In this document: positions 1 through 64,000 of the stretch, piece after piece
How the letters are laid out: each line of letters starts with the position of its first letter
How positions within the stretch are numbered: the first letter of the stretch is position 1
Source of the DNA: Geodermatophilus aquaeductus
GTDB lineage: Bacteria > Actinomycetota > Actinomycetes > Mycobacteriales > Geodermatophilaceae
NCBI RefSeq assembly: GCF_900182545.1
Contig: NZ_FXTJ01000002.1
Coordinates: 124,001 to 188,000, forward strand
Length of the DNA stretch: 64,000 nucleotides
Reading direction: 5' to 3'
Program-made: the position numbers and the translations under genes
Notes under the pieces: generated by a model
The model's input: only the letters and a program-made list of their open reading frames with translations
What the model was told of the DNA's origin: nothing
Databases searched by the model: none

Positions 1-339
1 CAGGGCAACCCCCTGGCCGCCGGGCTGATCGCCTTCGGTGTCGGCTGGCTGGTGTCGAGCCTGCTGCCGGCCTCGGAGAAGGAGCGTCAGCTGGCCCAGC
101 AGGCCGAGACCACGCTGCGCGAGCACAAGGACGAGCTCCTCGCGCCGGCCAAGCAGGCCGCGCAGGAGGTCGGCGAGCAGCTCAAGCCGGCCGCCCAGCA
201 CGCCGTCGAGGAGGTCCGGGGCACCGCCACGGACGCCGCCCAGACGGTCAAGCAGGAGGGCCAGTCGGCCGCGCAGGACGTGCAGGGCCAGGCCCAGCAG
301 TCCCGCCAGACGGTGCAGAGTCAGTCCTCCAGCAGCTGA
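1..339 (+). CDS. DUF3618-like membrane-anchored protein, C-terminal part (5' truncated by window edge)
   Basis: The reading frame is already open at base 1, so the start lies upstream. The visible part begins with a hydrophobic stretch (NPLAAGLIAFGVGWLVSSLL, residues 4-23) that reads as one membrane segment. It is followed by about 85 residues of Lys/Glu/Gln/Ala-rich amphipathic helix with VKQEGQSAAQDVQ-type repeats and a Ser-rich tail. Membrane segment plus long charged helix is the usual C-terminal half of actinobacterial DUF3618 proteins, which are thought to be envelope or stress-related. The function is not known, and the N-terminal domain that would settle the family is outside the window. 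A strong hairpin follows the stop. Confidence 0.7.
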   Translation, partial: QGNPLAAGLIAFGVGWLVSSLLPASEKERQLAQQAETTLREHKDELLAPAKQAAQEVGEQLKPAAQHAVEEVRGTATDAAQTVKQEGQSAAQDVQGQAQQSRQTVQSQSSSS

Positions 340-364
340 GCACCCGTACCACCCGCTCGACCAC

Positions 365-401
365 ACAGCGCCCCGCCGGGTCCGTCCCGGCGGGGCGCTG
401 T
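365..401 (+). terminator. Rho-independent-like hairpin after DUF3618-like gene
   Basis: Perfect 16-bp inverted repeat (left arm 365-380, right arm 386-401, 5-base loop TCCGT), 26 bases after the stop codon. There is no T-run, as is common in GC-rich actinobacteria. It separates this gene from the histidine kinase downstream. Confidence 0.7.
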
Positions 402-481
402 GGTGTCCGCCCCTCCCCTGCGGGGGTGAGCCGGTCGGCCGTCGGCTCGACGAGACGGGTGCGCGCGCCGATCCCCCCGGT

Positions 482-1663
482 GTGACCGGGACCGGGGCCG
501 AACTGGCGGCGCTGCGCGCGCAGGTCGCCGAGCTGCGTGCCGAGCGCGCCACGCTGGCCGCGCTGGTCGCCGACCGCGGCGAGGAGCTCGCCGTCGCCGC
601 GCGGATGCTGCGCGCCCGCGCCGCCACGATGACCAGCGTCGTCGACGCGATCACCGAGCAGTCCGTCGTCGGCACCGACCGCGACGGCGTGGTCCGCGTG
701 TGGAACCCCGGCGCGGAGCGGCTGCTCGGGCTGCCGCGCGCCGACGTCGTCCGCCGCCGCCGGATCACCGACTTCCACCTGCCCGAGGAGCTCGAGGGCC
801 GCGGGCTGGACGCGCTGGTGGCGGCCGCGGCCGAGCACGGCAGCGACGTCCGCGACTGGACCTACGTCGCCGCCGACGGCGGCCGCCGGACCGTCTCGGT
901 CGCCGTCACCCCGCGCGCCGACGACGAGGGCGGCCCCGCGGGCTGGACCTTCGTCGGGACCGACATGACCGAGGTGCGCGCCGCCGAGCGGCTCAAGGAC
1001 CAGTTCGTCGCGCTGGTCAGCCACGAGCTGCGCACCCCCCTGGCGGCGGTGCTCGGCTGGCTGGAGGTCGTGCTGGACGACCCCGCGCTCGACGCCGGCC
1101 ACCGTCGGTCGCTCGACATCGTCACCCGCAACGCCACCCGCCTCGAGCGCCTGGTCGGGGACCTGCTGTTCACCGCGCAGGTCGAGGCCGGCCGCTTCGT
1201 GCTCTCCCCGGGCGAGGTCGACCTCGGCGAGCTGGTGGCCGCCGCGGAGGAGTCCGCGCGGGTCGCCGCCGCGGCCGCCGGCGTCACGTTGACCGCACGC
1301 CTGCCCGGGCCCGGGCCGGTGGTGCCCGGCGACGCCGTCCGGCTGGCCCAGGCGGTGGACAACCTGGTCTCCAACGCGGTGAAGTTCACGCCGCGCGGCG
1401 GGCGGGTGGAGCTCGCCGTCGAGGCCGGGGACGCCGTCGCGTGCGTGCACGTCCGCGACACCGGCGTCGGCATCCCCGCGGCCGATCAGCCGCGGCTGGG
1501 CGGGCGGTTCGTCCGCGCGGCGAGCGCCGTCCGCGCCGGGGTCCCCGGCGTCGGGCTCGGCCTGTCCATCACCCGGGCGATCGCCACCGCCCACGGCGGC
1601 CGGCTGGAGCTGGCCGGCGCGGAGGGGCGCGGGACCACCGCCACCCTGGTGCTGCCCCGCTGA
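482..1663 (+). CDS. PAS-domain sensor histidine kinase
   Basis: 393 aa from GTG 482. An N-terminal coiled coil (roughly residues 5-45) leads into a PAS domain (roughly 50-165, with GTDRDGVVRVWNPGAERLLG). A HisKA dimerisation helix carries the H-box SHELRTP (phospho-acceptor His181). The HATPase domain has the N-box DNLVSNAVKF, G1 box DTGVGIP (Asp326) and G2 box GLGLS. There are no membrane segments, so it is probably a cytoplasmic sensor. The frame is open further upstream but that part overlaps the previous gene in another frame; GTG 482 just ahead of the coiled coil is the most sensible start, although no strong ribosome site is visible. It is followed by an Hpt-like gene and faces an OmpR-type regulator that may be its partner. 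Confidence 0.88.
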   Translation: MTGTGAELAALRAQVAELRAERATLAALVADRGEELAVAARMLRARAATMTSVVDAITEQSVVGTDRDGVVRVWNPGAERLLGLPRADVVRRRRITDFHLPEELEGRGLDALVAAAAEHGSDVRDWTYVAADGGRRTVSVAVTPRADDEGGPAGWTFVGTDMTEVRAAERLKDQFVALVSHELRTPLAAVLGWLEVVLDDPALDAGHRRSLDIVTRNATRLERLVGDLLFTAQVEAGRFVLSPGEVDLGELVAAAEESARVAAAAAGVTLTARLPGPGPVVPGDAVRLAQAVDNLVSNAVKFTPRGGRVELAVEAGDAVACVHVRDTGVGIPAADQPRLGGRFVRAASAVRAGVPGVGLGLSITRAIATAHGGRLELAGAEGRGTTATLVLPR

Positions 1664-1730
1664 GAGCACACCGTCCTGCGGCAGTCTTGCGGGGGTCGCG
1701 CGGAGCGGCTGCGGCGCCGGTGGCAGGCTC

Positions 1731-2159
1731 GTGATCGTGATCCCGGACGACGGCATCCCCGTCCGGCGGGCCTCGATCGTCACCGACGGCGAGCTGCCCG
1801 CCCGGCTGCTGGCATTCCTCGAGGACCGCACCGCACCGGCCGGCGACGCCCCGCCCGCGGTCCGGGTCGACCCCGACCTCGTGGCGCGGCTGCGCGCCGC
1901 GCACGCCGAGGCCCTGCCGGGGCGGCTGGCCGCCATCACCGGCGCCGCACGGGCCGGGGACGCCCGCGCGCTGGCCGCCGACGCCGGCGCCCTGGCCGGG
2001 AGCAGCGCCCAGCTCGGCGATCCCGACGTCGCGCGGCTGTCCGGTGCCATCGCCGTGCAGGCGCGCCGCGGGGTGGTCGCCACCGGGCTGGTCGCCGAGC
2101 TCACCGAGGCGGCGGGCGCGGTCCCGGCGCCGCGCGGGGGTCAGGCCACCAGGCGGTAG
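1731..2159 (+). CDS. Hpt-domain-like protein without the phospho-accepting histidine
   Basis: 142 aa from GTG 1731. The C-terminal half is an all-helical Ala-rich domain. Its segment GALAGSSAQLG (residues 86-96) matches the Hpt signature H-x-L-x-G-S-S-x-x-x-G except that the histidine position is Gly86. His58 lies in an earlier helix but not in a recognisable phospho-site context. Hpt proteins relay phosphate between kinases and regulators; without the histidine this one could only bind or block a partner. It sits 67 bases after the histidine kinase, same strand, and its last 19 bases overlap the end of the convergent response regulator. The assignment rests on the motif and position only. 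Confidence 0.6.
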   Translation: MIVIPDDGIPVRRASIVTDGELPARLLAFLEDRTAPAGDAPPAVRVDPDLVARLRAAHAEALPGRLAAITGAARAGDARALAADAGALAGSSAQLGDPDVARLSGAIAVQARRGVVATGLVAELTEAAGAVPAPRGGQATRR

Positions 2160-2830
2160 CCGACCCCGCGGACGGTCCTGATCTGGGCCGCCCGCAGCCC
2201 CGCGGCGGTGAGCTTGCGGCGCAGGTTGGACATGTGCGCCTCGACCAGGCGCAGGCTGCCCGACCACTCCGTCTGCCACACCTCGCGCAGCAGCGTCTCG
2301 CGCTGCAGCACCCGGCCGGGGCGGGCGGCCAGCGCCGCCAGCAGGTCGAACTCGGTGCGGGTCAGGTCGACGACGGCGCCGTCGACGCGCACCTCGCGGC
2401 TGTCCTCGTCGACCTCGAGGTCGGCGAGCCGGACGACGGCGTCGCTCGCGGGCGCGGCGGCCGTCCGGGGGCGCCGCAGCATCGCCTGGACGCGGGCCAC
2501 GAGCTCGCGCGGGGAGAACGGCTTGGCCATGTAACCGTCGGCGCCGACGGCGAGGCCGACGAGCAGGTCGACCTCCTCGGCGCGGGCGGTGAGCATGAGG
2601 ACGTAGCAGCCGCTCTCGGCGCGCAGCCGGCGGCAGACCTCGGTGCCGTCCTCGTCGGGCAGGCCGAGGTCGAGCACGACCAGGTCCGGCGCGGACCGGC
2701 GCACCTCGGCGAGGCACGCGGCGCCGGTGCCCACGGCACGGACGTCGAAGCCCGCGCGGGCGAGCACCGTGGCGACCAGCTCGCGGATCTCCGCGGTGTC
2801 CTCCACGACCAGCACCGACTGCCCGGCCAC
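2141..2830 (-). CDS. OmpR/PhoB-family response regulator
   Basis: 229 aa. The receiver domain (residues 1-115) has the acidic pair Glu10/Asp11, phospho-acceptor Asp54 in VVLDLGLPD, Thr81 and Lys103 (AKPFSPREL). The C-terminal winged helix (roughly 130-228) has the typical TRTEFDLL, VEAHMSNLRRKL and IRTVRGVGYRL motifs. It is probably a DNA-binding transcription regulator. It converges on the PAS kinase/Hpt-like pair, and the 19-bp 3' overlap suggests co-evolution of the three genes, though pairing cannot be proved from sequence. The start ATG 2830 gives MAGQSVLVVEDT, the expected receiver N-terminus. Confidence 0.92.
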   Translation of the reverse strand: MAGQSVLVVEDTAEIRELVATVLARAGFDVRAVGTGAACLAEVRRSAPDLVVLDLGLPDEDGTEVCRRLRAESGCYVLMLTARAEEVDLLVGLAVGADGYMAKPFSPRELVARVQAMLRRPRTAAAPASDAVVRLADLEVDEDSREVRVDGAVVDLTRTEFDLLAALAARPGRVLQRETLLREVWQTEWSGSLRLVEAHMSNLRRKLTAAGLRAAQIRTVRGVGYRLVA

Positions 2831-2888
2831 CGTGTGCCTCCCGTCCCGGCGACCCGGACGGTCACCCCGGGGAGGGCAACGGCAGGAC

Positions 2889-2920
2889 GGGGACCGCGGT
2901 GCAGCCGGGCCGCGGTCCCC
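2889..2920 (-). terminator. Hairpin between acyl-CoA dehydrogenase and response regulator genes
   Basis: Perfect 11-bp inverted repeat GGGGACCGCGG / CCGCGGTCCCC (2889-2899 and 2910-2920) with a 10-base loop. It lies after the stop of the minus-strand dehydrogenase gene that would read through into the response regulator only on the same strand. It is a probable terminator without a T-run. Confidence 0.5.
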
Positions 2921-2939
2921 TCACCCCTGCGAGGTGGGG

Positions 2940-4124
2940 TCAGACGAACGCGCTGACCCCGGTGAGCGCCCGCCCGACGATGAGGCTGTTGATCTCGCGG
3001 GTGCCCTCGTAGGAGTACAGCGCCTCGGCGTCGGCGAAGTACCGCACGACGTCGTTCTCCAGCAGGATCCCGTTGCCGCCGAACAGCTCGCGGGCCAGGG
3101 CGACGGTCTCGCGGGCCCGGCCGGTGACGAAGGCCTTGGCCAGGGCGGCCTGCTCGTCCTTGAAGACGCCCTCCTCCTGCAGCTGCGAGACCCGCACCGC
3201 CATGCCGAGGCTGGCGGTCACGTTGCCGGCCATGCGGGCGAGCAGGTCCTGGATGAGCTGGAAGCCGGCGATCGGGCGGCCGAACTGCGAGCGCTCCTTG
3301 GCGTAGGTGATCGCCGCCTCGAAGGCGCCCATCTGGCAGCCGACCGCCGACCAGGCCACGCCGCCGCGGGTCAGCTTGAGCACCCGGTTGACGTCCTTGA
3401 ACGAGTTGCCGTGCTCGAGCTTGTTCTCCGCCGGCACCCGGCAGCCCTCGAAGACGATGTCGGCGTTCTGCACGGTGCGCAGCGCGTACTTGCCCTCCAT
3501 CTTCGTGGGCGTGAAGCCGGGGGTGTCCTTCTCGACGACGAAGGTCTTCACCGAGTCGTCCTCGACGTCGCGGGCGAACACCACGACGACGTCGGCGATC
3601 GTCCCGTTGCCGATCCACCGCTTGGCGCCGTCGATGACCCAGCCGTCGCCGTCGCGGCGCGCGGTGGTCTCCAGCCCGCGCGCGACGTCGGAGCCGCCGT
3701 GCGGCTCGGTGAGCGCGAAGGCGCCGATCTTGTCGAAGGCGACCATGTCGGGCACCCACCGGGCGCGCTGCTCGTCGGAGCCCAGCAGCACGATCGACCC
3801 CATCGACAGGCCGTTGTGCACGCCGAGGAACGTGGCCATCGACGGGTCGACCCGCGCGGTCTCCAGCGCGATGAAGCCGGTGAACAGCCGGGAGGCGCGC
3901 GGCTGGTGCTCCAGGTCGTAGCTGCGCCCGACCATGCCCGCCTCGGCGAAGCGGGGCACCAGGTCCATCGGGAACTCCGACGTCTCCCAGGCGTCGTTGA
4001 CGCGCGGCCGCACCTCCTCGTGCAGGAAGCGCCGGATGCCGGTCAGCTCCTTGCGCTCGTCGTCGGTCAGGAGCGTCTCGTAGCCGTACAGGTCGCCCGG
4101 CAGGCCGGGCAGGTCGTCGGTCAT
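2940..4124 (-). CDS. Acyl-CoA dehydrogenase, glutaryl-CoA dehydrogenase-like
   Basis: 394 aa, full length for the family. FAD-dependent alpha,beta-dehydrogenation of an acyl-CoA. Visible signatures: FALTEPHGGSDVA (flavin/substrate loop), VIDGAKRWIGNGTIAD, YAKERSQFGRPIAGFQLIQ, ARELFGGNGIL, and near the C-terminus YSYEGTREINSLIVGRALTG, which holds the catalytic Glu in the YEGT motif. The last motif and overall order resemble glutaryl-CoA and short-chain dehydrogenases, but the substrate cannot be fixed. ATG 4124 is preceded by GGGAGGACCC-type ribosome-site sequence. A methyltransferase and an SDR gene lie upstream on the same strand. Confidence 0.88.
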   Translation of the reverse strand: MTDDLPGLPGDLYGYETLLTDDERKELTGIRRFLHEEVRPRVNDAWETSEFPMDLVPRFAEAGMVGRSYDLEHQPRASRLFTGFIALETARVDPSMATFLGVHNGLSMGSIVLLGSDEQRARWVPDMVAFDKIGAFALTEPHGGSDVARGLETTARRDGDGWVIDGAKRWIGNGTIADVVVVFARDVEDDSVKTFVVEKDTPGFTPTKMEGKYALRTVQNADIVFEGCRVPAENKLEHGNSFKDVNRVLKLTRGGVAWSAVGCQMGAFEAAITYAKERSQFGRPIAGFQLIQDLLARMAGNVTASLGMAVRVSQLQEEGVFKDEQAALAKAFVTGRARETVALARELFGGNGILLENDVVRYFADAEALYSYEGTREINSLIVGRALTGVSAFV

Positions 4125-4157
4125 CGCAGGGTCCTCCCGTTGGCGGATGCCCCTCTC

Positions 4158-4706
4158 CTACCCGCCCCCGGGGCGGCGCAACTCGATCGTGGCCGTCGGG
4201 AACGGGACGGTGTCCGCCTGCGCGGTGGCGGTCACCGCGAGGCCGCGCTCCCCCGCCGCCCGGGCGGCCTGCGCGCGCACGCGGCCGGCGTCGCCCGCGC
4301 GCATGACCGAGGCGCCGAGCACCACCCGCCCGTCCGGGACGAGCACCCGCGCGACGACGTCCCACTCCGGCGCCGGGGGCGTCCAGAACGCCCGGACGTC
4401 GACGGCGACCACGACGTCGAAGCGCTCCTCGACGAGGCCGGCGTCGACGAGCGGGGCGGCCACGAGCCGGACCCGCCCCGCCTCGACCGCCGCCCGGTTG
4501 CGCCGGGACGCGGCCGCCACCATCCGCGCGGACCGGTCGACGGCGACGACCGGGCCGGGGTCCACCGCCGCGGCAAGGAGGGTGACCAGCACGCCGGCGC
4601 CGCAGCCGACCTCGAGCACCCGCTCCCCCGGCCGGGCGGCGACCGCACCGGCGACGGAGGCCAGGCGGTCGGAAGCGCGGCGGTCGGAGGCCGGCCGGGC
4701 GGTCAC
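4158..4706 (-). CDS. Class I SAM-dependent methyltransferase
   Basis: 182 aa. Motif I VLEVGCGAGVL (about residues 30-40) is the SAM-binding glycine loop, followed by the acidic end of strand 2 (VAVDRS) and a motif II region (FDVVVAVDVRAFW). The Rossmann-type fold without an extra substrate domain and the short length suggest a small-molecule methyltransferase; the substrate is unknown. It lies 12 bases after the SDR gene and 33 bases before the acyl-CoA dehydrogenase gene, all on the minus strand, so the three may be one transcript. Confidence 0.8.
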   Translation of the reverse strand: MTARPASDRRASDRLASVAGAVAARPGERVLEVGCGAGVLVTLLAAAVDPGPVVAVDRSARMVAAASRRNRAAVEAGRVRLVAAPLVDAGLVEERFDVVVAVDVRAFWTPPAPEWDVVARVLVPDGRVVLGASVMRAGDAGRVRAQAARAAGERGLAVTATAQADTVPFPTATIELRRPGGG

Positions 4707-4718
4707 ACGTGCGCCCTC

Positions 4719-5495
4719 TCAGACATGTGCCTGCCCCGTGGAGGCGCTGGTGCCGCCGTCGACGGCCAGGACCGCGCCGGTGACGTACCGGGCCTGCTCG
4801 GAGGCGAGGAAGAGCACCGCCGGGGCGATGTCCTCGGGCTCGCCGGGCCGGCCGAGCGCGACGCGGTTGACGAACGGCGCGAGCGAGGCCTCGTCGCGGG
4901 GGACGTCCTGGTTGATCTCGGTGAAGGTGAAGGCCGGCGCGACGGCGTTGAGCCGCACGCCCCGCGCGCCCCAGTCCAGCGCGAGCGACTGCACGAACAC
5001 GGTGATGGCGGCCTTGGTGGCGTTGTAGCCGGCCTGCCCCCAGTCGCCGCGCAGGCCCGACACCGAGGAGACGGCGACCAGGTTGCCGCCGGACTCGGCC
5101 AGGCGCGGCAGCGCGGCCTTGGCCAGGTGGAAGAACGCGTCGACGTTGGTGGCGCGCATCCGCTCCCACGCGTCGTCGGCGAGGTCGGTGATCTCCCCGC
5201 TCTCGTAGCCGGCGGCGTTGCTCACCACGACGTCGAGGCGGCCGAACCGGTCCACGACGTCGGCGACGACCTGCCGGACCTGCGCGGGGTCGGAGACGTC
5301 GGCCGGCAGCACCGCCGCGCGCTCGGTGGGGACGTCCTCGAGCGCGGACTCCAGCCGCTCCCGGCGCCGGCCGGTGACGGCGACGGTGGCGCCGGCGTCG
5401 ACGAAGGCCCGGGTGATGGCGAGGCCGATGCCCGAGCCGCCGCCGGTCACGAGGACGACGGAGCCGGTGAAGTCGAAGGTCGCGGAGCCGCTCAT
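4719..5495 (-). CDS. Short-chain dehydrogenase/reductase (SDR)
   Basis: 258 aa, a classical SDR. The cofactor loop TGGGSGIG (residues 17-24), structural NAAG (93-96) and the catalytic Ser144, Tyr157 and Lys161 (YNATK) are all in place. The Arg-rich end of strand 2 (GRRRERL, 42-48) favours NADP(H). The C-terminus has the usual ASEQARYVTGAVLAVDGG. The substrate is unknown. It is the first gene of a minus-strand group with the methyltransferase and acyl-CoA dehydrogenase. TAGGGC lies 6 bases upstream of ATG 5495, a leaderless-type arrangement as at other genes here, but with an imperfect final base. Confidence 0.88.
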   Translation of the reverse strand: MSGSATFDFTGSVVLVTGGGSGIGLAITRAFVDAGATVAVTGRRRERLESALEDVPTERAAVLPADVSDPAQVRQVVADVVDRFGRLDVVVSNAAGYESGEITDLADDAWERMRATNVDAFFHLAKAALPRLAESGGNLVAVSSVSGLRGDWGQAGYNATKAAITVFVQSLALDWGARGVRLNAVAPAFTFTEINQDVPRDEASLAPFVNRVALGRPGEPEDIAPAVLFLASEQARYVTGAVLAVDGGTSASTGQAHV

Positions 5496-5545
5496 GCGCC
5501 CGCCCTACCCGGCCCGTCCGCGCCACACCCGCATCGGGTCTGCGC

Positions 5546-5602
5546 CGAGACCTGCGATCTCGTGGCCATCAAGCTGCGATGGCCACGAGATCGCAGGTCT
5601 CG
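5546..5602. repeat. 25-bp perfect inverted repeat with 7-base loop
   Basis: Left arm 5546-5570 and right arm 5578-5602 are exact reverse complements (core GACCTGCGATCTCGTGGCCA); the loop is AAGCTGC. It lies in the 150-bp gap between the divergently transcribed SDR gene and the small membrane ORF, so it is not a 3' terminator for either gene. It could be a REP-like element or a cruciform/regulator site. Confidence 0.8.
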
Positions 5603-5638
5603 ATGCGGCGGGCGACCCGAGGGGCCGGCGGTTGACAC

Positions 5639-5658
5639 GTGACACTGTTCGGTGTCAC
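5639..5658. promoter_or_regulatory. Palindrome GTGACAC-N6-GTGTCAC, candidate operator
   Basis: Perfect 7-bp arms (5639-5645 and 5652-5658) around a 6-base spacer, directly ahead of the small membrane ORF. TTGACA at 5632-5637 could serve as a -35 element overlapping it, with only a weak -10 match downstream. The binding protein is unknown; LuxR and MerR genes lie nearby. Confidence 0.45.
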
Positions 5659-5675
5659 ATGGGTGCGTGTCCGCA

Positions 5676-5873
5676 GTGAGCACCTCGGCGACCGACGGGT
5701 TGAGCCTCATCGCCACCGCCGGGTTCTTCGTGCCCGCGGCGGTCCTGGTCGCCGTCGTGGTGATGGCAGTGGTCCGCGACCGGCGACTCGCCGCCCGCGA
5801 CCGCGCGGAGCACGACGGCGGGCATGAGCGGATCGGCTCCCCCGCGGCCGGCGACCGGCGGCCGGCCGGCTAG
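5676..5873 (+). CDS. Small single-pass membrane protein, hypothetical
   Basis: 65 aa from GTG 5676 (GTG 5667 and GTG 5652 are in-frame alternatives, the last lying inside the palindrome). Residues about 9-33 (LSLIATAGFFVPAAVLVAVV onward) form one clear membrane helix, followed by a basic RDRRLAARDR stretch and a hydrophilic tail, consistent with the N-terminus outside and the tail in the cytoplasm. No ribosome site is obvious. I do not recognise the family. It lies ahead of the LuxR-type regulator gene on the same strand. Confidence 0.5.
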   Translation: MSTSATDGLSLIATAGFFVPAAVLVAVVVMAVVRDRRLAARDRAEHDGGHERIGSPAAGDRRPAG

Positions 5874-5952
5874 GACCCACGGGACGGGGACTGGCCGGGG
5901 ACGGCGACCCGGTGTCACGCTGTCCGCGCAGCGGTGGGTGTCGGGAGTCGCC

Positions 5953-6738
5953 ATGGCGAGCGCACGGGTAAGACCGGCCGGGCTGGAGCTGGTCGAGCAG
6001 CTCGACGGCGGAGTCGACCGGGACGGGTACCTCCGGGTGGTCGCCGGGACGCTGACGGACCTGCTGGGCGCCGACTTCGTCGGCCGGGTCGCCCTCGACC
6101 TCCGCGACCGGTCGGCCGAGGTCCAGCGGCATCCGCGCGGCGGCCGGCCCGGGAGCGACCTGGCCCGGCAGTTGCTCGCACTCGCCGACGACCACCCGGT
6201 GGTGCGCAGCTACCGCGCCGACCGGTCCCGCGGCCTCCCCGCTCCCCGGCGACTCGGCGACTTGGCCACGCGGGCGGAGCTGTTGCGCTGTCCCGCCTAC
6301 GTCGACCTGCTCCGCCCGGGTGGCGCCGTGGACCAACTCACGATCATGACCACGCGCACGGCGGGCGGCGGCCGGGCCTGGACGGTGAACCGATCGGAGG
6401 GCGAGTTCACCGACCGGGAGCTGGCGGAGGCGCACGCGCTGCAGCCGGTCCTGGCCCTGCTGGACCGGGCGGTGAGCACGGGGGTGACGGCGCCGCCGGA
6501 CGGCGCCGCGGCGATCGCGCGGCTCGGGCTCACCGCCCGCGAGGTGCAGGTGCTGCGGCACGTCGGGACGGGCGCGACCGCGGACGCCGTCGCGCGCCTG
6601 CTACGGATCAGCGAGCGCACGGTGCGCAAGCACCTGGAGAACGCCTACCGCAAGCTCGACCGCCACGACCGGCTGCTCGCCGTCGACCGGGCGCGCGAGC
6701 TGGGCATCCTCCCCGCGCACCCGCGACCGGCCGGCTAG
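5953..6738 (+). CDS. LuxR-family transcriptional regulator without receiver domain
   Basis: 261 aa from ATG 5953, preceded by GGGAG. The C-terminal HTH (roughly residues 195-255) is a GerE/LuxR domain: LTAREVQVLRHVGTGATADA, then RLLRISERTVRKHLENAYRKL. The N-terminal 180 residues are a GAF-like or other sensory region with no phospho-acceptor pattern, and I cannot assign its ligand. The stop codon abuts the stop of the convergent MerR gene with no bases between them. Confidence 0.85.
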   Translation: MASARVRPAGLELVEQLDGGVDRDGYLRVVAGTLTDLLGADFVGRVALDLRDRSAEVQRHPRGGRPGSDLARQLLALADDHPVVRSYRADRSRGLPAPRRLGDLATRAELLRCPAYVDLLRPGGAVDQLTIMTTRTAGGGRAWTVNRSEGEFTDRELAEAHALQPVLALLDRAVSTGVTAPPDGAAAIARLGLTAREVQVLRHVGTGATADAVARLLRISERTVRKHLENAYRKLDRHDRLLAVDRARELGILPAHPRPAG

Positions 6739-7515
6739 CTACTCGTCGGCCAGCGCCGCGAGCCCGGCGGCGACCGCGGCCCCGACCGCCGAGGCCATCT
6801 CGGTGCGGAAGCTGGCCAGCAGCGCCTGCGCCGCGGCCGGCTGCAGCCGCTCGACCATCGCGCGGACGTCGTCGAGCTGCTCGGGCGGGGCGCCGGCCTC
6901 GACGAAGGCCTGCCAGCCGGTCTCCACGAACATCCCGACGTAGGTGGCCGCGATCTCCCGCACCAGCTCGATCACCCGCGCCTGCGCGGCGACGAGCGCC
7001 GACGGCGGGACGCCGAGCTGCACGACCTGCAGGCCCGCGGTCAGCAGCGACGGGTCGGTCACCCGCAGCCGGCCGTCCTCGAGCCGCTCCAGGAGCCCGA
7101 GCCGGACCATCTCCTCCAGCGTGGTCGGCTCCACCGGCACCCCGGCGCGCGCGGTCAGCTCGTCGAGCGTCGTGTCCTCGGGCTCGGGCGGCAGCCACGG
7201 CGCGAGCAGCGCGCGGTGCAGCGCGAGCGCGGCCGACCCGCCCACCGACGGCGCGGTCGCCAGCGTGCGCTCGATGACGGCGAGCGAGTAGCCCTCGGCG
7301 AGCATCTCGCGGACCAGCAGCAGCCGGGCGACGTGCTCGGCGCCGTAGTAGCCGGTGCGCCCGACCAGCCGCGGCGGGGGCAGCAGCCCCCGGGCGGCGT
7401 AGGCCCGCACGTTGCGCACGGTGATGCCCACGCGCGCGGCGAGCTCGTCGACCGTGAACTCACGGTCGCCGCCCCCGTCGGGGACGGACGCGGCGTCCTG
7501 CTGCTCGGCCTCCAT
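6739..7515 (-). CDS. MerR-family transcriptional regulator
   Basis: 258 aa. The N-terminal winged helix (about residues 18-85) has FTVDELAARVGITVRNVRAY, the wing tyrosines of TGYYGAEHVARL and the following LLLVREMLAEGYSL. The remaining 170 residues form a helical effector domain with no Cys metal site, so the trigger is probably not a thiophilic metal. It is divergent from the membrane protein/cupredoxin operon across a 56-bp gap containing a palindrome, so that operon is its most likely target. TAGGAT at 7530-7525 may be its own -10. Confidence 0.85.
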   Translation of the reverse strand: MEAEQQDAASVPDGGGDREFTVDELAARVGITVRNVRAYAARGLLPPPRLVGRTGYYGAEHVARLLLVREMLAEGYSLAVIERTLATAPSVGGSAALALHRALLAPWLPPEPEDTTLDELTARAGVPVEPTTLEEMVRLGLLERLEDGRLRVTDPSLLTAGLQVVQLGVPPSALVAAQARVIELVREIAATYVGMFVETGWQAFVEAGAPPEQLDDVRAMVERLQPAAAQALLASFRTEMASAVGAAVAAGLAALADE

Positions 7516-7545
7516 CAGGAAGCGATCCTAACGGTCGCTCCATGT

Positions 7546-7563
7546 GTCACTTGCGTATGTGAC
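7546..7563. promoter_or_regulatory. Candidate MerR operator in the divergent promoter region
   Basis: GTCAC-N8-GTGAC (7546-7550 and 7559-7563) in the gap between the MerR gene and the divergent membrane-protein operon. It is also framed by a direct ATGTG repeat (7542-7546 and 7557-7561). The position suits a repressor or activator shared by both promoters. Confidence 0.4.
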
Positions 7564-7571
7564 GTCGATCG

Positions 7572-9440
7572 GTGTTCCATACATCCGTGACGTCCATGGG
7601 ACCAGTGCTGCTCGCCGTGGAGGACCGTCCCGCCGGGGGTGCCGCCCTCGGCGAGGTCGTGCTCGCCTCGGCCCTCGGGTTCGCCCTCACCGCCGTCCTG
7701 CTCGGCCTGGTGTGGGCGCACCGCACCCGGCGGACCACGGTGCTCGCCCGCGCCGGGGACGCCCTCGGGAGGACCACGCACGTGCCCGGCTGGGTCGCCC
7801 TGCCGACCGTGCTGACGACGGTGTCCCTGCTGGTCGCGCTGCTCGGGATGCTCTGGGACATCTCGTTGCACATCGGCGTCGGCCGCGACGAGGGGCCGCT
7901 GGCCAACCCCGCGCACTACCTCATCCTCTTCGGCCTGTTCGGCGTCTTCTCCGGCGGCGTGCTGGCCTGCTCGATGCCGCTCGGCGAGCGCCCGGGCCCG
8001 GCCGCCGTCCGCTTCCTGCGCGGCTGGGACGTGCCCGTCGGCGGCGTCCTGCTCACCGCCGCGGGCTTCTACGCCCTGCTCGGCTTCCCCCTCGACGACG
8101 TCTGGCACCGCCTGTTCGGGCAGGACGTGACGCTGTGGGGCCCCACCCACCTGATGCTCATCGGCGGCGCGGGCCTGTCGATCGTCGGCCTGCTCGTCCT
8201 GGAGATGGAGGGCCACGGCGGGCTGTCCACCGACGACGGCGACCGGCGCGTCGGCCGCCGCGCGCGGTTCCTCCGCCAGGCCTCGGCCATGGGCGGCCTG
8301 CTGCTCGGCCTGTCGGTGTTCCAGGGCGAGTTCGACTTCGACGTCCCGCAGTTCCGGCTGGTGCTCGAGCCGTTCATGGTCGCCGGCGCCGCCGGGGCCG
8401 CGCTGGTCGCCGCCCGGCTCTGGATGGGCCGGGGCGGCGCGCTCGCCGCGACCGTCTTCTTCCTCCTCGTGCGCGGCACCATCTCCGTGCTGGTGGGCCC
8501 GGTGCTCGGCGAGATCCCGCCCACCTTCCCGCTCTACCTGGGCTCCGCCCTGATCGTGGAGGTGCTCGCGCTGGCCTGGCCGCTGGTGCGCCGTCCGCTG
8601 GCCTTCGGCGCCGTCGCCGGCGCGCTGATCGGCACCGTGGGCACCGCCGTCGAGGGGCTCTGGACGCAGGTCACCCAGACCCTGGAGTGGAACGGCGACG
8701 TCCTGGTCGAGGGCACGGTCATGGCCGTCGTCGGCGGCGTCGCCGGCGGTCTGCTCGGGGCCCTGCTGGCCCTGGGCCTGCGGCGCCGGCTGCCCCGCCC
8801 CGCCGTCGCCCGCGGCGTGCTGGCGCTGGCGCTGGTGGCGGTCGCCGGCGGGGCCGCCAACGGGCTGGTCGCCACCGTCCCCGGCGACCTCGAGGCCACC
8901 TTCTCGATCCAGGAGGTCACCGCCGACCCCCGCACGGTCGAGGTCGGCGTGCGGCTGAGCCCGGCCGGCGCCGTCGACGACCCGGCGTGGGTGCAGATCA
9001 CCGCCTGGCAGGGACAGGGGCTGGTGGTGACCGACCTCGAGCGCACCGGGCCCGGCGAGTACCGCACCACCGAGCCGGTGCCGGTGCACGGCGACTGGAA
9101 GACGCTGCTGCGCGTCCACGACGGCCGGGTGCTCACCGCCGTGCCGATCTACCTGCCCGAGGACCCGGCGATCCCGGCCGACGAGATCGCCGCCACCGAC
9201 GGCGTGACCCGCGCGGCCGTCCCGGAGGTCGACCTCCTGCAGCGGGAGCTGAAGGAGTCCGGCGGCGGGCTCTGGACGGCGGCCGGCCTGGTCGTCCTGG
9301 CCTGCACGCTCACGCTCGTCGCGGCGATCTCGTGGGGCGTGGGCCGGTACTCCCGGCTCGGCGGCGCCGGCGACCGGCCCCGTGACCGGCCCCGCGGCCG
9401 GCCGGCCGACCGCCGGGTGACGAGCGGGGTGGGCCGGTGA
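7572..9440 (+). CDS. Large polytopic membrane protein with C-terminal extracytoplasmic domain
   Basis: 622 aa from GTG 7572; GTG 7587 and ATG 7596 are in-frame alternatives. About ten membrane segments fill residues 25-450. A conserved-looking loop MLWDISLHIGVGRDE (about 98-112), with His and Asp residues at a membrane edge, recalls the W-D-I-S-x-H pattern of uncharacterised actinobacterial membrane proteins. Residues about 455-580 are a soluble FixH/YtkA-like beta domain (AWVQITAWQGQG, GEYRTTEPVPVHGDWKT), followed by a final membrane helix and an Arg-rich tail. It overlaps the cupredoxin lipoprotein gene by 4 bases, implying translational coupling. A role in copper or haem-enzyme maturation is possible but is inference from the neighbour. 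Confidence 0.72.
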   Translation: MFHTSVTSMGPVLLAVEDRPAGGAALGEVVLASALGFALTAVLLGLVWAHRTRRTTVLARAGDALGRTTHVPGWVALPTVLTTVSLLVALLGMLWDISLHIGVGRDEGPLANPAHYLILFGLFGVFSGGVLACSMPLGERPGPAAVRFLRGWDVPVGGVLLTAAGFYALLGFPLDDVWHRLFGQDVTLWGPTHLMLIGGAGLSIVGLLVLEMEGHGGLSTDDGDRRVGRRARFLRQASAMGGLLLGLSVFQGEFDFDVPQFRLVLEPFMVAGAAGAALVAARLWMGRGGALAATVFFLLVRGTISVLVGPVLGEIPPTFPLYLGSALIVEVLALAWPLVRRPLAFGAVAGALIGTVGTAVEGLWTQVTQTLEWNGDVLVEGTVMAVVGGVAGGLLGALLALGLRRRLPRPAVARGVLALALVAVAGGAANGLVATVPGDLEATFSIQEVTADPRTVEVGVRLSPAGAVDDPAWVQITAWQGQGLVVTDLERTGPGEYRTTEPVPVHGDWKTLLRVHDGRVLTAVPIYLPEDPAIPADEIAATDGVTRAAVPEVDLLQRELKESGGGLWTAAGLVVLACTLTLVAAISWGVGRYSRLGGAGDRPRDRPRGRPADRRVTSGVGR

Positions 9441-9859
9441 GCCGCCGCCTCCCCGTGGCGTTCGCCGCCGCCGCGACCGCGCTGGTCGTCCTGACCGGCT
9501 GCGCCGGGACCGCGCCGTCGGACGCCGGCGCCCCCTCGTCCAGCGCGCCGTCGACCACCCCGGGCACGACGGCGGCGGCCGCCCCCTCCACCGCGGCCGG
9601 CCGTGTCCTCGAGGTGCGGGTCTCCGGCGGGCAGGTCACCGGGGACACCGGCCGCGTGCCGGTCGCCCTCGGCGAGGAGGTCACCCTCACCGTCACCAGC
9701 GACGTCGCCGACGAGGTGCACGTGCACGGCTACGCCCGCGAGGCCGCGCTGGCACCCGGCACCCCGGCCACCGTGCGGTTCCCCGCCGACATCCCCGGCG
9801 TCTTCGAGGTCGAGCTGCACGAGACGGGCACGGTGCTCCTGTCGCTGCAGGTCGGGTGA
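9437..9859 (+). CDS. Cupredoxin-like lipoprotein
   Basis: 140 aa. Signal peptide with lipobox LTGC (Cys22), then a Ser/Thr/Ala-rich linker to about residue 54 and a beta-sandwich domain. The domain resembles the EfeO/cupredoxin-like family (VTLTVTSDVADEVHVHGYAR, then PGVFEVELHETGTVLLSLQV). His residues in EVHVHGY and VELHE could bind a metal; the Cys of type 1 copper sites is absent, so it is more likely a copper carrier or structural domain than an electron carrier. It overlaps both neighbours by 4 bases, so the three gene products probably act together at the membrane surface. Confidence 0.8.
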   Translation: MSRRLPVAFAAAATALVVLTGCAGTAPSDAGAPSSSAPSTTPGTTAAAAPSTAAGRVLEVRVSGGQVTGDTGRVPVALGEEVTLTVTSDVADEVHVHGYAREAALAPGTPATVRFPADIPGVFEVELHETGTVLLSLQVG

Positions 9860-11157
9860 CCGTCCTCGCACACGGCGTCGGCTCGCGCACCGACCTGCCG
9901 CTGCCCCTCGGGCTGGCGCTCTACGGAGCCGGCGCGGCGATCCTGGTCAGCTTCACCGTCCTGCTGCTGTTCTGGCGGCGGCCGAAGCTGGGCGACGCGA
10001 CCTCGGGGCACCCGCTGCCGCCCCCGGTCCAGCGGGCCGCGGACAGCTCGGTCCTGCGCCGGTGCCTGCAGGCCGCCGCGCTCGGCGTGGCCGTCCTGGT
10101 GCTGGCCGTGGCGCTGGCCGGCCCCGGTGATCCCGACGGCAACCTGGCGCCGTGGGTCCTCTACGTGACCTTCTGGGTCGGGCTGGTGCCGGCGAGCCTG
10201 CTGCTCGGCCCGGTCTGGCGGGTGGTCAACCCGCTGCGGCTGCTCGCCCGCGGGCTGCGGGTGCTGACCGGCCCGCCGCGCGGTGCCGGCCGGCTGCCGG
10301 AGCTCGGGCTGTGGCCGGCGGCGGTCTCGCTGCTGGTCTTCGTCTGGCTGGAGCTGGTGTACCCGGACCGGTCCACGCCCGGCACGGTCGCGGTGTTCCT
10401 GCTCGGCTACGCGGTCGTGCACCTGGCCGCGGCGGCCTGGTTCGGCGAGGAGTGGTTCGCCCGCGGCGACGGCTTCGAGGTGTACTCGACGGTCCTGGCC
10501 CGGCTGTCCGCCGTCGGCCGGCGCGACGACGGGGCCGTCGTCGTCCGCTCGCCGCTGACCAACGCGGTGGCCGCCCCCGACGCCGCGGGCCTGGCCGCCG
10601 TCGTGGTGGTGCTGCTCGGCTCGACCGGCTTCGACGGGCTGTCGCGCACCGTGTGGTGGCAGACCGGCCCCGGAGCCGCGGACGACACGCTGTCGGGCAC
10701 GCTCGGCCTGGCCGCCTGCACCGCAGTGGTCGCGGTCCTGTACTCACTCGGCACCCGGCTGTCGGGACGGCTCGGCCGGCTGCCGTTGCGCCCGCAGCCC
10801 CGGCTCTACGCGGCCTCGGTGGTCCCCATCGCGGTCGGCTACACGGTCGCGCACTACTTCTCGCTGCTCGCCCTCGACGGGCAGACGACGTGGATCCTCG
10901 CCAGCGACCCCTTCGGCACCGGCGCCGACCTGTTCGGCACCGCCGCGAACGTCGTCGACCTGCGGGCGGTGGGCACCGACCTCATCGCCTGGGTGCAGGT
11001 GGGCGCGGTGGTCCTCGGCCACGTCGTGGGCGTGCTGCTGGCCCACGAGAAGGCGCTGCGGGTGGCGCCGCGCGCGCCGGCGTCGGACCAGCTGCCGCTG
11101 GTGGCCGTGATGGTGCTGTTCACCGTCGCCGGCCTCGGCCTGCTCTTCGGGTTCTGA
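9856..11157 (+). CDS. Polytopic membrane protein, third gene of the cupredoxin operon
   Basis: 433 aa. About ten predicted membrane helices; the N-terminus MTVLAHGVGSRTDLPLPL precedes the first helix at about residues 19-40. Conserved polar spots include VWRVVNPLRLL and a late GYTVAHYFSLLALDGQ with His in a helix. Proteins of this type are sometimes labelled fenitrothion hydrolase-like in actinobacterial genomes, a name I recall but cannot confirm here, and an enzymatic role is not evident. The GTGA overlap with the lipoprotein gene gives strict operon linkage. The operon ends here, before a convergent phospholipase D gene. Confidence 0.7.
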   Translation: MTVLAHGVGSRTDLPLPLGLALYGAGAAILVSFTVLLLFWRRPKLGDATSGHPLPPPVQRAADSSVLRRCLQAAALGVAVLVLAVALAGPGDPDGNLAPWVLYVTFWVGLVPASLLLGPVWRVVNPLRLLARGLRVLTGPPRGAGRLPELGLWPAAVSLLVFVWLELVYPDRSTPGTVAVFLLGYAVVHLAAAAWFGEEWFARGDGFEVYSTVLARLSAVGRRDDGAVVVRSPLTNAVAAPDAAGLAAVVVVLLGSTGFDGLSRTVWWQTGPGAADDTLSGTLGLAACTAVVAVLYSLGTRLSGRLGRLPLRPQPRLYAASVVPIAVGYTVAHYFSLLALDGQTTWILASDPFGTGADLFGTAANVVDLRAVGTDLIAWVQVGAVVLGHVVGVLLAHEKALRVAPRAPASDQLPLVAVMVLFTVAGLGLLFGF

Positions 11158-11174
11158 CCGCCCCGACGTCCGGC

Positions 11175-12713
11175 TCAGCCGCGCTGCCGGCGCCGGCGGC
11201 CGGCGAAGGCGCGCTTCACCCGGCGCCAGCGGTCGGGCGTGTGCTCGGCGTCGAGCAGCTCGGTGTCGGCGAGGAGCCGCTCGACCGGGTCCAGCTGCGG
11301 CGGCTCGAAGGGCACCAGCGAACGCCCGGCCGGCCGCATCAGCGCGTCGACGGCGCGCACCAGCGAGCCGCCGTGCTCCTCGACGGCGGCCGCGACCTCC
11401 TCCGGCGCCACCCCGAGGTGCTCGCCGAGCAGCCGGTGCCGCATCGACAGCACCGCCTCGCGCAGCTCGGCCTCCCGCGGGTCGCCGGTGCGGGCCTCGA
11501 TCGACAGGTCGCACTCGGTGTCCAGGCCCATCGAGCGGTTGTTGAGGTTGGACGAGCCGATCCGCAGCAGCCGGTCGTCGACGCAGGTGACCTTGGCGTG
11601 CACGTACACCGGCCGCCGTCCCTCGGTGACCGGGACGAGCAGCCGGAACCGGTCGTGCCGGTCGGCGCGGCGGACGAGGTCGAGCAGCTTGACCCGGGCG
11701 GTGTCCATGGCCTTGCTCTCCAGCCACCCCTCGGCACCGCGGGGGTTGAGCACGACGAACTCGGGGCCGTCGTCCTCGGCGAGCCGGTCGGCGATCGCCT
11801 CGGCGACCCGGCGGTTGGCGAAGTACTGGGTCTCGACGTAGACGGTGCGCCGGGCAGCGGCGATCGCGGCCAGCCAGAGCAGTTCGATCTCGTGCACCAG
11901 TTCCGCGCCGCCGTACTCGGGGCGGGTGCGCGAGATCGCGACGTCGACGTCGGTCAGGAACGTCTCCACGCCGTCGGGCCAGCACGCCTCCACGTCGTCC
12001 ACCGGCTCCAGCCGCTCCCCCGTGCCGCTCTCCCAGCGCTCGCGGGCGAGGTCGCCGATGGCCCGCGCCGCCGGGCCGGACACCAGGCTGGTGACGTCGT
12101 GCCACGGGCCGCGCAGCCGGGTGGTGTGCGGGCGGTGGCGCAGCGGGTGGCGGTCGCGGTGCTCGGGGGTGTCCCAGCGGTCGGCGGTGACGTCGATGCC
12201 GCCGGCGAAGGCGAGGCAGTCGTCGATGACGACGATCTTCTGGTGGTGGGCGCCGCCGAGGGGGTGGTGCATGTCGACGGCGAACCGCAGCCGGTCGGGG
12301 GTGCGCCGGTTGAGCCACACGATCGGGGCCATGCGCCGGTTGAGCGCCACGACCATCCCGAGGTCCCACTGCAGGACGCCGATCTCCAGCCGCGGGTTGT
12401 CGCGCACGGCCTTCTCCAGCACCCGGCCCAGGCGGTCGTCCCGGGCGCGACCGGGGGTGCGGGGGTCCAGGCGGATGCGCGGGTCGAAGTCCCAGCCGAT
12501 GAACAGCACCCGCCGCTCGGCGCGCAGGACCGCGCGCTTGAGCGTGGCGAAGTAGTCGGCCGCGTCGACGAACACCGCGTGCCGGTCGGCGCGCTCGATG
12601 CGCCAGCAGGTCTCGCCGGGGACGAGCAGCGTGTCGTCCGTCTGCGCGGGGACGGGCGCCGGCACGGCGGGGAGCCGGGAGGTCGTCCCGGCGGCGTCGG
12701 CGCTCTCGATCAC
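11175..12713 (-). CDS. Phospholipase D / cardiolipin synthase-family protein
   Basis: 512 aa from GTG 12713. Two HKD motifs are complete: HQKIVVID (His157, Lys159, Asp164) and HAKVTCVD (His372, Lys374), each followed by the usual Gly-rich segment (FAGGIDV; IGSSNLNNRS). This is the arrangement of the PLD superfamily, which hydrolyses or transfers phosphodiesters through a phospho-His intermediate. There is no signal peptide or membrane helix at the N-terminus, unlike bona fide cardiolipin synthases, so a soluble PLD acting at the inner membrane face is more likely. The frame is open further upstream, but the preceding region is proline-rich shadow sequence. Confidence 0.88.
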   Translation of the reverse strand: MIESADAAGTTSRLPAVPAPVPAQTDDTLLVPGETCWRIERADRHAVFVDAADYFATLKRAVLRAERRVLFIGWDFDPRIRLDPRTPGRARDDRLGRVLEKAVRDNPRLEIGVLQWDLGMVVALNRRMAPIVWLNRRTPDRLRFAVDMHHPLGGAHHQKIVVIDDCLAFAGGIDVTADRWDTPEHRDRHPLRHRPHTTRLRGPWHDVTSLVSGPAARAIGDLARERWESGTGERLEPVDDVEACWPDGVETFLTDVDVAISRTRPEYGGAELVHEIELLWLAAIAAARRTVYVETQYFANRRVAEAIADRLAEDDGPEFVVLNPRGAEGWLESKAMDTARVKLLDLVRRADRHDRFRLLVPVTEGRRPVYVHAKVTCVDDRLLRIGSSNLNNRSMGLDTECDLSIEARTGDPREAELREAVLSMRHRLLGEHLGVAPEEVAAAVEEHGGSLVRAVDALMRPAGRSLVPFEPPQLDPVERLLADTELLDAEHTPDRWRRVKRAFAGRRRRQRG

Positions 12714-12963
12714 CTGCGCAGTCTGCCGACCGGGGCAAGCCGCCGCGCCGTCCCGTCCCCCGTCCGGGTCGGTCGCGCGCCGACCCCACCGCCACGCCCA
12801 ACGGCCCTTGACCCCGCGGCCCGCAGGAGCGGATCGTCGGACCCCTGGCCCACGGAGCGCCCAGGAGAGGGCCGGCGGTCGGGCCCGTCTCCTCTGCACA
12901 TCCCCACGCGCGCCCGGACGGATCGTCCGGCGGGCCGGCGTGGGCTCCCCGGAAGGGCCCGCC

Positions 12964-13125
12964 ATGGACAGCCAGCACGACGACCCCGCCATCCGGACGC
13001 ATCCGCAGGCAGCGCCCGGGGCGGCACCGCCCCTCCCCCTCGACCCGCAGGAGCGCGCCGACCTGCAGGAGGACCTGCGCCGGCAGCGCGAGCAGGACTG
13101 GGCCGAGCTCGGCGGGGAGGCCTGA
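12964..13125 (+). CDS. Small acidic hypothetical protein
   Basis: 53 aa from ATG 12964, with GGAAGGG 8 bases upstream as a ribosome site. Composition is hydrophilic: Pro-rich in the middle (APGAAPPLPLDP), then a charged helix (ERADLQEDLRRQREQDWAEL). No domain is recognised. The 250 bases upstream (12714-12963) hold no other gene; they contain a small hairpin CCGGACG-GAT-CGTCCGG at 12914-12930. The convincing ribosome site and normal composition support it as a real small gene. Confidence 0.55.
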   Translation: MDSQHDDPAIRTHPQAAPGAAPPLPLDPQERADLQEDLRRQREQDWAELGGEA

Positions 13126-13165
13126 CGGGCGGAAACGCGTTTGCACGGCCCGGTAGGTCTTCGGG

Positions 13166-14161
13166 GTGCAGATCGTGGAGACCGGCCCGGACGACGAGCG
13201 CTTCGCCGCGTGGTGCGAGGTGTGGGCGGCGACCCAGCGCGCCGACCGCCCGGGTGAGGCGCCGCGGCCGGCGAGCGACCACGTCGCCCTGGGACGACGG
13301 CTCACCACGCCGGGCGGCTCGGTGGCGGGCACCCACCGGGCCGCGGTCGACGACGGCGCCGTCGTCGGCGCGCTGCGCCTGCTGCTCCCGCAGCGGGACA
13401 ATCCCTCCGTCGCCCACCTCGACGTGGCCGTGTCCCCCGCGTCCCGCCGCCGCGGGATCGGCACCGCGCTGCTGACCGAGGGGGTGCGGCTGGCCGCGGC
13501 GGCCGGGCGCCGCTCGCTGGTCGCCGAGGTCGACGAGCCCGGACCGGACACCCCGGGCCGCGCCTTCGCCCGGGCGCACGGGTGGACGTGCGACCTGCAG
13601 GAGACCCGCCGCGACCTGCTGCTGCCCGTGCCCGGGGAGCGGCTGGCGGCCCTGGAGGCCGAGGCGGTCGCGGCGAGCGCGGGCTACGCGGTGGTGACCT
13701 GGCGCGACCGGACCTCTGACGCCCTCCTGGACGACCGGGCCCTGCTCAGCCGCCGCATGTCGACCGACGCGCCGAGCGGTGACGTGCCGGTCGGCGAGGA
13801 GGACTGGGACGCCGCGCGGGTGCGCGAGCAGGAGGAGGTCACCCTGGCCCGGGGCCGCACGGTGCTGTCGGCCGGCGCGCTGCACGACGGCCGGCTGGTC
13901 GCCTTCACGGACCTGCACGTGCCGCTCGCCCGGCCGGAACGCGCCAGCCAGAGCGGCACCCTGGTCCTGCGCGAGCACCGCGGGCACCGCCTGGGCGCCC
14001 GCGTGAAGATCGCGGTCCTGCGCGAGCTCGCCGCGACCCTGCCGGCGGTCCGGCGGATCAGCACCTACAACTCCGACGGCAACCGGCCGATGGTCGCGGT
14101 CAACGAGGCGCTCGGCTTCCGCCCCGCGGGCAGGCTGTCCACCTGGTCGACCCGGCTCTGA
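13166..14161 (+). CDS. Tandem GNAT-family N-acetyltransferase
   Basis: 331 aa from GTG 13166. The N-terminal GNAT domain (about 1-165) has the acetyl-CoA loop RRRGIGTAL preceded by strand LDVAVSPAS. The C-terminal half repeats the fold (REHRGHRLGARVKIAVLREL, then NSDGNRPMVAVNEALGFRPAG), the usual motif A and asparagine-containing alpha-4 region. Two-domain GNATs of this type include mycothiol synthase and aminoglycoside acetyltransferase relatives; the substrate cannot be assigned. It stands alone, convergent with the SpoIIE phosphatase gene. Confidence 0.85.
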   Translation: MQIVETGPDDERFAAWCEVWAATQRADRPGEAPRPASDHVALGRRLTTPGGSVAGTHRAAVDDGAVVGALRLLLPQRDNPSVAHLDVAVSPASRRRGIGTALLTEGVRLAAAAGRRSLVAEVDEPGPDTPGRAFARAHGWTCDLQETRRDLLLPVPGERLAALEAEAVAASAGYAVVTWRDRTSDALLDDRALLSRRMSTDAPSGDVPVGEEDWDAARVREQEEVTLARGRTVLSAGALHDGRLVAFTDLHVPLARPERASQSGTLVLREHRGHRLGARVKIAVLRELAATLPAVRRISTYNSDGNRPMVAVNEALGFRPAGRLSTWSTRL

Positions 14162-14179
14162 CGGCGGTCGGCCCGCTGC

Positions 14180-15433
14180 TCAGGCCCGCGCGGCCGAGGC
14201 GAGGTCGGCGTCGGCACCGTGCACGCTGTCGCTCCCGCGTGGCGGACCGCCGTACCAGTCGAGGCACACCATGGTCGCGTCGTCGCGGAGGTCGCCCCCG
14301 GTCGCGCGGAGCACCGCCGCGCCCAGCTCCTGGACCACCTCGCGGGGGTGCAGGCCCGCGGTCTCGCGCAGGGCGATCTCGACGTCGAGGACGGCGGCGT
14401 TGCGCTCCTGCATCCCGTCGGTCAGGAACACGACCCGGTCCCCGGGCCGCAGCGGGAAGGGCTGCTGCGCGAACGACCGGCCGGGCACGACCCCGAAGGG
14501 CGGCTCGATGCCCAGGGCGACCTCCTGCACCCGCCCGTCGCGCAGCCGGAGCGGGAACGGGTGCCCGGCGTTGACCACGGCGGCCGTGCCGGTCACGAGG
14601 TCCACCCGGAGGAGCTGCCCGGTGACGAACCGCCCGGGCGGCGCGTTGTCGGCCAGGGCGTCGTTGGCGTACCGGGCCTGGGCGGCGAGGTCCAGGCCCT
14701 GGCGGCGGGCGTTGCGCAGCGCCCCGACGAGCAGTGTGGCCAGCAGCGCGGCCTCCACCTCGTGGCCGACGGCGTCGGTGATCGACACGTGCAGCGCGTC
14801 GCGGTTGAGCGTGTAGTCGAACGTGTCGCCGCCCACCGAGGCCGCCGGCTCCAGCCAGCCGGCGAGGGTGAACTGCCCGGCCTCGCAGGTGTAGGAGGAC
14901 GGGAGCAGCCGGCGCTGGATCTCGGCGGGCAGCGAGAAGGGCGTCGTGCGCTGCCCCCACTCGAACACGTCGGTGTGGCGACGGGTGGCGATGACGACGT
15001 AGGCCAGGGCATGCGCGGCGGCGGCGACGTCGGCGACCAGGTCCGGGCCCGGGAGCGCGGGGAGGACCAGTTCCAGCAACCCGATCGCGTCCCCCCGGTC
15101 GGTGACGGGCGCGATGAGCCGGGCCCCGTCGTCGAGCGGCTCGACGGCGACCTCCTGGGTCCGGAGGACACGGGCGTACCGCGTGCCGGCGAGCGGGACG
15201 GTCTCGGCCTGCGCACCGGCCTGCACGCGCCCACCCCGGGCACCGGCCACAGCGGCGGTGAGACGCACGACGGCGTGCCCGCTGAAGTCGGCGATCAGGA
15301 AGCTGAGCTCGCTCGCGCCGAGCAGCTCCGCGAGCGCCTCGGTCGCGGCCTCCACCGCCTGGATCGGCGCGATCCCCTCGACCCGGTCGAGCAGCTTCCC
15401 GACGTCCAGGCGGGAGCCTGCTGGAGTCGGCAT
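14180..15433 (-). CDS. SpoIIE/RsbU-type PP2C serine phosphatase with GAF-like sensor domain (copy A)
   Basis: 417 aa. Residues 1-165 form a GAF-like sensory domain; residues about 180-395 are a PPM/SpoIIE phosphatase: ASVGGDTFDY and VSITDAVGHE supply metal-binding Asp residues, with later NAGHPFPL, VFLTDGMQE and DDATMVC. Such enzymes dephosphorylate STAS anti-anti-sigma proteins in partner-switching control of stress sigma factors. It is very similar over its whole length to the phosphatase at 21642-22922. The start is supported by a leaderless-type TAGAGT 6 bases before ATG 15433. A STAS protein gene lies 9 kb away. Confidence 0.9.
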   Translation of the reverse strand: MPTPAGSRLDVGKLLDRVEGIAPIQAVEAATEALAELLGASELSFLIADFSGHAVVRLTAAVAGARGGRVQAGAQAETVPLAGTRYARVLRTQEVAVEPLDDGARLIAPVTDRGDAIGLLELVLPALPGPDLVADVAAAAHALAYVVIATRRHTDVFEWGQRTTPFSLPAEIQRRLLPSSYTCEAGQFTLAGWLEPAASVGGDTFDYTLNRDALHVSITDAVGHEVEAALLATLLVGALRNARRQGLDLAAQARYANDALADNAPPGRFVTGQLLRVDLVTGTAAVVNAGHPFPLRLRDGRVQEVALGIEPPFGVVPGRSFAQQPFPLRPGDRVVFLTDGMQERNAAVLDVEIALRETAGLHPREVVQELGAAVLRATGGDLRDDATMVCLDWYGGPPRGSDSVHGADADLASAARA

Positions 15434-15499
15434 GGGGGGACTCTAGGGGCGACGGACGCCGCCACCGCCCGTCGCCGACCTGCCGCCCCGGGCCCGCGG

Positions 15500-16921
15500 T
15501 CAGCCGAGGGACAGCCCGGCCAGGCCCGCGGCGAGGCCGAGGACGGCGCAGACGCCGAGGGTCCGCAGCACCGACCACTTCACGCGGAACAGCAGCACCG
15601 CGGCGACCAGCGCGATGGCCAGCGGCACGAGCCGCAGGGAACCGGGATCGGGCACCTCCAGCGCCAGCGGCCCGCCGTCGACGTCGACGGTGTCGGAGAA
15701 CAGCGTGTGGACGGCGAAGTAGACGCCCAGGTTGGCGATCACCCCGACGACGGCCGCGGTGATCCCCTTCAGCGCCGCCGACAGCGCCCGGTTGCCGCGC
15801 AGCCGCTCCATGTACGGCGCGCCGAGCAGGACGAACAGGAAGCTCGGTACGAACGTCACCCAGGTGACCAGCAGCGAGGCCAGCACGGCGGCGACCCACG
15901 GGTCGAGCGAGCCGGGGTCGCGGTAGGCGCCGAGGAACGCGACGAACTGGACCACCATGATCAGCGGTCCCGGCGTGGTCTCGGCCAGCGCCAGGCCGCG
16001 CACCATCTCCCCCGGCGACAGCCAGCCGTAGACGGCGACGGCCTGCTGGGCGACGTAGGCCAGCACCGCGTAGGCGCCGCCGAAGGTGACCACCGCGGCG
16101 CCGGAGAAGAACAGGCCCTGCTCGGTGAAGACGCTGTCCGCACCGGTCAGCACGGCGACCGCCGCGACCGGCAGCCCCCACACGAGCAGCCCGACCAGCA
16201 GCACCCGCAGCGTGCGGCGGGTGGTGGGGGCCTCGTGGTGCAGGACGTCGTCGGAGATGACCGGCGCCGGGCCGGCGTCGGGCCCCTCGGCGGCCGGCTT
16301 GCGGGGCAGCGCCGAGGGCCGCCACCGGCCCAGCGCCCAGCCGGCGATGCCGGCGAGGGCGACGACGACGGGGAACGGCACGCCGAAGAGGAACAACGCG
16401 AGGAAGGAGGCCACCGCGAGGACGACCAGCGCCCGGCTGTCCAGCGCCTTCTTCGCCACCCGGAGGACGGCCTGCACGACGATCGCCAGCACGGCCGCCG
16501 CCAGTCCGGTGAAGACCGCGGTGACGACGGTGGTGTCGCCGAAGGCGACGTAGACCGCCGACAGCGCCAGCAGCGCGACCACGCCCGGCAGCACGAACAG
16601 GCCGCCGGCGACCAGCCCGCCGCGGGTGCCGTGCAGGAGCCAGCCCACGTAGGTGGCCAGCTGCTGGGCCTCGGGGCCGGGCAGCAGGGTGCAGTAGTTG
16701 AGCGCGTGCAGGAACCGGCGCTGGCCGATCCAGCGCTTCTCGTCGACCAGGGCGCGCTGCATGACGGCGATCTGGCCGGCGGGGCCGCCGAAGGTCTGCA
16801 GCGAGATGAGGAACCAGGTCCGCACCGCGGCGCGGAACGGGACCGCGTCCTGCTGGGTCGGCCGGGCGGGTCCCTGCGCAGGCAGCGCGGTGTCCTGCGG
16901 CTGGGGGGCTTCGCGGGTCAT
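15500..16921 (-). CDS. chrA: Chromate efflux transporter
   Basis: 473 aa from ATG 16921, chosen because GAGGA lies 8 bases upstream. Two homologous halves, each of about six membrane helices, as in long-chain CHR family proteins. The N-terminal half has FGGPAGQIAVM and LPGPEAQQL; the second half repeats FGGAYAVL and AETTPGPLIM. ChrA exports chromate from the cytoplasm using the proton gradient. It is preceded on the same strand by a small membrane protein and two genes carrying the two domains of ChrB, so the cluster is a chromate resistance operon. Confidence 0.93.
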   Translation of the reverse strand: MTREAPQPQDTALPAQGPARPTQQDAVPFRAAVRTWFLISLQTFGGPAGQIAVMQRALVDEKRWIGQRRFLHALNYCTLLPGPEAQQLATYVGWLLHGTRGGLVAGGLFVLPGVVALLALSAVYVAFGDTTVVTAVFTGLAAAVLAIVVQAVLRVAKKALDSRALVVLAVASFLALFLFGVPFPVVVALAGIAGWALGRWRPSALPRKPAAEGPDAGPAPVISDDVLHHEAPTTRRTLRVLLVGLLVWGLPVAAVAVLTGADSVFTEQGLFFSGAAVVTFGGAYAVLAYVAQQAVAVYGWLSPGEMVRGLALAETTPGPLIMVVQFVAFLGAYRDPGSLDPWVAAVLASLLVTWVTFVPSFLFVLLGAPYMERLRGNRALSAALKGITAAVVGVIANLGVYFAVHTLFSDTVDVDGGPLALEVPDPGSLRLVPLAIALVAAVLLFRVKWSVLRTLGVCAVLGLAAGLAGLSLG

Positions 16922-16980
16922 GGACGTCCTCGTCGATCGGGTCCGGGTCGTGCGGGGGGAGGTCGGTGCGTGCGGGCGTC

Positions 16981-17235
16981 TCAGCGGGGCGGCGGACACG
17001 GCCGGTCGTGGCGGCAGGCCGTCACCCCGGGGTCCTCCGGCAGCAGCAGGCCCAGGCAGAGCAGCAGGATCCCCAGGCCGGTCGTGTAGCCGGCGAAGAC
17101 GAGGCCGGGGTCGAGACCGGCCGCCGAGGCCAGGCCCAGGCCCAGCACGACGCCGCCGACGACCTGCGCGAACGTGCGCATCCGGCTGCCGGACAGCTGC
17201 ACGACGATCCGGGGCTCGTGCTCGGCGGGGTGCAT
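16981..17235 (-). CDS. Small two-helix membrane protein in the chromate cluster
   Basis: 84 aa from ATG 17235. A hydrophilic N-terminus with RIVVQLSGSRM is followed by two membrane helices (about 24-42, VVGGVVLGLGLASAAGL, and 47-66, FAGYTTGLGILLLCLGLLL) and a Cys/His-containing tail (TACRHDRPC). The pattern resembles DUF2892/YgaP-type inner-membrane domains, which often neighbour rhodanese or metal resistance genes. It lies 23 bases after chrB-C and 59 bases before chrA, so it is likely co-transcribed. Function unknown. Confidence 0.65.
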   Translation of the reverse strand: MHPAEHEPRIVVQLSGSRMRTFAQVVGGVVLGLGLASAAGLDPGLVFAGYTTGLGILLLCLGLLLPEDPGVTACRHDRPCPPPR

Positions 17236-17258
17236 GACGGCGACCTCCAGGGACGCGC

Positions 17259-17690
17259 TCAGGCCGGCTCGCGGCCGAGCAGCAGGCGACGGCGGTGGAA
17301 CTCGTAGAGGCCGTCGAAGACGGGGCCGGAGACGGCGAGGGTGCGCTCGTCGTCGCCGGTCATCGACAGGCCGCGCAGGACCACGTCGAGCCCGGGCGCC
17401 TCGGGCGCGTCGAAGCGCTGGTCGTCGAGGTCGGCCTCGTGGACGATCTCGGCGAGCCGCCAGAGCACCGGGTCGGTCAGCTCGTAGCGGCGCAGGATGG
17501 TCTCGAAGGAGCAGTCGCCGCCGTGGTGGCCGAGGTCGACGCCGCGCATGTCGAACGGCGTGGCGTCGACCGGGACCTCGGTGGGGTCGGCGACGAAGAC
17601 GAACGCGGCGTCCGGGTCGAGGAAGCGGCGGATGAGCCAGGCACACGCCGCCCGGTCGATGTGCACGCCGGCACGGGTCGCCCACCTCAC
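17259..17690 (-). CDS. ChrB C-terminal-domain protein
   Basis: 143 aa from GTG 17690. Matches the C-terminal domain of ChrB: WATRAGVHIDRAACAWLIRRFLD at the N-terminus (conserved R-x-x-x-D-R-x-A-x-A-W), HHGGDCSFE and LRRYELTDPVLWRLAEIVHEADL. In most bacteria this domain is fused behind a regulatory N-terminal domain; here it is a separate gene that overlaps the N-terminal-domain gene by 4 bases (GTGA). The domain is needed for full chromate resistance or chromate sensing, with the mechanism unclear. Confidence 0.85.
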   Translation of the reverse strand: MRWATRAGVHIDRAACAWLIRRFLDPDAAFVFVADPTEVPVDATPFDMRGVDLGHHGGDCSFETILRRYELTDPVLWRLAEIVHEADLDDQRFDAPEAPGLDVVLRGLSMTGDDERTLAVSGPVFDGLYEFHRRRLLLGREPA

Positions 17691-18184
17691 CGCGCCACCT
17701 CCGCCCCCGCCGCGACCGAGGCGCCCAGCTCCCGCAGCGCGGCGGCGGCCTCCTCGCGCTCGGCCGGCGGGAAGAAGTCGCGGCGGTCGATCGCCCGCCA
17801 CTCGGCGCGCAGCCGGCGCAGCGCCCGGGCCCGCTCGGCCGGGTCGCCGGCGGCCACGGCGGCGGCGCACTCCCCGCTCAGCGACCGGTACTCCGCGGCC
17901 CGTGCGGCGGACATCGCCGCGGCCAGGTCCCGCTCCTGGGCGAGGGTGCCCGGCCGCGCCACCCAGGTGCCCGCCGTCCCGCCGGCCTCGGTCACGTCGC
18001 CGGCCAGCCACTCCAGCTGCTCGCGGGTGCGGGCGTCGGCGGGCAGCGCGACGACGCCGTCGGCGATCTGCACCACGCCCAGCCGCCTGAGCCGCCGCCA
18101 CAGCGTCGTCCGCGGGCCGGAGGGCTCCCGGGGCAGGCGGTAGCTGAGCAGCACCCACTCACCCGGGGAGGACGACGTCGCCAC
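17687..18184 (-). CDS. ChrB N-terminal-domain protein, likely chromate-responsive regulator
   Basis: 165 aa from GTG 18184. It begins WVLLSYRLPREPSGPRTTLWRRLRRLGVVQIADGV, the winged-helix-like start of ChrB (PaaX-like, R-T-x-x-W-R-x-L-R-x-L-G). The rest is helical and Arg/Ala-rich. ChrB N-domains act as transcription regulators of chrA. It is the first gene of the chromate operon, and together with the following gene makes a split ChrB. Upstream there is no clear -10, and an unrelated small membrane ORF follows. Confidence 0.82.
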   Translation of the reverse strand: MATSSSPGEWVLLSYRLPREPSGPRTTLWRRLRRLGVVQIADGVVALPADARTREQLEWLAGDVTEAGGTAGTWVARPGTLAQERDLAAAMSAARAAEYRSLSGECAAAVAAGDPAERARALRRLRAEWRAIDRRDFFPPAEREEAAAALRELGASVAAGAEVAR

Positions 18185-18241
18185 GGCGGTGATGCAACCA
18201 CGGTTGCACGGCGTCGTCCAGGCCGGGTCCCGGCCACGTCG

Positions 18242-18403
18242 TCACCCGTCCGGCCCGCCGGCACCGCCCGGACGCGGCGGCCCGCCGTGCCGGACGAGGC
18301 GCACCACCAGCCAGCCGGCCGCGGTCAGGACGGAGCAGGCGGCCAGGACGCCGAGGCCGACGACCAGCATCCCCGCGGCGACGAGAGCGACGAACTCGGC
18401 CAT
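18242..18403 (-). CDS. Small membrane protein, hypothetical
   Basis: 53 aa from ATG 18403 to TGA at 18242. A strong ribosome site CGGAGGGG lies 5-6 bases before the start. Residues about 4-35 (FVALVAAGMLVVGLGVLAAC, then SVLTAAGWLVV) make one long or two short membrane helices, followed by RLVRHGG and a Pro/Gly-rich tail. It lies between the YcnI-like gene (82 bases upstream) and chrB-N on the same strand. No family is recognised; the ribosome site plus membrane profile make it credible. Confidence 0.6.
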   Translation of the reverse strand: MAEFVALVAAGMLVVGLGVLAACSVLTAAGWLVVRLVRHGGPPRPGGAGGPDG

Positions 18404-18485
18404 CGGGCCCCTCCGGGAGGGCGGCGGACCAGGACGCTGCGCAACGCCCCCAGCATGCTCCCCCGGCGGCCCTCCGGCCCTCCGA

Positions 18486-19187
18486 TCAGGGCCGGGCCCT
18501 CCGGCGGAGGACCACGCCGGCCGTGACGGCCACGGCCACCGCCAGGACCGCCAGCAGCACGACCGTCCCGGTGCCGATGCCGCCGTCCTCGGGCGCCCCG
18601 GACCCGGCGGCGTCCGACGTCTCCGCGGCCGTCGTCGGCGCCGGGGTGTCGGTGGTCGCCGGTGCCGGGGTGGCCGACGGGGTCACCCCGGGCGGGGCCG
18701 GCGCGACGGCCAGCGCGGGCGCCGGCATCCCCGGGTCGGGCACGGCGTCGGTGACCGGCTCGATCCAGGCGTCCTCGCGCCCGTCGGCGTAGCGCTGGAC
18801 GGTCGGGAAGACCAGCTCGGTGGCGTCGGCGGGCAGCAGCGCGACGGTCACCCCGTACGCGAGGTCCTCCCCCGGGACCGTCGCCGGCCCGCTCAGCTCG
18901 AAGCCGCCGGCGATGGGTGCCAGAGCCCAGCCCTGCGGCGCCGACGCCAGGGACACCGCGCCGGGCCCGATCCCCTCGGGGAGCTGGGTGCGGACGCCGA
19001 CGATCCCCGACGTCGTCGACTCGGCCTCCGCGGAGAACAGCAGGGTCACCGGCCCGGTGCCGGCCTGCGCGGCCCCCTGCGCCGTCACCTCGACGTGGGC
19101 GAGGGCCGGTCCGGCACCGAGCAGGACCAGACCGGCGGTTGCGGCGAGGACGGCGGAGGAACGACCGACGGGGATCAGGAGGCTCAC
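18486..19187 (-). CDS. YcnI-domain (DUF1775) secreted membrane-anchored protein
   Basis: 233 aa. Signal peptide ending at PALAH, so the mature protein starts with His, which in YcnI proteins binds copper. The DUF1775 beta-sandwich runs to about residue 145 with the conserved FPTVQRYADGREDAWIEP. An Ala/Pro/Thr-rich linker (about 150-200) and a C-terminal membrane helix with RRRARP anchor it at the outer face. A second YcnI gene occurs at 34866-35588 in the copper operon. This copy is divergent from an ArsR-CDF pair. Confidence 0.85.
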   Translation of the reverse strand: MSLLIPVGRSSAVLAATAGLVLLGAGPALAHVEVTAQGAAQAGTGPVTLLFSAEAESTTSGIVGVRTQLPEGIGPGAVSLASAPQGWALAPIAGGFELSGPATVPGEDLAYGVTVALLPADATELVFPTVQRYADGREDAWIEPVTDAVPDPGMPAPALAVAPAPPGVTPSATPAPATTDTPAPTTAAETSDAAGSGAPEDGGIGTGTVVLLAVLAVAVAVTAGVVLRRRARP

Positions 19188-19230
19188 GACAGGAGTGGTC
19201 GTCCCCGGCTCGCGAGGAGTTCCCGCGGCT

Positions 19231-19253
19231 TATTATCTGCACATGCGCGCAGA
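19231..19253 (+). promoter_or_regulatory. Leaderless promoter and operator-like repeat of the ArsR-CDF pair
   Basis: TATTAT (19231-19236) is the best -10 in the window and lies 6 bases before ATG 19243, so the mRNA probably starts at the start codon. TCTGC-N8-GCAGA (19236-19240 and 19249-19253) straddles the start and is a plausible ArsR operator for autoregulation. Confidence 0.55.
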
Positions 19254-19638
19254 CAGCCAGGCATGCAGACGGTCGCTCCCCGACGACCAGGTCGACCTCG
19301 CGGCGGAGGTCTTCCGGATGCTGGCCGACGGCACCCGCATCCGGCTCCTGTGGGCCCTGATCGGCCGCGAGCTCCCGGTCAACGAGCTGGCGGCGGAGGT
19401 GGGCAAGCCCCCGACGGCCGTCTCCCAGCACCTGGCCAAGCTGCGGATGACCCGCCTGGTGCAGACCCGCCGCGCCGGGACACAGGTGTTCTACCGGCTC
19501 GAGAACGACCACGTGGCCCAGCTGGTGACCGACGCCGTGCACAACGCCGAGCACAGCGGGTCCGAGCCGCCGGCCCACCACCTCGGCGACGCCGACCTGG
19601 TGCGACTGCACCGCGACGCCGGGACCGGGCCGGCATGA
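19243..19638 (+). CDS. ArsR/SmtB-family metal-responsive repressor
   Basis: 131 aa from ATG 19243. Winged helix with FRMLADGTRIRLLWALIGREL, recognition region VGKPPTAVSQHLAKLRMTRLV and wing TRRAGTQVFYRL, the usual ArsR order. C-terminal DHVAQLVTDAVHNAEH has Asp/His spaced D-x-H...H-x-x-E, resembling the alpha-5 metal site of SmtB/CzrA/NmtR-type sensors for zinc, cobalt or nickel. The adjacent, translationally coupled CDF efflux gene (ATGA overlap) fits that. There is no alpha-3 Cys pair (ELPVNEL), so an arsenic sensor is unlikely. Confidence 0.9.
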   Translation: MRADSQACRRSLPDDQVDLAAEVFRMLADGTRIRLLWALIGRELPVNELAAEVGKPPTAVSQHLAKLRMTRLVQTRRAGTQVFYRLENDHVAQLVTDAVHNAEHSGSEPPAHHLGDADLVRLHRDAGTGPA

Positions 19639-20678
19639 CCGCGCACCACCACGACCACGAGCACGGGCACCACGACCACGAGCACGACCCCCACCACGGC
19701 GTACGGGGCCGGCTCGCCGCGCTGTTCCGCCCGCACGGCCACGACGCCGCCGACTCCGTCGACCCCGCCCTCGAGTCCAGCGCGCAGGGCATCCGCGCGG
19801 TCAAGATCAGCCTCGTCGCGCTCGGCGTCACCGCGGCGCTGCAGGCCCTCGTCGTGGCGGCCAGCGGATCGGTCGCCCTGCTGGCCGACACCGTGCACAA
19901 CCTCGCCGACGCGATGACCGCCGTGCCGCTGTGGATCGCCTTCGCCCTCGGGCGCCGCGCGGCCGACCGGCGCTACACCTACGGCTACGGCCGCGCCGAG
20001 GACCTCGCCGGGCTGTTCGTCGTGGTGGTGATCGCGCTGTCGGCGGTGTTCGCCGGCGTCGAGGCCGTCCGGCGGCTGACGGACCCCCAGCCGGTGCAGC
20101 ACGTCGGCTGGGTGGCCCTCGCCGGCCTCGTGGGCTTCCTCGGCAACGAGCTGGTCGCCGTCTACCGGATCCGCGTGGGGCGCCGGATCGGGTCGGCCGC
20201 CCTCGTCGCCGACGGGCTGCACGCCCGCACCGACGGCTTCACCTCACTGGCCGTCCTCGCCGGCGCCGGCGGTGTCGCCGCCGGGTTCCCGCTCGCCGAC
20301 CCCGTCGTCGGGCTGGTGATCACCGTCGCGATCCTCGCGGTGCTCCGCACCGCGGCACGGGACGTCTACCGCCGGGTCATGGACGCCGTCGACCCCGCGC
20401 TGGTCGACCGCGCCGAGCGCGTCCTGGGCTCCACGCCCGGTGTCGTAGCGGTGCGGGCCGTGCGCATGCGCTGGATCGGGCACCGGCTGCACGCCGAGGC
20501 CGACCTCGACATCGACGGCCGGATGAGCGTGACCGACGCCCACCTCCTCGCGCACGACGCGGAGCACCGGCTGGCCCACGACCTCCCGCGGCTCGGGGGT
20601 GCGGCCGTCCACGCCTACCCGGCCCTGCCCGCGCACCCCCCGGGAGTCGCGCGGCCGCTGGGCCACCGGACGGCCTGA
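19635..20678 (+). CDS. Cation diffusion facilitator (zinc/cobalt efflux)
   Basis: 347 aa. A His/Asp-rich N-terminus (HHHDHEHGHHDHEHD, residues 4-18) is a cytoplasmic metal-binding tail. Six membrane helices follow, with the metal-site motifs HNLADAMTA in helix 2 and HARTDGFTS in helix 5, where HxxxD is characteristic of zinc-type CDFs. The C-terminal domain (GVVAVRAVRMRWIGHRLHAEADLDID) is the metal-sensing ferredoxin-like fold. It exports divalent metal against protons and is controlled by the overlapping ArsR gene. Confidence 0.93.
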   Translation: MTAHHHDHEHGHHDHEHDPHHGVRGRLAALFRPHGHDAADSVDPALESSAQGIRAVKISLVALGVTAALQALVVAASGSVALLADTVHNLADAMTAVPLWIAFALGRRAADRRYTYGYGRAEDLAGLFVVVVIALSAVFAGVEAVRRLTDPQPVQHVGWVALAGLVGFLGNELVAVYRIRVGRRIGSAALVADGLHARTDGFTSLAVLAGAGGVAAGFPLADPVVGLVITVAILAVLRTAARDVYRRVMDAVDPALVDRAERVLGSTPGVVAVRAVRMRWIGHRLHAEADLDIDGRMSVTDAHLLAHDAEHRLAHDLPRLGGAAVHAYPALPAHPPGVARPLGHRTA

Positions 20679-20686
20679 CCCACGCG

Positions 20687-20700
20687 GGGACGGCCGTCCC
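20687..20700. terminator. Short palindrome between convergent genes
   Basis: Perfect 14-base palindrome GGGACGGCCGTCCC between the ends of the CDF and glycerophosphodiesterase genes. It can form a 5-bp stem with a 4-base loop. A weak two-way terminator at best. Confidence 0.3.
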
Positions 20701-20701
20701 G

Positions 20702-21574
20702 TCAGCCGGACTCCTCGCGGGGTCCGGCGCCGCGCCCCAGCCGGGCGAGCAGGGTGCCCGGGTGGTCGGTGATCACCGCGTCGACGCCGAGCGACAGCAC
20801 GAACTCGACGTCCTGGGGCCGGTTCACCGTCCAGACGTGGACCTCGGCGCCCGCCTGCTGCGCCACGCGGACGTAGGACGGGTCGCGGCGGATGAGGGCC
20901 ACCGAGGGCCCCACCGCGGTGTTCGCCGGCGGCAGGCCGGCGGTGCGCATCCACGGCGTCAGCTGGCCCATCAGCTGCACGGTGGGCATGCCGGGAACGA
21001 GGGCCCGCACCCGGCGCAGCGCGCCCGGCGAGAAGCTCATGACCCGCACGGCCGGGCGGCCGGCCCACTCGACGGGCCGGTCGCCGTCGAGCAGGCCGAA
21101 GCGGCGCAGCGTGACCACGAGCTCGGCCTCCACCTGGACCGAGTGCCGGGTGGGGTGCTTGGTCTCGATGGCCAGCCGGACGCCGCCGGGCGTGCTCGTC
21201 ACGTAGTCCAGCAGTCGCTCCAGCGTCAGGAGGCGACCCGGGCGGTCCAACGGCTCCTGGTTCGCGGCCCTGGCCCTCCGCCGGAGCCGCGCCCGCCGGG
21301 ACGCCGTCGCCCGGCCGTAGTCGAACCTCTCCAGGTCGGCGAGGTCGAGGGCCGAGATCACGCCGCGGCCGGTCGAGGTGCGGTCGACCCGCCGGTCGTG
21401 GACGCAGACCAGGACGCCGTCGCGGGTGAGCCGCACGTCGCACTCGACGGCGTCGGCACCGAGCCGGACGGCGTGCCGGTAGGCGGCCAGGGTGTGCTCC
21501 GGTTCGTCGGCCGAGGCGCCGCGATGGGCCACGACCTCGACGCCGCTCCACGGCGACCCGTGCACTGTCATCAC
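20702..21574 (-). CDS. Glycerophosphodiester phosphodiesterase
   Basis: 290 aa. GDPD TIM-barrel signatures: VVAHRGASADEPEHTLAAYRHA near the N-terminus (catalytic His, Arg, Glu), AVECDVRLTRDGVLVCVHD (metal-binding Glu/Asp and catalytic His), then AIETKHP and HVWTVNRPQDVEFVLSLGVDAVITDHP at the end. It hydrolyses glycerophosphodiesters to glycerol-3-phosphate and an alcohol. No signal peptide, so it probably acts in the cytoplasm. It shares the strand with the SpoIIE phosphatase upstream, 67 bases away. Confidence 0.92.
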   Translation of the reverse strand: MMTVHGSPWSGVEVVAHRGASADEPEHTLAAYRHAVRLGADAVECDVRLTRDGVLVCVHDRRVDRTSTGRGVISALDLADLERFDYGRATASRRARLRRRARAANQEPLDRPGRLLTLERLLDYVTSTPGGVRLAIETKHPTRHSVQVEAELVVTLRRFGLLDGDRPVEWAGRPAVRVMSFSPGALRRVRALVPGMPTVQLMGQLTPWMRTAGLPPANTAVGPSVALIRRDPSYVRVAQQAGAEVHVWTVNRPQDVEFVLSLGVDAVITDHPGTLLARLGRGAGPREESG

Positions 21575-21641
21575 CCGGTCACCGTCTCGGCTCGGCCCTC
21601 GGGGACTGCGGCACCGCCGGTCCGCGACGGCCGGGGTCAGC

Positions 21642-22922
21642 CTAGGGACGCTGCGCCGTCCGGGCCATCACACCCCGCGCGGCCGAGGCGCGGGCAGCGT
21701 CCGCACCGTTGAGGCTGTCGTTGGACCGTGGCGGGCCGCCGTACCAGTCGAGGCACACCATGCTCGCGTCGTCGCGGAGGTCACCGCCGGTCGCGTGGAG
21801 CACCGCCGCCCCGAGTTCCTGCACGACCTCGCGGGGGTGCAGGCCCGCGGTCTCGCGCAGGGCGATCTCGACGTCGAGGACCGCGGCGTTGCGCTCCTGC
21901 ATCCCGTCGGTGAGGAAGACGATGCGGTCCCCCGGCCGCAGCGGGAGGCGCTGCACCAGGAAGGACCTGCCGGGCACGACGCCGAACGGCGGCTCGATCT
22001 CCAGGTCGACCTCCTCCACCAGCCCGCCGCGCAGCCGCAGCGGGAGCGGATGGCCGGCGTTGACGACCCCGGCGGCCCCGGACGACAGGTCGAGCCGCAG
22101 CAGCTGCCCGGTGACGAACTGCCCGGCGGGCGCGTTGTCGGCCAGGGCGTCGTTGGCGTACAGGGCCTGGGCGGCGAGGTCCATGCCCGTGCGGCGGGCG
22201 TTGCGCAGCGCCCCGACGAGCAGCGTGGCCAGCAGCGCGGCCTCCACCTCGTGACCGACGGCGTCGGTGATCGACACGTGCAACGCGTCGCGGTTCAGCG
22301 CGTAGTCGAAGGTGTCACCCCCGACCGAGGCGGCCGGCTCCAGCCAGCCGGCGAGGGTGAACTGCCCGGCCTCGCAGGTGTAGGAGGACGGCAGCAGCCG
22401 GCGCTGGATCTCCGCGGCGAGCGAGAACGGCGTCGTGCGCTGTCCCCACTCGAACACGTCGGTGTACCGGCGGGCGGCGATGACGACGTGGGCGAGCGCG
22501 TGCGCCGCGGAGGCGACCTCGGCGACCACCGCGGCCGACGGCGGTGTGGGGAGGACGAGCTCCACCAGGCCGATCGCGTCCCCGCGGTCGGTGACCGGGG
22601 CGATCACCCGCGTCCCGTCGGCGAGCGCCTGCACGTCGACCTGCTGCGTCCGCAGCACCCGCTCGTAGAGCGTGCCCGCCAGCGGGAGCGTCTCGGCCTG
22701 CGCGCCCGCCTGGGCGCGGGTGCCCTCCACCCCCGCACCGGCCGTCGTGAGACGGACGACGGCGCGACCGCTGAAGTCGGCGATCAGGAAGGTCAGGTCC
22801 CGCGCGCCGAGCATCTCCGCCAGCGCCTCCGCGGCCGCGTCGACGGCGGCGATCGGGGCGGTCCCCGTGACCCGGTCCAGGAGCGCGCCGACGTCGAGGC
22901 CGAGAGCCGGCGGGGTGCGCAT
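21642..22922 (-). CDS. SpoIIE/RsbU-type PP2C serine phosphatase with GAF-like domain (copy B)
   Basis: 426 aa from ATG 22922, which has TACAGT 6 bases upstream as in copy A. Domain order and motifs equal those of the gene at 14180-15433: GAF-like region to about 165, then ASVGGDTFDYALNRDALHVS, TDAVGHEVEAALLATLLVGA, NAGHPLPL, FLTDGMQERNAAVLDVEI and DDASMVC. Long stretches are identical in the phosphatase half, with divergence in the sensory half, indicating duplication followed by sensor change. It probably dephosphorylates a STAS-type antagonist in a partner switch. Confidence 0.9.
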   Translation of the reverse strand: MRTPPALGLDVGALLDRVTGTAPIAAVDAAAEALAEMLGARDLTFLIADFSGRAVVRLTTAGAGVEGTRAQAGAQAETLPLAGTLYERVLRTQQVDVQALADGTRVIAPVTDRGDAIGLVELVLPTPPSAAVVAEVASAAHALAHVVIAARRYTDVFEWGQRTTPFSLAAEIQRRLLPSSYTCEAGQFTLAGWLEPAASVGGDTFDYALNRDALHVSITDAVGHEVEAALLATLLVGALRNARRTGMDLAAQALYANDALADNAPAGQFVTGQLLRLDLSSGAAGVVNAGHPLPLRLRGGLVEEVDLEIEPPFGVVPGRSFLVQRLPLRPGDRIVFLTDGMQERNAAVLDVEIALRETAGLHPREVVQELGAAVLHATGGDLRDDASMVCLDWYGGPPRSNDSLNGADAARASAARGVMARTAQRP

Positions 22923-23067
22923 GCGGCGACTGTAGGCAGGGCCCGACGGCAGACGCGTACGGCCGGTCGCGGCGTCGACGCCCGCCTGGCTGCGGGGTCC
23001 GCTCGTCTCGTCCTGCTGGTCGGGTCGGACCACGGTTCGGTCCGGGCGGCTGCCCCCCGGGCCGGGA

Positions 23068-23802
23068 CTAGGTGGGGCTGTCGTGGTCGAGGGCGAGGTG
23101 CTCCAGGGGGATCTCGCGCTCGACGACCCGTCTGGCGAGCTCGTCGAGGTCCGCTCCGTCCGCGTACGCGTGCGCCCGCAGGAGGGCGAGCGCGTCGGTG
23201 CTGTTGACCCCGAGACCGGAGTTGAGGAAGCCCATCGCCTGCCACACCAGCGACCGCCGCTCGGCAGCCGGGGCGTCCAGCCACGCCGGCCCGTCCTCTC
23301 CCGGGCGCGTCTCCCGGCCGGCGTCCCGGAGCAGCGCGGCGACCTCGGCGCTGACGCTCAGCGCGTCGGTGAGGCTCAGCGAGGTCACGTCGTTCGGCGG
23401 CATCGTGTAGAGGTCCAGCGCCCCGATGCCGCGCAGATCGTCGTGCAGCGGGAGGGAGATGGTCCCGCGGATGGGTGTGTGAGCCACCAGCCCGTCGTAG
23501 AACGCCGGCCACCGGGACCGGATCGTGGCCTCGTCGGCCACCAGGGGACGTTCCTCCGCGTGCGCGGACAGGCAGGGCCCCTCGCCGGTGGTGAACTGCA
23601 ACCGCTCGGCGATCGCCGCGGCGGGACTGCTGGCGCCCAGGGGCAGGCGCCGGGAGTCGGCGAAGAACAGGCTGATGCCCGCGCCGTCGACCGGGAGCAC
23701 CCGGGCCACCGCCCGGGCCAGCCGCTCGGGCAGCAGTTCCGGACCGGGCAGTTCGAGCGCCGAGGCGACGACTGCGACGCGGAGGTCACCGAGGAGGGTC
23801 AC
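23068..23802 (-). CDS. GAF and ANTAR-like domain signalling protein
   Basis: 244 aa from GTG 23802 (GGAG 5 bases upstream; an in-frame GTG at 23835 is an alternative). Residues about 25-165 form a GAF domain (GAGISLFFADSRRLPLGASS, FTTGEGPCLSAHAEERPLVAD, TISLPLHDDLRGIGALDLY). The last 60 residues resemble ANTAR, an RNA-binding antiterminator helix bundle (LVWQAMGFLNSGLGVNSTDA, then LDELARRVVEREI), but the usual A-K-G-I motif is degraded to A-M-G-F, so RNA binding is doubtful. It is divergent from the STAS gene. Confidence 0.78.
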   Translation of the reverse strand: MTLLGDLRVAVVASALELPGPELLPERLARAVARVLPVDGAGISLFFADSRRLPLGASSPAAAIAERLQFTTGEGPCLSAHAEERPLVADEATIRSRWPAFYDGLVAHTPIRGTISLPLHDDLRGIGALDLYTMPPNDVTSLSLTDALSVSAEVAALLRDAGRETRPGEDGPAWLDAPAAERRSLVWQAMGFLNSGLGVNSTDALALLRAHAYADGADLDELARRVVEREIPLEHLALDHDSPT

Positions 23803-24013
23803 GGGTCTCCAGGCGGACGAGCACCCCGACTCCACGTGCGGAGCGGGTGCGGTGGGCGGCTCGTCTTCCCGCCGCCGCCAGCATGCCCGCTCGTGCGGAC
23901 TCCCGCGCCCCGGAGGGCTGTTAGCGTGGTCGGCAGGTCAAAGGTCCGGCCTGACGCGCACGTCCACGGGACGCCGTCAGCCTCCCGGCCCGGCAATCCC
24001 CCAAGGGGATGTC

Positions 24014-24406
24014 ATGGCCACTCGTGTTGCCTCGGGGTCACCGTCCGAGGGCTCCCGTCCACTGCTGGTCTCCACCGACGTGCGGGCCGGTCGCGTCACG
24101 GTGACCGGCGAGCTCGAGCGCACCAGCGCCCACCACCTGCTCGATGCACTGGAGGCACTGGTCTCCAGTGAGCAGCACATCTGGACCGTGGACGCGGCGG
24201 GGATCACCTTCTGCGACGTCGAGGGGATGCGCGTCCTGGCCGAGGCCCACTCCCTCGCCCGGAGCCGGGGCCGGGGGCTGGTCCTGGACGGCGCCGGGCC
24301 CTTCCTCCTCGACGTTCTGACCGCGGTCGGGTTGCACCGGCTCGTGACACGACCGACGCCCGGGCCGGCCCCGTCACTGCGGGACACGACCCGGGCGTGG
24401 TCGTGA
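24014..24406 (+). CDS. STAS-domain protein (anti-sigma factor antagonist type)
   Basis: 130 aa from ATG 24014, with AAGGGGATG as ribosome site. Fold signatures: VTVTGELERTSAHHLLDALE, then WTVDAAGITFCDVEGMRVLAEA and a final FLLDVLTAVGLHRLV. At the position of the regulatory Ser (usually D-x-S-G/F) the protein has AGITFCDVEG, so the phospho-site is either Thr in ITF or lost. STAS proteins bind anti-sigma kinases; the two SpoIIE phosphatases on this segment are possible partners. The upstream gap 23803-24013 holds no other gene. Confidence 0.8.
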   Translation: MATRVASGSPSEGSRPLLVSTDVRAGRVTVTGELERTSAHHLLDALEALVSSEQHIWTVDAAGITFCDVEGMRVLAEAHSLARSRGRGLVLDGAGPFLLDVLTAVGLHRLVTRPTPGPAPSLRDTTRAWS

Positions 24407-24443
24407 CGGGTGGTCGGCCGTTCGGGACGGGTCCTGGGCCCTG

Positions 24444-24463
24444 GAGGGGTCCCTCGACCCCTC
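24444..24463. terminator. Hairpin between convergent STAS and ANTAR genes
   Basis: GAGGGGTC-CCTC-GACCCCTC, an 8-bp stem with a 4-base loop, 38 bases after the STAS gene stop. The rest of the 205-bp convergent gap shows no gene. Confidence 0.5.
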
Positions 24464-24611
24464 GCACCGGGCGAGCCGTACGGCGTCGGGGCGGCCCGGT
24501 GGCCGGGGTCTCGACCACCGGGCCTGGGGCGTCCGATCGCCGGCAACCGACCACCCGTGCACCGTGGTGTGCCCACCAGCGGATCAGACATGCGGTACGC
24601 CGCCGTCCGGG

Positions 24612-25346
24612 TCACCTCCGCCGCGGCGGCTCCGGCAGCTCACCGGTGGACACGAGCTGCTCGGCGACGTCGCGCACCTTGATCTGGGTCGCCATCGAGG
24701 CCCGGGCCAGCACCTGGAAGGCCTGGTCGGGGGTGAGCCGGTGCCGTTCGATGAGGATGCCCTTCGCCTGGTCGATGACGGCCCGGGACCGCAGCGCGGC
24801 GTCGAGGTTCGCGGCGAGGTCGCGGGCGCTCTCGTAGGCGTACATGTTGCTCAGCGCCACGGCGGCGTAGGGCCCGAAGCGGGTGGCCGCCGACCGGCTG
24901 TCCTCGTCGAACGCCCGGGCCCGGCGGGAGTAGATGTTCAGCGCGCCGTTGATGGTCTCGTCGATGGGCAGCGGCACCGACAGGGAGCTGAGGTTCCCGG
25001 TCTCAGCGGCGCGTCGTGCGTAGTCGGGCCACCGGGTCTCGGTGCGGGTGTCGGGGATCTCGGTGAGCTCCCCGGTGCTGGCCGCGTGCAGGCACGGCCC
25101 GTGCCCCTCCTCGTACTGGGTCTCGTCCAGCCGGTTGGCGAGGTCGCCGGTGGAGACGACGGTGGTCCGCCGGTCCTTGACCTGCACGAAGATCGACGCC
25201 TCCGGGTCCCCCGGCATGACCGACTTGGCGAACTCGGCCACCTGCTGCAGCAGGGCGTCGAGGGGCTGCTCGCGCCAGCTCAGCCGGCCCAGCTGCTCCA
25301 GCGCCACGTCGGCCTGGTGGGTCCGCAGACCGTCGTTGCTGGCCAC
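24612..25346 (-). CDS. GAF-ANTAR transcription antitermination regulator
   Basis: 244 aa from GTG 25346, with GGAGG 9 bases upstream. GAF domain at about 20-165 (ASIFVQVKDRRTTVVSTGDL, EEGHGPCLHAASTGELTEIP, SLSVPLPIDETINGALNIYS). A complete ANTAR domain follows (SRAVIDQAKGILIERHRLTP, then DQAFQVLARASMATQIKVRD), with the conserved AKGI and A...S residues needed for binding dual-hairpin RNA. It is expected to bind nascent RNA and prevent termination in response to a GAF ligand. It has the same length as the neighbouring GAF/ANTAR-like protein, suggesting a distant duplication with one copy degrading. Confidence 0.88.
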   Translation of the reverse strand: MASNDGLRTHQADVALEQLGRLSWREQPLDALLQQVAEFAKSVMPGDPEASIFVQVKDRRTTVVSTGDLANRLDETQYEEGHGPCLHAASTGELTEIPDTRTETRWPDYARRAAETGNLSSLSVPLPIDETINGALNIYSRRARAFDEDSRSAATRFGPYAAVALSNMYAYESARDLAANLDAALRSRAVIDQAKGILIERHRLTPDQAFQVLARASMATQIKVRDVAEQLVSTGELPEPPRRR

Positions 25347-25533
25347 AGGCGTCGCCTCCGGTCGGTGCACCGGGGGGGGTGGCCTCGGTGGGGGCCCTGG
25401 GCCCGTCGTGCGCCGACTGTGTGACGCTGCGGCGCGGTCCCCCGCACCTAGTCCGCACCGTACGCGGGTGCACACGGTGCGGCCCCGACCTCGTCAGCTG
25501 GTGACTCGCTGACATCCGGCCTACCGTGGGCGC

Positions 25534-25809
25534 ATGCCCGATGCGCGGCCGATCAGCGAGGGGGACGCCGACCGGGTCCGCAGCGCCGTGGCCGGCGTCC
25601 GCGCGGCGCAGGAGGAGCTGGAGCGGTCGGTCGCCCAGGCCCTGCTCAACGGCTCCTCGGTGCGGGCGGTGGCGGAGCTCGGGCTCTCCCCCAACACGGT
25701 GCAGAAGTACGGCCGGGCCCACGGATGGCCGACCGAGGAGAACCGGAGCCGCTTCAACGAGTCCCGCTGGGACCGCTTCGGCCGCGAGGAGTACGAGCAG
25801 CGCGCCTGA
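25534..25809 (+). CDS. Small helix-turn-helix protein
   Basis: 91 aa from ATG 25534. The centre contains AVAELGLSPNTVQKYGRAHG (residues about 47-66), a compact HTH resembling sigma region 4 or resolvase-type helices, flanked by a helical N-terminus (VAGVRAAQEELERSVAQALL) and a charged C-terminus. TACCGT 6 bases before the start indicates leaderless expression. It is a likely DNA-binding protein with unknown target. No gene is seen in 25810-25999. Confidence 0.65.
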   Translation: MPDARPISEGDADRVRSAVAGVRAAQEELERSVAQALLNGSSVRAVAELGLSPNTVQKYGRAHGWPTEENRSRFNESRWDRFGREEYEQRA

Positions 25810-25999
25810 GACGGGAGCGGCCCCACCGGCCGGCTGCTCGAACCGATGGGGCCTGACCGCGGAGCTCGTGTTCGGAACGCCACCGGCTTCCCCTGACCGT
25901 ACGGGGGGGGCAGCCGGAACGGGTCCAGCATGGCAGGTGGTGACTCGGTGCCCAGCTGCGCGGCGGCCCGGCCGCGGCGCCTGCGGCTAGCCTCGGCCC

Positions 26000-27181
26000 G
26001 TGCCCAACCACGGTGACTGGCAGCTCGGCACCTATCTCAACGGCCTGGTGGGCGTGCAGCCCGACCTGCCGATGTCCTACGCCGAGCTCGCGCGCCGGGC
26101 CGAGCGGACGATGTCGCAGGAGATGTGGTCCTACGTCGCCGGCGGCGCCGGCGACGAGCGCACGCAGGACGCGAACCCGCTGGCCTTCGACGCCTGGGGC
26201 CTGGTGCCCCGGATGCTGCGGGGCGCGGCCGACCGCGACCTCTCGGTGCACCTGCTGGGCCGGACCCTCCCGACGCCCCTGATGCTCGCCCCGGTCGGCG
26301 TCATCGGGCTGTGCGAGGAGGACGGCCACGGCGACCTCACGACCGCCCGGGCCGCCGCCGCCACCGGGGTGCCGATGATCGCCTCGACGCTGACGCAGGA
26401 CCCGATGGAGGACGTCCGCGCCGAGCTGGGCGAGACGCCGGGCTGGTTCCAGCTCTACCCGCCCAACGACCGGGAGCTGCTCGAGAGCCTGGTGCACCGG
26501 GCCGAGGCCGCCGGGTTCTCCGCCATCGTCGTCACCCTCGACACGCTCACCCTCGGGTGGCGCCCGCGCGACCTGCAGATCGCCAGCTTCCCGCAGCTCA
26601 AGGGCCTGTGCCTGCAGAACTACTTCTCCGACCCCGTCTTCCGCAGCCGTCTCCCGAAGCCGCCGGAGGAGGACGTCCAGGCCGCCACCGGGCACTGGTC
26701 GTCGATCTTCGGCAACCAGCGCCTCACCTGGGACGACCTCGCCTGGATCCGGGGCCTCACCGGGCTGCCGATCCTGCTCAAGGGCATCTGCTCGGCCGAC
26801 GACACGCGTCGCGCCGTGGACGCCGGCATGGACGGCATCTACTGCTCGAACCACGGCGGGCGGCAGGCCAACGGCGGGCTGCCCGCGCTCGACTGCCTTC
26901 CCGAGGTGGTCGACGCCGCGGGCGACCTCCCGGTCGTGTTCGACTCCGGCGTGCGCAGCGGGCCCGACGTCGTCAAGGCGCTCGCCCTGGGCGCCACCGC
27001 CGTCGCGATCGGGCGCCCGTACGCCTACGGCCTGGCGGTCGGCGGGCAGGCGGGCATCGAGCACGTCCTCAAGTGCCTGCTGGCCGAGATCGACCTGACC
27101 ATGGCGATCGACGGCTACGCCTCGGTGGCGGAACTGACCCGCGACGCGCTGCGCGAGGTGCGCGTCCCGCGCCGGGGATAG
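26000..27181 (+). CDS. Lactate 2-monooxygenase-like FMN-dependent alpha-hydroxy acid oxidase
   Basis: 393 aa from GTG 26000; TAGCCT 6 bases upstream suggests a leaderless mRNA. The FMN-dependent alpha-hydroxy-acid dehydrogenase TIM barrel is complete: SYVAGGAGDERTQDAN, LMLAPVGVIGL, GWFQLYPPNDRELLE, IVVTLDTLTLGWRPRD, LPILLKGICSADD, and the active-site YCSNHGGRQANGG with catalytic His and Arg, then VFDSGVRSGPDVVKALALGA. LDTLTLGWRPRDL and the C-terminal length match lactate 2-monooxygenase (L-lactate + O2 to acetate + CO2) better than L-lactate dehydrogenase, but specificity is an inference. Confidence 0.87.
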   Translation: MPNHGDWQLGTYLNGLVGVQPDLPMSYAELARRAERTMSQEMWSYVAGGAGDERTQDANPLAFDAWGLVPRMLRGAADRDLSVHLLGRTLPTPLMLAPVGVIGLCEEDGHGDLTTARAAAATGVPMIASTLTQDPMEDVRAELGETPGWFQLYPPNDRELLESLVHRAEAAGFSAIVVTLDTLTLGWRPRDLQIASFPQLKGLCLQNYFSDPVFRSRLPKPPEEDVQAATGHWSSIFGNQRLTWDDLAWIRGLTGLPILLKGICSADDTRRAVDAGMDGIYCSNHGGRQANGGLPALDCLPEVVDAAGDLPVVFDSGVRSGPDVVKALALGATAVAIGRPYAYGLAVGGQAGIEHVLKCLLAEIDLTMAIDGYASVAELTRDALREVRVPRRG

Positions 27182-27195
27182 CCCCGGAGACGACT

Positions 27196-27226
27196 CAGGG
27201 CGCCCTCCCTGTGGGAGGACGCCCTG
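27196..27226. terminator. Hairpin between the flavoenzyme gene and tRNA-Ala
   Basis: 14-bp inverted repeat (27196-27209 and 27213-27226, one mismatch) with a 3-base loop. On the minus strand the mismatch becomes a G-U pair, so it can terminate the tRNA transcript as well as the flavoenzyme transcript. Confidence 0.6.
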
Positions 27227-27236
27227 GTCGACGGGG

Positions 27237-27309
27237 TGGAGCTGAGGGGACTCGAACCCCTGACCCCCACACTGCCAGTGTGGTGCGCTACCAGCTGCGC
27301 CACAGCCCC
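27237..27309 (-). tRNA. tRNA-Ala (anticodon GGC)
   Basis: The minus strand gives a complete 73-base cloverleaf. The acceptor stem GGGGCTG pairs with CAGCTCC (one G-T), with discriminator A. The D-arm is GCGCAGCTGGTAGCGC. The anticodon stem CCACA/TGTGG holds loop CTGGCAG with anticodon GGC. The T-arm is GGGGTTCGAATCCCC with the invariant TTCGAAT. No CCA is encoded. It reads codon GCC, a preferred codon in this GC-rich genome. Confidence 0.97.
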
Positions 27310-27403
27310 GTTCCCGGCCCGCCCGGTCGTGCTCGGGCCAGGAAGAACGATACCTCCTCCGCGAACCGGCCCCGCGACGGGGGGTCGGTGCGCGCGTCGC
27401 GCC

Positions 27404-28429
27404 TCAGATCCCGACGCCGCGCTCGGCCAGCCACGGCACCGGGTCGATCTTCCGCCCGTTCATGCCGCCCCGGTGGACCTCGAAGTGCAGGTGCGGCCCG
27501 GTGGACTGGCCGCGGTTGCCGAGGAGCGCGATCGTCTCGCCGGCCTCCACGAACTGGCCCGGCTCGACGAGGATCTCGTTCATGTGGCCGTAGACGGTGA
27601 CGTCGCCGTTGTCGTGCAGGACGTAGACCGCCAGGCCGAAGCCGCTCGCCGCACCCGCCCGGACGACGACGCCGTCCATGGCCGCGTACTCCGGCGTCCC
27701 GATCGGGGCCGCGAGGTCGATGCCGTAGTGGAAGGTGCCCCAGCGGGAGCCGTAGCCGCTGGTGAAGCGGGCGCCGCTGACCGGCAGCACCGCCTTGGGC
27801 CGGGCCGCCTCGGCCGCGGCCTCCGCGGCGGCGGCCTCGGCGGCGGCGCGCTGGGCGCGGCTGGCGGCCACCTCCTGCAGACGGGCCTGCGCCTCGGCCT
27901 CGGTGATCGAGGCCATCGGCAGGACCTCCTCGGACACGTCGTCGGTGGCCAGCTCCATCTGCGCACCGAGGACCGAGGCCGGCTCGGCCGCCGCCTGCGT
28001 CGAGCCCGGGACGCCGAGGACGCCCGCGCCGATCGCACCGGCCACCAGCGCCGCGAGCAGCAGGTGCGGACGGCGGTCGCGGAGGCCGCGGCGGCGGGCG
28101 GGCCCGGCCGTCTGCGCCTCCACCGCGGGCGCCTCGACCGCGGACGCCGCAACCACGGGCGCCTGGACCACGGGAGCCTCGACCACGGGAGCCTCGACGA
28201 CGGGCGCCGGCGCGAGCTCCGGCAGGACCGTGGTGGCCAGGGAGGCGACGACGTCGTCGGCGGCCGCGCGCGGCACGGGCAGGACCGGCGGGAAGCCCCG
28301 CAGCGACGACACGGGCCGGCCGGCGGGACGCCGGTGCGCGCCGGTCCGAGGGGCCGGCACGGCCCCGCCGGCGTCGCTGGCGGGGCGGGGCAGGAGACCC
28401 GCGGTCGTCCGGGAACTGGCCAAGATCAC
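27404..28429 (-). CDS. M23-family metallopeptidase (cell-wall endopeptidase)
   Basis: 341 aa from GTG 28429. The N-terminal cytoplasmic region has a degenerate repeat (VVEAPVVEAPVVQAPVV, about residues 78-95), then a single membrane helix (LLLAALVAGAIGAGVLGV), an Ala/Glu-rich coiled coil (about 160-205) and a lysostaphin-type M23 domain. Zinc ligands are visible: HYGID (His234, Asp238) and HLHF (His315 with His313). Expected to cut peptidoglycan cross-bridges outside the membrane, or to activate amidases if inactive. The upstream frame is open to 28537, so the start is uncertain. Confidence 0.85.
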   Translation of the reverse strand: MILASSRTTAGLLPRPASDAGGAVPAPRTGAHRRPAGRPVSSLRGFPPVLPVPRAAADDVVASLATTVLPELAPAPVVEAPVVEAPVVQAPVVAASAVEAPAVEAQTAGPARRRGLRDRRPHLLLAALVAGAIGAGVLGVPGSTQAAAEPASVLGAQMELATDDVSEEVLPMASITEAEAQARLQEVAASRAQRAAAEAAAAEAAAEAARPKAVLPVSGARFTSGYGSRWGTFHYGIDLAAPIGTPEYAAMDGVVVRAGAASGFGLAVYVLHDNGDVTVYGHMNEILVEPGQFVEAGETIALLGNRGQSTGPHLHFEVHRGGMNGRKIDPVPWLAERGVGI

Positions 28430-28867
28430 GTACCCCGCTCGTGGGAAGCGGCCCGGGCGGGCCCGATCAGGTTGTATCGATCCAAACACACCGTGACCTA
28501 GTCGTGACCGACCGTCCCGCGTGTCCGACGGCGACACGCCGTGTGCGCTGTGTCACGTGGGACTGGTGGGTTTACGAACCCCGTCGCGCGGACAGATCCC
28601 GTCATCCGGCGTGGAAGAGCTCGCGCCGTCCCGATCGCACCCCGGGACCGGCGCTCCCCCGTCGCCCCGGTGCCCGCGTGCCCCGCACGCCGGCAGCCGA
28701 CCACGCAGTGCCCGGGACCACGCCGATCCCTCGGGCAGCCCTCTGGGCTCCCCGCAGGACCGGCGTGATCCCATGATCGTTCGCCCGCGCGACCCGCGGC
28801 GCCCGCCTCGGCGGTGCGACCGGCCGCGCGGCGGCACCGACCCTCGACAGGAAGGACCGATGCCTCG
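28430..28867. other. 438-bp divergent intergenic region
   Basis: The region lies between the divergent M23 peptidase and mannitol dehydrogenase genes. It contains a GGTCAC repeat on the minus strand upstream of the peptidase (near 28490-28510) and a ribosome site AGGAAGG near 28850 for the dehydrogenase operon. I looked for a c-di-AMP riboswitch, frequent ahead of cell-wall peptidases in actinobacteria, and found no convincing match. No further gene is seen. Confidence 0.5.
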
Positions 28868-30415
28868 ATGGCACAGCCCGAGCGCTCCCCGTGGGACCTC
28901 CCGCGGGCCGGCACCGCGCCGACGGCCGATCCCGTCGCCCACGTCCGGCCGCTGACCAGCGCGACGCTCGAGCAGCACGGCGCCCGGCTCACCGTCCCCA
29001 CCTACGACCGCGCGGCCCTGACGCCCGCCGTCGTCCACCTCAGCGTCGGCGGCTTCTCCCGCGCCCACCAGCTCATCTACTTCGACGAGGTCGCCCAGCG
29101 GCGGATCTCCACCGAGTGGGGCGTCGTCGGCGTCGGCCTGCGGCACCGGACGCTGCAGGAGGCCCTCGCCCCGCAGGACAACCTCTACACGGTCGTCGAG
29201 CGCAGCCCCGACGGCGAGCGGGCCAGGGTCGTCGGCGTCCTCACCGACTACCTGTTCGCACCCGACGCCCCCGGCGCGGTCCTCGACCGGCTCGCCGATC
29301 CGCGCACCCGCGTGGTGACCATGACGATCACCGACGCCGGCTACCTGCTCGACCCCACCACCCGGACCTTCACCCCCGACGACGACGTCCGGCACGACCT
29401 GGCCTCCCCCGCCGCCCCGCGCACCGTCTTCGGGTTCCTCGTCGAGGCGCTCGACCGCCGCCGGCGGGCCGGGACGGCGCCGTTCACCGTCGTCTCCTGC
29501 GACAACCTGCACCGCAACGGCGACGCCACCCGCGCCGCCGTCGTCGGGTTCGCGGCGCTGCGCGACGAGGTCCTCGCCCGCTGGATCACCGACCGGGTCG
29601 CCTTCCCCAGCAGCATGGTCGACCGGATCACCCCGCAGACGACGCCCGAGGAGCGCGCTGCGGTCGCCCAGCGGCACCGCGTCGACGACCGCTGGCCGGT
29701 GATCACCGAGCCGTTCTCCCAGTGGGTCGTCGAGGACACCTTCTGCAACGGCCGCCCGCCGCTGGACGAGGTCGGCGTCCGCTTCGTCCGGAACGTCACC
29801 GACCACGAGCTGATGAAGACCCGGCTGCTCAACGCCAGCCACTCCGCACTCGGCTACCTCGGCACGCTGGCCGGCCACGAGCGCATCGACGTCCTCATGG
29901 GCGACCCGCTGTTCGCCGACTACGTCACCCGGCTGATGGACGACGAGGTCACCCCGCTCATCCCCGTCCCCGAGGGCATCGACCTCGACGCGTACAAGGC
30001 CACGCTGCTGCAGCGCTTCGCCAACCCGGCCATCGCCGACCGGCTCTCCCGGCTGTGCCGGCGCGGGTCGACCAAGCTGCCGCACCACCTGCTGCCCTCG
30101 CTGCGCCAGGCCCTGGCCGAGGGGCGCCCGCACGCGCTGCTCACCCTCGCGCTGGCCGGTTGGATCGCCTACCTGCAGCGGGTCGACGACGACGGCCGGC
30201 CGGTGCCGGTGGAGGACGACCGCGGCCCCCACCTGCAGGCCCTGGCCCTCGCCGGCGGCACCGACCCGCGGCCGCTGCTGGCCGAGGAGCCGGTGTTCGG
30301 CGACCTCGGCGCGGTGCCCGGCTTCGCCGACGAGCTCGCCGGCGTGCTGCGCCGCCTGCAGCGCGACGGCGTCCGGGCGACCGTCGCCGCCGCCGTCCTG
30401 GCCGGCGCCCGGTGA
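28868..30415 (+). CDS. Mannitol dehydrogenase-family oxidoreductase
   Basis: 515 aa from ATG 28868, typical for the long-chain polyol dehydrogenase family. The N-terminal Rossmann domain starts at VVHLSVGGFSRAHQLIYFDE. The catalytic motif K-x4-N-x2-H is present (Lys317, Asn322, His325 in MKTRLLNASHSALGYLG). It interconverts a ketose (fructose or fructose-6-phosphate) and a hexitol with NAD(P)H. It is the first gene of a four-gene operon with 4-14 bp overlaps; downstream HAD phosphatase, TagF-like and nucleotidyltransferase genes suggest it makes mannitol or mannitol phosphate for a surface polymer. Confidence 0.88.
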   Translation: MAQPERSPWDLPRAGTAPTADPVAHVRPLTSATLEQHGARLTVPTYDRAALTPAVVHLSVGGFSRAHQLIYFDEVAQRRISTEWGVVGVGLRHRTLQEALAPQDNLYTVVERSPDGERARVVGVLTDYLFAPDAPGAVLDRLADPRTRVVTMTITDAGYLLDPTTRTFTPDDDVRHDLASPAAPRTVFGFLVEALDRRRRAGTAPFTVVSCDNLHRNGDATRAAVVGFAALRDEVLARWITDRVAFPSSMVDRITPQTTPEERAAVAQRHRVDDRWPVITEPFSQWVVEDTFCNGRPPLDEVGVRFVRNVTDHELMKTRLLNASHSALGYLGTLAGHERIDVLMGDPLFADYVTRLMDDEVTPLIPVPEGIDLDAYKATLLQRFANPAIADRLSRLCRRGSTKLPHHLLPSLRQALAEGRPHALLTLALAGWIAYLQRVDDDGRPVPVEDDRGPHLQALALAGGTDPRPLLAEEPVFGDLGAVPGFADELAGVLRRLQRDGVRATVAAAVLAGAR

Positions 30416-31179
30416 CCGCCGGCACCACCGCGACGCTGCCCCGGGACGTCGTCAGCGGTCTCACGCACCTGCTCTGCGACGCCGACGGCAACCTCTTCCC
30501 CTCCGAGGAGCCGGCCTTCGTCGCCTCGGCCGAGGTGACCAACCGCTTCCTCGCCGAGCTCGGCGACGCGCGCCAGTTCACCCCGGAGGAGCTGCGCCTG
30601 GCCACCACCGGCATGAACTTCCGGACGACGTCGCGGCGGCTGGCCGCCGAGGCCGGCCGTCCCGAGGTCGACGTCGAGCCGTGGGTGGCCGAGGAGAAGC
30701 GCGCGGTCACCGCGTACCTCGGCGAGCACCTGCGCCCGCACGGGCCGACCACCGAGGCCCTGACCGCGCTGTCCGGGCAGCTGCGGCTGGCCGCGGTCAG
30801 CTCCAGCGCGCTGGCGCGGCTGGCGGCCTGCTTCACCGCCACCGGCCTCGACGGTCTGATCCCGCCGGACCAGCGGTTCAGCGCCGAGGACTCCCTGCCG
30901 GTGCCCACCAGCAAGCCCGACCCGGCGGTCTACCTGTTCGCCTGCGACCGGCTGGGGATCGCCCCGGAGGCGGGCCTGGCGGTGGAGGACTCCGTCCCGG
31001 GCGCCCTGTCGGCGGTCCGCGCGGGGTGCCCCACCGTGGGCAACCTCCTGTTCGTCCAGCCGGCCGAGCAGGAGGAGCGGGAGGCCGCGCTGCGGGAGGC
31101 CGGCGTGCTCACCGTCGTCTCGTCCTGGCAGGAGCTCGCCGGCCTGCTCCTGCCCGTCCTGACCGGAGGTGGTCGATGA
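30412..31179 (+). CDS. HAD-superfamily phosphatase
   Basis: 255 aa from GTG 30412, overlapping the dehydrogenase gene by 4 bases. Motif I CDADGNLF (Asp23 nucleophile, Asp25) is followed by a helical cap, motif II AAVSSSALARL, the lysine motif PVPTSKPDPAVYLFA and motif IV AVEDSVPGALSAVRAG. This is the pattern of beta-phosphoglucomutase/sugar-phosphate phosphatase-type HADs. Next to a mannitol dehydrogenase it could remove phosphate from mannitol-1-phosphate, as the HAD domain of Acinetobacter MtlD does; that specific role is inferred from context. Confidence 0.85.
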   Translation: MTAGTTATLPRDVVSGLTHLLCDADGNLFPSEEPAFVASAEVTNRFLAELGDARQFTPEELRLATTGMNFRTTSRRLAAEAGRPEVDVEPWVAEEKRAVTAYLGEHLRPHGPTTEALTALSGQLRLAAVSSSALARLAACFTATGLDGLIPPDQRFSAEDSLPVPTSKPDPAVYLFACDRLGIAPEAGLAVEDSVPGALSAVRAGCPTVGNLLFVQPAEQEEREAALREAGVLTVVSSWQELAGLLLPVLTGGGR

Positions 31180-32303
31180 GGATCGTCTACACCAGCTTCC
31201 GCGGCCTGTTCTCCGACAGTCCGCGGGCCGTCTACGAGGCGCTCGCCGCCCGCGGCGACGACGTCACGCACACGTGGCTGACCGCCCCGGTGGCCGAGGG
31301 CGCCTTTCCCGCCGACGTGGAGACGATCCCGTTCGGCAGCCCGGAGAGCATCGCCGCGCTCGAGGCCGCCGACGTCGTCGTCTCCAACGACCACGTGCCG
31401 CTGGACTGGGAGAAGCGGCCCGGCACGTTCTACCTGCAGACCTGGCACGGCACCCCGCTCAAGCGGATCCACAACGACGTCCTGTGGGCGCCCGAGGGCC
31501 GGCTGGCCTACCTCGAGCACGACATCGCCCGGTGGGACGCGATGCTCTCGCCGAATCCGTACAGCACCGCCCGGTTCCGCCAGGCGTTCGGCTACCGCGG
31601 GCCGGTCCACGAGACCGGCTACCCCCGCAACGACCTGCTCTCCAGCCCGGAGCGCGACGCGGTGCGCGCGCGGGTCCGGGCGGGACTCGGGATCGACGAG
31701 GGCACCCAGGTGGTCCTGTACACGCCCACCTGGCGCGACCAGCTGGTCTTCGAGGGCACCGGCGAGCGGGACTTCGACTTCCCCGTGGACCTCGCCGACT
31801 TCACCGACCGGCTGGGGAAGGACCACGTGCTGCTGCTGCGGCTGCACAACATGGTCTCCGACCGGCTGGAGTCGATCGAGGGTCTGCCGGTGCGCGACGT
31901 CTCCTCGTACCCGGACATCCGCGACCTCTACCTGGCCGCCGACCTGCTGGTCACCGACTACTCGTCGACGATGTTCGACTTCGCGATCACCGGGAAGCCG
32001 ATCCTGCTGTTCACCTACGACCTCGACGAGTACCGCGACCGGCTGCGCGGCTTCTACGTGCCGATCGAGGACCTCGCGCCCGGCCCGCTGCTGTCGACCA
32101 GCCGCGAGCTCGTCGACGCGGTGGCCGACCTCGACGCCGTCGCCGCCGCCCACGCCGACCGGTACCGGTCGTTCCGGGAGACCTACACCTCCCTGGAGGA
32201 CGGGCACGCCACCGACCGCGTCCTCGACCTGTTCTTCCCGCCCGGCGGCCCCGCCGGCGCGGACCCGACGACCCGAGAGGGGGACGACAGTGCGCTTCGT
32301 TGA
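31176..32303 (+). CDS. CDP-glycerol glycerophosphotransferase (TagB/TagF)-family protein
   Basis: 375 aa from ATG 31176, in an ATGA overlap with the HAD gene. Signatures of the Glyphos_transf family: YLQTWHGTPLKRIHND (catalytic His in WHGTPLK), NPYSTARFRQAFGY, YPRNDLL, VLYTPTWRD, LLLRLHNM and DLLVTDYSSTMFDFAITGKPILLFTYDLDEY. Such enzymes transfer polyol-phosphate units from CDP-activated polyol to a growing teichoic acid-like chain on the inner membrane face. No long membrane helix; membrane association is probably peripheral. Confidence 0.9.
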   Translation: MRIVYTSFRGLFSDSPRAVYEALAARGDDVTHTWLTAPVAEGAFPADVETIPFGSPESIAALEAADVVVSNDHVPLDWEKRPGTFYLQTWHGTPLKRIHNDVLWAPEGRLAYLEHDIARWDAMLSPNPYSTARFRQAFGYRGPVHETGYPRNDLLSSPERDAVRARVRAGLGIDEGTQVVLYTPTWRDQLVFEGTGERDFDFPVDLADFTDRLGKDHVLLLRLHNMVSDRLESIEGLPVRDVSSYPDIRDLYLAADLLVTDYSSTMFDFAITGKPILLFTYDLDEYRDRLRGFYVPIEDLAPGPLLSTSRELVDAVADLDAVAAAHADRYRSFRETYTSLEDGHATDRVLDLFFPPGGPAGADPTTREGDDSALR

Positions 32304-33111
32304 GCTCGCGCAGACCACGGGGGTTCCCGCCCTGGAGGCGCTGACCACCCGGACCGGCACCCGCACCGAGACGCACCCCGTGCAGGTGGTCATCCTGGCC
32401 GCCGGCATGGGGACCCGGCTCGGGCGCCCGCTGCCCAAGCCGCTGACCCCGCTGGTGGACGGCCGCAGCATCCTGCACCGCCAGCTCGACACCCTGGCCC
32501 AGGTGCTCGGCCCCGACGTCGACGTCACCGCCGTCGTCGGGTTCTCGTGCGAGCTGCTCATGCAGGCCGCCCCCGACCTGCGGTTCGCCTACAACCCGCA
32601 CTTCGCGCGGACCAACACGTCCAAGAGCCTGCTGCGCGGCCTGCGGACCACCCGCTCCGGCGGCGTGCTGTGGCTCAACGGCGACGTCGTGTTCGACGCC
32701 GCGGTGCTCGAGGCGGTGCTGCCGGCGCTCGAGGCCGACGAGAGCTTCGTGTGCGTGGACACCTCCGTCGTCGGCGACGAGGAGGTCAAATACACCCTCG
32801 ACGAGGAGGGCTACATCGCCGAGCTCTCCAAGACGGTGACCGGCGGCCTGGGCGAGGCGGTGGGCATCAACTACGTGTCCTCCGCCGACAAGGCGGCGCT
32901 CGTCGAGCACCTCGACGCGTGCGGCGACCAGGACTACTTCGAGCGCGGCATGGAGACGGCGGTCATCGAGGCCGGCCTGCGGTTCCGTCCGCTGGACATC
33001 TCCCGCTGGACCGCCGTGGAAGTCGACTTCGAGGCCGACCTGGAGCGCGCCAACGCGATGCTCTCCAGCAGCCGGTCACGCCTGCACCCGGTGCCCGACA
33101 GCACCCGCTGA
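32290..33111 (+). CDS. Sugar/polyol-phosphate nucleotidyltransferase
   Basis: 273 aa from GTG 32290, with GAGAGGGGGAC upstream and a 14-bp overlap with the preceding gene. After a 30-residue N-terminal extension comes VVILAAGMGTRLGRPLPKPL, the nucleotide-binding loop (Gly39-Gly45) of NTP transferases, then VVGFSCELL, NTSKSLLRGL and LWLNGDVVFD (metal-binding Asp). It is closest to the phosphocholine cytidylyltransferase (LicC)-like group, so CTP is a good guess. It could make the CDP-polyol used by the adjacent TagF-like enzyme. It is the last gene of the operon. Confidence 0.85.
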   Translation: MRFVELAQTTGVPALEALTTRTGTRTETHPVQVVILAAGMGTRLGRPLPKPLTPLVDGRSILHRQLDTLAQVLGPDVDVTAVVGFSCELLMQAAPDLRFAYNPHFARTNTSKSLLRGLRTTRSGGVLWLNGDVVFDAAVLEAVLPALEADESFVCVDTSVVGDEEVKYTLDEEGYIAELSKTVTGGLGEAVGINYVSSADKAALVEHLDACGDQDYFERGMETAVIEAGLRFRPLDISRWTAVEVDFEADLERANAMLSSSRSRLHPVPDSTR

Positions 33112-33127
33112 CCCTGCGGCCGGGGCC

Positions 33128-34204
33128 TCAGCCGACCGGCTGGGGCTCCGGCTCGGGCCGGGCCCGCTCGGGGTCGCGGAAGCGCCGCGCGGCGGCCAGA
33201 CCCCCCACGACCAGGCCGGCGCCCCCGGCCACCAGGACGGCGACGGCCGCGCGGGCCAGGAACGCCGGCCCGCCGGTGGCCACGTTCGCGCTCCACAGCA
33301 CGTCGACGTCGGGCAGGCCCTGCACCAGCAGCAGCCAGCCGAGGACGACCGCGGTCAGCCCGGTCACCACACCGCGCCCGCGCCGGGCGGCGACGAGCCC
33401 CAGGGCCGCCACCAGCGCCGCGGTGACGGCCGGCAGCAGCGCGGACACCACCGCCGCCGCGTGCGAGGACACCGTCACCGGCGGCTCGGGCGTGCCCGCC
33501 GCGTGCCACAGTGCGGCGACCGCGCCCAGGGCCATCGCCACGCCCAGCGGCCGCGCCGAGCGGGCCAGCAGCCCGGTGGCCGCGACGGCGACGGCCAGCG
33601 CCAGGTGCACGCCCCAGGTGACCGCCGGCGACGGCGGCGGGCTCCAGGTGAGCTCGCCGCGGACGGTCACTGCGGTGTCGCCGTGCCGCATCGGGACGGT
33701 CCAGTCGAACACCGTGTGGCCGGTGGTCGGGTCGGCGGCCACCGCGGGCGGCAACTGCTCCTCGCTCATCCAGTGCGTGCGGTGGTCGTGCCACGTGTAC
33801 TGCGGCTCGGTGGACACCTGCACCCACGCCGGCTCGGCCCGCGGGTCGGCGTCCTCGGGCAGGCTCACGCGGCCGTAGCGGTCGAGGTTGATCGTGGTGG
33901 CCGGGCTGTGCGCGTTGCGCCAGACGCCGTCCGGGCCGATGCGCAGGTAGGGCTCGTCGGAGTAGCCGGGCACCGTCACCTCGGTGCCGGTGGTGTTGAC
34001 CACCTCGAGGGCGTCGCCGAACTGCAGCACCCGCACGGTCACGCCGGGCACGGCCGGCTGGACCGAGGTCACCCGGCCGTCGAAGTCGCTGCCGGCGGCG
34101 TCGCCGCCGACGTGCGCCCGTGCCGGGCCGGCGAGGGCCAGGGTGGCCAGCACGCCGAGCAGCACGACCAGCAGCCGCGCCCCGGCGGCCCCGACGCGGG
34201 TCAC
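33128..34204 (-). CDS. Membrane protein at the end of the copper operon
   Basis: 358 aa from GTG 34204. Signal peptide (to about residue 30, ending ARAH), an extracytoplasmic domain of about 170 residues with VTVPGYSDEPYLRIGPDGVW and a His-rich loop YTWHDHRTHWM, then five or six membrane helices and an Arg/Pro-rich cytoplasmic tail. The His-rich loop and the mature N-terminal His could bind copper. It overlaps the SCO1 gene by 4 bases (GTGA) and ends 17 bases from the convergent nucleotidyltransferase gene. No precise family name is recognised, but it belongs with the copper genes by linkage. Confidence 0.78.
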   Translation of the reverse strand: MTRVGAAGARLLVVLLGVLATLALAGPARAHVGGDAAGSDFDGRVTSVQPAVPGVTVRVLQFGDALEVVNTTGTEVTVPGYSDEPYLRIGPDGVWRNAHSPATTINLDRYGRVSLPEDADPRAEPAWVQVSTEPQYTWHDHRTHWMSEEQLPPAVAADPTTGHTVFDWTVPMRHGDTAVTVRGELTWSPPPSPAVTWGVHLALAVAVAATGLLARSARPLGVAMALGAVAALWHAAGTPEPPVTVSSHAAAVVSALLPAVTAALVAALGLVAARRGRGVVTGLTAVVLGWLLLVQGLPDVDVLWSANVATGGPAFLARAAVAVLVAGGAGLVVGGLAAARRFRDPERARPEPEPQPVG

Positions 34205-34869
34205 CGGGAGGCGGCGACCGCGGCCAGGTCGCCGGCGATGTCCCGGGCGGTGTTGCCGGCGTCGAAGGCCACGTGCGCCTCGTCGTCGGTCCCGTAGAGC
34301 AGCAGCAGCGTGCTGTGCAGCCGGCCCTCGTCCTCCGCCAGCGGCACACCGGCCGAGAGCTGCGCCTGGTCGATGGCGTCCTGCTCGCCGGTCAGGCCGA
34401 CGAACTGGGTGGGCAGGTCGGCGTCGAAGCGGTCGAGGTACTCGCCGAGCACCGCGGGCGTGTCGGTGGCGGGGTCGGTGGTGACGAAGACCACCTGCAC
34501 CTGCTCGGCCAGCGCGGGGTCGGTGTCGCGCAGCGCCAGCGCGACGTCGGCCATCGTCGTCGGGCAGACGTCGGGGCAGTTCGTGTACCCGAAGAACAGC
34601 AGCGTCGGCCGCCCCGCCGTGGCCGCGGCGAAGTCGTAGGCCGCGCCGGAGGAGTCGGTCAGGGTGAAGGTCGGCCGCTGGAACGGATCGCGCAGGTCGA
34701 TGCCGGCGTACTCGTCGCCGGGGCCCTCCAGCGAGGCGGGCGCGCCGCCGGAGTGGTCGTGCCCCTCGGCGGCCGCCGCCTCGTCCCCGCCGTCGGAGCC
34801 GCAGGCGGACAGCGCCAGGCCGGCGGCGAGGAGCAGCGCGGCGGTCCGGCCGCGCGCGGGAGCGGTCAC
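34201..34869 (-). CDS. SCO1/SenC-family copper chaperone lipoprotein
   Basis: 222 aa from GTG 34869. Signal peptide with lipobox LSAC (Cys23), then a His-containing linker (EGHDHSGG). The thioredoxin-like domain has the copper-binding CPDVC motif (NCPDVCPTTM) and the distal His in GRLHSTLLLLYG. SCO1 proteins deliver copper to the CuA centre of cytochrome c oxidase on the outer face of the membrane. It overlaps neighbours on both sides by 4 bases within the copper operon. Confidence 0.93.
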   Translation of the reverse strand: MTAPARGRTAALLLAAGLALSACGSDGGDEAAAAEGHDHSGGAPASLEGPGDEYAGIDLRDPFQRPTFTLTDSSGAAYDFAAATAGRPTLLFFGYTNCPDVCPTTMADVALALRDTDPALAEQVQVVFVTTDPATDTPAVLGEYLDRFDADLPTQFVGLTGEQDAIDQAQLSAGVPLAEDEGRLHSTLLLLYGTDDEAHVAFDAGNTARDIAGDLAAVAASR

Positions 34870-35588
34870 GAGGACACGGTACGTCGGCCGGCCCGGTAGC
34901 CGAGGACGACGCCCGCGACGCCGACGGCCAGCGCCAGGATGGCGAGGAACAGCGCCAGGCCGGCCGGCTCGTTGCTGACCGGGCCGCCGTGGCCGTGCTC
35001 GTCGGTGGCCGCGGCGGTGTCGGTGGCGGTGGTGTCCGACGTCAGGGTGAGGGTGGGCGCCGGGTTCTCCGGCTCCTGGCCCTCGACGGTCGGCTCGATC
35101 CAGGCGGACTCGGTGCCGTCGCTGTAGGTCTGCACCGCGGGGAACGACAGCGTGTCGGCGTCGGGGAACGGCCCGCCGGACAGGGCGAACTCCTGGAACC
35201 GGCCCGGGGCGATCCCGCCGCCGGCGTCGGCGCGGAACTCCACCACGGAGACGTAGCTGGCGATCTCCTGCCCGTGGGCGTCGAGGGGCTCCTCGAGCCG
35301 GGCGGACGTGGTGGTGATCGTCCAGCCCGGCACCTCCTGCGCCTGCAGGGAGGCCATCGCCTCGTCCTCCGGGATCGAGATGCGCAGCGAGACGGTGCTC
35401 GCGGTGTCGCTCTCGTTGGGCACCCGGAAGGTCAGCTTCCCGTAGCCGCCGGGGGCGGCGTCGGCCGACGAGACCGTCACGTGCGCCGACGCGCCGGTGG
35501 CGGCCACGACGGACGCGACCAGGGCGGTCAGGACGGCGGCCAGGACGACACCGGCACGGGCCAGCGGTCGCAGGGGGGTCGGGGACAC
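34866..35588 (-). CDS. YcnI-domain (DUF1775) copper-binding protein
   Basis: 240 aa from GTG 35588, chosen because GAGGAGA lies 5 bases upstream. Signal peptide ending GASAH; the exposed N-terminal His (HVTVSSADAAPGGYGKLTF) is the copper ligand in YcnI. The DUF1775 domain continues to about residue 170, with SFPAVQTYSDGTESAWIEP near its end. A Thr/Ala/His-rich linker and a C-terminal membrane helix follow. Found between CopCD and SCO1, the common actinobacterial copper-trafficking order. Confidence 0.92.
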   Translation of the reverse strand: MSPTPLRPLARAGVVLAAVLTALVASVVAATGASAHVTVSSADAAPGGYGKLTFRVPNESDTASTVSLRISIPEDEAMASLQAQEVPGWTITTTSARLEEPLDAHGQEIASYVSVVEFRADAGGGIAPGRFQEFALSGGPFPDADTLSFPAVQTYSDGTESAWIEPTVEGQEPENPAPTLTLTSDTTATDTAAATDEHGHGGPVSNEPAGLALFLAILALAVGVAGVVLGYRAGRRTVSS

Positions 35589-35618
35589 GTCTCTCCTCGT
35601 CTGGGGGTGCAACAGGTC

Positions 35619-37424
35619 TCAGCGCACCGGGAAGGCGGTGCTGGCGGTGCTGGCGGTGAACTCGTCGAGCCGGACGGTGACCGCCACGGTCCAGGTGCCG
35701 GCGCCCGGGATCGACATCCCGTCGGCCACCCAGTGGCCGGGGCCGGCGGGCTCCAGGTCGACGTCGAGCGGGCCGATCTCCTGCTCGGGCTCGGTGAGCG
35801 TGACACGCAGGTCGGCCGGCTGGGCGAGCCGCCCGTCGTCGTCGAACAGGTAGACGTGCATCGTGTTGGCGCCGGCCCGGGCCGGGTCGACCGACAGCTG
35901 CACGCTGCCGGACTCCCCCGCCGCCGACTGCAGCGGCAGCGTGACGTCGACCGGCTCGGCGACCGTGGCGGCGGCCGGCGGGGTGCCCACGAGCATCGCC
36001 GAGAGCACCAGCACGACGGCGGCGACGGTGGCCTCGACGAGGATCGTGCGGCGCAGCGGGGCGACGTCCTCCACCGCGCCGCGGGCCTGCACCGCCGCGC
36101 GGGCGCGGGCGGCCGCGACCACCGGGGCCTCGTCGGACCCGCCCACGGCCGGGGCCGCGAAGGCGTGCGCGGTCACCCGGCGGCGCCCGCCGGGTCGCGG
36201 CCGCACGAGGCCCAGGTGCTGCTGCACCCAGACGCGCGAGACCCCGGCGGCGGCCATGAGCAGCAGCACCAGGGCCAGCTTGGCGAGCAGGATCCAGCCG
36301 TAGGTCGTGGAGACGAGGGCGGCCGGCGAGCCGACCTCCCGGACCGACTGGACGACGCCGGTGACCACGAGGGCGGCCACCGAGGCCGAGGCGACCCGCG
36401 ACCACCGGGGCAGCGCCTCGGCCAGCACGCCGGCGTCGACCCCCGGCCGCAGCAGGCCGGCCAGCAGCGCGGCCAGCCCGCCCAGCCACACCACCATGGC
36501 GCCGACGTGCACCGCGGTCACCGCGGTGGCGAACACCGGGACGCTGCCGGCCACGGGGTGCCCGACCGCGGCGGTGGTGAGGACGACGCCGGCGCCGAGG
36601 ACGGCCAGGCCCGCGACCTCCTGGGACTGCGGCGGGGTCCCGCGGCGCCACAGCGGCACCAGGAGCGCGGCGAGGACCAGGGCCAGCGCGCCGCGGCCGA
36701 GGGTGGTGAGCCCGAAGCCCGAGGACCCGGTGGAGGCCAGCAGCGCGGGGTCGAGCAGCGATCCGAGCCCGGCGCCGGCCGCGTAGGGGCCCTGCAGCAG
36801 GAAGGTCAGGATCGCGGCCCCGGCGACCGTGCCGAGCCCGGAGGTGGTCAGCCGGCGCATCCGCCGCGACGCCCAGCCGGCCGGCCAGGCCAGCAGCAGG
36901 AACGCCGGCACGCCCAGGCCGACGGCCTCGGCGGCGAAGCCGATGCTGCGCGCCGCGGGCAGCGCGGTGGCCACGAGGGGGTCGGCGTCGGGGTCGGCGG
37001 CGACCGCGCCGGCGTCGGCGAGCTCGCCGTCGCCGACGACGAACGCGTAGGCGCCGCTGATGGGGTGCGAGTCGGCCGAGATCACCCGGTAGGTGACGAC
37101 GTAGCTCGCGTCGGGCAGGTCGCCGCGCAGCGGGATGGTCAGGGTGTCGTCCGCGACGGCGGCCGCGCCGGTGTCCACCCGTTCGCCGCCGTCGCCGAGG
37201 ACGCGGGCGTAGCCGGCGCCCAGGGACACACCCTCGCTGAAGCGCAGCGTCACCTCGGCGGGCACCGCGTCGAGCCGGGCACCCTCCCCCGGGTCGGTGG
37301 AGACCAGCTCGGCGTGGGCGGCGGCCGGCCCGGCGGTGACCACGCCCAGGCCCAGCCAGCCGGCCAGGAGGACGAGCAGCAGCAGGGCCGGCCGCGGCGG
37401 GCGGCGGGCCGCGACGGCGCTCAC
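35619..37424 (-). CDS. CopC-CopD fusion copper resistance/import protein
   Basis: 601 aa from GTG 37424. Signal peptide ending PAAAH, so the mature protein begins with the copper-binding His of CopC (HAELVSTDPGEGARL). The CopC beta domain runs to about residue 130 (YRVISADSHPISGAYAFVV, with its Asp-x-His pair). About eight membrane helices of CopD follow, with a His-containing VTAVHVGAMVVWLGGL. A final extracytoplasmic domain (about 500-600) resembles YtkA/FixH. It probably imports or traffics copper for cuproenzymes. It overlaps the anti-sigma gene by 4 bases. Confidence 0.92.
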   Translation of the reverse strand: MSAVAARRPPRPALLLLVLLAGWLGLGVVTAGPAAAHAELVSTDPGEGARLDAVPAEVTLRFSEGVSLGAGYARVLGDGGERVDTGAAAVADDTLTIPLRGDLPDASYVVTYRVISADSHPISGAYAFVVGDGELADAGAVAADPDADPLVATALPAARSIGFAAEAVGLGVPAFLLLAWPAGWASRRMRRLTTSGLGTVAGAAILTFLLQGPYAAGAGLGSLLDPALLASTGSSGFGLTTLGRGALALVLAALLVPLWRRGTPPQSQEVAGLAVLGAGVVLTTAAVGHPVAGSVPVFATAVTAVHVGAMVVWLGGLAALLAGLLRPGVDAGVLAEALPRWSRVASASVAALVVTGVVQSVREVGSPAALVSTTYGWILLAKLALVLLLMAAAGVSRVWVQQHLGLVRPRPGGRRRVTAHAFAAPAVGGSDEAPVVAAARARAAVQARGAVEDVAPLRRTILVEATVAAVVLVLSAMLVGTPPAAATVAEPVDVTLPLQSAAGESGSVQLSVDPARAGANTMHVYLFDDDGRLAQPADLRVTLTEPEQEIGPLDVDLEPAGPGHWVADGMSIPGAGTWTVAVTVRLDEFTASTASTAFPVR

Positions 37425-38071
37425 GCGACCACCCGCCGGGCGGGGGCGGAGGCGGGCGCCGCGGCCCGGCGCGGCCGCCGGCGCCAGGCGAGGACGGTGA
37501 TGAGCACCACGCCGGCCACCAGCAGCAGGTGGGCCGCGGCGCGGTCGGCGTGCACGTGGCCGGCGGCCAGGTCGCGCACGGTGGTCACGGTGAGCAGCAC
37601 GGCGAAGGTGGCCAGGAACGGCAGCGCGCCGGCGGCCAGCCGCGGTGCCGCCGCGACGGCGAGGAAGGCGGCGGCGACGGCCAGGTTCCAGGCGCCGGTC
37701 TCGTGCGCCACGTGCACCGGCGCGCTCATCGCCGCGACGCCCGCAGTCAGCGCGGGCCACGCCAGCCCGGCCTGGGCCACGCCGACCGCGAGCAGCGCCA
37801 GGCGCAGCGCGGCGTGCAGCAGCCGGGCGCGCGCCGCCGCGGCGGTGCCCGGCAGCTGCTGCGGCAGCGCGCCGAGGACCGCGGCGGTGAGGTCGGGCAC
37901 CGGCGGCGCCGGGGCGAGCCGGGCGCGCCGGGTCACGCCCTCGACGGCGTCGGCCCACCCGGCGCACGCGGGGCACGCCGCGAGGTGGCGGTCGAGGTCG
38001 GCGGCGGGCATGCCGAGCGGCTCACCGTCGAGTCGCGCGCTGACCGCCTCGCGGAACGGGGCACACTGCAT
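37421..38071 (-). CDS. Zinc-binding anti-sigma factor with membrane domain
   Basis: 216 aa from ATG 38071. The N-terminus carries the ZAS motif: Cys3, His29, Cys33, Cys36 (RHLAACPACAGWADAV), a cytoplasmic sigma-binding domain. From about residue 80 on there are about five membrane helices, one with a His-containing VHVAHETGAW loop and another AAGHVHADRAAAH, which could sense a metal at the membrane. It is divergent from the ECF sigma gene (68 bp apart) and first in the copper operon, so it most likely restrains that sigma factor and is autoregulated through it. Confidence 0.88.
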   Translation of the reverse strand: MQCAPFREAVSARLDGEPLGMPAADLDRHLAACPACAGWADAVEGVTRRARLAPAPPVPDLTAAVLGALPQQLPGTAAAARARLLHAALRLALLAVGVAQAGLAWPALTAGVAAMSAPVHVAHETGAWNLAVAAAFLAVAAAPRLAAGALPFLATFAVLLTVTTVRDLAAGHVHADRAAAHLLLVAGVVLITVLAWRRRPRRAAAPASAPARRVVA

Positions 38072-38078
38072 GTCGTAG

Positions 38079-38108
38079 TAGTCGTCGCGGAGGGCCCGTC
38101 CGGTTCCC
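38079..38108 (-). promoter_or_regulatory. Candidate ECF-sigma promoter of the copper operon
   Basis: Minus strand GGGAACC (38108-38102), a classic ECF -35 with the AAC core, then 17 bases and CGACTA (38084-38079) as the -10. It lies directly ahead of the anti-sigma gene start at 38071, so transcription would begin at or very near its ATG. Autoregulation by the divergent ECF sigma factor is inferred. Confidence 0.55.
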
Positions 38109-38139
38109 GGCTCGACGGGATCCGGTACGGAGGAGTGAC

Positions 38140-38697
38140 GTGGACGAGCTGGAGCGGGTCGCGGCGGCGGCCGTCGACGGCGACCCCCTCGCCGCGGCGA
38201 CCCTCGTGCGGGCCACCCAGTCCGACGTCTGGCGGCTGTGCGCGGCGCTCGGCGACCGCGACTCGGCCGACGACCTGACGCAGGAGACCTACGCCCGCGC
38301 GTTCGCGTCGCTGCACCGCTTCGAGGGCCGCTCGTCGCTGCGGACGTGGCTGCTGGCCATCGCCCGCCGCGTCTGCGCCGACGCCGTCCGCTCCCGGCGC
38401 CGCCGGCGGCTGACCCTCGTCCGCGACGACGCCGACCTCGAGACCCTCACCCGCGCCGACGACGCCGACCGGGTGGGCGAGGGTGCCGCCGTCACCGACC
38501 TGCTGGGCCGCCTGGACCCCGACCGCCGCGAGGCCTTCGCGCTCACCCAGCTGCTGGGGCTGTCCTACGCCGAGGCCGCCGAGGTGGCCGGCTGCCCGGT
38601 CGGGACCATCCGCTCGCGGGTCGCGCGGGCCCGGGCGGACCTGGTCGAGGCGCTGGGCGGGGACGCCCGGGAGGGGTCCGGCACGGCGCGCGGGTGA
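38140..38697 (+). CDS. ECF-type RNA polymerase sigma factor
   Basis: 185 aa from GTG 38140, preceded by a strong GGAGGAG. Region 2: LVRATQSDVWRLCAALGDRD, DDLTQETYARAFASLHRFEG and SLRTWLLAIARRVCADAVRS (-10 recognition). Region 4: LLGLSYAEAAEVAGCPVGTI followed by RSRVARARADL (-35 recognition). It resembles mycobacterial SigC-like factors linked to copper uptake, but I do not assign a symbol. It is divergent from the anti-sigma/copper operon, which carries a matching ECF -35 sequence. Confidence 0.92.
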   Translation: MDELERVAAAAVDGDPLAAATLVRATQSDVWRLCAALGDRDSADDLTQETYARAFASLHRFEGRSSLRTWLLAIARRVCADAVRSRRRRRLTLVRDDADLETLTRADDADRVGEGAAVTDLLGRLDPDRREAFALTQLLGLSYAEAAEVAGCPVGTIRSRVARARADLVEALGGDAREGSGTARG

Positions 38698-38734
38698 CCG
38701 TGAGGTGAACCACGGATGGACGGGTACCTATGCT
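38693..38734 (+). promoter_or_regulatory. PHO-box-like direct repeat and promoter of the DUF47-Pit pair
   Basis: GGTGACC (38693-38699) and GGTGAAC (38704-38710) are direct repeats with an 11-bp period; on the minus strand they read GTTCACC and GGTCACC, the PhoP-binding repeat unit known from Streptomyces. TATGCT (38729-38734) fits a -10 with TGAACC (38706-38711) as -35 inside the second repeat. The first repeat overlaps the stop codon of the ECF gene. Confidence 0.5.
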
Positions 38735-38801
38735 GCCCGACGGCCGTACGACCGCAGGACGCGGCGGGCGACCTCCCCACCCGCCGATCCGGAGCCTCCT
38801 C

Positions 38802-39419
38802 GTGCCCTTCAGCCTCACGCCCAAGGACCAGAGCTTCTACACGATGTTCAGCGCCTCGGCGCAGAACCTCGTCGAGGCCACCGACGTCCTGGGTGAGTTC
38901 CTCCACGACCACGCCCGCCGGGGCGAGCTCGCCGACCGGCTGCGCGACCTCGAGCACACCGGGGACCAGTCGACGCACGCGATCTTCCGGCAGCTGAACT
39001 CCAGCTTCGTCACGCCGTTCGACCGCGAGGACATCTACAGCCTGGCCAGCCACCTCGACGACGTCATGGACTTCGTCGAGGCCGCCGCCGACCTCGTCGT
39101 CCTCACCGGGCTGGGCACCCTGCCCGCGGAGATGAGCCAGCAGACCGCGCTGCTGCAGCGCGCCGCCGAGACCACCGCCGAGGCGATGCCGCGGCTGCAG
39201 ACGATGAAGGGCCTCCCCGACTACTGGATCGAGGTCAACCGCATCGAGAACGAGGCCGACAAGCTCTACCGGCGGCTGCTCTCCCGGCTCTACAGCGGCG
39301 AGTTCGAGGCCCTGGAGGTGCTGCGGCTCAAGGAGGTGGCCGACCAGCTCGAGGAGGCCGCCGACGCCTTCGAGAAGGTCGCCAACGTCGTCGAGTCCAT
39401 CGCGGTCAAGGAGTCCTGA
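38802..39419 (+). CDS. DUF47/PhoU-like protein paired with Pit transporter
   Basis: 205 aa from GTG 38802, with GGAG 7 bases upstream. All-helical, with the DUF47 signatures FYTMFSASAQNLVEA, TGDQSTHAIFRQLNSSFVTP, FDREDIYSLASHLDDVMDFV and a C-terminal EVNRIENEADKLYRRLLSRL. These proteins resemble PhoU and control the adjacent low-affinity phosphate transporter. The Pit gene starts 34 bases downstream. Confidence 0.92.
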   Translation: MPFSLTPKDQSFYTMFSASAQNLVEATDVLGEFLHDHARRGELADRLRDLEHTGDQSTHAIFRQLNSSFVTPFDREDIYSLASHLDDVMDFVEAAADLVVLTGLGTLPAEMSQQTALLQRAAETTAEAMPRLQTMKGLPDYWIEVNRIENEADKLYRRLLSRLYSGEFEALEVLRLKEVADQLEEAADAFEKVANVVESIAVKES

Positions 39420-39453
39420 GCTCCGTGGACCTCCTGCTCACCGGCCGGCGCTG

Positions 39454-40455
39454 ATGGACGCGGCCCTCGTCGCGCTGGTCGTCATCGTCGTCGTCGCGCT
39501 GGCGTTCGACTACACCAACGGGTTCCACGACGCCGCCAACGCCATCGCCGTCGCCGTCTCCACCAAGGCGCTGACGCCGCGGGTGGCGCTGGCGCTCGCG
39601 GCGGTGATGAACCTCGTCGGCGCCCTGCTGTCCACCGAGGTGGCCAAGACCGTCGGTGAGGGGATCATCGACGCCCCCGTGGGCGGCGAGGGGCTGGAGA
39701 TCGTCTTCGCCGCGCTGGTCGGGGCGATCACCTGGAACATGATCACCTGGTACTTCGGGCTGCCGTCGTCGTCCTCGCACGCGCTGATCGGCGGGCTGGT
39801 CGGCGCGGCGCTGGCGGCCGCGCACTCGGTGCAGTGGCTGGGCATCCTCGACAAGGTCGTCATCCCGATGGTGCTCTCGCCGCTGGTCGGCTTCGGCCTG
39901 GGCTACCTGTTCATGCTGGTCCTCCTGTGGACCTTCCGGCGGGCCAACGTCTCCCGCGCGAACCGGGGCTTCCGCTACGCGCAGATCGTCAGCTCGGCCA
40001 CGATGGCGCTCGGGCACGGCCTGCAGGACGCCCAGAAGACGATGGGCATCATCACGCTGGCGCTGTTCACCGCCGGGGAGATCGACGACTTCGAGGTGCC
40101 CCTCTGGGTCGTGCTGGCCGCCGCGGGCGCCATCAGCGCGGGCACCTACGCCGGCGGCTTCCGGATCATGCGCACCCTCGGCCGGCGGATCATCCAGCTG
40201 ACCCCGGCCGGCGGCTTCGCGGCGCAGACGGTCGCCTCCGGCGTCATGGTCACCACCGCGACGGTCTTCGCCGTCCCGGTCTCCACCACGCACATCACGA
40301 CGACGTCGATCATGGGCGTCGGGTCCACCCGGCGGCTGTCGGCGGTGCGCTGGGGCGTGGCCGGCAACATCGTCGTCGCGTGGGTCGTCACCCTGCCCGC
40401 CGCCGGCGCGGTGGCGGCGCTGGCCTACTTCCTGACCGACCTCGTCGTCGGCTGA
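39454..40455 (+). CDS. Pit-family inorganic phosphate transporter
   Basis: 333 aa. About ten membrane helices in two inverted repeats, each with the family signature: FDYTNGFHDAANAIAVAVST near the N-terminus and SATMALGHGLQDAQKTMGII in the second half. A further SSSSHALIGGLVGAAL and VSTTHITTTSIMGVG are typical. It imports metal-phosphate with protons across the inner membrane. It is paired with the upstream DUF47 gene behind a PHO-box-like promoter. Confidence 0.94.
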   Translation: MDAALVALVVIVVVALAFDYTNGFHDAANAIAVAVSTKALTPRVALALAAVMNLVGALLSTEVAKTVGEGIIDAPVGGEGLEIVFAALVGAITWNMITWYFGLPSSSSHALIGGLVGAALAAAHSVQWLGILDKVVIPMVLSPLVGFGLGYLFMLVLLWTFRRANVSRANRGFRYAQIVSSATMALGHGLQDAQKTMGIITLALFTAGEIDDFEVPLWVVLAAAGAISAGTYAGGFRIMRTLGRRIIQLTPAGGFAAQTVASGVMVTTATVFAVPVSTTHITTTSIMGVGSTRRLSAVRWGVAGNIVVAWVVTLPAAGAVAALAYFLTDLVVG

Positions 40456-40588
40456 CGCCGCTCCACACCCCCTTCCAGCGGGCTCCCGGCCGACCGGCCG
40501 GGGGCCCGCTGCGCGTGTCCGCGGGGTGACCGGGGCCTCCCGGATCCGTCCGTGGCATAACCCGATCGATCTGGTAGACATAGACCCC

Positions 40589-40672
40589 GTGGCGGCGACG
40601 GCGGTGCTCCTGGTGGGGCGGATCCACGTCGACCTGCTGCGCGTGTGCACGGCCACCTGTCCGGGCCGCTGA
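40589..40672 (+). CDS. Cysteine-containing leader peptide upstream of TauE/SafE exporter
   Basis: 27 codons from GTG 40589 to TGA 40670-40672. The peptide ends IHVDLLRVCTATCPGR, with two Cys codons (20 and 24). The I/H-V-D-L-x-R core matches the short putative leader peptides found ahead of sulfur-metabolism genes in actinobacteria, where ribosome stalling at Cys codons controls the downstream gene. TAGACA at 40575-40580 may be the -10, which would make the mRNA almost leaderless. The stop lies 105 bases before the exporter start, room for an attenuator. The 133-bp stretch 40456-40588 shows nothing else. Confidence 0.72.
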   Translation: MAATAVLLVGRIHVDLLRVCTATCPGR

Positions 40673-40777
40673 GTCCCCGCGCCCCGTCGGCGCACCCTCC
40701 CCGCCCGTTCCGCGACGAGTCGCGCCCTGCTGCGCGCCCGCGGCCGCCGCCTCCCTGAGACCAGGAGCCCCACCCCC

Positions 40778-41782
40778 GTGAAGACCCTCATCGTGCTCGC
40801 CCTCGCCGGGCTGGGCGCCCAGCTCGTCGACGGGAGCCTGGGCATGGCCTACGGCGTCACCTCGACGACGCTGCTGCTCGCCTTCGGCACCAACCCCGCC
40901 GCCGCCTCGGCCACCGTCCACTTCGCCGAGATCGGCACCAGCCTGATGTCGGGCGTCGCCCACTGGAAGTTCGGCAACGTCGACTGGAAGGTCGTCGCCA
41001 AGGTCGGCGTCCCCGGCGCCGTCGGCGCCTTCGTCGGTGCGCAGGTCCTCTCCAGCCTGTCCACCGAGGTCGCCGCGCCGGTGATGTCGCTGATCCTGCT
41101 GTCCCTGGGGATCTACCTGCTGGTGCGCTTCACCCTCCGCGGCGTCGATCGCCGCAACATCGGCAAGCCGGTCCGCAAGCGCTTCCTCGGCCCGCTCGGC
41201 CTCGTCGCCGGCTTCGTCGACGCCACCGGCGGCGGCGGCTGGGGCCCGGTCGGCACGCCGGCGCTGCTGGCCAGCGGCCGCATGGAGCCGCGCAAGGTGA
41301 TCGGCTCGATCGACACCTCCGAGTTCCTCGTCGCGCTGGCCGCCAGCCTCGGCTTCCTGCTCGCGCTCGGGTCTCAGGGGATCAACTTCGTGTGGGCCCT
41401 CGGCCTCCTCGCCGGTGGCCTGGTCGCCGCACCGATCGCCGCCTGGCTGGTGCACCACGTGCCGCCGCGCATGCTCGGCTCGCTGGTGGGCGGGATGATC
41501 ATCCTGACCAACACTCGCACGCTGCTGCGCAGCGACTGGATCGACGCCCCCGACGCCGTCCGGTACTCGGTCTACGCGGTGATCTACCTGATCTGGGCCG
41601 CCGCCGTCGTCCACTCCTTCCGCCAGTACCGCAGGGACCGGGCGCAGGAGTCCGCCGACGCCCTGGCCGCCGAGGCCGCCCGCCTCGCCGAGCAGCCGGA
41701 GCTGCACACGCCTGACGCCGCGGACGCCGCGGACCTCGAGCGCAGCCTCCGCGCCGGCCGTCCCGCCGATCCGCGGGACTGA
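40778..41782 (+). CDS. TauE/SafE-family sulfite/sulfonate exporter
   Basis: 334 aa from GTG 40778; AGGAG lies about 11 bases upstream. About eight membrane helices in two halves. Family signatures are VDGSLGMAYGVTSTTLLLAF with ATVHFAEIGTSLMSG at the N-terminus and the repeat GFVDATGGGGWGPVGTPALL in the middle, then SIDTSEFLVALAAS. TauE/SafE proteins export sulfite, sulfoacetate or related anions. The Cys-leader peptide upstream supports a sulfur-compound role. A charged C-terminal tail (about 290-334) is cytoplasmic. Confidence 0.9.
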   Translation: MKTLIVLALAGLGAQLVDGSLGMAYGVTSTTLLLAFGTNPAAASATVHFAEIGTSLMSGVAHWKFGNVDWKVVAKVGVPGAVGAFVGAQVLSSLSTEVAAPVMSLILLSLGIYLLVRFTLRGVDRRNIGKPVRKRFLGPLGLVAGFVDATGGGGWGPVGTPALLASGRMEPRKVIGSIDTSEFLVALAASLGFLLALGSQGINFVWALGLLAGGLVAAPIAAWLVHHVPPRMLGSLVGGMIILTNTRTLLRSDWIDAPDAVRYSVYAVIYLIWAAAVVHSFRQYRRDRAQESADALAAEAARLAEQPELHTPDAADAADLERSLRAGRPADPRD

Positions 41783-41783
41783 G

Positions 41784-41840
41784 TAAGGACCCCGTCCTCC
41801 CCACCCTTCGCAAGCTCAGGGTGGGACCCGGAACGGGGCC
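41784..41840 (+). repeat. Structured 3'-end repeat, copy 1
   Basis: 57 bp starting one base after the TauE stop codon. Outer arms GGACCCCGT / ACGGGGCC and inner arms CACCCT / AGGGTG around loop TCGCAAGCTC. Same family as 42927-42983 and 59152-59210. A separate strong terminator follows 8 bases later. Confidence 0.75.
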
Positions 41841-41847
41841 GGGAGCC

Positions 41848-41883
41848 GAGAGGCCCCGTCCGGTTCGCCGGACGGGGCCTCTC
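41848..41883. terminator. Strong bidirectional terminator between convergent genes
   Basis: Perfect 16-bp stem (41848-41863 and 41868-41883) with a TTCG tetraloop, between the TauE gene and the convergent epimerase gene, which ends at 41890. Confidence 0.8.
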
Positions 41884-41889
41884 ACCGTC

Positions 41890-42867
41890 TCAGCGGGAGG
41901 ACAGCAGGGCGGACTCGAGCTCGGCGGGCAGGCCCGGCTCGGGCAGCCCGCGGGGCGTGGGCTGGCGCTCCCCGCCCGCCTGCAGCCAGGCCCAGGTGTC
42001 GGCCAACGTCTCCCCCAGCGGCCGGCTGGGCAGCCCGAGCGCCCGGGCGCGGGTCGTGCCGACGTCCCACGCGGTCGCGGCCATCTCCCGCGGCAGCCAC
42101 AGCGGGACGTGCAGCCACGGCTCGACGCCGGCGGCCAGCAGGTCCGCCTCGGGCACCTCGACGAACTCCGCGTCGCTGCCGGTGACCTCCCGGCAGCCCG
42201 CGAGCAGCCCGCCGAGCGTCGTCATCCCGGCCGGGCCGGTGGCGTTGACCGGCCCGGTCTCACCGCGCTCGGCCATCTCCACCAGCCAGCCGGCCAGGTC
42301 CCGGACGTCGACCAGCGCGATCGGCTGGTCGAGCGCGTCGGGGACGACGACGCGGCCGCCGCGGGCGATGCGCTCCAGCCACCACGGCAGCCGGCGGACG
42401 TTGTCGTTCGGCCCGACGATCAGCCCGGCCCGCGCGGTGAGGAACCGTCCCGGCAGCGCCGCGCCCAGCACCCGCTCGGCGTGCGCCTTGTTCGGGCCGT
42501 AGTCGTCCTCGTCGCTGTCCCACACCGGCTCGTCCTCGTCCCGGACCGGTCCCGGCGGCCACGTGGAGTAGGCGTTGAGGCTGCTGGTGAACGCGTAGCC
42601 GCGGACGCCGGCGAGCGCGGCGGCGGCGTTGTCGGCGGCGGCGCGGGTCTGGCAGGAGGTGTCGACGACGAGGTCCGGCGTCCACTCCCGCAGCGCGCGC
42701 GGCAGGGCGTCGGGGTCGTCCCGGTCGCCGTGCAGCGCGCGGACGCCGTCCGGGGGCCGGCCGGTGACGCCGCGGGTGAAGGTGGCCACCTCGTGGCCGC
42801 GGTCGAGGGCCGCCGTCACCACGTGCCGGCCGAGGAAGACGGTGCCGCCCAGGACGAGGAGTCGCAT
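41890..42867 (-). CDS. NAD-dependent epimerase/reductase-family protein
   Basis: 325 aa. Extended SDR fold: MRLLVLGGTVFLGRHVVTAA holds the G-x-x-x-x-G cofactor loop, with FTRG at the end of strand 2, then VVDTSCQ, FTSSLNAYS and YGPNKAHAE, where the usual Tyr-x-x-x-Lys is present as Y-G-P-N-K. The C-terminal half (LPWWLERIARGGRVVVPD, DVRDLAGWLVEM) resembles isoflavone-reductase/mRNA-binding-like atypical SDRs often labelled NAD-dependent epimerase. Substrate unknown. Confidence 0.85.
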   Translation of the reverse strand: MRLLVLGGTVFLGRHVVTAALDRGHEVATFTRGVTGRPPDGVRALHGDRDDPDALPRALREWTPDLVVDTSCQTRAAADNAAAALAGVRGYAFTSSLNAYSTWPPGPVRDEDEPVWDSDEDDYGPNKAHAERVLGAALPGRFLTARAGLIVGPNDNVRRLPWWLERIARGGRVVVPDALDQPIALVDVRDLAGWLVEMAERGETGPVNATGPAGMTTLGGLLAGCREVTGSDAEFVEVPEADLLAAGVEPWLHVPLWLPREMAATAWDVGTTRARALGLPSRPLGETLADTWAWLQAGGERQPTPRGLPEPGLPAELESALLSSR

Positions 42868-42926
42868 GGACGCAGCCCAGCCCAGTCGGGGACCCGCCGT
42901 CCACCCGGTTCGCGGACGGCGTACCC

Positions 42927-42983
42927 GGCCCCGTTCAGAGGCTCACCGCGAGCGTGCGAGCGGTGAGGAGAACGGGGTCCTTA
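42927..42983 (-). repeat. Structured 3'-end repeat, copy 2
   Basis: 57 bp on the minus strand. Its first bases (TAA on the minus strand, 42983-42981) form the stop codon of the DUF5994 gene. Outer arms GGACCCCGTTC / GAACGGGGCC and inner arms CACCGC / GCGGTG around loop TCGCACGCTC. Confidence 0.78.
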
Positions 42984-43481
42984 CACCGCCCGGGTGACCA
43001 CCGGGAGGTCGGGCACCTGCGGCAGCGGCTGGGAGCGGGCGGCGGCGAGCACCATCTGCGGCGAGTTCGGCAGGCCGCGGCGGGTGCACAGGCGCAGGGC
43101 GCGCACGCCGGTGATGACGTCGGTCTCCGGCGGCACGACCAGCAGGTGCGCGACCCGGCTGCCGCCGCCCCAGGTCAGGCAGACCACGCCGTCGTCCATG
43201 CTGCGGAAGCCGCCGGTGCGCACTACGCGGCCGTCGACGACGACCTTGCGCGGCGCCGGCAGCCAGGGGTCCAGCGGATAGGTGAAGCGCTCGATCCGCA
43301 CACCGCGGCGGTCGAGCGCGGCGACGAGCTCGGGCACCTCGACGGCGAGGTCGCGCGTGCGGGGGTACCAGGCACCGTCGAAGGTGTTCTCCCCCGATCC
43401 CGCGTCGCCCCGCAGGCTCACGCGCACGTCGATGCCGCCGCGGAAGCCCTCCGGTCCCCACACCGCCTGGGTCGTCGTCAT
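42981..43481 (-). CDS. DUF5994-family protein
   Basis: 166 aa. Matches the actinobacterial DUF5994 pattern: GGIDVRVSLRGDAGSGENTF, DGAWYPRTRDLAVEVPELVA, LDRRGVRIERFTYPLDPWLP and a C-terminal SRVAHLLVVPPETD. DUF5994 proteins have no established role; none of the visible residues suggests an enzyme. It stands alone between the epimerase gene and typA. The 236-bp gap upstream (43482-43717) carries a palindrome and the typA terminator but no gene. Confidence 0.75.
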   Translation of the reverse strand: MTTTQAVWGPEGFRGGIDVRVSLRGDAGSGENTFDGAWYPRTRDLAVEVPELVAALDRRGVRIERFTYPLDPWLPAPRKVVVDGRVVRTGGFRSMDDGVVCLTWGGGSRVAHLLVVPPETDVITGVRALRLCTRRGLPNSPQMVLAAARSQPLPQVPDLPVVTRAV

Positions 43482-43642
43482 CAGCAGTCCCGCCTCCCGC
43501 TCGCGCGCCGCGGACCCGCGTCCGGGTCCACCGGACGACCGTAGGTCGGCGCGTCGCGGTGTCCCCGCGCGGCGGAGCCGGGCCTGTCGCCGCCTCCCGG
43601 CTCGCCGTCACGTCTCGTCACGGCCCGGTCACGGCCGTTCCG

Positions 43643-43664
43643 GTGCATCTCCGCGGAGATGCAC
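43643..43664. repeat. 22-bp perfect palindrome (GTGCATCTCCG and its complement)
   Basis: A perfect palindrome immediately beside the typA terminator. The same sequence recurs, duplicated head-to-head, at 52761-52807. Confidence 0.75.
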
Positions 43665-43665
43665 G

Positions 43666-43699
43666 GGAGCCCCCGTCCGGCGGACCGGACGGGGGCTCC
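43666..43699 (-). terminator. typA transcription terminator
   Basis: Perfect 15-bp stem (43666-43680 and 43685-43699) with a 4-base loop, 18 bases after the typA stop. Confidence 0.8.
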
Positions 43700-43717
43700 T
43701 GGGACGACCTGGGGTCG

Positions 43718-45613
43718 TTACGAGACCGGCTTGGGCTTGCGGTTCTTGGCCTTGCCGCGCTCGGTCTGGTCGAGCACCACCTTGCGGATGCGGACCGAGG
43801 CCGGGGTGACCTCCACGCACTCGTCCTCGGCACAGAACTCCAGTGCCTGCTCCAGGTTCAGGATCCGCGGCGGGATGAGCCGCTCCAGCTCCTCGGAGGT
43901 GGACTTGCGCATGTTGGTGAGCTTCTTCTCCTTGGTGATGTTCACGTCCATGTCGTCCGGACGGGAGTTCTCACCGACGATCATGCCCTCGTAGACGTCC
44001 GTGCCCGGCTGGACCATGAGCTGGCCGCGCTCCTGCAGCGAGAACATCGAGTACGTCGTCGCCACGCCCTGGCGGTCGGCGACCAGCGAGCCGGTCGGGC
44101 GGGCGCGCATGTCGCCCAGCCACGGCTCGTAGCCCTCGAGGTTGTGGTTGAGGACGCCGGTGCCGCGGGTCTCGGTGAGGAACTCGGTGCGGAACCCGAT
44201 GAGGCCGCGCGAGGGGACGATGTACTCCATCCGCGCCCAGCCGGTGTCGTGGTGCACCAGGTTCTCCAGCCGCCCGCGCCGGGTGGCCAGGGCCTGGGTC
44301 AGCGTGCCCACGTACTCGCCCGGGGTGTCGATGGTGACCCGCTCGACCGGCTCGTGGACCTTGCCGTCGATGACCTTGGTGACGACGGTCGGGCGGCCGA
44401 CGGTGAGCTCGAACTCCTCGCGGCGCAGCTGCTCGACGAGGATCGCCAGCGCGAGCTCGCCGCGGCCCTGCATCTCCCAGGTGTCGGGGCGCTCGGTGGG
44501 CAGCATGCGCACCGAGACGTTGCCGACCAGCTCCTGGTCGAGGCGGTTCTTGATCAGCCGCGCGGTGAGCTTCTTGCCCGACCGGCCCGACAGCGGCGAG
44601 GTGTTGATCCCGATGGTGATCGAGATCGACGGCTCGTCGACGGTCAGCGGCGGCAGCGGGCGCGGGTCGTTCGGGTCGGCGAGGGTGTCGCCGATCATGA
44701 CGTCCTCGATGCCGGCGATGGCGACGAGCTCGCCGGGGCCGGCGCTCTCGGCCGGGGTGCGGGTGAGCCCCTCGGTGACCAGCAGCTCGGTGATCTTGAC
44801 GTTCTTGATGCTGCCGTCGGTGCGGCACCAGGCGACGGTCTGGCCGCTCTTCATCGTGCCGGAGTGGATGCGCAGCAGCGCCAGCCGGCCGAGATAGGGC
44901 GAGGCGTCGAGGTTGGTGACCTGCGCGCGCAGCGGCTCCTCGGCGTCGTAGACCGGCGCCGGGATGGTGTCGAGCAGGGTCTTCACCAGCGGGGCGAGGT
45001 CCGGGCTGTCGGGCGAGGTGCCGTCGGCCGGCCGGGTCAACGAGGCCTGCCCGGTCTTGCCGTTGCTGTAGACGATCGGGAAGTCGAGGTTGTCGACGTC
45101 CATGCCGGAGTCCTCGAGCAGCTCCATGAACAGCTCGTAGGTCTCGTCGACGACCTCGCCGATACGGGCGTCGGAGCGGTCGGTCTTGTTGACCACGAGG
45201 ATCACCGGCATCCCCTTGCCCAGCGCCTTGCGCAGGACGAAGCGGGTCTGCGGCAGCGGGCCCTCGGAGGCGTCGACGAGCAGGACGACGCCGTCGACCA
45301 TCGACAGGCCGCGCTCGACCTCACCGCCGAAGTCGGCGTGGCCCGGGGTGTCGACGATGTTGACGACGACGGGGTTGCCGTTCTCGTCGGCCAGGTGGAT
45401 CGCGGTGTTCTTGGCCAGGATGGTGATGCCGCGCTCACGCTCGAGGTCCATCGAGTCCATGACGCGGTCCTGCGTGGAGTCGTTGTCCGTCCCCTCGCCC
45501 TTGGCGCGCCCGAGGGCGCCTGCCTGGCGGAGGAGGGCGTCGACGAGGGTCGTCTTCCCGTGGTCGACGTGGGCGATGATCGCCACGTTGCGCAGGTCGT
45601 CGCGGGTGGGCAT
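43718..45613 (-). CDS. typA: Ribosome-associated GTPase TypA/BipA
   Basis: 631 aa from ATG 45613, the family's usual [22 protein letters not shown] start. G1 AHVDHGKT (14-21), G2 RGITI, G3 DTPGHADF, G4 NKTD and G5 region are all present. Elongation-factor-like domains II, III and V follow, with the BipA-specific C-terminal domain ([31 protein letters not shown]). It binds the 70S ribosome and assists assembly and stress or cold adaptation. The open frame continues 17 codons upstream but without homology. Confidence 0.97.
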
Positions 45614-45716
45614 GCGGAAGGGCACCTCAGGGGGAGTCAGGGGGATCCCGCGGCGGCGGCGCACGCGGTACCACGAACAACGGCCGCCGGCCCGGCGACC
45701 TTCCCACCGTAGTCGC

Positions 45717-46067
45717 TCAGTCCGCGGAGATCTCTGCCTGCGGGCGGTCGGCCACCGCGTAGGTGACCCCTGCGGCGGCGATCGTGACCAGACTCACGGC
45801 CAGCCAGGCCGGCAGCCCGGCGCCGAGGGCCAGCACGTGCGCGAGGACGAACGCCCCGACGTAGAGCCCGCCGAGACCGAGGGCGACCGCCCAGCCGCGG
45901 CGCTGCACCCACAGGTAGCCCGCAGCCACCCCGGCGGCGGCGAACACCGCGCCGCCGAGCGCCCGGACGCCGGTGCCCTGCGCGACGCCGAAGCCGGCCG
46001 CCAGCCCGACGGCGACGAGGACGGCGGAGGACAGCCGGGTGCGGGCACGCGTGAGCGACGTCGTCAT
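45717..46067 (-). CDS. Small membrane protein with four helices, hypothetical
   Basis: 116 aa from ATG 46067. Four membrane helices at about 13-30, 36-53, 58-78 and 84-104, with short loops and an acidic C-terminus (QAEISAD). No conserved motif is recognised. It lies 103 bases upstream of typA on the same strand and may share its transcript. Confidence 0.68.
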
Positions 46068-46179
46068 GAACCCCAGTGTCCCCCGCGGCCGGCTCGCGGA
46101 TGATCAGGTGAGCTGATCGTGCTGCGTCCTGGATCACGGTCGACGGTGAGCCAGGACACGCCACGGTGAGCCAGGACGT

Positions 46180-46230
46180 GCGAGGGCCCAGGACGCGCGA
46201 GGGCCCCGGACGTGCGAGGGCCCCGGACGC
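46180..46230. repeat. 17-bp tandem repeat, three copies
   Basis: Units GCGAGGGCCCAGGACGC (46180-46196), GCGAGGGCCCCGGACGT (46197-46213) and GCGAGGGCCCCGGACGC (46214-46230). A 20-bp direct repeat GGTGAGCCAGGAC... (46145 and 46165) precedes them. The last unit forms the left arm of the YceI terminator. Confidence 0.7.
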
Positions 46231-46248
46231 GTGCTGCGTCCGGGGCCC
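46218..46248 (-). terminator. YceI gene terminator
   Basis: Perfect 13-bp stem (46218-46230 and 46236-46248) with a 5-base loop, 20 bases after the YceI stop codon. Confidence 0.7.
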
Positions 46249-46267
46249 CTCGGTGACGTGCTGCGGA

Positions 46268-46831
46268 TCAGGCGGCGCGGAGCACGGCCTCGATCTCGAG
46301 CTCGACGTCGATCTTGTCGCCGACGACGACGCCGCCGCCGTCCATCGGCATGTCGATGTCGACGCCGTAGGCCTTGCGGGAGATGGAGGTCTTGGCGCTG
46401 AAGCCGGCGCGGTAGCCGCCGTAGGCGTCGGGGCCGAAGCCGTTGAGCTCGAGGGCCAGCGTGACCGGCTTGGTGATGCCCTTGATGGTCAGGTCGCCCT
46501 GGACGGTCCAGTCCTCGCCGTCGGCGACGACGCCGGTGGAGCGGAAGGTCATGACGGTGTGGTTGCCGACGTCGAAGAAGTCGGCGGAGCGGATGTGCGC
46601 GTCACGCTGCTCCTGGCGGGTGTCGATCGAGTCCATGTCGATCGTGGCGTTCACCGCGGAGGCGGCGGGGTCCTCGGCGGTGACGATCTCGCCGGAGAAC
46701 TGGGTGAAGTAGCCGCGGACCTTGCTCACCATCATGTGGCGGACGGAGAAGCCGACGGTGGAGTGGGTGGCGTCGATGTCCCAGGTGCCGGCGACGTAAC
46801 CGGGGATCTGGACGGCGGTGGTGCTGGTCAT
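46268..46831 (-). CDS. YceI-family polyprenyl-binding-like protein
   Basis: 187 aa from ATG 46831 (AGAGG 9 bases upstream; the frame is open further but that part overlaps the operators). Lipocalin-like YceI barrel: GTWDIDATHSTVGFSVRHMM, FSGEIVTAEDPAASAVNATI, FFDVGNHTVMTFRSTGV, DLTIKGITKPVTLALELNG and RKAYGVDIDMP. No signal peptide is visible. YceI proteins bind isoprenoid or long-chain lipids and are often stress-induced. It is divergent from a MarR regulator with two operator-like palindromes in between. Confidence 0.92.
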   Translation of the reverse strand: MTSTTAVQIPGYVAGTWDIDATHSTVGFSVRHMMVSKVRGYFTQFSGEIVTAEDPAASAVNATIDMDSIDTRQEQRDAHIRSADFFDVGNHTVMTFRSTGVVADGEDWTVQGDLTIKGITKPVTLALELNGFGPDAYGGYRAGFSAKTSISRKAYGVDIDMPMDGGGVVVGDKIDVELEIEAVLRAA

Positions 46832-46848
46832 GACTGGACCTCTCAGAT

Positions 46849-46864
46849 GGTTGAACGTTTGACC
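46849..46864. promoter_or_regulatory. Candidate MarR operator 1 (GGTTGAACGTTTGACC)
   Basis: 16-bp palindrome with symmetric GGT..AACGTT..ACC, 18 bases upstream of the YceI start. The second site has the same layout 33 bp away (three helical turns). Confidence 0.6.
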
Positions 46865-46881
46865 TTCGCTGACCGTAGCGT

Positions 46882-46897
46882 AGTTGAGCGCTTGACT
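46882..46897. promoter_or_regulatory. Candidate MarR operator 2 (AGTTGAGCGCTTGACT)
   Basis: Palindrome with the same TTGA-NCGN-TTGA layout. TTGAGC (46884-46889) within it works as a -35 with TATCCT (46908-46913) as -10 for the MarR gene, giving a leaderless start at 46920. Confidence 0.6.
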
Positions 46898-46919
46898 ATT
46901 CCGCCAGTATCCTGAGGAC

Positions 46920-47426
46920 ATGACGACGCAGGTCTCACCCGGTACGGGGTCGGCGCCCGAGCCGCCTCCCGGAGGGCCGCGCTGGCTCGACGCCGAGGAG
47001 CAGCGGGCCTGGCGGGCCTGGCTCTACAGCTCCCAGCTGCTCAACGACCGGCTCGACCGCGAGCTGACGCGGGCCACCGGCATCCCGCACGCCTACTACG
47101 AGATCCTCGTGCAGCTGTCGGAGACGCCGGAGCGGCAGATGCGGATGAGCGAGCTCGCCGACCGCTGCCTGTCCTCCCGCAGCCGCCTGTCGCACGCGGT
47201 GTCCCGACTGGAGGAGCGCGGCTGGGTGCGCCGGCAGGTCTGCGCCGAGGACGGCCGCGGCCTGCTCGCCGTGCTCACCGACGAGGGTTTCGCCGCGCTC
47301 GAAGCCGCCGCGCCGATCCACGTCGAGGGCGTGCGCACCCACCTGTTCGACCAGCTCACCCCCGAGCAGGTGGCGGCGATGCGCGACCTCGGCGAGACGC
47401 TGCTGCGCCACCTCGACCCCTCCTAG
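46920..47426 (+). CDS. MarR-family transcriptional regulator
   Basis: 168 aa from ATG 46920. Winged helix: LLNDRLDRELTRATGIPHAY, ILVQLSETPERQMRMSELAD, RCLSSRSRLSHAVSRLEERG (recognition helix) and wing VRRQVCAEDGRGLLAVLTDEG. It includes one Cys near the wing (QVCAED) and one in the recognition region (DRCLSS), which might allow redox sensing. Divergent from YceI; it probably represses both genes through the paired palindromes. Confidence 0.93.
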   Translation: MTTQVSPGTGSAPEPPPGGPRWLDAEEQRAWRAWLYSSQLLNDRLDRELTRATGIPHAYYEILVQLSETPERQMRMSELADRCLSSRSRLSHAVSRLEERGWVRRQVCAEDGRGLLAVLTDEGFAALEAAAPIHVEGVRTHLFDQLTPEQVAAMRDLGETLLRHLDPS

Positions 47427-47505
47427 GTCCTCCTCCCGCGGCACGACGGGCGGGTCCTCCCCCGGGTGGACGACGGAGGGCGCGGCGCTGCCTAGGGTCG
47501 CTCCG

Positions 47506-48687
47506 ATGGACGAGCGCCCCCTCCTGGAGACCCTCGCGGCGCGGCTGCGCGAGCGGCCCTTCGAGGTCGACGTCGCGATCGCCGGCCTGGTCGGCCTGGT
47601 GACCGTCGTCGCGCCGGCGCAGAGCTACTACGCGAACGAGGTCCCGGCCTTCGTCCTCGGCGTGCTGCTGGTCGCCCCGCTGGCCTGGCGCCGGCGGGCA
47701 CCGGTCCCCGCAGCCGCCGTCGTCACCGTCGCGGGGCTGCTCGAGCTGGTGGCGGGCACCGACTTCCTCGCCGCCAACGTGTCGGCGCTGCTGATGGTCT
47801 ACGCGCTGGCCGCCTACGCGCCGCCGTGGGCCGCGCGGGCCGGGCTGCTGGTCGGCCTGGCCGGCGCCGTCCTCGCCGGGCTGCGCTGGTACGCCACCGA
47901 CTCCAGCGACGCGCTGCTGGTCACCGTCGGCGCCATCGCCGTGTCCGTCGTCGCGGCGTGGGCGCTGGGCCGGCTGCGCCGCTCCCGGCTGGGCGAGATC
48001 CTGAGCCTGGCCGAGCGGGCGCGGCTGCTGGAGGTCGAGCGCGACCAGGAGATGCGGCTGGCCGCCACCGCCGAGCGGGCCCGCATCGCCCGCGAGATGC
48101 ACGACGTCGTCGCGCACTCCCTGTCGGTGGTGATCGCGCAGGCCGACGGCGGCCGCTACGCCGGGCGCACCGACCCCGAGGCCGCCACCGGCGCGCTGGA
48201 GGCGATCGCCGCCACCGGGCGCCAGGCGCTCACCGACATGCGCGCCCTGCTCGGCGTGCTGCGCGAGGACCGGCGCGAGGAGTACGCGCCGCAGCCCGAC
48301 GTCGCCGCGATCCCGGTCCTGGTCGACGACGTCCGGGCCAGCGGGCTCGACGTCGACCTGCTCGTGGAGGGCGAGCCGCGGGCGATGGCCGCCGGTCCGC
48401 AGCTGGCCGCCTACCGGATCGTGCAGGAGTCGCTGACCAACGTCCTCAAGCACGCCGGGCCCGCCTGCCGCGCGTGGGTGCGGCTGCACTGGCGGCCCGA
48501 CGTGCTGGAGCTGTCGGTCCTCGACGACGGCCGAGGCGCCGGCGCGGTCACCGGCGACGGCCTCGGGCAGGGGCTGCGCGGGATGGCCGAGCGCGCCCAG
48601 CTGCACCGCGGCCGACTCGAGGCCGGCCCGCGCAGCGGCGGCGGGTTCGGCGTGCACGCGGTGCTGCCGCTGGGAGGTGCCCGGTGA
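47506..48687 (+). CDS. NarL-type sensor histidine kinase
   Basis: 393 aa from ATG 47506; TAGGGT 7 bases upstream suggests leaderless expression. Four or five membrane helices lie in residues 20-155, with no large external sensor loop, so this is an intramembrane-sensing type. The HisKA_3 domain has RIAREMHDVVAHSLSVVIAQ with phospho-His199. The HATPase has YRIVQESLTNVLKHAGP and DDGRGAG. It overlaps its response regulator gene by 4 bases and sits before an ABC exporter. Confidence 0.93.
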   Translation: MDERPLLETLAARLRERPFEVDVAIAGLVGLVTVVAPAQSYYANEVPAFVLGVLLVAPLAWRRRAPVPAAAVVTVAGLLELVAGTDFLAANVSALLMVYALAAYAPPWAARAGLLVGLAGAVLAGLRWYATDSSDALLVTVGAIAVSVVAAWALGRLRRSRLGEILSLAERARLLEVERDQEMRLAATAERARIAREMHDVVAHSLSVVIAQADGGRYAGRTDPEAATGALEAIAATGRQALTDMRALLGVLREDRREEYAPQPDVAAIPVLVDDVRASGLDVDLLVEGEPRAMAAGPQLAAYRIVQESLTNVLKHAGPACRAWVRLHWRPDVLELSVLDDGRGAGAVTGDGLGQGLRGMAERAQLHRGRLEAGPRSGGGFGVHAVLPLGGAR

Positions 48688-49367
48688 TCCGGGTGGCCCT
48701 GGTCGACGACCAGCAGATGGTGCGGGCGGGCTTCCGCATGGTCATCGACTCCCAGCCCGACCTCACCGTCGTCGGCGAGGCCGGTGACGGCGACGCGGCG
48801 GTGGCACTGCTGCGCACCACCCCGGCCGACGTCGTCCTCATGGACGTGCGGATGCCCGGCACCGACGGCATCGAGGCGACCCGGCAGGTGACGGCGCTGC
48901 CCGACCCGCCGCGGGTGGTCGTGCTGACCACCTTCGACCTCGACGAGTACGTCGTGGCCGCGATCGGCGCCGGCGCCAGCGGCTTCCTGCTCAAGGACGC
49001 GCCGCCGGAGGAGATGCTGGCCGCCGTCCGCACCGTGCACGCCGGCGACTCGGTGATCGCGGCCAGCTCCACCCGCCGGCTGCTGCAGCACGTGGCGCCG
49101 ATGCTGCGCGGCGCCGCGCCCACGACGGTCGGCGGCGGCACGGAGCTGGCCGAGCTCACGCCGCGCGAGCGCGAGGTGCTCGTGCAGATGGCGCTCGGGG
49201 CCACCAACACCGAGATCGCCCAGCGGTTGTTCGTCAGCGAGGCGACGGTGAAGACGCACGTCGGGCGGGTGCTGGCCAAGACCGGCTCGCGCGACCGCGT
49301 GCAGGCCGTCGTCCTCGCCTACCGGACCGGCCTGGTCTCCCCCGCCGACCTCCTCCGCGACGCCTGA
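48684..49367 (+). CDS. NarL/LuxR-type response regulator
   Basis: 227 aa from GTG 48684. Receiver domain with Asp8/Asp9, phospho-acceptor Asp54 ([10 protein letters not shown]), Thr (VVVLTTFD) and Lys in [13 protein letters not shown]-terminal Lux[24 protein letters not shown] and [20 protein letters not shown]. Cognate to the overlapping kinase. The ABC transporter genes that follow are likely targets, as is usual for such actinobacterial modules. Confidence 0.95.
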
Positions 49368-49380
49368 CCCGTCCCCTCCG

Positions 49381-49404
49381 CGGCAGAAATGGCCATTTCT
49401 GCCG
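49381..49404. repeat. 24-bp perfect palindrome between response regulator and ABC transporter
   Basis: CGGCAGAAATGG followed by its exact reverse complement (49381-49404), starting 14 bases after the response regulator stop. With the flanking C/G pairs it forms a long hairpin, centre AATGGCCATT. AT content is higher than the surroundings. Confidence 0.75.
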
Positions 49405-49513
49405 CCCGTACGACCAGGGGATGACGGCGGGATCAGCTCCGGCGACGACGCGGGTGGACGCTCCCGGCGGCGAGGGTTCCTCCGTCCCGAGATCCGATCC
49501 GCGGAGGTCCGAA

Positions 49514-50287
49514 GTGTCCGTCCCCGTCATGACCGTCCCCGGCGAGCCGCCGGCGTCGGTGTCGTCCGCCGCCGTCCGCGCCACCGGCCTGACCAAGGTG
49601 TACGGCTCCGGTGAGACGGCGGTGCACGCGCTGGCCGGCGTCGACGTCGCCTTCGCCCGCGGCGAGTTCACCGCGATCATGGGCCCGTCCGGGTCGGGCA
49701 AGTCGACGCTCATGCACTGCCTGGCCGGCCTCGACGCCGCCACCTCCGGGCAGGTCTTCCTCGGCGGCACCGAGCTGACCCGGCTGCGCGACGACGAGCT
49801 GACCCGGCTCCGGCGCGACCGGATCGGCTTCGTCTTCCAGGCGTTCAACCTGCTCCCGGTCCTCGACGCCCGCGAGAACGTCGTGCTGCCGATGCAGCTG
49901 GCCGGGCGCCGTCCCGACCCGGCCTGGTTCGACGCCGTCGTCGCCCGCCTCGGCCTGCGCGAGCGGCTGCGCCACCGCCCCTCGGAGCTCTCCGGCGGCC
50001 AGCAGCAGCGGGTGGCCATCGCCCGGGCGCTGCTCCCCCGCCCCGACGTCGTCTTCGCCGACGAGCCCACCGGCAACCTCGACTCGCGCTCCGGCGCGGA
50101 GGTGCTCGACCTGCTGCGCAGCAGCGTCCGCGAGACCGGCCAGACCGTCGTCATGGTCACCCACGACCCGACCGCGGCCTCCTACGCCGACCGCGTCGTG
50201 CTGCTGGCCGACGGCCGCCCCGCCGGCGAGGTCGACCGGCCGACCGCCGCGTCGGTGCTCGAGGCGCTGCGCGGGCTCGGGGGCTGA
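49514..50287 (+). CDS. ABC transporter ATP-binding protein (MacB/LolD type)
   Basis: 257 aa from GTG 49514, selected because GGAGG lies 8 bases upstream (ATG 49421 and 49529 are alternatives). Walker [11 protein letters not shown]-loop [20 protein letters not shown], signature [16 protein letters not shown], Walker [14 protein letters not shown] and H-loop VMVTHD are intact. The family powers MacB/FtsX-type permeases in lipoprotein transport or drug/peptide efflux. It is followed 4 bases later by the permease gene. Confidence 0.95.
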
Positions 50288-50290
50288 CCG

Positions 50291-52759
50291 GTGCTGTCCA
50301 CCACCCTGGCGAACCTGCGCGCGCACCTGCCGCGGCTGGTCGCCGCCACGCTCGCCGTCGTCATCGCGGTCGCCTTCGTCGTCGCGACGCTGGTCCTCAA
50401 CGAGACCTCCCGCGCCACGCTGCTGCGCGCCGCGGGTGCGGAGTACGTCGGCACCGACGTCGTTGTCACCGCCGCCGACGGCTCCTCGCTGGCCGGCGCG
50501 GTCGGCGCCGTCGCGGCGGTCCCCGGCGTCCGCGCCGTCGACCCGACCACCGCCGCCGAGGTCCAGGCCCGCTTCCCCGGCCGGTCGGAGGCCTACCTGC
50601 AGGCGCAGGCCGTGGCCGCCGACCCGGCGCTGCGCTGGCAGCGGGTCACCGACGGCGCCCTCCCCGACTCCCCCGGCGAGATCGCGGTCGCGACGACGAC
50701 CGAGGCCGCGGTCGGCGACGTCGTGGCCGTCACCGTCTACGACCCCGCCACCGGCGAGGCCACCTCCACCGGCGAGGCCACCGTCACCGGCCTCGTCGAC
50801 CTCGGCGGCGACCCCAGCGCGGGGCTGTTCGCGCGCGGCTTCGCCGTCGCCGACCAGGTGGCCGCCTGGGGCGGGACCGAGCCCACCGAGCTGCGGGTCG
50901 CCGGCTGGAACCGCACCGACCCCGAGGCCCTGGCCGCGGCCGTCGCCCCCGCGCTGGGCTTCGCGGAGGTCGAGGTGCGCACCGGCGAGCAGGCCGCCGA
51001 GGACGCCGTCGCCGGCATCACCGGCAACCGGCTGGCCCTGGCCGCGGTCCTGCTCGTGTTCGCCACCGTCGCGGTCCTGGTCGCCGGGCTGGTCATCGCC
51101 AACACGCTGGCCGTGCTCGTCGCCCAGCGCACCCGCGACCTGGCGCTGCTGCGCTGCGTGGGCGCCACCTCCCGCCAGGTGCGGCGCAGCGTGCTCACCG
51201 AGGCCGCGGTCACCGGGCTGGTCGCCTCGGCGGTCGGCGTGGGCGCGGGCGTCGGGCTGGCCGCCCTGGTCTCGGCGCTGGTGGGCACCGACTCACCGCT
51301 GCCGCTCGAGGGCGTCGCCGTGCCGCTGTACGCCGTCGGCGCGGGGCTGGCGGTCGGCACGCTGACCACCCTGCTCGCCGCCCTCGGCCCTTCCCGGGGG
51401 GCCACCCGGGTGGCGCCGCTGGCCGCCCTGCGGCCGGTCGACGCCGCGCCCCTGCGCAGCCGCGGCGGGCTGCTGCGGTTCGGCGCCGGGCTGCTCCTCG
51501 TGCTCGGCGGCGCGGCCCTGATGGCGCTGGGCGTGCTGACGGTGAACGTCTACGCGTCGCTGGCCGGCGGCACCGCGAGCTTCCTCGGCGTGGTGCTGCT
51601 CGCGCAGCGGGCGGTGCCGCCGGTGGTGGCCGCCGCCGGGCGGGCGCTGGGCCGCGTCGGTGGCGTCCCCGGCCGGATGGCCGCGGGCAACGCCTCCCGC
51701 AACCCGCGCCGGACCGCGGCGACGGCGACGGCGCTGCTCATCGGCGTCACGCTGACCACCGCGATGGTCGTGGGCGCGGCCTCCACCCGGGCCACCGCGC
51801 AGGCCGGCCTGGACGCCGCCTACCCCGCCGACGTCGAGATCGGCGCGTACGGCGAGCTGCCGGCGTCGCTGCTGCCGCGGCTGGAGGACGTCGACGGCGT
51901 GGCCGGCGGGACGGCGCTGCTGGGCGTGGACGTGACCGCGCCGGACGGGCAGCCGCTGTGGGTGCAGGGCGTGGACGCCGCGGCGGCGACGCCGGTGCTG
52001 CGCAGCACCGCCGACCTGACGCTGCCCGCGTTCGGCGAGGCCGTGCTGCCGCAGTGGGCCGCCGACTCCTACGGCCTGCGGACCGGTCAGACGCTGACCC
52101 TGCAGGCCGGCGAGCGCAGCCGGGCGCTGACCGTCGTCGTGGGCGACACCGGCCTGGGCACGCCGCTGCTCTCGACGGCCGACCTGCGGGCGCTCGTGCC
52201 CGACGCGACGGCGGCCACGCTGTGGCTGCGCCTCGACGACGGCGCCGGCCAGCGCGACGCCATCGAGGAGGTCACCGAGCTGACCGGCGCGGCGGTCCCC
52301 GACGCCTACGTCACCGGCCTGGCCAGCGAGCGCGCGGCGATCGACTCGGTCCTCGACGCGCTGCTGCTGGTGGTCACCGGCCTGCTCGGCGTCGCGGTGC
52401 TCATCGCGCTGATCGGCGTGGGCAACACGCTGGCGCTGTCGGTGGTCGAGCGGCGGCAGGAGAACGGCCTGCTGCGGGCGATGGGGCTCACCCGGGGGCA
52501 GCTGCGCGCGCTGCTGGCGTGGGAGGCGGTGCTGGTCGCCGGCGTGGCCGCGGTGCTCGGCGTGCTGCTCGGCGGCGCGTACGGGCTGATCGGGACGGCG
52601 TCGGTGCTCGGCGGGCAGGACACGGTGCTGCTCGACGTCCCGTGGCTGCAGGTGGGCGGCATCGTCGTCGTCGCGACCGTGGCCGGGCTGCTCGCCTCGG
52701 TGCTGCCGGCCCGCCGGGCGGCCCGCACCGCCCCGGTCGCCGCCATCGCGGCGGTCTGA
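50291..52759 (+). CDS. FtsX/MacB-type ABC permease (fused double unit)
   Basis: 822 aa from GTG 50291. Two FtsX units in one chain: N-terminal helix (about 14-38), a large periplasmic domain (about 40-235), three helices (about 245-360 with VAQRTRDLALLRCVGATSRQ), two linking helices (about 395-440), then a second external domain (about 500-670) and three final helices (VERRQENGLLRAMGLTRGQL). The repeated Arg-x-Arg-[ED]-x-[AG]-LLRAxG element couples to the ATPase. It may export a lipophilic compound or antimicrobial under control of the upstream two-component system. Confidence 0.92.
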   Translation: MLSTTLANLRAHLPRLVAATLAVVIAVAFVVATLVLNETSRATLLRAAGAEYVGTDVVVTAADGSSLAGAVGAVAAVPGVRAVDPTTAAEVQARFPGRSEAYLQAQAVAADPALRWQRVTDGALPDSPGEIAVATTTEAAVGDVVAVTVYDPATGEATSTGEATVTGLVDLGGDPSAGLFARGFAVADQVAAWGGTEPTELRVAGWNRTDPEALAAAVAPALGFAEVEVRTGEQAAEDAVAGITGNRLALAAVLLVFATVAVLVAGLVIANTLAVLVAQRTRDLALLRCVGATSRQVRRSVLTEAAVTGLVASAVGVGAGVGLAALVSALVGTDSPLPLEGVAVPLYAVGAGLAVGTLTTLLAALGPSRGATRVAPLAALRPVDAAPLRSRGGLLRFGAGLLLVLGGAALMALGVLTVNVYASLAGGTASFLGVVLLAQRAVPPVVAAAGRALGRVGGVPGRMAAGNASRNPRRTAATATALLIGVTLTTAMVVGAASTRATAQAGLDAAYPADVEIGAYGELPASLLPRLEDVDGVAGGTALLGVDVTAPDGQPLWVQGVDAAAATPVLRSTADLTLPAFGEAVLPQWAADSYGLRTGQTLTLQAGERSRALTVVVGDTGLGTPLLSTADLRALVPDATAATLWLRLDDGAGQRDAIEEVTELTGAAVPDAYVTGLASERAAIDSVLDALLLVVTGLLGVAVLIALIGVGNTLALSVVERRQENGLLRAMGLTRGQLRALLAWEAVLVAGVAAVLGVLLGGAYGLIGTASVLGGQDTVLLDVPWLQVGGIVVVATVAGLLASVLPARRAARTAPVAAIAAV

Positions 52760-52760
52760 G

Positions 52761-52807
52761 CGCGCACTTCCGCGGAGATGCACCGTGCATCTCCGCGGAG
52801 GTGCGCG
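52761..52807. repeat. Head-to-head duplicated palindrome, 23-bp arms with one mismatch
   Basis: Left arm 52761-52783, right arm 52785-52807, one base between. Each arm contains the TCCGCGGA core, and the centre repeats the palindrome seen at 43643-43664. It fills the whole gap between the permease stop (52759) and the convergent enoyl-CoA hydratase stop (52809), and may terminate both transcripts. Confidence 0.75.
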
Positions 52808-52808
52808 G

Positions 52809-53693
52809 TCAGGAGGTGACGTCGTCCGGGGGCAGCGGCCAGCGCGGCACGCCGGCCACCGCGCCGCTGCCGAGCGGTGCGCGGAACTCCGCGGGCCGCT
52901 TGGCGAGGAAGGCCGCGACGCCCTCCGCGGCGTCGGGACCGCTGCCGAGCTCGGCCAGCGCCCGCGACTCGACGCGGTGGGCGTCCCACGGCGAGGACGC
53001 GCCGAGCATCGACCAGAGCATCTGCCGGGCCGCGGCGACGGCCACCCCGGAGGTGTTGTCGGCGATCTCGTGGGCCAGCTCGAGCGCGGTGGGCAGCAGG
53101 TCGGCGTCGGGGACGACCCGGCTGACCAGCCGCCCGCGCAGCGCCTCGGCGGCGCCGAACACCCGCCCGGTGGCCACCCACTCCATCGCCTGGCTGATGC
53201 CGACCACCCGCGGCAGGAACCACGACGACGCCGCCTCGGGCGTGATGCCGCGGCGGGCGAAGACGAAGCCGAAGCGCGCCGACTCCGCCGCGATCCGCAC
53301 GTCCATCGGCAGGACCATCGTCGCGCCGATGCCGACCGCCGGGCCGTTGACCGCGGCGATGACCGGCTTGCGCAGCGCGGCGAAGGGCAGCGACGCGACG
53401 CCGCCCCAGTCCCGCGCCACGCCGTCGACGGTCCCCTGCACCGGCGGCCCCTCGGCGCGGCCGCGGTCGGCGAAGGTCCCCGAGCCCGCGCCGAGGTCGG
53501 CGCCGGCGCAGAACGCCCGCCCGGCCCCGGTGACGACGACGGCGCGCACCGCCTCGTCGGCGTCCGCGGCCGCCGCGGCCCGCCCCAGCTCGCCGGCCAT
53601 GACCGGCGTGAACGCGTTGAGCCGGTCCGGCCGGTCGAGGGTGATCGTGGCGACGCCGTCGGCGACCTCGTACCGCAGTTGGGGAGGGCTCAC
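52809..53693 (-). CDS. Enoyl-CoA hydratase/isomerase-family protein
   Basis: 294 aa from GTG 53693. Crotonase fold: VATITLDRPDRLNAFTPVMA, VVVTGAGRAFCAGADL (oxyanion hole), KPVIAAVNGPAVGIGATMVL, then RFGFVFARRGITPEAASSWF, where Glu in ITPEA is at the catalytic position. It hydrates 2-enoyl-CoA in beta-oxidation. It is the third gene of an operon with two acyl-CoA dehydrogenases, overlapping the second by 4 bases. Confidence 0.92.
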   Translation of the reverse strand: MSPPQLRYEVADGVATITLDRPDRLNAFTPVMAGELGRAAAAADADEAVRAVVVTGAGRAFCAGADLGAGSGTFADRGRAEGPPVQGTVDGVARDWGGVASLPFAALRKPVIAAVNGPAVGIGATMVLPMDVRIAAESARFGFVFARRGITPEAASSWFLPRVVGISQAMEWVATGRVFGAAEALRGRLVSRVVPDADLLPTALELAHEIADNTSGVAVAAARQMLWSMLGASSPWDAHRVESRALAELGSGPDAAEGVAAFLAKRPAEFRAPLGSGAVAGVPRWPLPPDDVTS

Positions 53694-54682
53694 CCCAGGG
53701 CGCCAGCGACGGCGAGCCGGGCGACCGCGTCGAGGTGCTCGGCGGCGTCGCCGAGCAGCAGCCGGTCGACCTTGGCGCGGCGCCAGTACAGGTGCGCGTC
53801 GTGCTCCCAGGTGAACCCGATGCCGCCGTGCACCTGCACCACCGTCTCGGTGGCCCGCTCGGCGACCTCGGCGGCGTAGGCCTTGGCGGCCGCGGCGGCC
53901 AGCGGCAGCTCCGCCGGGGAGGAGTCCGCCGCCCACGCCGCCCACCACACCAGCGAGCGCAGCTGGTCCACGCCCACCCAGGCGTCGACGAGCATGTGCT
54001 TGACCGCCTGGTAGGAGCCGATGACCCGGCCGAAGGCCTGCCGCTGCTGGGCGTACTCCACGCCCATGAGCACCGCGCGGTCGGCGGCGCCGAGGTCCTC
54101 GGCGGCCATCACCACCGCGCCGACCTGGCGGGCCCGCGCCCACAGCTCGCCGGCGTCCTCGGCGAGCACGCGGCGGGAGGTCATCCGCACCGAGGCCAGC
54201 CCGCGGGTGGCGTCCATCGGCCGGCCCGGGGTCACCTCGCCCTCACCGACGACGAGCGCGCCGCCGTCGAGGCCGAGGAAGAGCGTGGCGTCGGCGGCGT
54301 CCAGCGAGGGCGCCGACCCGGTGACCGGCCCGTCGAGGACGGCGATCGAGGCCGAGCCGTCGGCCAGCTGCGCGGCGAGGTCGGGCGCGCCCTCGAGCAG
54401 CACCGCCGCCCGCGCCGCGGTGACCAGCGACGGTCCGGCCAGCACCGCGCCGGCCTGCTCGGCGACGACGGCGAGGTCGAGCACGCTGCCGCCCGCGCCG
54501 CCGGCGGACTCGGGCACCGTGATGCCGAGGAAGCCGATGTCGGCCAGCGCCTTGCGGCCGGGCGCGGGGAGGCCCTCGCCCTCCAGCGCGGCCCGGGCGG
54601 CCGACAGCGGGACCGACCCGGTGAAGAAGTCGCGGGCGCCGGCGGCGGCGTCGCGCTGGTCGTCGGAGAGGTCGAAGTTCAC
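53690..54682 (-). CDS. Acyl-CoA dehydrogenase, short subunit of a pair
   Basis: 330 aa from GTG 54682, shorter than usual. N-terminal MNFDLSDDQRDAAAGARDFF, then VPESAGGAGGSVLDLAVVAE, YAQQRQAFGRVIGSYQAVKH, and near the C-terminus VVQVHGGIGFTWEHDAHLYW. The flavin/substrate loop of the middle domain is degenerate. Short and long acyl-CoA dehydrogenases encoded side by side commonly form alpha2-beta2 enzymes in steroid and fatty-acid side-chain catabolism (FadE-type); that arrangement is inferred. 4-bp overlaps at both ends. Confidence 0.87.
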   Translation of the reverse strand: MNFDLSDDQRDAAAGARDFFTGSVPLSAARAALEGEGLPAPGRKALADIGFLGITVPESAGGAGGSVLDLAVVAEQAGAVLAGPSLVTAARAAVLLEGAPDLAAQLADGSASIAVLDGPVTGSAPSLDAADATLFLGLDGGALVVGEGEVTPGRPMDATRGLASVRMTSRRVLAEDAGELWARARQVGAVVMAAEDLGAADRAVLMGVEYAQQRQAFGRVIGSYQAVKHMLVDAWVGVDQLRSLVWWAAWAADSSPAELPLAAAAAKAYAAEVAERATETVVQVHGGIGFTWEHDAHLYWRRAKVDRLLLGDAAEHLDAVARLAVAGALG

Positions 54683-55896
54683 CGGGCACCTCCGGAGAAC
54701 GGCGCGGTCTTGTCGTTGCGGGGCTCGGGCGGCAGGCCGAGGACCCGTTCGCCGAGGATGTTGCGCAGCACCTGGTCGGTGCCGCCGGCGATCGCGATGC
54801 CGGGCACGTAGGCCTGGGCGCGCTGCCAGGTGTCGTCGCCCTCGGCGGTGGCGCCGAGGACGGCGTCGTCGCCGAGCAGCCGGACCCCGGCGTCGGACAC
54901 CAGCCGGGCCGCGGCGGTGCCGCCGAGCTTGCCGGCGCTGGCCTCCGGACCGGGCACCCCGCCCTGCGAGAGCGTGGTGAAGCGCCGGTAGCCGGTGTAG
55001 CGGGCGGCCAGCGAGGCGACCAGCGCCCGGCCCACCGCCTGGCGGGCGAGCGCCTGCCGCTCGGGATCGAGGGCGGGCAGCCGGTCGCGGGCGTGCGCGG
55101 TGAGCGACTCCGGCGACGGGCCGATGTCGCTGCCGGCGCCGCCGATGGCCACCCGCTCGTTCATCAGCGTGGTGAGCGCGACCCGCCAGCCCTCGCCGGG
55201 CTCGCCGAGACGCTCGGAGTCGGGGATGCGCACGTCGTCGAAGAAGACCTCGTTGAAGTCGGCGCCGCCGCTCATCTGGCGCAGCGGCCGCACGGTGACG
55301 CCAGGGGCGTGCATGTCGACGACGAACATCGTCAGGCCGGCGTGCTTGGGGCGCGACGGGTCGGTGCGGGTGAGCAGGATGCCGAAGTCGGAGACGTGCG
55401 CCAGCGTCGTCCAGACCTTCTGGCCGTTGACCACCCAGTCCTCGCCGTCGCGTACGGCGGTGGTGCGCAGCGCGGCGAGGTCGGAGCCCGAGCCGGGCTC
55501 GCTGAACAGCTGGCACCAGACGTCGTCGGCGCGCAGCAGCCGGGCGAGGTAGCGGGAGCGCTGGTCGTCGCTGCCGTGGGCGATGACGGTCGGACCGCAC
55601 ATCCCGATGCCGATGTGGTTGATCAGCGTGGGCACCCGGGCGCGGCCGAGCTCCTGGCCGACGATCGCCTGCTGGACCAGCGTGCCGCCCTGCCCGCCGT
55701 ACTCGCGCGGCCACGTGACGCCGACCAGGCCGGCCTCGGCCAGCACCCGCTGGGTGTCGCGCAGCTCGGCCTCGCGGGAGCGGGCGTCGACCGGCTCACC
55801 GGGCGCGACGTGCAGCAGCTCGCTCGCGTGCTCCTCCAGCACGCTGCGGACGTGCGCCCGGAAGGACGCCTCCTCCGGGGTGTCGTCGAAGTCCAC
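54679..55896 (-). CDS. Acyl-CoA dehydrogenase, long subunit of a pair
   Basis: 405 aa. MDFDDTPEEASFRAHVRSVL start, VTWPREYGGQGGTLVQQAIV, CQLFSEPGSGSDLAALRTTA, WVVNGQKVWTTLAHVSDFGI and a C-terminal IAGGTDQVLRNILGERVLGL. The last segment replaces the YEGT catalytic Glu by AGGT, so catalysis may depend on another residue or on the partner subunit. First gene of the operon, divergent from the TetR gene at 56005 with a palindrome in between. Confidence 0.9.
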   Translation of the reverse strand: MDFDDTPEEASFRAHVRSVLEEHASELLHVAPGEPVDARSREAELRDTQRVLAEAGLVGVTWPREYGGQGGTLVQQAIVGQELGRARVPTLINHIGIGMCGPTVIAHGSDDQRSRYLARLLRADDVWCQLFSEPGSGSDLAALRTTAVRDGEDWVVNGQKVWTTLAHVSDFGILLTRTDPSRPKHAGLTMFVVDMHAPGVTVRPLRQMSGGADFNEVFFDDVRIPDSERLGEPGEGWRVALTTLMNERVAIGGAGSDIGPSPESLTAHARDRLPALDPERQALARQAVGRALVASLAARYTGYRRFTTLSQGGVPGPEASAGKLGGTAAARLVSDAGVRLLGDDAVLGATAEGDDTWQRAQAYVPGIAIAGGTDQVLRNILGERVLGLPPEPRNDKTAPFSGGAR

Positions 55897-55961
55897 GCAG
55901 GGCCTCCTCGTCGTCGGGCGGTTCGCGCCGCAGCGTGACAGCGGTTCCCCTCGACGGTCAA

Positions 55962-55977
55962 CGGTGACTGTTCACCG
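55962..55977. promoter_or_regulatory. Candidate TetR operator CGGTGA-N4-TCACCG
   Basis: Perfect 6-bp arms in the 108-bp gap between the acyl-CoA dehydrogenase operon and the divergent TetR gene, 28 bases before the TetR start. Confidence 0.5.
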
Positions 55978-56004
55978 GCCGCCCGGGCCCCTACCCTGCC
56001 GCGC

Positions 56005-56652
56005 GTGACCGCCGAGCCCGCCGCAGTCCACGACCCGCCGCGCACGCGGTCCACTCGGACGGCCGACAGCCGGGCGCTGATCCTCGACGCCGCCGTCGCC
56101 TGCCTGGTCGAGTCCGGGTACACCGGCGCCTCCACCCTCGCCGTCCAGGCCCGCGCCGGGGTGTCGCGCGGCCGGCTGCTGCACCACTTCCCCTCCCGCG
56201 CCGAGCTGCTGGTCGCCGCTGCGGGACACCTGTCGAGCACGCTGCTGGCCGAGGTGCAGGAGCGCGCGGCGGCGGTGATGGCCGACGAGCCGACCGGCCC
56301 GGAGCGGGTCGACCGCGCCATCGACCTGATGTGGGCGACGTTCCAGGAGCCGCCGTTCTGGGCGGCGATGGAGCTCTGGACGGCGGCGCGCACCGATCCG
56401 CAGCTGCGGGCCGCGCTGCGGGTCGAGGAGCGCCGGCTGCGCGCGGCGATCCGCCGGGTGGCCGACGGGATCTGGGGCCCGCAGATCGCCTCCGCGCCGC
56501 GCTACGCCGAGGTGTGCGAGCTGCTGTTCACCAGCATGCGCGGGGTGGCCTGCGTCTACGCCTTCGCCGACCGCCCGGCCGCCACCGATCCGCACCTGGC
56601 GCTGTGGAAGGGGCTCGCCGCGCGGATGCTGTCGGCGCGCACGGAGGGCTGA
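56005..56652 (+). CDS. TetR-family transcriptional regulator
   Basis: 215 aa from GTG 56005; TACCCT 7 bases upstream indicates a leaderless transcript. N-terminal HTH: ADSRALILDAAVACLVESGY, TGASTLAVQARAGVSRGRLL and HHFPSRAELLVAAAGHL. The C-terminal ligand domain is helical with WATFQEPPFWAAMELWTAAR. Divergent from the acyl-CoA dehydrogenase/hydratase operon with a palindrome between them, so it probably represses beta-oxidation genes and is released by an acyl-CoA. Confidence 0.92.
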   Translation: MTAEPAAVHDPPRTRSTRTADSRALILDAAVACLVESGYTGASTLAVQARAGVSRGRLLHHFPSRAELLVAAAGHLSSTLLAEVQERAAAVMADEPTGPERVDRAIDLMWATFQEPPFWAAMELWTAARTDPQLRAALRVEERRLRAAIRRVADGIWGPQIASAPRYAEVCELLFTSMRGVACVYAFADRPAATDPHLALWKGLAARMLSARTEG

Positions 56653-56686
56653 CGCCGGGGCCCGCCGCGGGCCACGCTGTGCGGGC

Positions 56687-57505
56687 ATGGACGACGCCCC
56701 CGGCTACGTGCTGGGCAACGACGACCCGGCGATGGTCCGGCTCGACGCGCTGTCACGGGTCTACGAACCCGCCACCGCGGCCTGGCTGGACGCCGCGGAA
56801 CTGACCCCCGGCGCGTCGGTGGTCGACCTCGGCTGCGGCACCGGCGCGGTGACCCTGGCCGCGGCGGAGCGGGTCGGCCCGCCCGGCCGCGTGGTCGGCG
56901 TCGACACAGCCCCGCTCCCGCTGGCGGTCGCCCGGCGCCGGGCCGCGGAGGCGGGGCACGGCGGCGTCTCCTTCGAGCAGGCCGACGTCACCACCTGGGC
57001 GCCGCCCGGGCCGGTGGACGCCGTCCTCGGGCGGCTGGTCCTGCTGCACCTGCCCGACCCGGTGGCCCTGCTCGCGCGGCTGGCGCGCAGCGTGCGCCCG
57101 GGCGGCGTCGTCGCGTTCCAGGAGGTCGTCCTCTCCACCCGGGCCGCGGTCCCTCCCCTGCCGCTGCTGACCGCCTTCAACGGCTGGCTGCTCACCGCCC
57201 TCGGCCGGCTGGGCGTCCCCGCGGACCTCGGCCTGCGGCTGGGCGCGGTGTTCCGGGCCGCCGGGCTGCCCGACCCGGTGCTGGTCACCGGCCAGCCGCT
57301 CGAGCACGGCGGGGACGCGACCGGGTGGTCGATCGTGGGCGGGGACGTCACCGCGCTCGCCGGCGCCTTCGAGCGCACCGGGACCGCCACGGCCGGCGAG
57401 GTCGGGCCGGCCGACTTCGAGCAGCGGCTGCGCGCCCAGGCCGCGGCCGCCGACGCCGTCCTGGTGGACCCGCTGGTGGTCGGGGCGGTGGCCCGGGTGC
57501 CGTGA
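56687..57505 (+). CDS. Class I SAM-dependent methyltransferase
   Basis: 272 aa from ATG 56687. Motif I VVDLGCGTGAVTLAAAERVG, acidic VVGVDTAP, motif II-like VDAVLGRLVLLHLPDP and SVRPGGVVAFQEV follow the UbiE/Methyltransf_11 order. The C-terminal 100 residues differ from UbiE and carry a hydrophobic LLTAFNGWLLTALGRLG. Substrate unknown. It lies 34 bases after the TetR gene, same strand, and may be co-transcribed. Confidence 0.85.
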   Translation: MDDAPGYVLGNDDPAMVRLDALSRVYEPATAAWLDAAELTPGASVVDLGCGTGAVTLAAAERVGPPGRVVGVDTAPLPLAVARRRAAEAGHGGVSFEQADVTTWAPPGPVDAVLGRLVLLHLPDPVALLARLARSVRPGGVVAFQEVVLSTRAAVPPLPLLTAFNGWLLTALGRLGVPADLGLRLGAVFRAAGLPDPVLVTGQPLEHGGDATGWSIVGGDVTALAGAFERTGTATAGEVGPADFEQRLRAQAAAADAVLVDPLVVGAVARVP

Positions 57506-57578
57506 CGGTCACGGTTGACCGCCGCGTCCCGCCGCCAGCAGCATGACGCAGGTCACACCCGCCAGGCCAGGAGGACCC

Positions 57579-59150
<1,572 letters not shown>

Positions 59151-59151
59151 C

Positions 59152-59210
59152 GAAGGACCCTCGCGCCCCCCACCGCTCGCAGGCTCGCGGCGGGCCCCTG
59201 CACGAGGGCC
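59152..59210 (+). repeat. Structured 3'-end repeat, copy 3
   Basis: 59 bp starting 2 bases after the acyl-CoA synthetase stop. The outer arms GGACCCTCG / CGAGGGCC differ from copies 1 and 2 by paired changes that keep the stem. Inner arms CCGC / GCGG around loop TCGCAGGCTC. Confidence 0.75.
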
Positions 59211-59326
59211 GTTCCAGCACGTCACCTGTGCGCGGCGCACATCTGCGGATGTGCTCGGCGCTGCGTGACAGCGGGTGTGACCTGTACCACGCTGACGGGC
59301 GCACCGATCCGGACGGAAGGACACGC

Positions 59327-61114
59327 ATGACCGCAATGCCCCCCGCGACGACGCACCCTGCGACGACCGCCGCGCAGGAGCCCGCCACCCCGCAGGAGCC
59401 CGCCGTCAGCTGGCCGCCGGGCCTGCCGCGGTCGCTGGAGTACCCGCTGGTGCCGGTGGGGTCGATCCTGCGCGCCGCGGTGCGCCGCTGGGGCACGCGC
59501 ACGGCGTTCGTCGACCACGACGTCGAGCTCACCTACGAGGAGCTGGGCGCGCGGGCGGCCGCGGTCGCCAACTGGCTGGCCGACGCCGGCGTCGGCCGCG
59601 GCGACGTCGTCGCGGTGCACCTGCCCAACTGCCGCCAGTACCCGGCCGTCTACTACGGCGTCATGATGGCCGGCGCCGTCTTCTCCCCCACCAACCCGCT
59701 GCTGCCCGCCGCCGACCTGGCCGCGCAGCTCACCGACGCCGGCGCCACCGTCCTGGTGACCTGGGACCAGGTGCTGCCCTTCGTCCGCGGCGCGCTGGAG
59801 GCCACGCCGGTGCGGACCGTCGTCGTCACCGGCGAGGCGCACACCCTCGACTTCGCCGCCCGGCTCGAGGGCCTCCAGGACGGCGACGTCGACCTGGCCG
59901 ACCTGCTGGCTGCCGACCCCACCGACCACCACCGCGACGCCGGGCTCGACCCCGCCGCCGACCTCGCGCACCTGGCCTACACCGGCGGCACGACCGGCGT
60001 GAGCAAGGGCGTGGAGCTGCCGCACCGCAACGTGGTCACCAACGTGCTGCAGTCGGCGTGCTGGACGTCGGGATCGCTGCCCGAGCTCGACGAGGCCGGC
60101 GACGTCACCGTCCGACAGGTGGGCGGCGAGGACGAGTACCCGACCCGCCTGGGCGAGGCGACGCTGATCAACCTGACGCCGTGGTTCCACGCCATGGGCG
60201 CGATCGGCTACCTCAACGGCATGGTCATGGGCGGCACCACCACCGTCATCCACATGCGCTTCGACCCGGTGAGATACGTCGAGGACGCGCAGCGGTACCG
60301 GGTCACGAGCATCGGCGGCGCGCCCCCGGTGTTCGTGGCGCTGCTGCAGGTGCCCGGGTTCACCGAGCACGACTGGTCCCACGTCCGCGGCGTCTCCAGC
60401 GGTGCCGCGCCGCTCCCGGTGTCGCTGATCGAGCGGCTGCAGGCGGTGCTGCCCAACGCCGTCATCGGCGAGGGCTACGGCCTGACCGAGGTGACCATGC
60501 AGGCCACCGGCAACCCGTCGTTCCGGTCGGGCACCCGCAAGCCCGGCACCGTCGGCGTCCCGGTGTTCGACACCGAGATCAGCATCCGCCCCCTCGGCGG
60601 CGGCGACGCGCTGCCGGCCGGCGAGCGCGGGGAGGTGTGCATCCGCGGCCCGCAGGTCATGCGCGGCTACGCCCACCGGCCCGAGGCGACGGCGGAGTCG
60701 ATCGACCCCGACGGCTGGTTCCACACCGGCGACGTCGGGATCCTCGACGAGGACGGCTACCTGTCGATCGTCGACCGCACCAAGGACATGCTGCTCTACA
60801 AGGGCTACAACGTGTTCCCCCGCGAGCTCGAGGAGATCCTCTTCGGCATCCCCGGCGTGGCCGGGGCCGCCGTCGTCGGGCGGCCCGACGAGACCGCCGG
60901 GGAGCTCCCGGTCGCCTACGTCGTCCGGAAGGCCGACGACGCCGGGGCGGCGCTGACCGCCGAGTCGGTGATGGCCGCGGTCAACGACCGCGTCACGCAC
61001 TACAAGCGGCTGCGCGACGTCGTCTTCATCGACGCGATCCCCGTCTCGGCGGCGGGCAAGGTGCTCAAGCGGGAACTGGCCGCCCGGGAACGGGAGTCCG
61101 TCGCCGGCGCCTGA
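59327..61114 (+). CDS. Long-chain fatty acid-CoA ligase-family protein
   Basis: 595 aa from ATG 59327, with GGAAGG 6 bases upstream. It has a Thr/Ala/Pro-rich N-terminal extension to about residue 35. ANL motifs are LAYTGGTTGVSKGVELPHRN, EGYGLTEVTMQATG, PDGWFHTGDVGILDEDGYLS, RTKDMLLYKGYNVFPRELEE and VSAAGKVLKREL. It has a 20-30-residue insertion before LINLTPWFHAMGAIGYLNGM not found in the preceding synthetase, so substrates probably differ. It resembles FadD-type long-chain ligases. No gene is seen in 59211-59326. Confidence 0.92.
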   Translation: MTAMPPATTHPATTAAQEPATPQEPAVSWPPGLPRSLEYPLVPVGSILRAAVRRWGTRTAFVDHDVELTYEELGARAAAVANWLADAGVGRGDVVAVHLPNCRQYPAVYYGVMMAGAVFSPTNPLLPAADLAAQLTDAGATVLVTWDQVLPFVRGALEATPVRTVVVTGEAHTLDFAARLEGLQDGDVDLADLLAADPTDHHRDAGLDPAADLAHLAYTGGTTGVSKGVELPHRNVVTNVLQSACWTSGSLPELDEAGDVTVRQVGGEDEYPTRLGEATLINLTPWFHAMGAIGYLNGMVMGGTTTVIHMRFDPVRYVEDAQRYRVTSIGGAPPVFVALLQVPGFTEHDWSHVRGVSSGAAPLPVSLIERLQAVLPNAVIGEGYGLTEVTMQATGNPSFRSGTRKPGTVGVPVFDTEISIRPLGGGDALPAGERGEVCIRGPQVMRGYAHRPEATAESIDPDGWFHTGDVGILDEDGYLSIVDRTKDMLLYKGYNVFPRELEEILFGIPGVAGAAVVGRPDETAGELPVAYVVRKADDAGAALTAESVMAAVNDRVTHYKRLRDVVFIDAIPVSAAGKVLKRELAARERESVAGA

Positions 61115-61179
61115 CGCGTTCGGGTGGCGGCCGCCCCGGTTCCCGGTGCGGCCGCTCCCCGCTCGCTATCGTCCGCGGG

Positions 61180-62232
61180 GTGATCGGCGGACAGGGGTCG
61201 GAGGACCCGCACACCGGGGTGCAGATCGCCCACGAGGAGCAGTCGCCGGTCCGCCAGGTGTGGCGCCGGGTCGTGCTCGCGGCGTTCTTCCTCGGCCTGA
61301 CCGTCTTCATCGTCTGGCTCGACCGCGACTCCTACCGCGACGGCGACGAGGTCGGCATCACGCTGCTCGACGCCATCTACTACTCCACGGTCACGCTCTC
61401 GACCACCGGCTACGGCGACATCACGCCCATCACCGAGTCCGCCCGGCTGGTGAACATCCTGTTCATCACGCCGCTGCGGATCATGTTCCTGATCGTGCTC
61501 ATCGGGACGACGCTCGAGGCGCTCACCGCGCGCTCGCGCGAGGAGTTCCGCATCCGACGCTGGAGGTCCCGCGTGCGCCAGCACGTCATCGTGTGCGGCT
61601 ACGGCACCAAGGGGCGCAGCGCCGTCCGCTCGCTGCGGGCCACCGGCACGCCGCTGGAGAGCATCGTCATCGTCGACGCCGACCCGAAGGCGATCGACGA
61701 GGCCAACTCCATCGGGCTCACCGGCATCGTCGGCGACGCCGGCCGCACCGACGTGCTCCGCCGGGCGCACGTCGAGCGGGCGCGGGCGGTCATCGTGGCG
61801 GCCAACCGCGACGACGCCGCCGTCCTCATCACCCTGACCGTGCGCCAGCTCAACCCCAGCGTGCCGATCACCACCAGCGTCCGCGAGGAGGAGAACGCCA
61901 GCCTGCTGCGCCAGTCCGGCGCCGACACCGTCATCACCACCTCGGCGACGTCGGGCCGGCTGCTGGGCCTGTCCACCGACAGCCCGCGCGTGGTCTCGGT
62001 GGTCGAGGACCTGCTCACCGGCGGTCAGGGGCTGGACCTCTCGCAGCGCACGGTGCGCTCCGGGGAGGTCGGGCTCGGGCCGCGCGACCTGCGCGACGTC
62101 GTGCTGTCGGTGACCCGCGGCGGGCGCACGCTGCGCTTCGACGACCCGCTGATCGGCACGCTGCAGAGCGAGGACGTCCTGGTCGTCGTCCGCTCGCACG
62201 GCCCCGACGGCCAGGTCTACGCGCGCGCGTAG
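61180..62232 (+). CDS. Potassium channel with TrkA-N (RCK) domain
   Basis: 350 aa from GTG 61180; TATCGT 7 bases upstream fits leaderless transcription. Two membrane helices (about 28-45 and 92-112) flank the pore loop with selectivity filter TGYGD (76-80). The RCK N-domain follows: HVIVCGYGTKGRSAVRSL (nucleotide-binding GxGxxG), VDADPKA, GIVGDAGRTDVLRRAHVERA. The C-terminal TrkA-C-like domain runs from about 280. It would form a gated tetrameric K+ channel. Its end overlaps the convergent adenylate cyclase gene by 16 bp. Confidence 0.93.
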   Translation: MIGGQGSEDPHTGVQIAHEEQSPVRQVWRRVVLAAFFLGLTVFIVWLDRDSYRDGDEVGITLLDAIYYSTVTLSTTGYGDITPITESARLVNILFITPLRIMFLIVLIGTTLEALTARSREEFRIRRWRSRVRQHVIVCGYGTKGRSAVRSLRATGTPLESIVIVDADPKAIDEANSIGLTGIVGDAGRTDVLRRAHVERARAVIVAANRDDAAVLITLTVRQLNPSVPITTSVREEENASLLRQSGADTVITTSATSGRLLGLSTDSPRVVSVVEDLLTGGQGLDLSQRTVRSGEVGLGPRDLRDVVLSVTRGGRTLRFDDPLIGTLQSEDVLVVVRSHGPDGQVYARA

Positions 62233-63731
62233 GTCCGGGTCGGCTCCCCGCGCCCGCGCAGCTCCACCTCCGCGCCGGGCACCCAGTGGGCCGCCTCGCC
62301 GCCGCCCGCGGCGCGCACCGCGGCCTCGCTGGCCACCGCCCGGCCGGGGTGCTCCTTGGCCAGCTCGGTGAGCCGCGCGGCCTCGTTCACCGGGTCGCCG
62401 ATGACGGTGTACTCCAGCCGGCTAGCGGTGCCCACCTGCCCGGCCCACGCCGGCCCGCAGGCCACGCCGACGCCGACATCGACCTCGCCGGCGCGCGCGA
62501 CGTCGTCGCAGATCCGGCGGGCCGCGCGCAGGGCCGCGCCGGAGGCGTCGGGGTGCGCGGTGGGCGCGCCGAAGACGCACAGCGCGGCGTCGCCCTCGAA
62601 CTTGTCGACCAGCCCGCCCTCGGCCTCGATCGCGTCGACCACGACGGCGAAGAAGCGGTTGAGCAGGCCGACCATCCCCTCGGGGCCGGTGCGCCGCACC
62701 AGCGACGTCGAGCCCACGACGTCGACGAACAGCGCCGCGACCGGCCGCACCTCACCGCCGAGCGAGGCGCCCTCGGCCAGCGCCCGCGCCGCGACCGTCG
62801 TCCCCACGTGCCGGCCGAACAGGTCGCGCAGCCGCTCCCGCTCGGCCAGGCCGGCGGCCATCGTGTTCACGCCCTCCTGGAGCAGACCGATCTCGCCGGC
62901 GTCGTCGACGGTGACGGCGGCGGTGTAGTCGCCGGCGCCGACCCGCTGCACCGCCTGCCGCAGGTCGCGCAGCGGCTGGCCGACGGCGCGCGCGGTGAGC
63001 AGCGTGGCCAGCCCGCCGACGAGCACGGCGACGACGGCGAGGAAGACGACGGCGGTGCGGCCGGGCCCCCCGGGGTTGCTCGGGTCGACGAACAGCAGCA
63101 CGACGCCGAGCAGCGGGACGGCGCTGGTCAGGCCCCAGGTGAGCAGCAGCCGCGGGCGGACGCCGAGGGCGAGCCGGCCCGACGGCGGGTGCGCGGCGAG
63201 CGCGCGGGTGGTGAGCCCGCGGGCGGCGCGGGCCACGAGCAGGTAGACGACGCCGGCGGTGACCGCGCCGCCGAACAGGGCGGCGACGCCGACCCGCAGC
63301 CCGACGAGCGGCTCGGGGAACGCGACCGCGGCGACGACGCCGGTGAGGACGGCGCCGAGGAGCCAGACCACGGCGGCGATCAGCGCGGTGTCCACCGGCA
63401 GCCGCAGCACGCGGGCGGCCTCGGCCGGGGTGGGGTCGCGGCCGGCGACCAGCCACGCGGTGGTGGCCCGCTGGCGGCGCAGCCCGGCGAGGGTGGCCAG
63501 GGGCAGCGCCACGACGAGGTAGCCCAGCGCGGTGAGCAGGACGGGGCCGCGGCCGGCGTCGTCCCCGCCGTCGGAGACGCCGAGCAGGAGCAGGGTCACG
63601 GTGCCCACGCCGACGAGGTCGGCGGCGACCACCAGCGCCACGATGAGCGGGACGGCGATCCGCCCGCTGGGCGCCCAGGCCAGCACGTCGTCGGCCCGCC
63701 GGGCGGCGGTGCGGGCGCTGGTCGGGATCAC
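62217..63731 (-). CDS. Membrane-bound class III adenylate/guanylate cyclase
   Basis: 504 aa. About six membrane helices in residues 25-245, a HAMP linker (TARAVGQPLRDLRQAVQRVG, about 245-300) and a class III cyclase domain (about 330-490): VAALFVDVVGSTSLVRRTGP (metal Asp), VDKFEGDAALCVFGAP (Lys and second Asp), VACGPAWAGQVG and LEYTVIGDPVNEAARLTELA. The D in VIGDPVNEA together with K in VDKFEGD favours ATP as substrate. Layout resembles mycobacterial Rv1318c-Rv1320c-type cyclases. Confidence 0.93.
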   Translation of the reverse strand: MIPTSARTAARRADDVLAWAPSGRIAVPLIVALVVAADLVGVGTVTLLLLGVSDGGDDAGRGPVLLTALGYLVVALPLATLAGLRRQRATTAWLVAGRDPTPAEAARVLRLPVDTALIAAVVWLLGAVLTGVVAAVAFPEPLVGLRVGVAALFGGAVTAGVVYLLVARAARGLTTRALAAHPPSGRLALGVRPRLLLTWGLTSAVPLLGVVLLFVDPSNPGGPGRTAVVFLAVVAVLVGGLATLLTARAVGQPLRDLRQAVQRVGAGDYTAAVTVDDAGEIGLLQEGVNTMAAGLAERERLRDLFGRHVGTTVAARALAEGASLGGEVRPVAALFVDVVGSTSLVRRTGPEGMVGLLNRFFAVVVDAIEAEGGLVDKFEGDAALCVFGAPTAHPDASGAALRAARRICDDVARAGEVDVGVGVACGPAWAGQVGTASRLEYTVIGDPVNEAARLTELAKEHPGRAVASEAAVRAAGGGEAAHWVPGAEVELRGRGEPTRTYARA

Positions 63732-63767
63732 GGTCGGCTCAACGACCCCGGCGCGGCGGGGACACGG

Positions 63768-63998
63768 TCAGACCGGGAGCGCGGCGAGGTCCTCGGCCAG
63801 CCGGGCGTCCGCGAGGACGAGGTCGGTGGCGGTGGTGTGCCAGCCGGCGACCAGCAGCAGCGGCCACGGGCGCTCGTCGTCGGCCGAGGCGGTCGCCGCG
63901 ACCAGACCTGCCTGCGCCACGGCGCGGCACGCGAGGGGGTTCATGTCCCCGGGATCGGCAGGCGGGTGGGGTTCCTCCAGCCGGGCGGCGCACCTCAC
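63768..63998 (-). CDS. Small hypothetical protein near window edge
   Basis: 76 aa from GTG 63998, or 58 aa from ATG 63944, which has GGGGAC upstream. The gene may also extend beyond the window. Visible features are Cys-containing PLACRAVAQAGLVAATASAD, then PWPLLLVAGWHTTATDLVLA, DARLAEDLAALPV; no membrane helix or known motif. It is 36 bases upstream of the cyclase gene on the same strand. Confidence 0.45.
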   Translation of the reverse strand: MRCAARLEEPHPPADPGDMNPLACRAVAQAGLVAATASADDERPWPLLLVAGWHTTATDLVLADARLAEDLAALPV

Positions 63999-64000
63999 CC

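What the first reader, a model, noticed from the sequence alone, without database searches (positions are those of the whole stretch)
5546..5602. 25-bp perfect inverted repeat between divergent genes
The arms match exactly, the loop is 7 bases, and it is not downstream of any gene, so a terminator role does not explain it. A long exact palindrome in a promoter gap would be expected to decay unless used or mobile (REP/MITE-like, protein-binding cruciform or transcribed hairpin).
Basis: seen in the sequence. Interest (0 to 1): 0.5.

Follow-up and report, generated by a model that had tools for sequence, protein, structure and literature searches.

The report
Hairpin repeat paired with a nuclease
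The perfect hairpin is one of many scattered copies of a short DNA palindrome that, in related bacteria, also frames both ends of a small nuclease gene, which suggests that the nuclease and the scattered repeat belong together.

Summary
In detail: 25-bp perfect arms, 7-nt loop at 5546-5602. The genome (Geodermatophilus, inferred) has four close copies. Palindromes of the same layout but other arm sequences match in 26 of 26 genus genomes (one by a single weak match) and occur in Blastococcus, Modestobacter and Trujillonella. The REP transposase family (RAYT) was found in 0 of 26. Instead a sharply separated subfamily of AbiEi-like/DUF559 nuclease genes (23 genes, 21 of 26 genomes) has such palindromes at both ends. 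Palindrome type follows the nuclease (Mantel r=0.64), not the species. Copies elsewhere resemble their own genome's nuclease palindromes more than others' (p=5e-5). Three of five genomes without the gene keep a solo palindrome before purS. At two shared sites, one in frame inside cydDC, the palindrome persists while its sequence changes. AbiEi is reported to bind two 23-bp inverted repeats 3 bp apart, close to this geometry. Best reading: a dispersed cognate site of a homing-like nuclease, working like REPIN/RAYT with another enzyme. The window copy is an orphan: this genome's own nuclease carries a different palindrome. Binding, cutting and copying are inferred.

The parts
5546..5570 (.). left arm of the palindrome
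5571..5577 (.). 7-nt loop
5578..5602 (.). right arm of the palindrome (GATGGCCACGAGATCGCAGGTCTCG)
5511..5616 (.). stretch without homology in relative G017, which has 938 bp here holding an arginase-family gene in place of these 106 bp
4719..5495 (-). short-chain dehydrogenase gene next to the palindrome (context)
5667..5873 (+). 68-aa ORF on the other side, no Pfam match (context)

Best explanation
The hairpin is a dispersed, non-autonomous copy of a palindromic repeat whose full unit is palindrome - CTGTGGAC box - AbiEi-like/DUF559 nuclease gene - palindrome. Each 25-bp arm is probably the binding site of one AbiEi-like N-terminal half, two molecules per palindrome. The Vsr/EDxHD-like nuclease half then nicks or cuts at or near the palindrome, and repair copies the palindrome, and sometimes the whole unit, to or between sites. 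This would explain dispersal, likeness of copies within a genome and change of type at shared sites. Loss of the gene between its two palindromes would leave a solo copy. The window copy belongs to a type (ACCTGCGATCTCGTGG) whose nuclease was not found in this genome; it probably arrived on this lineage and sits where relative G017 has an arginase-family gene. SHOWN by computation: the family, the gene flanking, the co-variation, the solo copies before purS, the sequence change at shared sites. INFERRED: binding, cutting, copying. I put about 0.9 on the nuclease-palindrome pairing and about 0.5 on nuclease-driven copying.
For: Four close copies in the genome; model R1 matches in 26 of 26 genus genomes. 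Nuclease subfamily: 23 genes above 415 bits, next below 170, in 21 of 26 genomes. The best palindrome upstream beats all 200 shuffles in 21 of 23 genes, downstream in 20 of 23. The repeat shared by the two flanks beats all 400 control genes in 20 of 23 and 398 of 400 in 3; CTGTGGAC upstream in 21 of 23 (TTGTGGAC in 2) against CTGTGGAC in 4 of 400 controls. Palindrome vs nuclease distance r=0.64, p=1e-4; vs species r=0.10, p=0.10; partial r=0.64. Seven type changes on the nuclease tree (26 genes, 8 types, the minimum), 12 on the species tree (19 genomes). 102 copies away from the gene in 20 genomes: similarity to own nuclease's palindromes 0.526 vs 0.368 to others', p=5e-5. Solo palindrome before purS in G014, G041, G005, which lack the gene. 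C6 site: arms of one species pair 14.6/20 vs 10.7 across species; C3 site 16.7 vs 11.7; both p=5e-5. C6 copies match other copies of their genome (0.168) better than the same site elsewhere (0.308), p=1e-4. AbiEi-like and DUF559 hits. Foldseek probability 0.98 to homing endonuclease I-Bth0305I, 0.95 to Vsr. AbiEi binds two 23-bp inverted repeats 3 bp apart (passages). Of 26 stretches found by palindrome pattern alone, 4 hold the nuclease gene, in Geodermatophilus, Modestobacter, Trujillonella and Blastococcus.
Against: No binding, cleavage or transposition was observed. Linkage alone would make flanking palindromes follow their gene, so searches do not by themselves show specificity; one search uses copies away from the gene, but they came largely from a model built on one type, and relatedness of genomes was not controlled. 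In the window's own genome the match fails (rank 16 of 20); own type ranks first in 8 of 20 genomes. The two further family copies in a 400-kb sample of it resemble the type of another genome's nuclease. A stricter palindrome scan found both flanks in 8, one in 8 and none in 7 of the 23 genes. Against 400 control genes the inverted repeat alone is in the top 5% upstream for 21 of 23 but downstream for only 10 of 23, since ordinary genes often have 3' hairpins. All five genomes without the gene still have model matches, 1 to 48 on both strands. Of 9 other DUF559-type genes tested, 6 show no significant repeat shared by the flanks. No clear target duplication at the one aligned empty site. No Foldseek match reaches E 0.001; two mitoribosome chains rank first by E (0.037, 0.08), I-Bth0305I and Vsr have E 0.26; model mean pLDDT 65.7.
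Confidence: 0.62

Rival explanations
1. The palindromes are only the nuclease gene's own operator (AbiEi-type autorepression) and terminator; dispersed copies are leftovers of past gene positions or passive recombination, and the nuclease does not copy them.
For: AbiEi and Rv2827c autoregulate by binding inverted repeats in their promoters (passages); the upstream palindrome lies at a near-fixed place before the gene; solo copies before purS fit gene loss.
Against: The downstream copy lies 2-22 bases from the match end in all 23 genes; copies sit at many different gene ends; sequence change in frame inside cydDC is hard to explain without active copying.
Confidence: 0.2
2. The hairpin is a transcription terminator or mRNA 3'-end stabiliser kept by selection on structure.
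For: 66 of 88 copies with a neighbouring gene 3' end lie within 30 bp of its stop codon, and 37 of the 102 copies outside C6/C3 are between convergent genes; very stable fold.
Against: The window copy is between divergent genes; C3 copies lie before a gene start and C6 copies inside an open frame; arm sequences, not just structure, are shared within a genome.
Confidence: 0.1
3. REP/REPIN mobilised by a RAYT supplied from elsewhere.
For: An inverted doublet with a small quasi-palindrome in each arm (by eye) resembles REPINs as described in PMC3116915 (passages).
Against: PF01797 in 0 of 26 genomes while it rings in 5 of 14 control genomes; no GTAG in the consensus; a different enzyme gene carries the palindromes.
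Confidence: 0.03
4. Independent insertions at hot spots, rather than old insertions with sequence change, explain different palindrome types at the same site.
For: 6 of 26 genomes lack the C3 copy; the C10 copy is absent in two close relatives.
Against: 22 of 23 cydDC orthologs have exactly 57 nt in the linker, among them 5 of the 6 with few arm pairs.
Confidence: 0.15

Closest known systems
REPIN/RAYT systems (REPtrons)
   Same: Short palindromes as inverted doublets, dispersed outside genes; an enzyme gene with its own palindromes; enzyme and palindrome vary together (PMC3116915: passages; PMC8266576: abstract and outline).
   Different: The enzyme is AbiEi-like/DUF559, not a Y1/HUH transposase; PF01797 in 0 of 26 genomes; no GTAG in the consensus; few copies per genome.
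CGTC-tagged REPs without a dedicated transposase (PMC3733652: abstract, outline and passages)
   Same: REP-like palindromes with no RAYT.
   Different: No consistent CGTC end tag (3 of 11 copies have CGTC across the left edge); here a nuclease is linked; the words Actinobacteria and Geodermatophilus do not occur in that paper's main text.
AbiEi antitoxins and their operators (PMC7319586: passages)
   Same: AbiEi-like N-terminal half; two inverted repeats of 23-25 bp with a short spacer upstream of the gene.
   Different: Fused to a nuclease domain; palindromes also downstream and dispersed.
EDxHD/Vsr-type nucleases (I-Bth0305I, 3r3p; Vsr, 1cw0)
   Same: Predicted fold of the C-terminal half; a solved endonuclease-like protein, 3hrl, matches by sequence (E 1e-4).
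   Different: Extra AbiEi-like half; gene framed by whole palindromes; homing not shown.
Rickettsia palindromic elements (recalled; RPE named in PMC3733652 passages)
   Same: Palindromic repeat tolerated in frame inside a gene (cydDC linker).
   Different: One conserved in-frame site here; sequences were not compared.

Membership tests
REPIN / GTAG REP | inverted pair of short palindromic units forming one hairpin, dispersed | tested here: met
   (the quasi-palindrome within each arm was judged by eye)
REPIN / GTAG REP | RAYT (Y1_Tnp, PF01797) in the genome | tested here: not met
   0 of 26 genomes, control rings in 5 of 14
REPIN / GTAG REP | GTAG tetranucleotide at one end | tested here: not met
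   absent from the consensus of 11 copies
CGTC REP | CGTC tag at one end | tested here: not met
   ends are CGAG/CTCG; CGTC spans the left edge in 3 of 11 copies only
MITE of a known insertion sequence | ends matching a transposase-coding element | tested here: inconclusive
   ends match a nuclease unit; in the own genome no arm with up to 3 mismatches outside the four sites
MITE of a known insertion sequence | target site duplication | tested here: inconclusive
   one empty site aligned, no clear duplication
Homing endonuclease element | site-specific nuclease fold | tested here: inconclusive
   DUF559 above cut-off, MTES_1575 below cut-off; Foldseek probability 0.98 to I-Bth0305I but E 0.26
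Homing endonuclease element | cuts the empty allele and is copied into it | not testable with these tools
   solo and empty alleles before purS exist; no cutting assay
AbiE toxin-antitoxin | adjacent AbiEii toxin gene | tested here: inconclusive
   none recognised by eye among the neighbours of the four nuclease loci printed; no profile search for the toxin was made

The most novel reading that the evidence does not exclude
A new class of selfish element: AbiEi-like/DUF559 (EDxHD/Vsr-like) nucleases, each with its own long palindrome at both gene ends, scatter solo palindromes and drive their concerted evolution by cutting them and forcing gene conversion. Several independent nuclease/palindrome pairs may exist: a second palindrome family in this window frames another, frameshifted DUF559-type gene in a relative, and a DUF559-type gene of G018 carries nearly the same palindrome on both sides. 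This could supply a missing enzyme for REP-like repeats that lack RAYTs.
Probability: 0.42. Interest if true: 0.92.

Novelty: new variant of a known kind. Interest (0 to 1): 0.78.

Why it matters
REP-like palindromes without a RAYT are known, and what moves them was left open (PMC3733652 abstract). Here a different enzyme class travels with such palindromes and changes with them. That gives a testable protein-DNA pair, a natural series of about eight linked types for working out how AbiEi-like domains read DNA, and a case of concerted change of dispersed sites down to an in-frame stretch of a conserved gene. It also offers a role for DUF559, a domain that Pfam still lists as of unknown function.

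Tried and rejected
RAYT-driven REP: rejected, PF01797 in 0 of 26 genomes. Known RNA family: the only match at the element is MIR839, 26.4 bits against a gathering score of 200, taken as chance. Chance hairpin: rejected. Armatimonadota stretches (2 of 26): set aside; by eye they read like coding DNA without the family's arms, the gene was not identified by a call. Unbiased census: in 2.0 Mb from nine genomes 26 palindromes were listed, 13 passed the score cut, and 4 look like family members by eye (2 in G000, 1 in G012, 1 in G019), too few for a test. Covariation on the first 11 copies: pairs kept, but not above shuffles; the test that worked used sites found by synteny.

Rows dropped and weak points: 13 of 144 palindromes removed by eye before counts. 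In one search, 10 of 13 C6 and 13 of 16 C3 genomes entered the test (those with another copy); the 131 copies include 8 that flank nuclease genes, left out, where the C6/C3 copies stay in. In one search, 9 loci were looked at and the purC end was not found in 4 (G013, G010, G003, G022). In one search the G007 pseudogene row was cut wrongly at the chunk end and is not used. Counts are lower bounds (150 candidates scored per genome), count each palindrome on both strands, and for G010 rest on one match at E 0.005. Gene context rests on a home-made gene finder. Palindrome types were named by eye. The gene names purC, purS, hydrolase and tad are my reading of the sequences, from no call.

Full report
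OBSERVATION. The hairpin is exactly as described: arms 5546-5570 and 5578-5602, 25 of 25 complementary, 7-nt loop, far more stable than shuffles (z -9.7). It lies between a short-chain dehydrogenase gene (4719-5495, minus; Pfam) and a 68-aa ORF (5667-5873, plus; no Pfam match).

IT IS A REPEAT. With up to 3 mismatches the own genome (G000, 5.43 Mb, 28 contigs) holds the arm at four places, three of them as arm pairs; a DNA search finds the same four as whole palindromes at E 2e-5 or better. I call the others C10 (C10:28036), C6 (C6:37706) and C3 (C3:21227). A covariance model from 11 copies matches in 26 of 26 genus genomes at E 0.01 (scored candidates capped, both strands counted; G010 by one match at E 0.005). 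An exact pattern over the GTDB collection gave 26 stretches: 24 from Geodermatophilus, Blastococcus, Modestobacter and Trujillonella, and 2 Armatimonadota stretches that I set aside.

ANATOMY. A scan of the loci held at that time gave 144 palindromes, of which 131 were kept by eye; 101 of 131 have a 7-nt loop. Outer CGAG/CTCG is nearly constant and inner TGGCCATC-like ends are common, but the middle of the arm varies, mostly with both arms changing together. Genomes favour different types: for example GGCGCTCTC in G007, GGCGGTCTC in G016, GACG(A/G)AC-like in G015 and G041, TGCGATCTC in Modestobacter. Of the 102 copies outside C6 and C3, 51 lie between co-directional, 37 between convergent and 10 between divergent genes, 2 inside genes and 2 at edges; of the 88 with a neighbouring 3' end, 66 lie within 30 bp of that stop codon (home-made gene finder).

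SHARED SITES WITH CHANGED SEQUENCES. At C6 the element lies in frame in the linker of a fused CydDC protein (CydD at residues 147-662, CydC at 710-1225 by NCBIfam; open frame). 22 of 23 orthologs have exactly 57 nt there. Arms of one species pair better than arms across species (14.6 vs 10.7 of 20, p 5e-5); 6 of 23 have 12 pairs or fewer. At C3, before the start of a minus-strand gene, 20 of 26 genomes hold an element and 6 lack it; own arms pair 16.7 vs 11.7 (p 5e-5). C6 copies are closer to other copies of their own genome (0.168) than to the same site elsewhere (0.308; p 1e-4, 10 genomes); C3 is weaker (0.258 vs 0.388; p 0.009, 13 genomes). The close relatives G017 and G001 carry another type at C6 than G000 (by eye) and lack the C10 copy. 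At the window site G017 has 938 bp, holding an arginase-family gene, where G000 has 106 bp with the hairpin; G001 and G010 have similar spacing, and no palindrome of this size was found in 12 fetched SDR-region loci.

THE NUCLEASE. Four pairs of copies lay 993-1000 bp apart and framed homologous genes: an AbiEi-like N-terminal part and a DUF559 C-terminal part. A profile search over the genus shows a sharply separated subfamily: 23 genes above 415 bits, the next below 170, in 21 of 26 genomes (absent from G005, G010, G014, G018, G041). A strict palindrome scan found both flanks in 8, one in 8 and none in 7 of the 23; reading the flanks showed weaker palindromes at the same places in the rest. 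The best 25-bp-arm palindrome upstream beats all 200 shuffles in 21 of 23 (not G001, G023), and downstream, 2-22 bases from the match end, in 20 of 23 (not G006, G008, G023). The repeat shared by both flanks beats all 400 control genes in 20 of 23 and 398 of 400 in 3 (G000, G008, G023). A CTGTGGAC box lies 49-58 bp before the aligned start in 21 of 23 and TTGTGGAC upstream in the other 2, against CTGTGGAC in 4 of 400 controls. The inverted repeat alone is in the top 5% of controls upstream for 21 of 23 but downstream for 10 of 23. Loci with the gene from Modestobacter, Blastococcus and Trujillonella show the same layout.

CO-VARIATION. Palindrome distance follows nuclease distance (Mantel r 0.64, p 1e-4) and not species distance (r 0.10, p 0.10; species distance from one short locus); partial r is 0.64 (23 genes). 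Palindrome types, named by eye, need 7 changes on the nuclease tree (26 genes, 8 types, the minimum) and 12 on the species tree (19 genomes). Since gene and flanks are linked, the stronger test uses copies elsewhere: 102 copies in 20 genomes resemble their own nuclease's palindromes more than others' (0.526 vs 0.368, p 5e-5). Own type ranks first in 8 of 20 genomes; G000 is an exception at rank 16, so the window copy is an orphan type.

PURS SITE. 18 of the 23 genes lie directly before purS (coordinates; gene name by eye). Of the five genomes without the gene, G014, G041 and G005 have a single palindrome there, of a type that frames nucleases in other genomes (by eye), G018 has none, and in G010 no purC end was found in the stretch looked at; G012, whose nuclease is elsewhere, has none. 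G000's own nuclease at this site carries a type (GATCnCGTGATCTCG) unlike that of its relatives G001 and G017, as if whole units were exchanged.

MECHANISM. AbiEi of Streptococcus agalactiae binds two 23-bp inverted repeats 3 bp apart and represses its own promoter; Rv2827c binds two such pairs (PMC7319586, passages). That is close to a 25-7-25 palindrome. In the model of the G011 protein residues 111-220 and 241-270 are predicted well (blocks 72-93), 221-240 poorly (37-47), whole model 65.7. Its most probable fold matches are homing endonuclease I-Bth0305I (probability 0.98, E 0.26) and Vsr (0.95, E 0.26); two mitoribosome chains rank first by E-value (0.037, 0.08) and nothing reaches 0.001. 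By sequence the best solved relative is 3hrl, an endonuclease-like protein (E 1e-4). I infer that the protein binds the palindrome arm by arm and cuts, and that repair spreads and homogenises palindromes. Operator use and mobility are not exclusive.

OTHER PAIRS. Of 9 other DUF559-type genes tested, 3 (G016, G018, G005) have a significant repeat shared by both flanks and 6 do not; 6 of the 9 have the CTGTGGAC box. A frameshifted DUF559-type gene in G007 is framed by the second palindrome family of this window (by eye).

KNOWN OR NEW. REPIN/RAYT is the closest working analogue (PMC3116915 passages; PMC8266576 abstract; PMC3733652 abstract and passages), but its defining enzyme and tag were not found here. 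Searches for DUF559 with palindromic, AbiEi, homing endonuclease/EDxHD and repeats/mobile listed no paper that, by title and start of abstract, describes this pairing (open-licence papers only); searches on Geodermatophilaceae or Geodermatophilus repeats listed none either.

Noticed in passing
window 43631-43676 and 52756-52812: A second dispersed palindrome family (GTGCATCTCCGCGGAGATGCAC-like). In L385 (about 17770-18720) such palindromes frame both sides of a frameshifted DUF559-type gene, with the same CTGTGGACGACG box.
   Followed up: partly
L348 (G018), flanks of the central gene: Another DUF559-type gene with nearly the same long palindrome on both sides (shared-repeat score above all 400 controls).
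   Followed up: partly
L355 (G016) and L351 (G005): Two more DUF559-type genes with a repeat shared by both flanks (p 0.0075 each).
   Followed up: no
window 5632-5658: TTGACA followed by an operator-like dyad GTGACAC-TGTTCG-GTGTCAC before the 68-aa ORF; a similar sequence stands in G017.
   Followed up: no
G000:C1:437320-438530 (L343, L377): The purS-site nuclease unit of the window's genome is of a different palindrome type from that of its relatives G001 and G017, as if exchanged whole.
   Followed up: partly
L338 (G013) and L335 (G006): The G013 nuclease gene has an internal TAG, and the G006 gene's frame runs past the usual end through its downstream palindrome.
   Followed up: no
L015 94-206 (minus): TPP riboswitch above its gathering score.
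   Followed up: no
window 359-407 and 41848-41883: Ordinary terminator-like inverted repeats.
   Followed up: no

Follow-up and report, generated by a model that had tools for sequence, protein, structure and literature searches.

The window, the 64-kb stretch of DNA analysed here, carries a four-gene operon (MDH-HAD-Tag-NTP) that appears to be a small cassette-exchange locus. Among its relatives, two genes predicted to make a sugar alcohol (MDH and HAD) follow one allele class of the adjacent transferase gene (Tag), whereas the gene for a cytidylyltransferase-type enzyme (NTP) is nearly the same with or without them. Since Tag is swapped together with the sugar-alcohol genes while NTP stays constant, activation probably concerns a part of the product other than the sugar alcohol. 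What is new here is this locus and the proposal that MDH-HAD belongs with the transferase half of the pathway and not with activation.

Operon layout and predicted enzymes

The operon consists of four overlapping genes on the + strand; their coordinates give overlaps of 4, 4 and 14 bp, in line with the 4-14 bp described in the initial annotation. MDH (28868..30415; ATG start, 515 aa, with a further in-frame GTG at 28814) is a predicted long-chain polyol dehydrogenase of the mannitol-2-dehydrogenase type; HAD (30412..31179; GTG start, 255 aa) is a class IA haloacid dehalogenase-fold, phosphatase-type enzyme; Tag (31176..32303; ATG start, 375 aa) is a PF04464 CDP-alcohol phosphotransferase of the MDH-HAD-linked allele class; and NTP (32290..33111; GTG start, 273 aa) is a CTP:alcohol-phosphate cytidylyltransferase-type enzyme that serves as partner to both Tag alleles. 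All four proteins exceed the Pfam gathering scores. The operon is flanked on one side by a gene for an M23 peptidase (27404-28537, - strand; Pfam) and on the other by a gene for a conserved protein with no Pfam match (33128-34204, - strand), both of which are constant within the window's genus. The full synteny was found again in dozens of genomes, so that the arrangement is far beyond chance. The Rfam search of the window returned one tRNA and nothing else. The host is an actinobacterium of the desert-soil type.

MDH contains the Mannitol_dh and Mannitol_dh_C domains (PF01232/PF08125). The K317/N322/H325 motif from which it had been placed in the mannitol dehydrogenase family is exact and is joined by N213, D252 and R395, and this N, D, K, N, H, R active-site set is kept in every relative read. 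All NCBIfam models scored under their cut-offs, and the closest solved relatives are the mannitol 2-dehydrogenases 7rk4 (441 bits) and 1lj8 (402 bits), compared with only about 75 bits for mannitol-1-phosphate 5-dehydrogenase. By sequence, MDH thus resembles the free-ketose mannitol 2-dehydrogenase type, unlike mannitol-1-phosphate dehydrogenases; mannitol and fructose are its candidate substrates, alongside arabinitol, sorbitol and uronates. The phosphatase call for HAD is likewise upheld by its domains (PF00702/PF13419) and by an intact catalytic set of D23, D25, S130, K168 and D193 (DxD, S/T, K and acidic motifs).

MDH-HAD pairs also stand alone, both in the same family (L164-L168, L171 and L180-L182) and in other families, as well as elsewhere in the same genomes, and those of families f8 and f10 mostly occur without a true NTP. 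The product of the pair must then be useful without CDP activation. From these stand-alone pairs and from the mannitol-2-dehydrogenase type of MDH, we infer, as the economical reading, that HAD and MDH together yield a free, mannitol-like polyol. The closest biochemical precedent is the mannitol-1-phosphate dehydrogenase/phosphatase MtlD of Acinetobacter, in which a dehydrogenase and a phosphatase likewise pair up to produce free mannitol, but as one fused protein with a fructose-6-phosphate reductase, whereas here there are two genes and a reductase of the mannitol-2-dehydrogenase type (PMC6291793). The role of HAD had seemed puzzling, because removal of the phosphate would call for a kinase or another route; the puzzle dissolves once a free polyol is taken to be the joint product of the two enzymes. 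The suggestion that HAD is instead a proofreader for a CDP route is disfavoured, given that HAD-MDH pairs occur where a true NTP is absent.

Tag matches Glyphos_transf (PF04464) with 303 bits against a cut-off of 22 and aligns with the catalytic half of TagF (3l7i), its H91 and H224, invariant among 11 relatives, corresponding to TagF H444 and H584; the initial call of a TagB/F-type transferase thus stands. Among NCBIfam models TarF comes closest (248 bits, below its cut-off), ahead of TarL (82 bits, also below cut-off) and TarB (40 bits). Tag is accordingly predicted to be a CDP-alcohol phosphotransferase of the TagF type. It shares with the TagF/TarF CDP-glycerol phosphotransferases the domain and both catalytic histidines, but at 375 aa lacks the N-terminal half of TagF, and its allele is swapped along with MDH-HAD. 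The genomic setting differs too. Tag itself is the only PF04464 gene in the host genome (G000), where no match to TagA/WecG (PF03808) was found, although control genomes do match, and where the best TagD score is 51 bits against a cut-off of 165. A canonical wall teichoic acid pathway can be set aside, with TagA, a TagD over cut-off and a second PF04464 gene (primase or polymerase) all missing, and for the same reasons a surface polymer is no more than a candidate product of the operon. Lipid-linked acceptors are usual for TagF-family enzymes, and we know of no precedent for a PF04464 enzyme with a free polyol acceptor.

NTP carries the LAAGMGTRLG motif noted initially and belongs to PF12804 (NTP_transf_3, Pfam), not to PF01128 (IspD/TarI/Mnp1). 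A search against PDB sequences gave no direct match, and profile searches gave weak matches to GlmU, LicC, PntC and IPCT (1jyk, 6pd1 and 2xme among them). An AlphaFold2 model (mean pLDDT 87) submitted to Foldseek had PntC, IPCT and LicC as its top folds, with TM of about 0.7-0.8 over the query. On this structural model, NTP is a predicted cytidylyltransferase-type enzyme acting on a small alcohol or amino-alcohol phosphate. LicC, PntC and IPCT have this fold in common with NTP and use CTP with such phosphates, but are only 16-21% identical to it and have other partner genes. NTP alone, without MDH-HAD, is widespread among actinobacteria, and its homologues there adjoin other PF04464 proteins, ABC exporter pairs, CDP-alcohol transferases (CDP-OH_P_transf) or LicD. 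These wider neighbourhoods were read for clues to the activated alcohol, X; the contexts vary, and no single substrate emerges from them. Phosphocholine may be the NTP substrate in view of the shared LicC fold, but the operon showed no choline genes. Our guess for X would be glycerol, because TarF is the nearest curated model of Tag. The genome at the same time has no TagD over cut-off.

Apparent cassette exchange among relatives

The relatives in our genome collection include Blastococcus and Modestobacter (Geodermatophilaceae) and the more distant Kineococcus, Actinophytocola and Cellulomonas. Computation on these sequences established which genes are present and that they are syntenic, the exchange of alleles and where its breakpoints lie, that Tag is coupled to MDH-HAD whereas NTP is not, and the existence of stand-alone MDH-HAD pairs. 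Across 69 loci, two forms were found, MDH-HAD-Tag-NTP (plus; 50 loci) and Tag-NTP (minus; 19 loci), with MDH and HAD either both present or both absent. In a few plus loci the flank is too short to include MDH, which was placed beside HAD from an MDH-family search, and in the plus locus of G016 MDH sits on another contig.

On maximum-likelihood trees of the 69 loci, the presence of MDH-HAD changes 2 times along the Tag tree versus 10 times along the NTP tree, at least 5 of the 10 being forced by starred branches; a first, smaller set of loci gave 2 versus 9. The pattern recurs within genus g6, where the minus Tags form one clade with the plus Tags outside it and the NTPs are again interleaved. 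Where NTP identity is 90-96%, plus same-class pairs share 89% identity in Tag (n=41) versus 64.5% for cross-class pairs (n=25). Seven alignment columns separate the plus and minus classes in Tag and none does in NTP. Two of the class-separating residues bound a segment just downstream of catalytic H91 (Tag codons 100-112; 31473..31511, + strand): N100, 9 residues past H91, is found in 49/50 plus and 0/19 minus Tags, and Y112, 21 residues past it, in 50/50 and 0/19, respectively. As a general marker, N100/Y112 fails in G119 (L172), in which a Tag beside MDH-HAD in the opposite orientation has A100/D112.

No MDH-family match was found anywhere in five minus genomes (G003, G005, G008, G011 and G012), and yet their NTPs share 84-95% identity with their closest plus counterparts. 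Comparison of G012 (minus) with G024 (plus) locates the breakpoints: identity is 90-97% across NTP and into the 3' end of Tag, drops to 65-78% over the remainder of Tag and recovers to about 91% towards the M23 gene, with MDH-HAD inside the exchanged stretch. As read from these alignments, the locus is a case of allelic replacement with NTP outside the exchanged stretch. By analogy it looks like capsule-type switching by cassette exchange, in pneumococcus for example, where biosynthesis alleles are also replaced in a set position while the flanks stay constant; here, however, the exchanged unit is small (one to three genes) and occurs in Geodermatophilaceae.

Because Tag and MDH-HAD are adjacent and physically linked, their coupling is partly expected. 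Its recurrence in g6 and the N100/Y112 signature argue that it exceeds mere linkage, although the signature could also have been spread by recombination between family members. The difference between the Tag classes may reflect a change of acceptor. As for NTP, which minus genomes without MDH retain at high identity and with no class-specific column, it would most simply make the same CDP-alcohol in plus and minus genomes, from a phosphate with a source other than MDH. The earlier proposal that NTP activates the polyol made by MDH therefore does not hold up well: NTP is near-unchanged in genomes without MDH-HAD, while it is Tag that tracks the pair.

Possible fates of the sugar alcohol

All substrates, the polyol's role as an acceptor and the soluble or envelope nature of the product are what we infer from these patterns. 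Our best explanation overall, held tentatively, is that the constant NTP makes CDP-X, MDH-HAD makes a free polyol and Tag joins the two. NTP would provide one CDP-activated small alcohol, CDP-X, from an alcohol phosphate of core metabolism; HAD would, for example, convert fructose-6-phosphate to fructose, which MDH would then convert to mannitol; and the linked Tag allele would move X-phosphate from CDP-X onto this free polyol, yielding X-phospho-polyol or a short X-phosphate chain begun on the polyol. The other Tag allele, without MDH-HAD, would use the same CDP-X with a different acceptor. As the polyol would be an acceptor and not be activated, no kinase is missing from this scheme. With somewhat less confidence, we regard it as possible that a TagF-family enzyme takes a free, enzyme-made polyol as the acceptor for a CDP-alcohol and that strains exchange this choice of acceptor by way of an MDH-HAD-Tag cassette, next to a CDP-alcohol synthase that stays constant. 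Several points speak against the best explanation: a promiscuous NTP would produce identical trees, linkage accounts for part of the coupling, the Tag of G119 departs from N100/Y112, the TagF family mostly works on lipid-linked acceptors, and the M23 peptidase suits an envelope role just as well.

The initial annotation had envisaged a hexitol that is activated as CDP-hexitol and polymerized. This pathway is plausible in outline, and a reductase, an alcohol-phosphate-type cytidylyltransferase and a TagF-type transferase do occur in one operon, but its central activation step is not favoured. MDH would make the hexitol (or its phosphate), HAD would be a phosphotransferase or proofreader, NTP would make CDP-hexitol and Tag would build poly(hexitol phosphate) or decorate a surface glycan. 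The gene overlaps and the fold of NTP suit such a route, and a known trio, Gtp1-3 of pneumococcus (CDP-2-glycerol), consists of a reductase, a phosphotransferase and a cytidylyltransferase. Mannitol phosphate is, moreover, known from Brevibacterium walls (PMC10918830). For mannitol teichoic acids, our literature search returned no assigned genes. However, with plus and minus NTPs interleaved and several minus genomes devoid of MDH, NTP would need either a wide substrate range or repeated changes of substrate; the free-ketose type of MDH would leave a kinase gap, and MDH-HAD pairs occur without NTP. We consider this route unlikely. Nor does the known CDP-mannitol/CDP-6-glucitol pathway (Mnp1/Mnp2 of pneumococcus 35A; HS5.18/HS5.17 of C. 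jejuni) serve as a model: it too combines a cytidylyltransferase with an NAD(P)-dependent hexitol reductase, but its proteins belong to PF01128 and PF01370 and activate fructose-6-phosphate before CDP-fructose is reduced, whereas the operon has PF12804 and a long-chain mannitol dehydrogenase (PF01232/PF08125) with HAD (PMC10918830).

Ranking next, and also unlikely, is an envelope polymer, in which Tag would add or polymerize X-phosphate on a lipid-linked glycan, the polyol would be a chain terminator or side group, and the swap would amount to switching of the antigen or phage-receptor type. Surface-polymer loci typically show allelic replacement in one set position, NTP homologues elsewhere lie beside exporter pairs, PF04464 proteins, LicD and CDP-alcohol transferases, and the neighbouring M23 peptidase suits an envelope role equally well. 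Streptomyces is an example of how actinobacterial wall polymers can become more diverse through an arms race with the toxins binding to them (PMC13274773); for Geodermatophilaceae, the literature search returned no wall chemistry. Against this reading, the operon has no exporter, glycosyltransferase or lipid-carrier gene, and the genome has neither TagA/WecG nor a TagD over cut-off and contains a single PF04464 gene. The most doubtful alternative is an independent solute or redox sink, with MDH-HAD making a free polyol that shares transcription with Tag-NTP but not a product, which would fit the stand-alone pairs in the same and other genomes and the Acinetobacter mannitol route (PMC6291793) but not the 4 bp gene overlaps, the strict co-presence or co-absence of MDH and HAD at the locus or the way in which the Tag class and the residues near its catalytic His follow MDH-HAD, also within g6.

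Genes for polyol-phosphate products, including those with hexitols, are mostly without assignment in actinobacteria, and the gene content of an operon by itself can mislead as to which metabolite gets activated. Natural allele exchange offers a clean test of which enzyme goes with which part of the product, in matched strains that have NTP in common but differ both in Tag and in MDH-HAD. Should the preferred reading, with the polyol as the acceptor for X-phosphate, be true, it would give the TagF family of enzymes a new class of acceptor and the Geodermatophilaceae a small locus for switching.

Flanks of the operon

Upstream of the operon region, an Rfam match places a tRNA gene at window positions 27,237-27,309 on the minus strand. 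The conserved downstream block (33,128-37,976), common to both locus forms, encodes a protein without a Pfam match, a DUF1775 protein and a CopC-CopD-like copper protein.

MDH-HAD pairs and variant arrangements

At several loci of relatives (L164-L168, L171 and L180-L182), MDH and HAD form a stand-alone gene pair that shares 53-62% identity with the pair in the window and has neither Tag nor NTP adjoining; in L168 (7,790-10,014), for example, the two genes overlap by 4 bp. In genome G001, the MDH match (L033, 6,666-8,066) falls into two pieces that share a reading frame and cover residues 15-145 and 178-515, an apparent in-frame deletion of ~30 residues.

Genome G035 carries, a few kb from its main operon, an extra cluster (L186, 7,112-10,873) of a second Tag (55% identity), an aldo-keto-reductase-like gene, assigned by eye, and a further MDH (46%), perhaps a second acceptor-making arrangement. 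At a contig end in G119 (L172, 3,468-6,277), MDH-HAD and Tag face each other in opposite orientations; this Tag lacks the N100/Y112 signature, and NTP lies on a different contig. Finally, an MDH-HAD-kinase-like-MDH cluster in G106, a genome of another family (L176, 4,070-8,645), with the kinase-like gene called by eye from its P-loop, is possibly a polyol metabolism operon.

NTP homologues in other gene settings

Near the NTP homologues of L081, L082, L086, L091, L094 and L098 lies a gene that, by eye only, resembles mannose-6-phosphate isomerase, in most cases with Tag upstream, and this setting is conserved across Microbacteriaceae and related MAGs. In freshwater actinobacteria (L067, L070, L084, L125 and others), the NTP homologue adjoins tandem CDP-alcohol transferases, one of which contains a DUF5941 region, a combination that may represent an unassigned CDP-alcohol lipid or polymer route.
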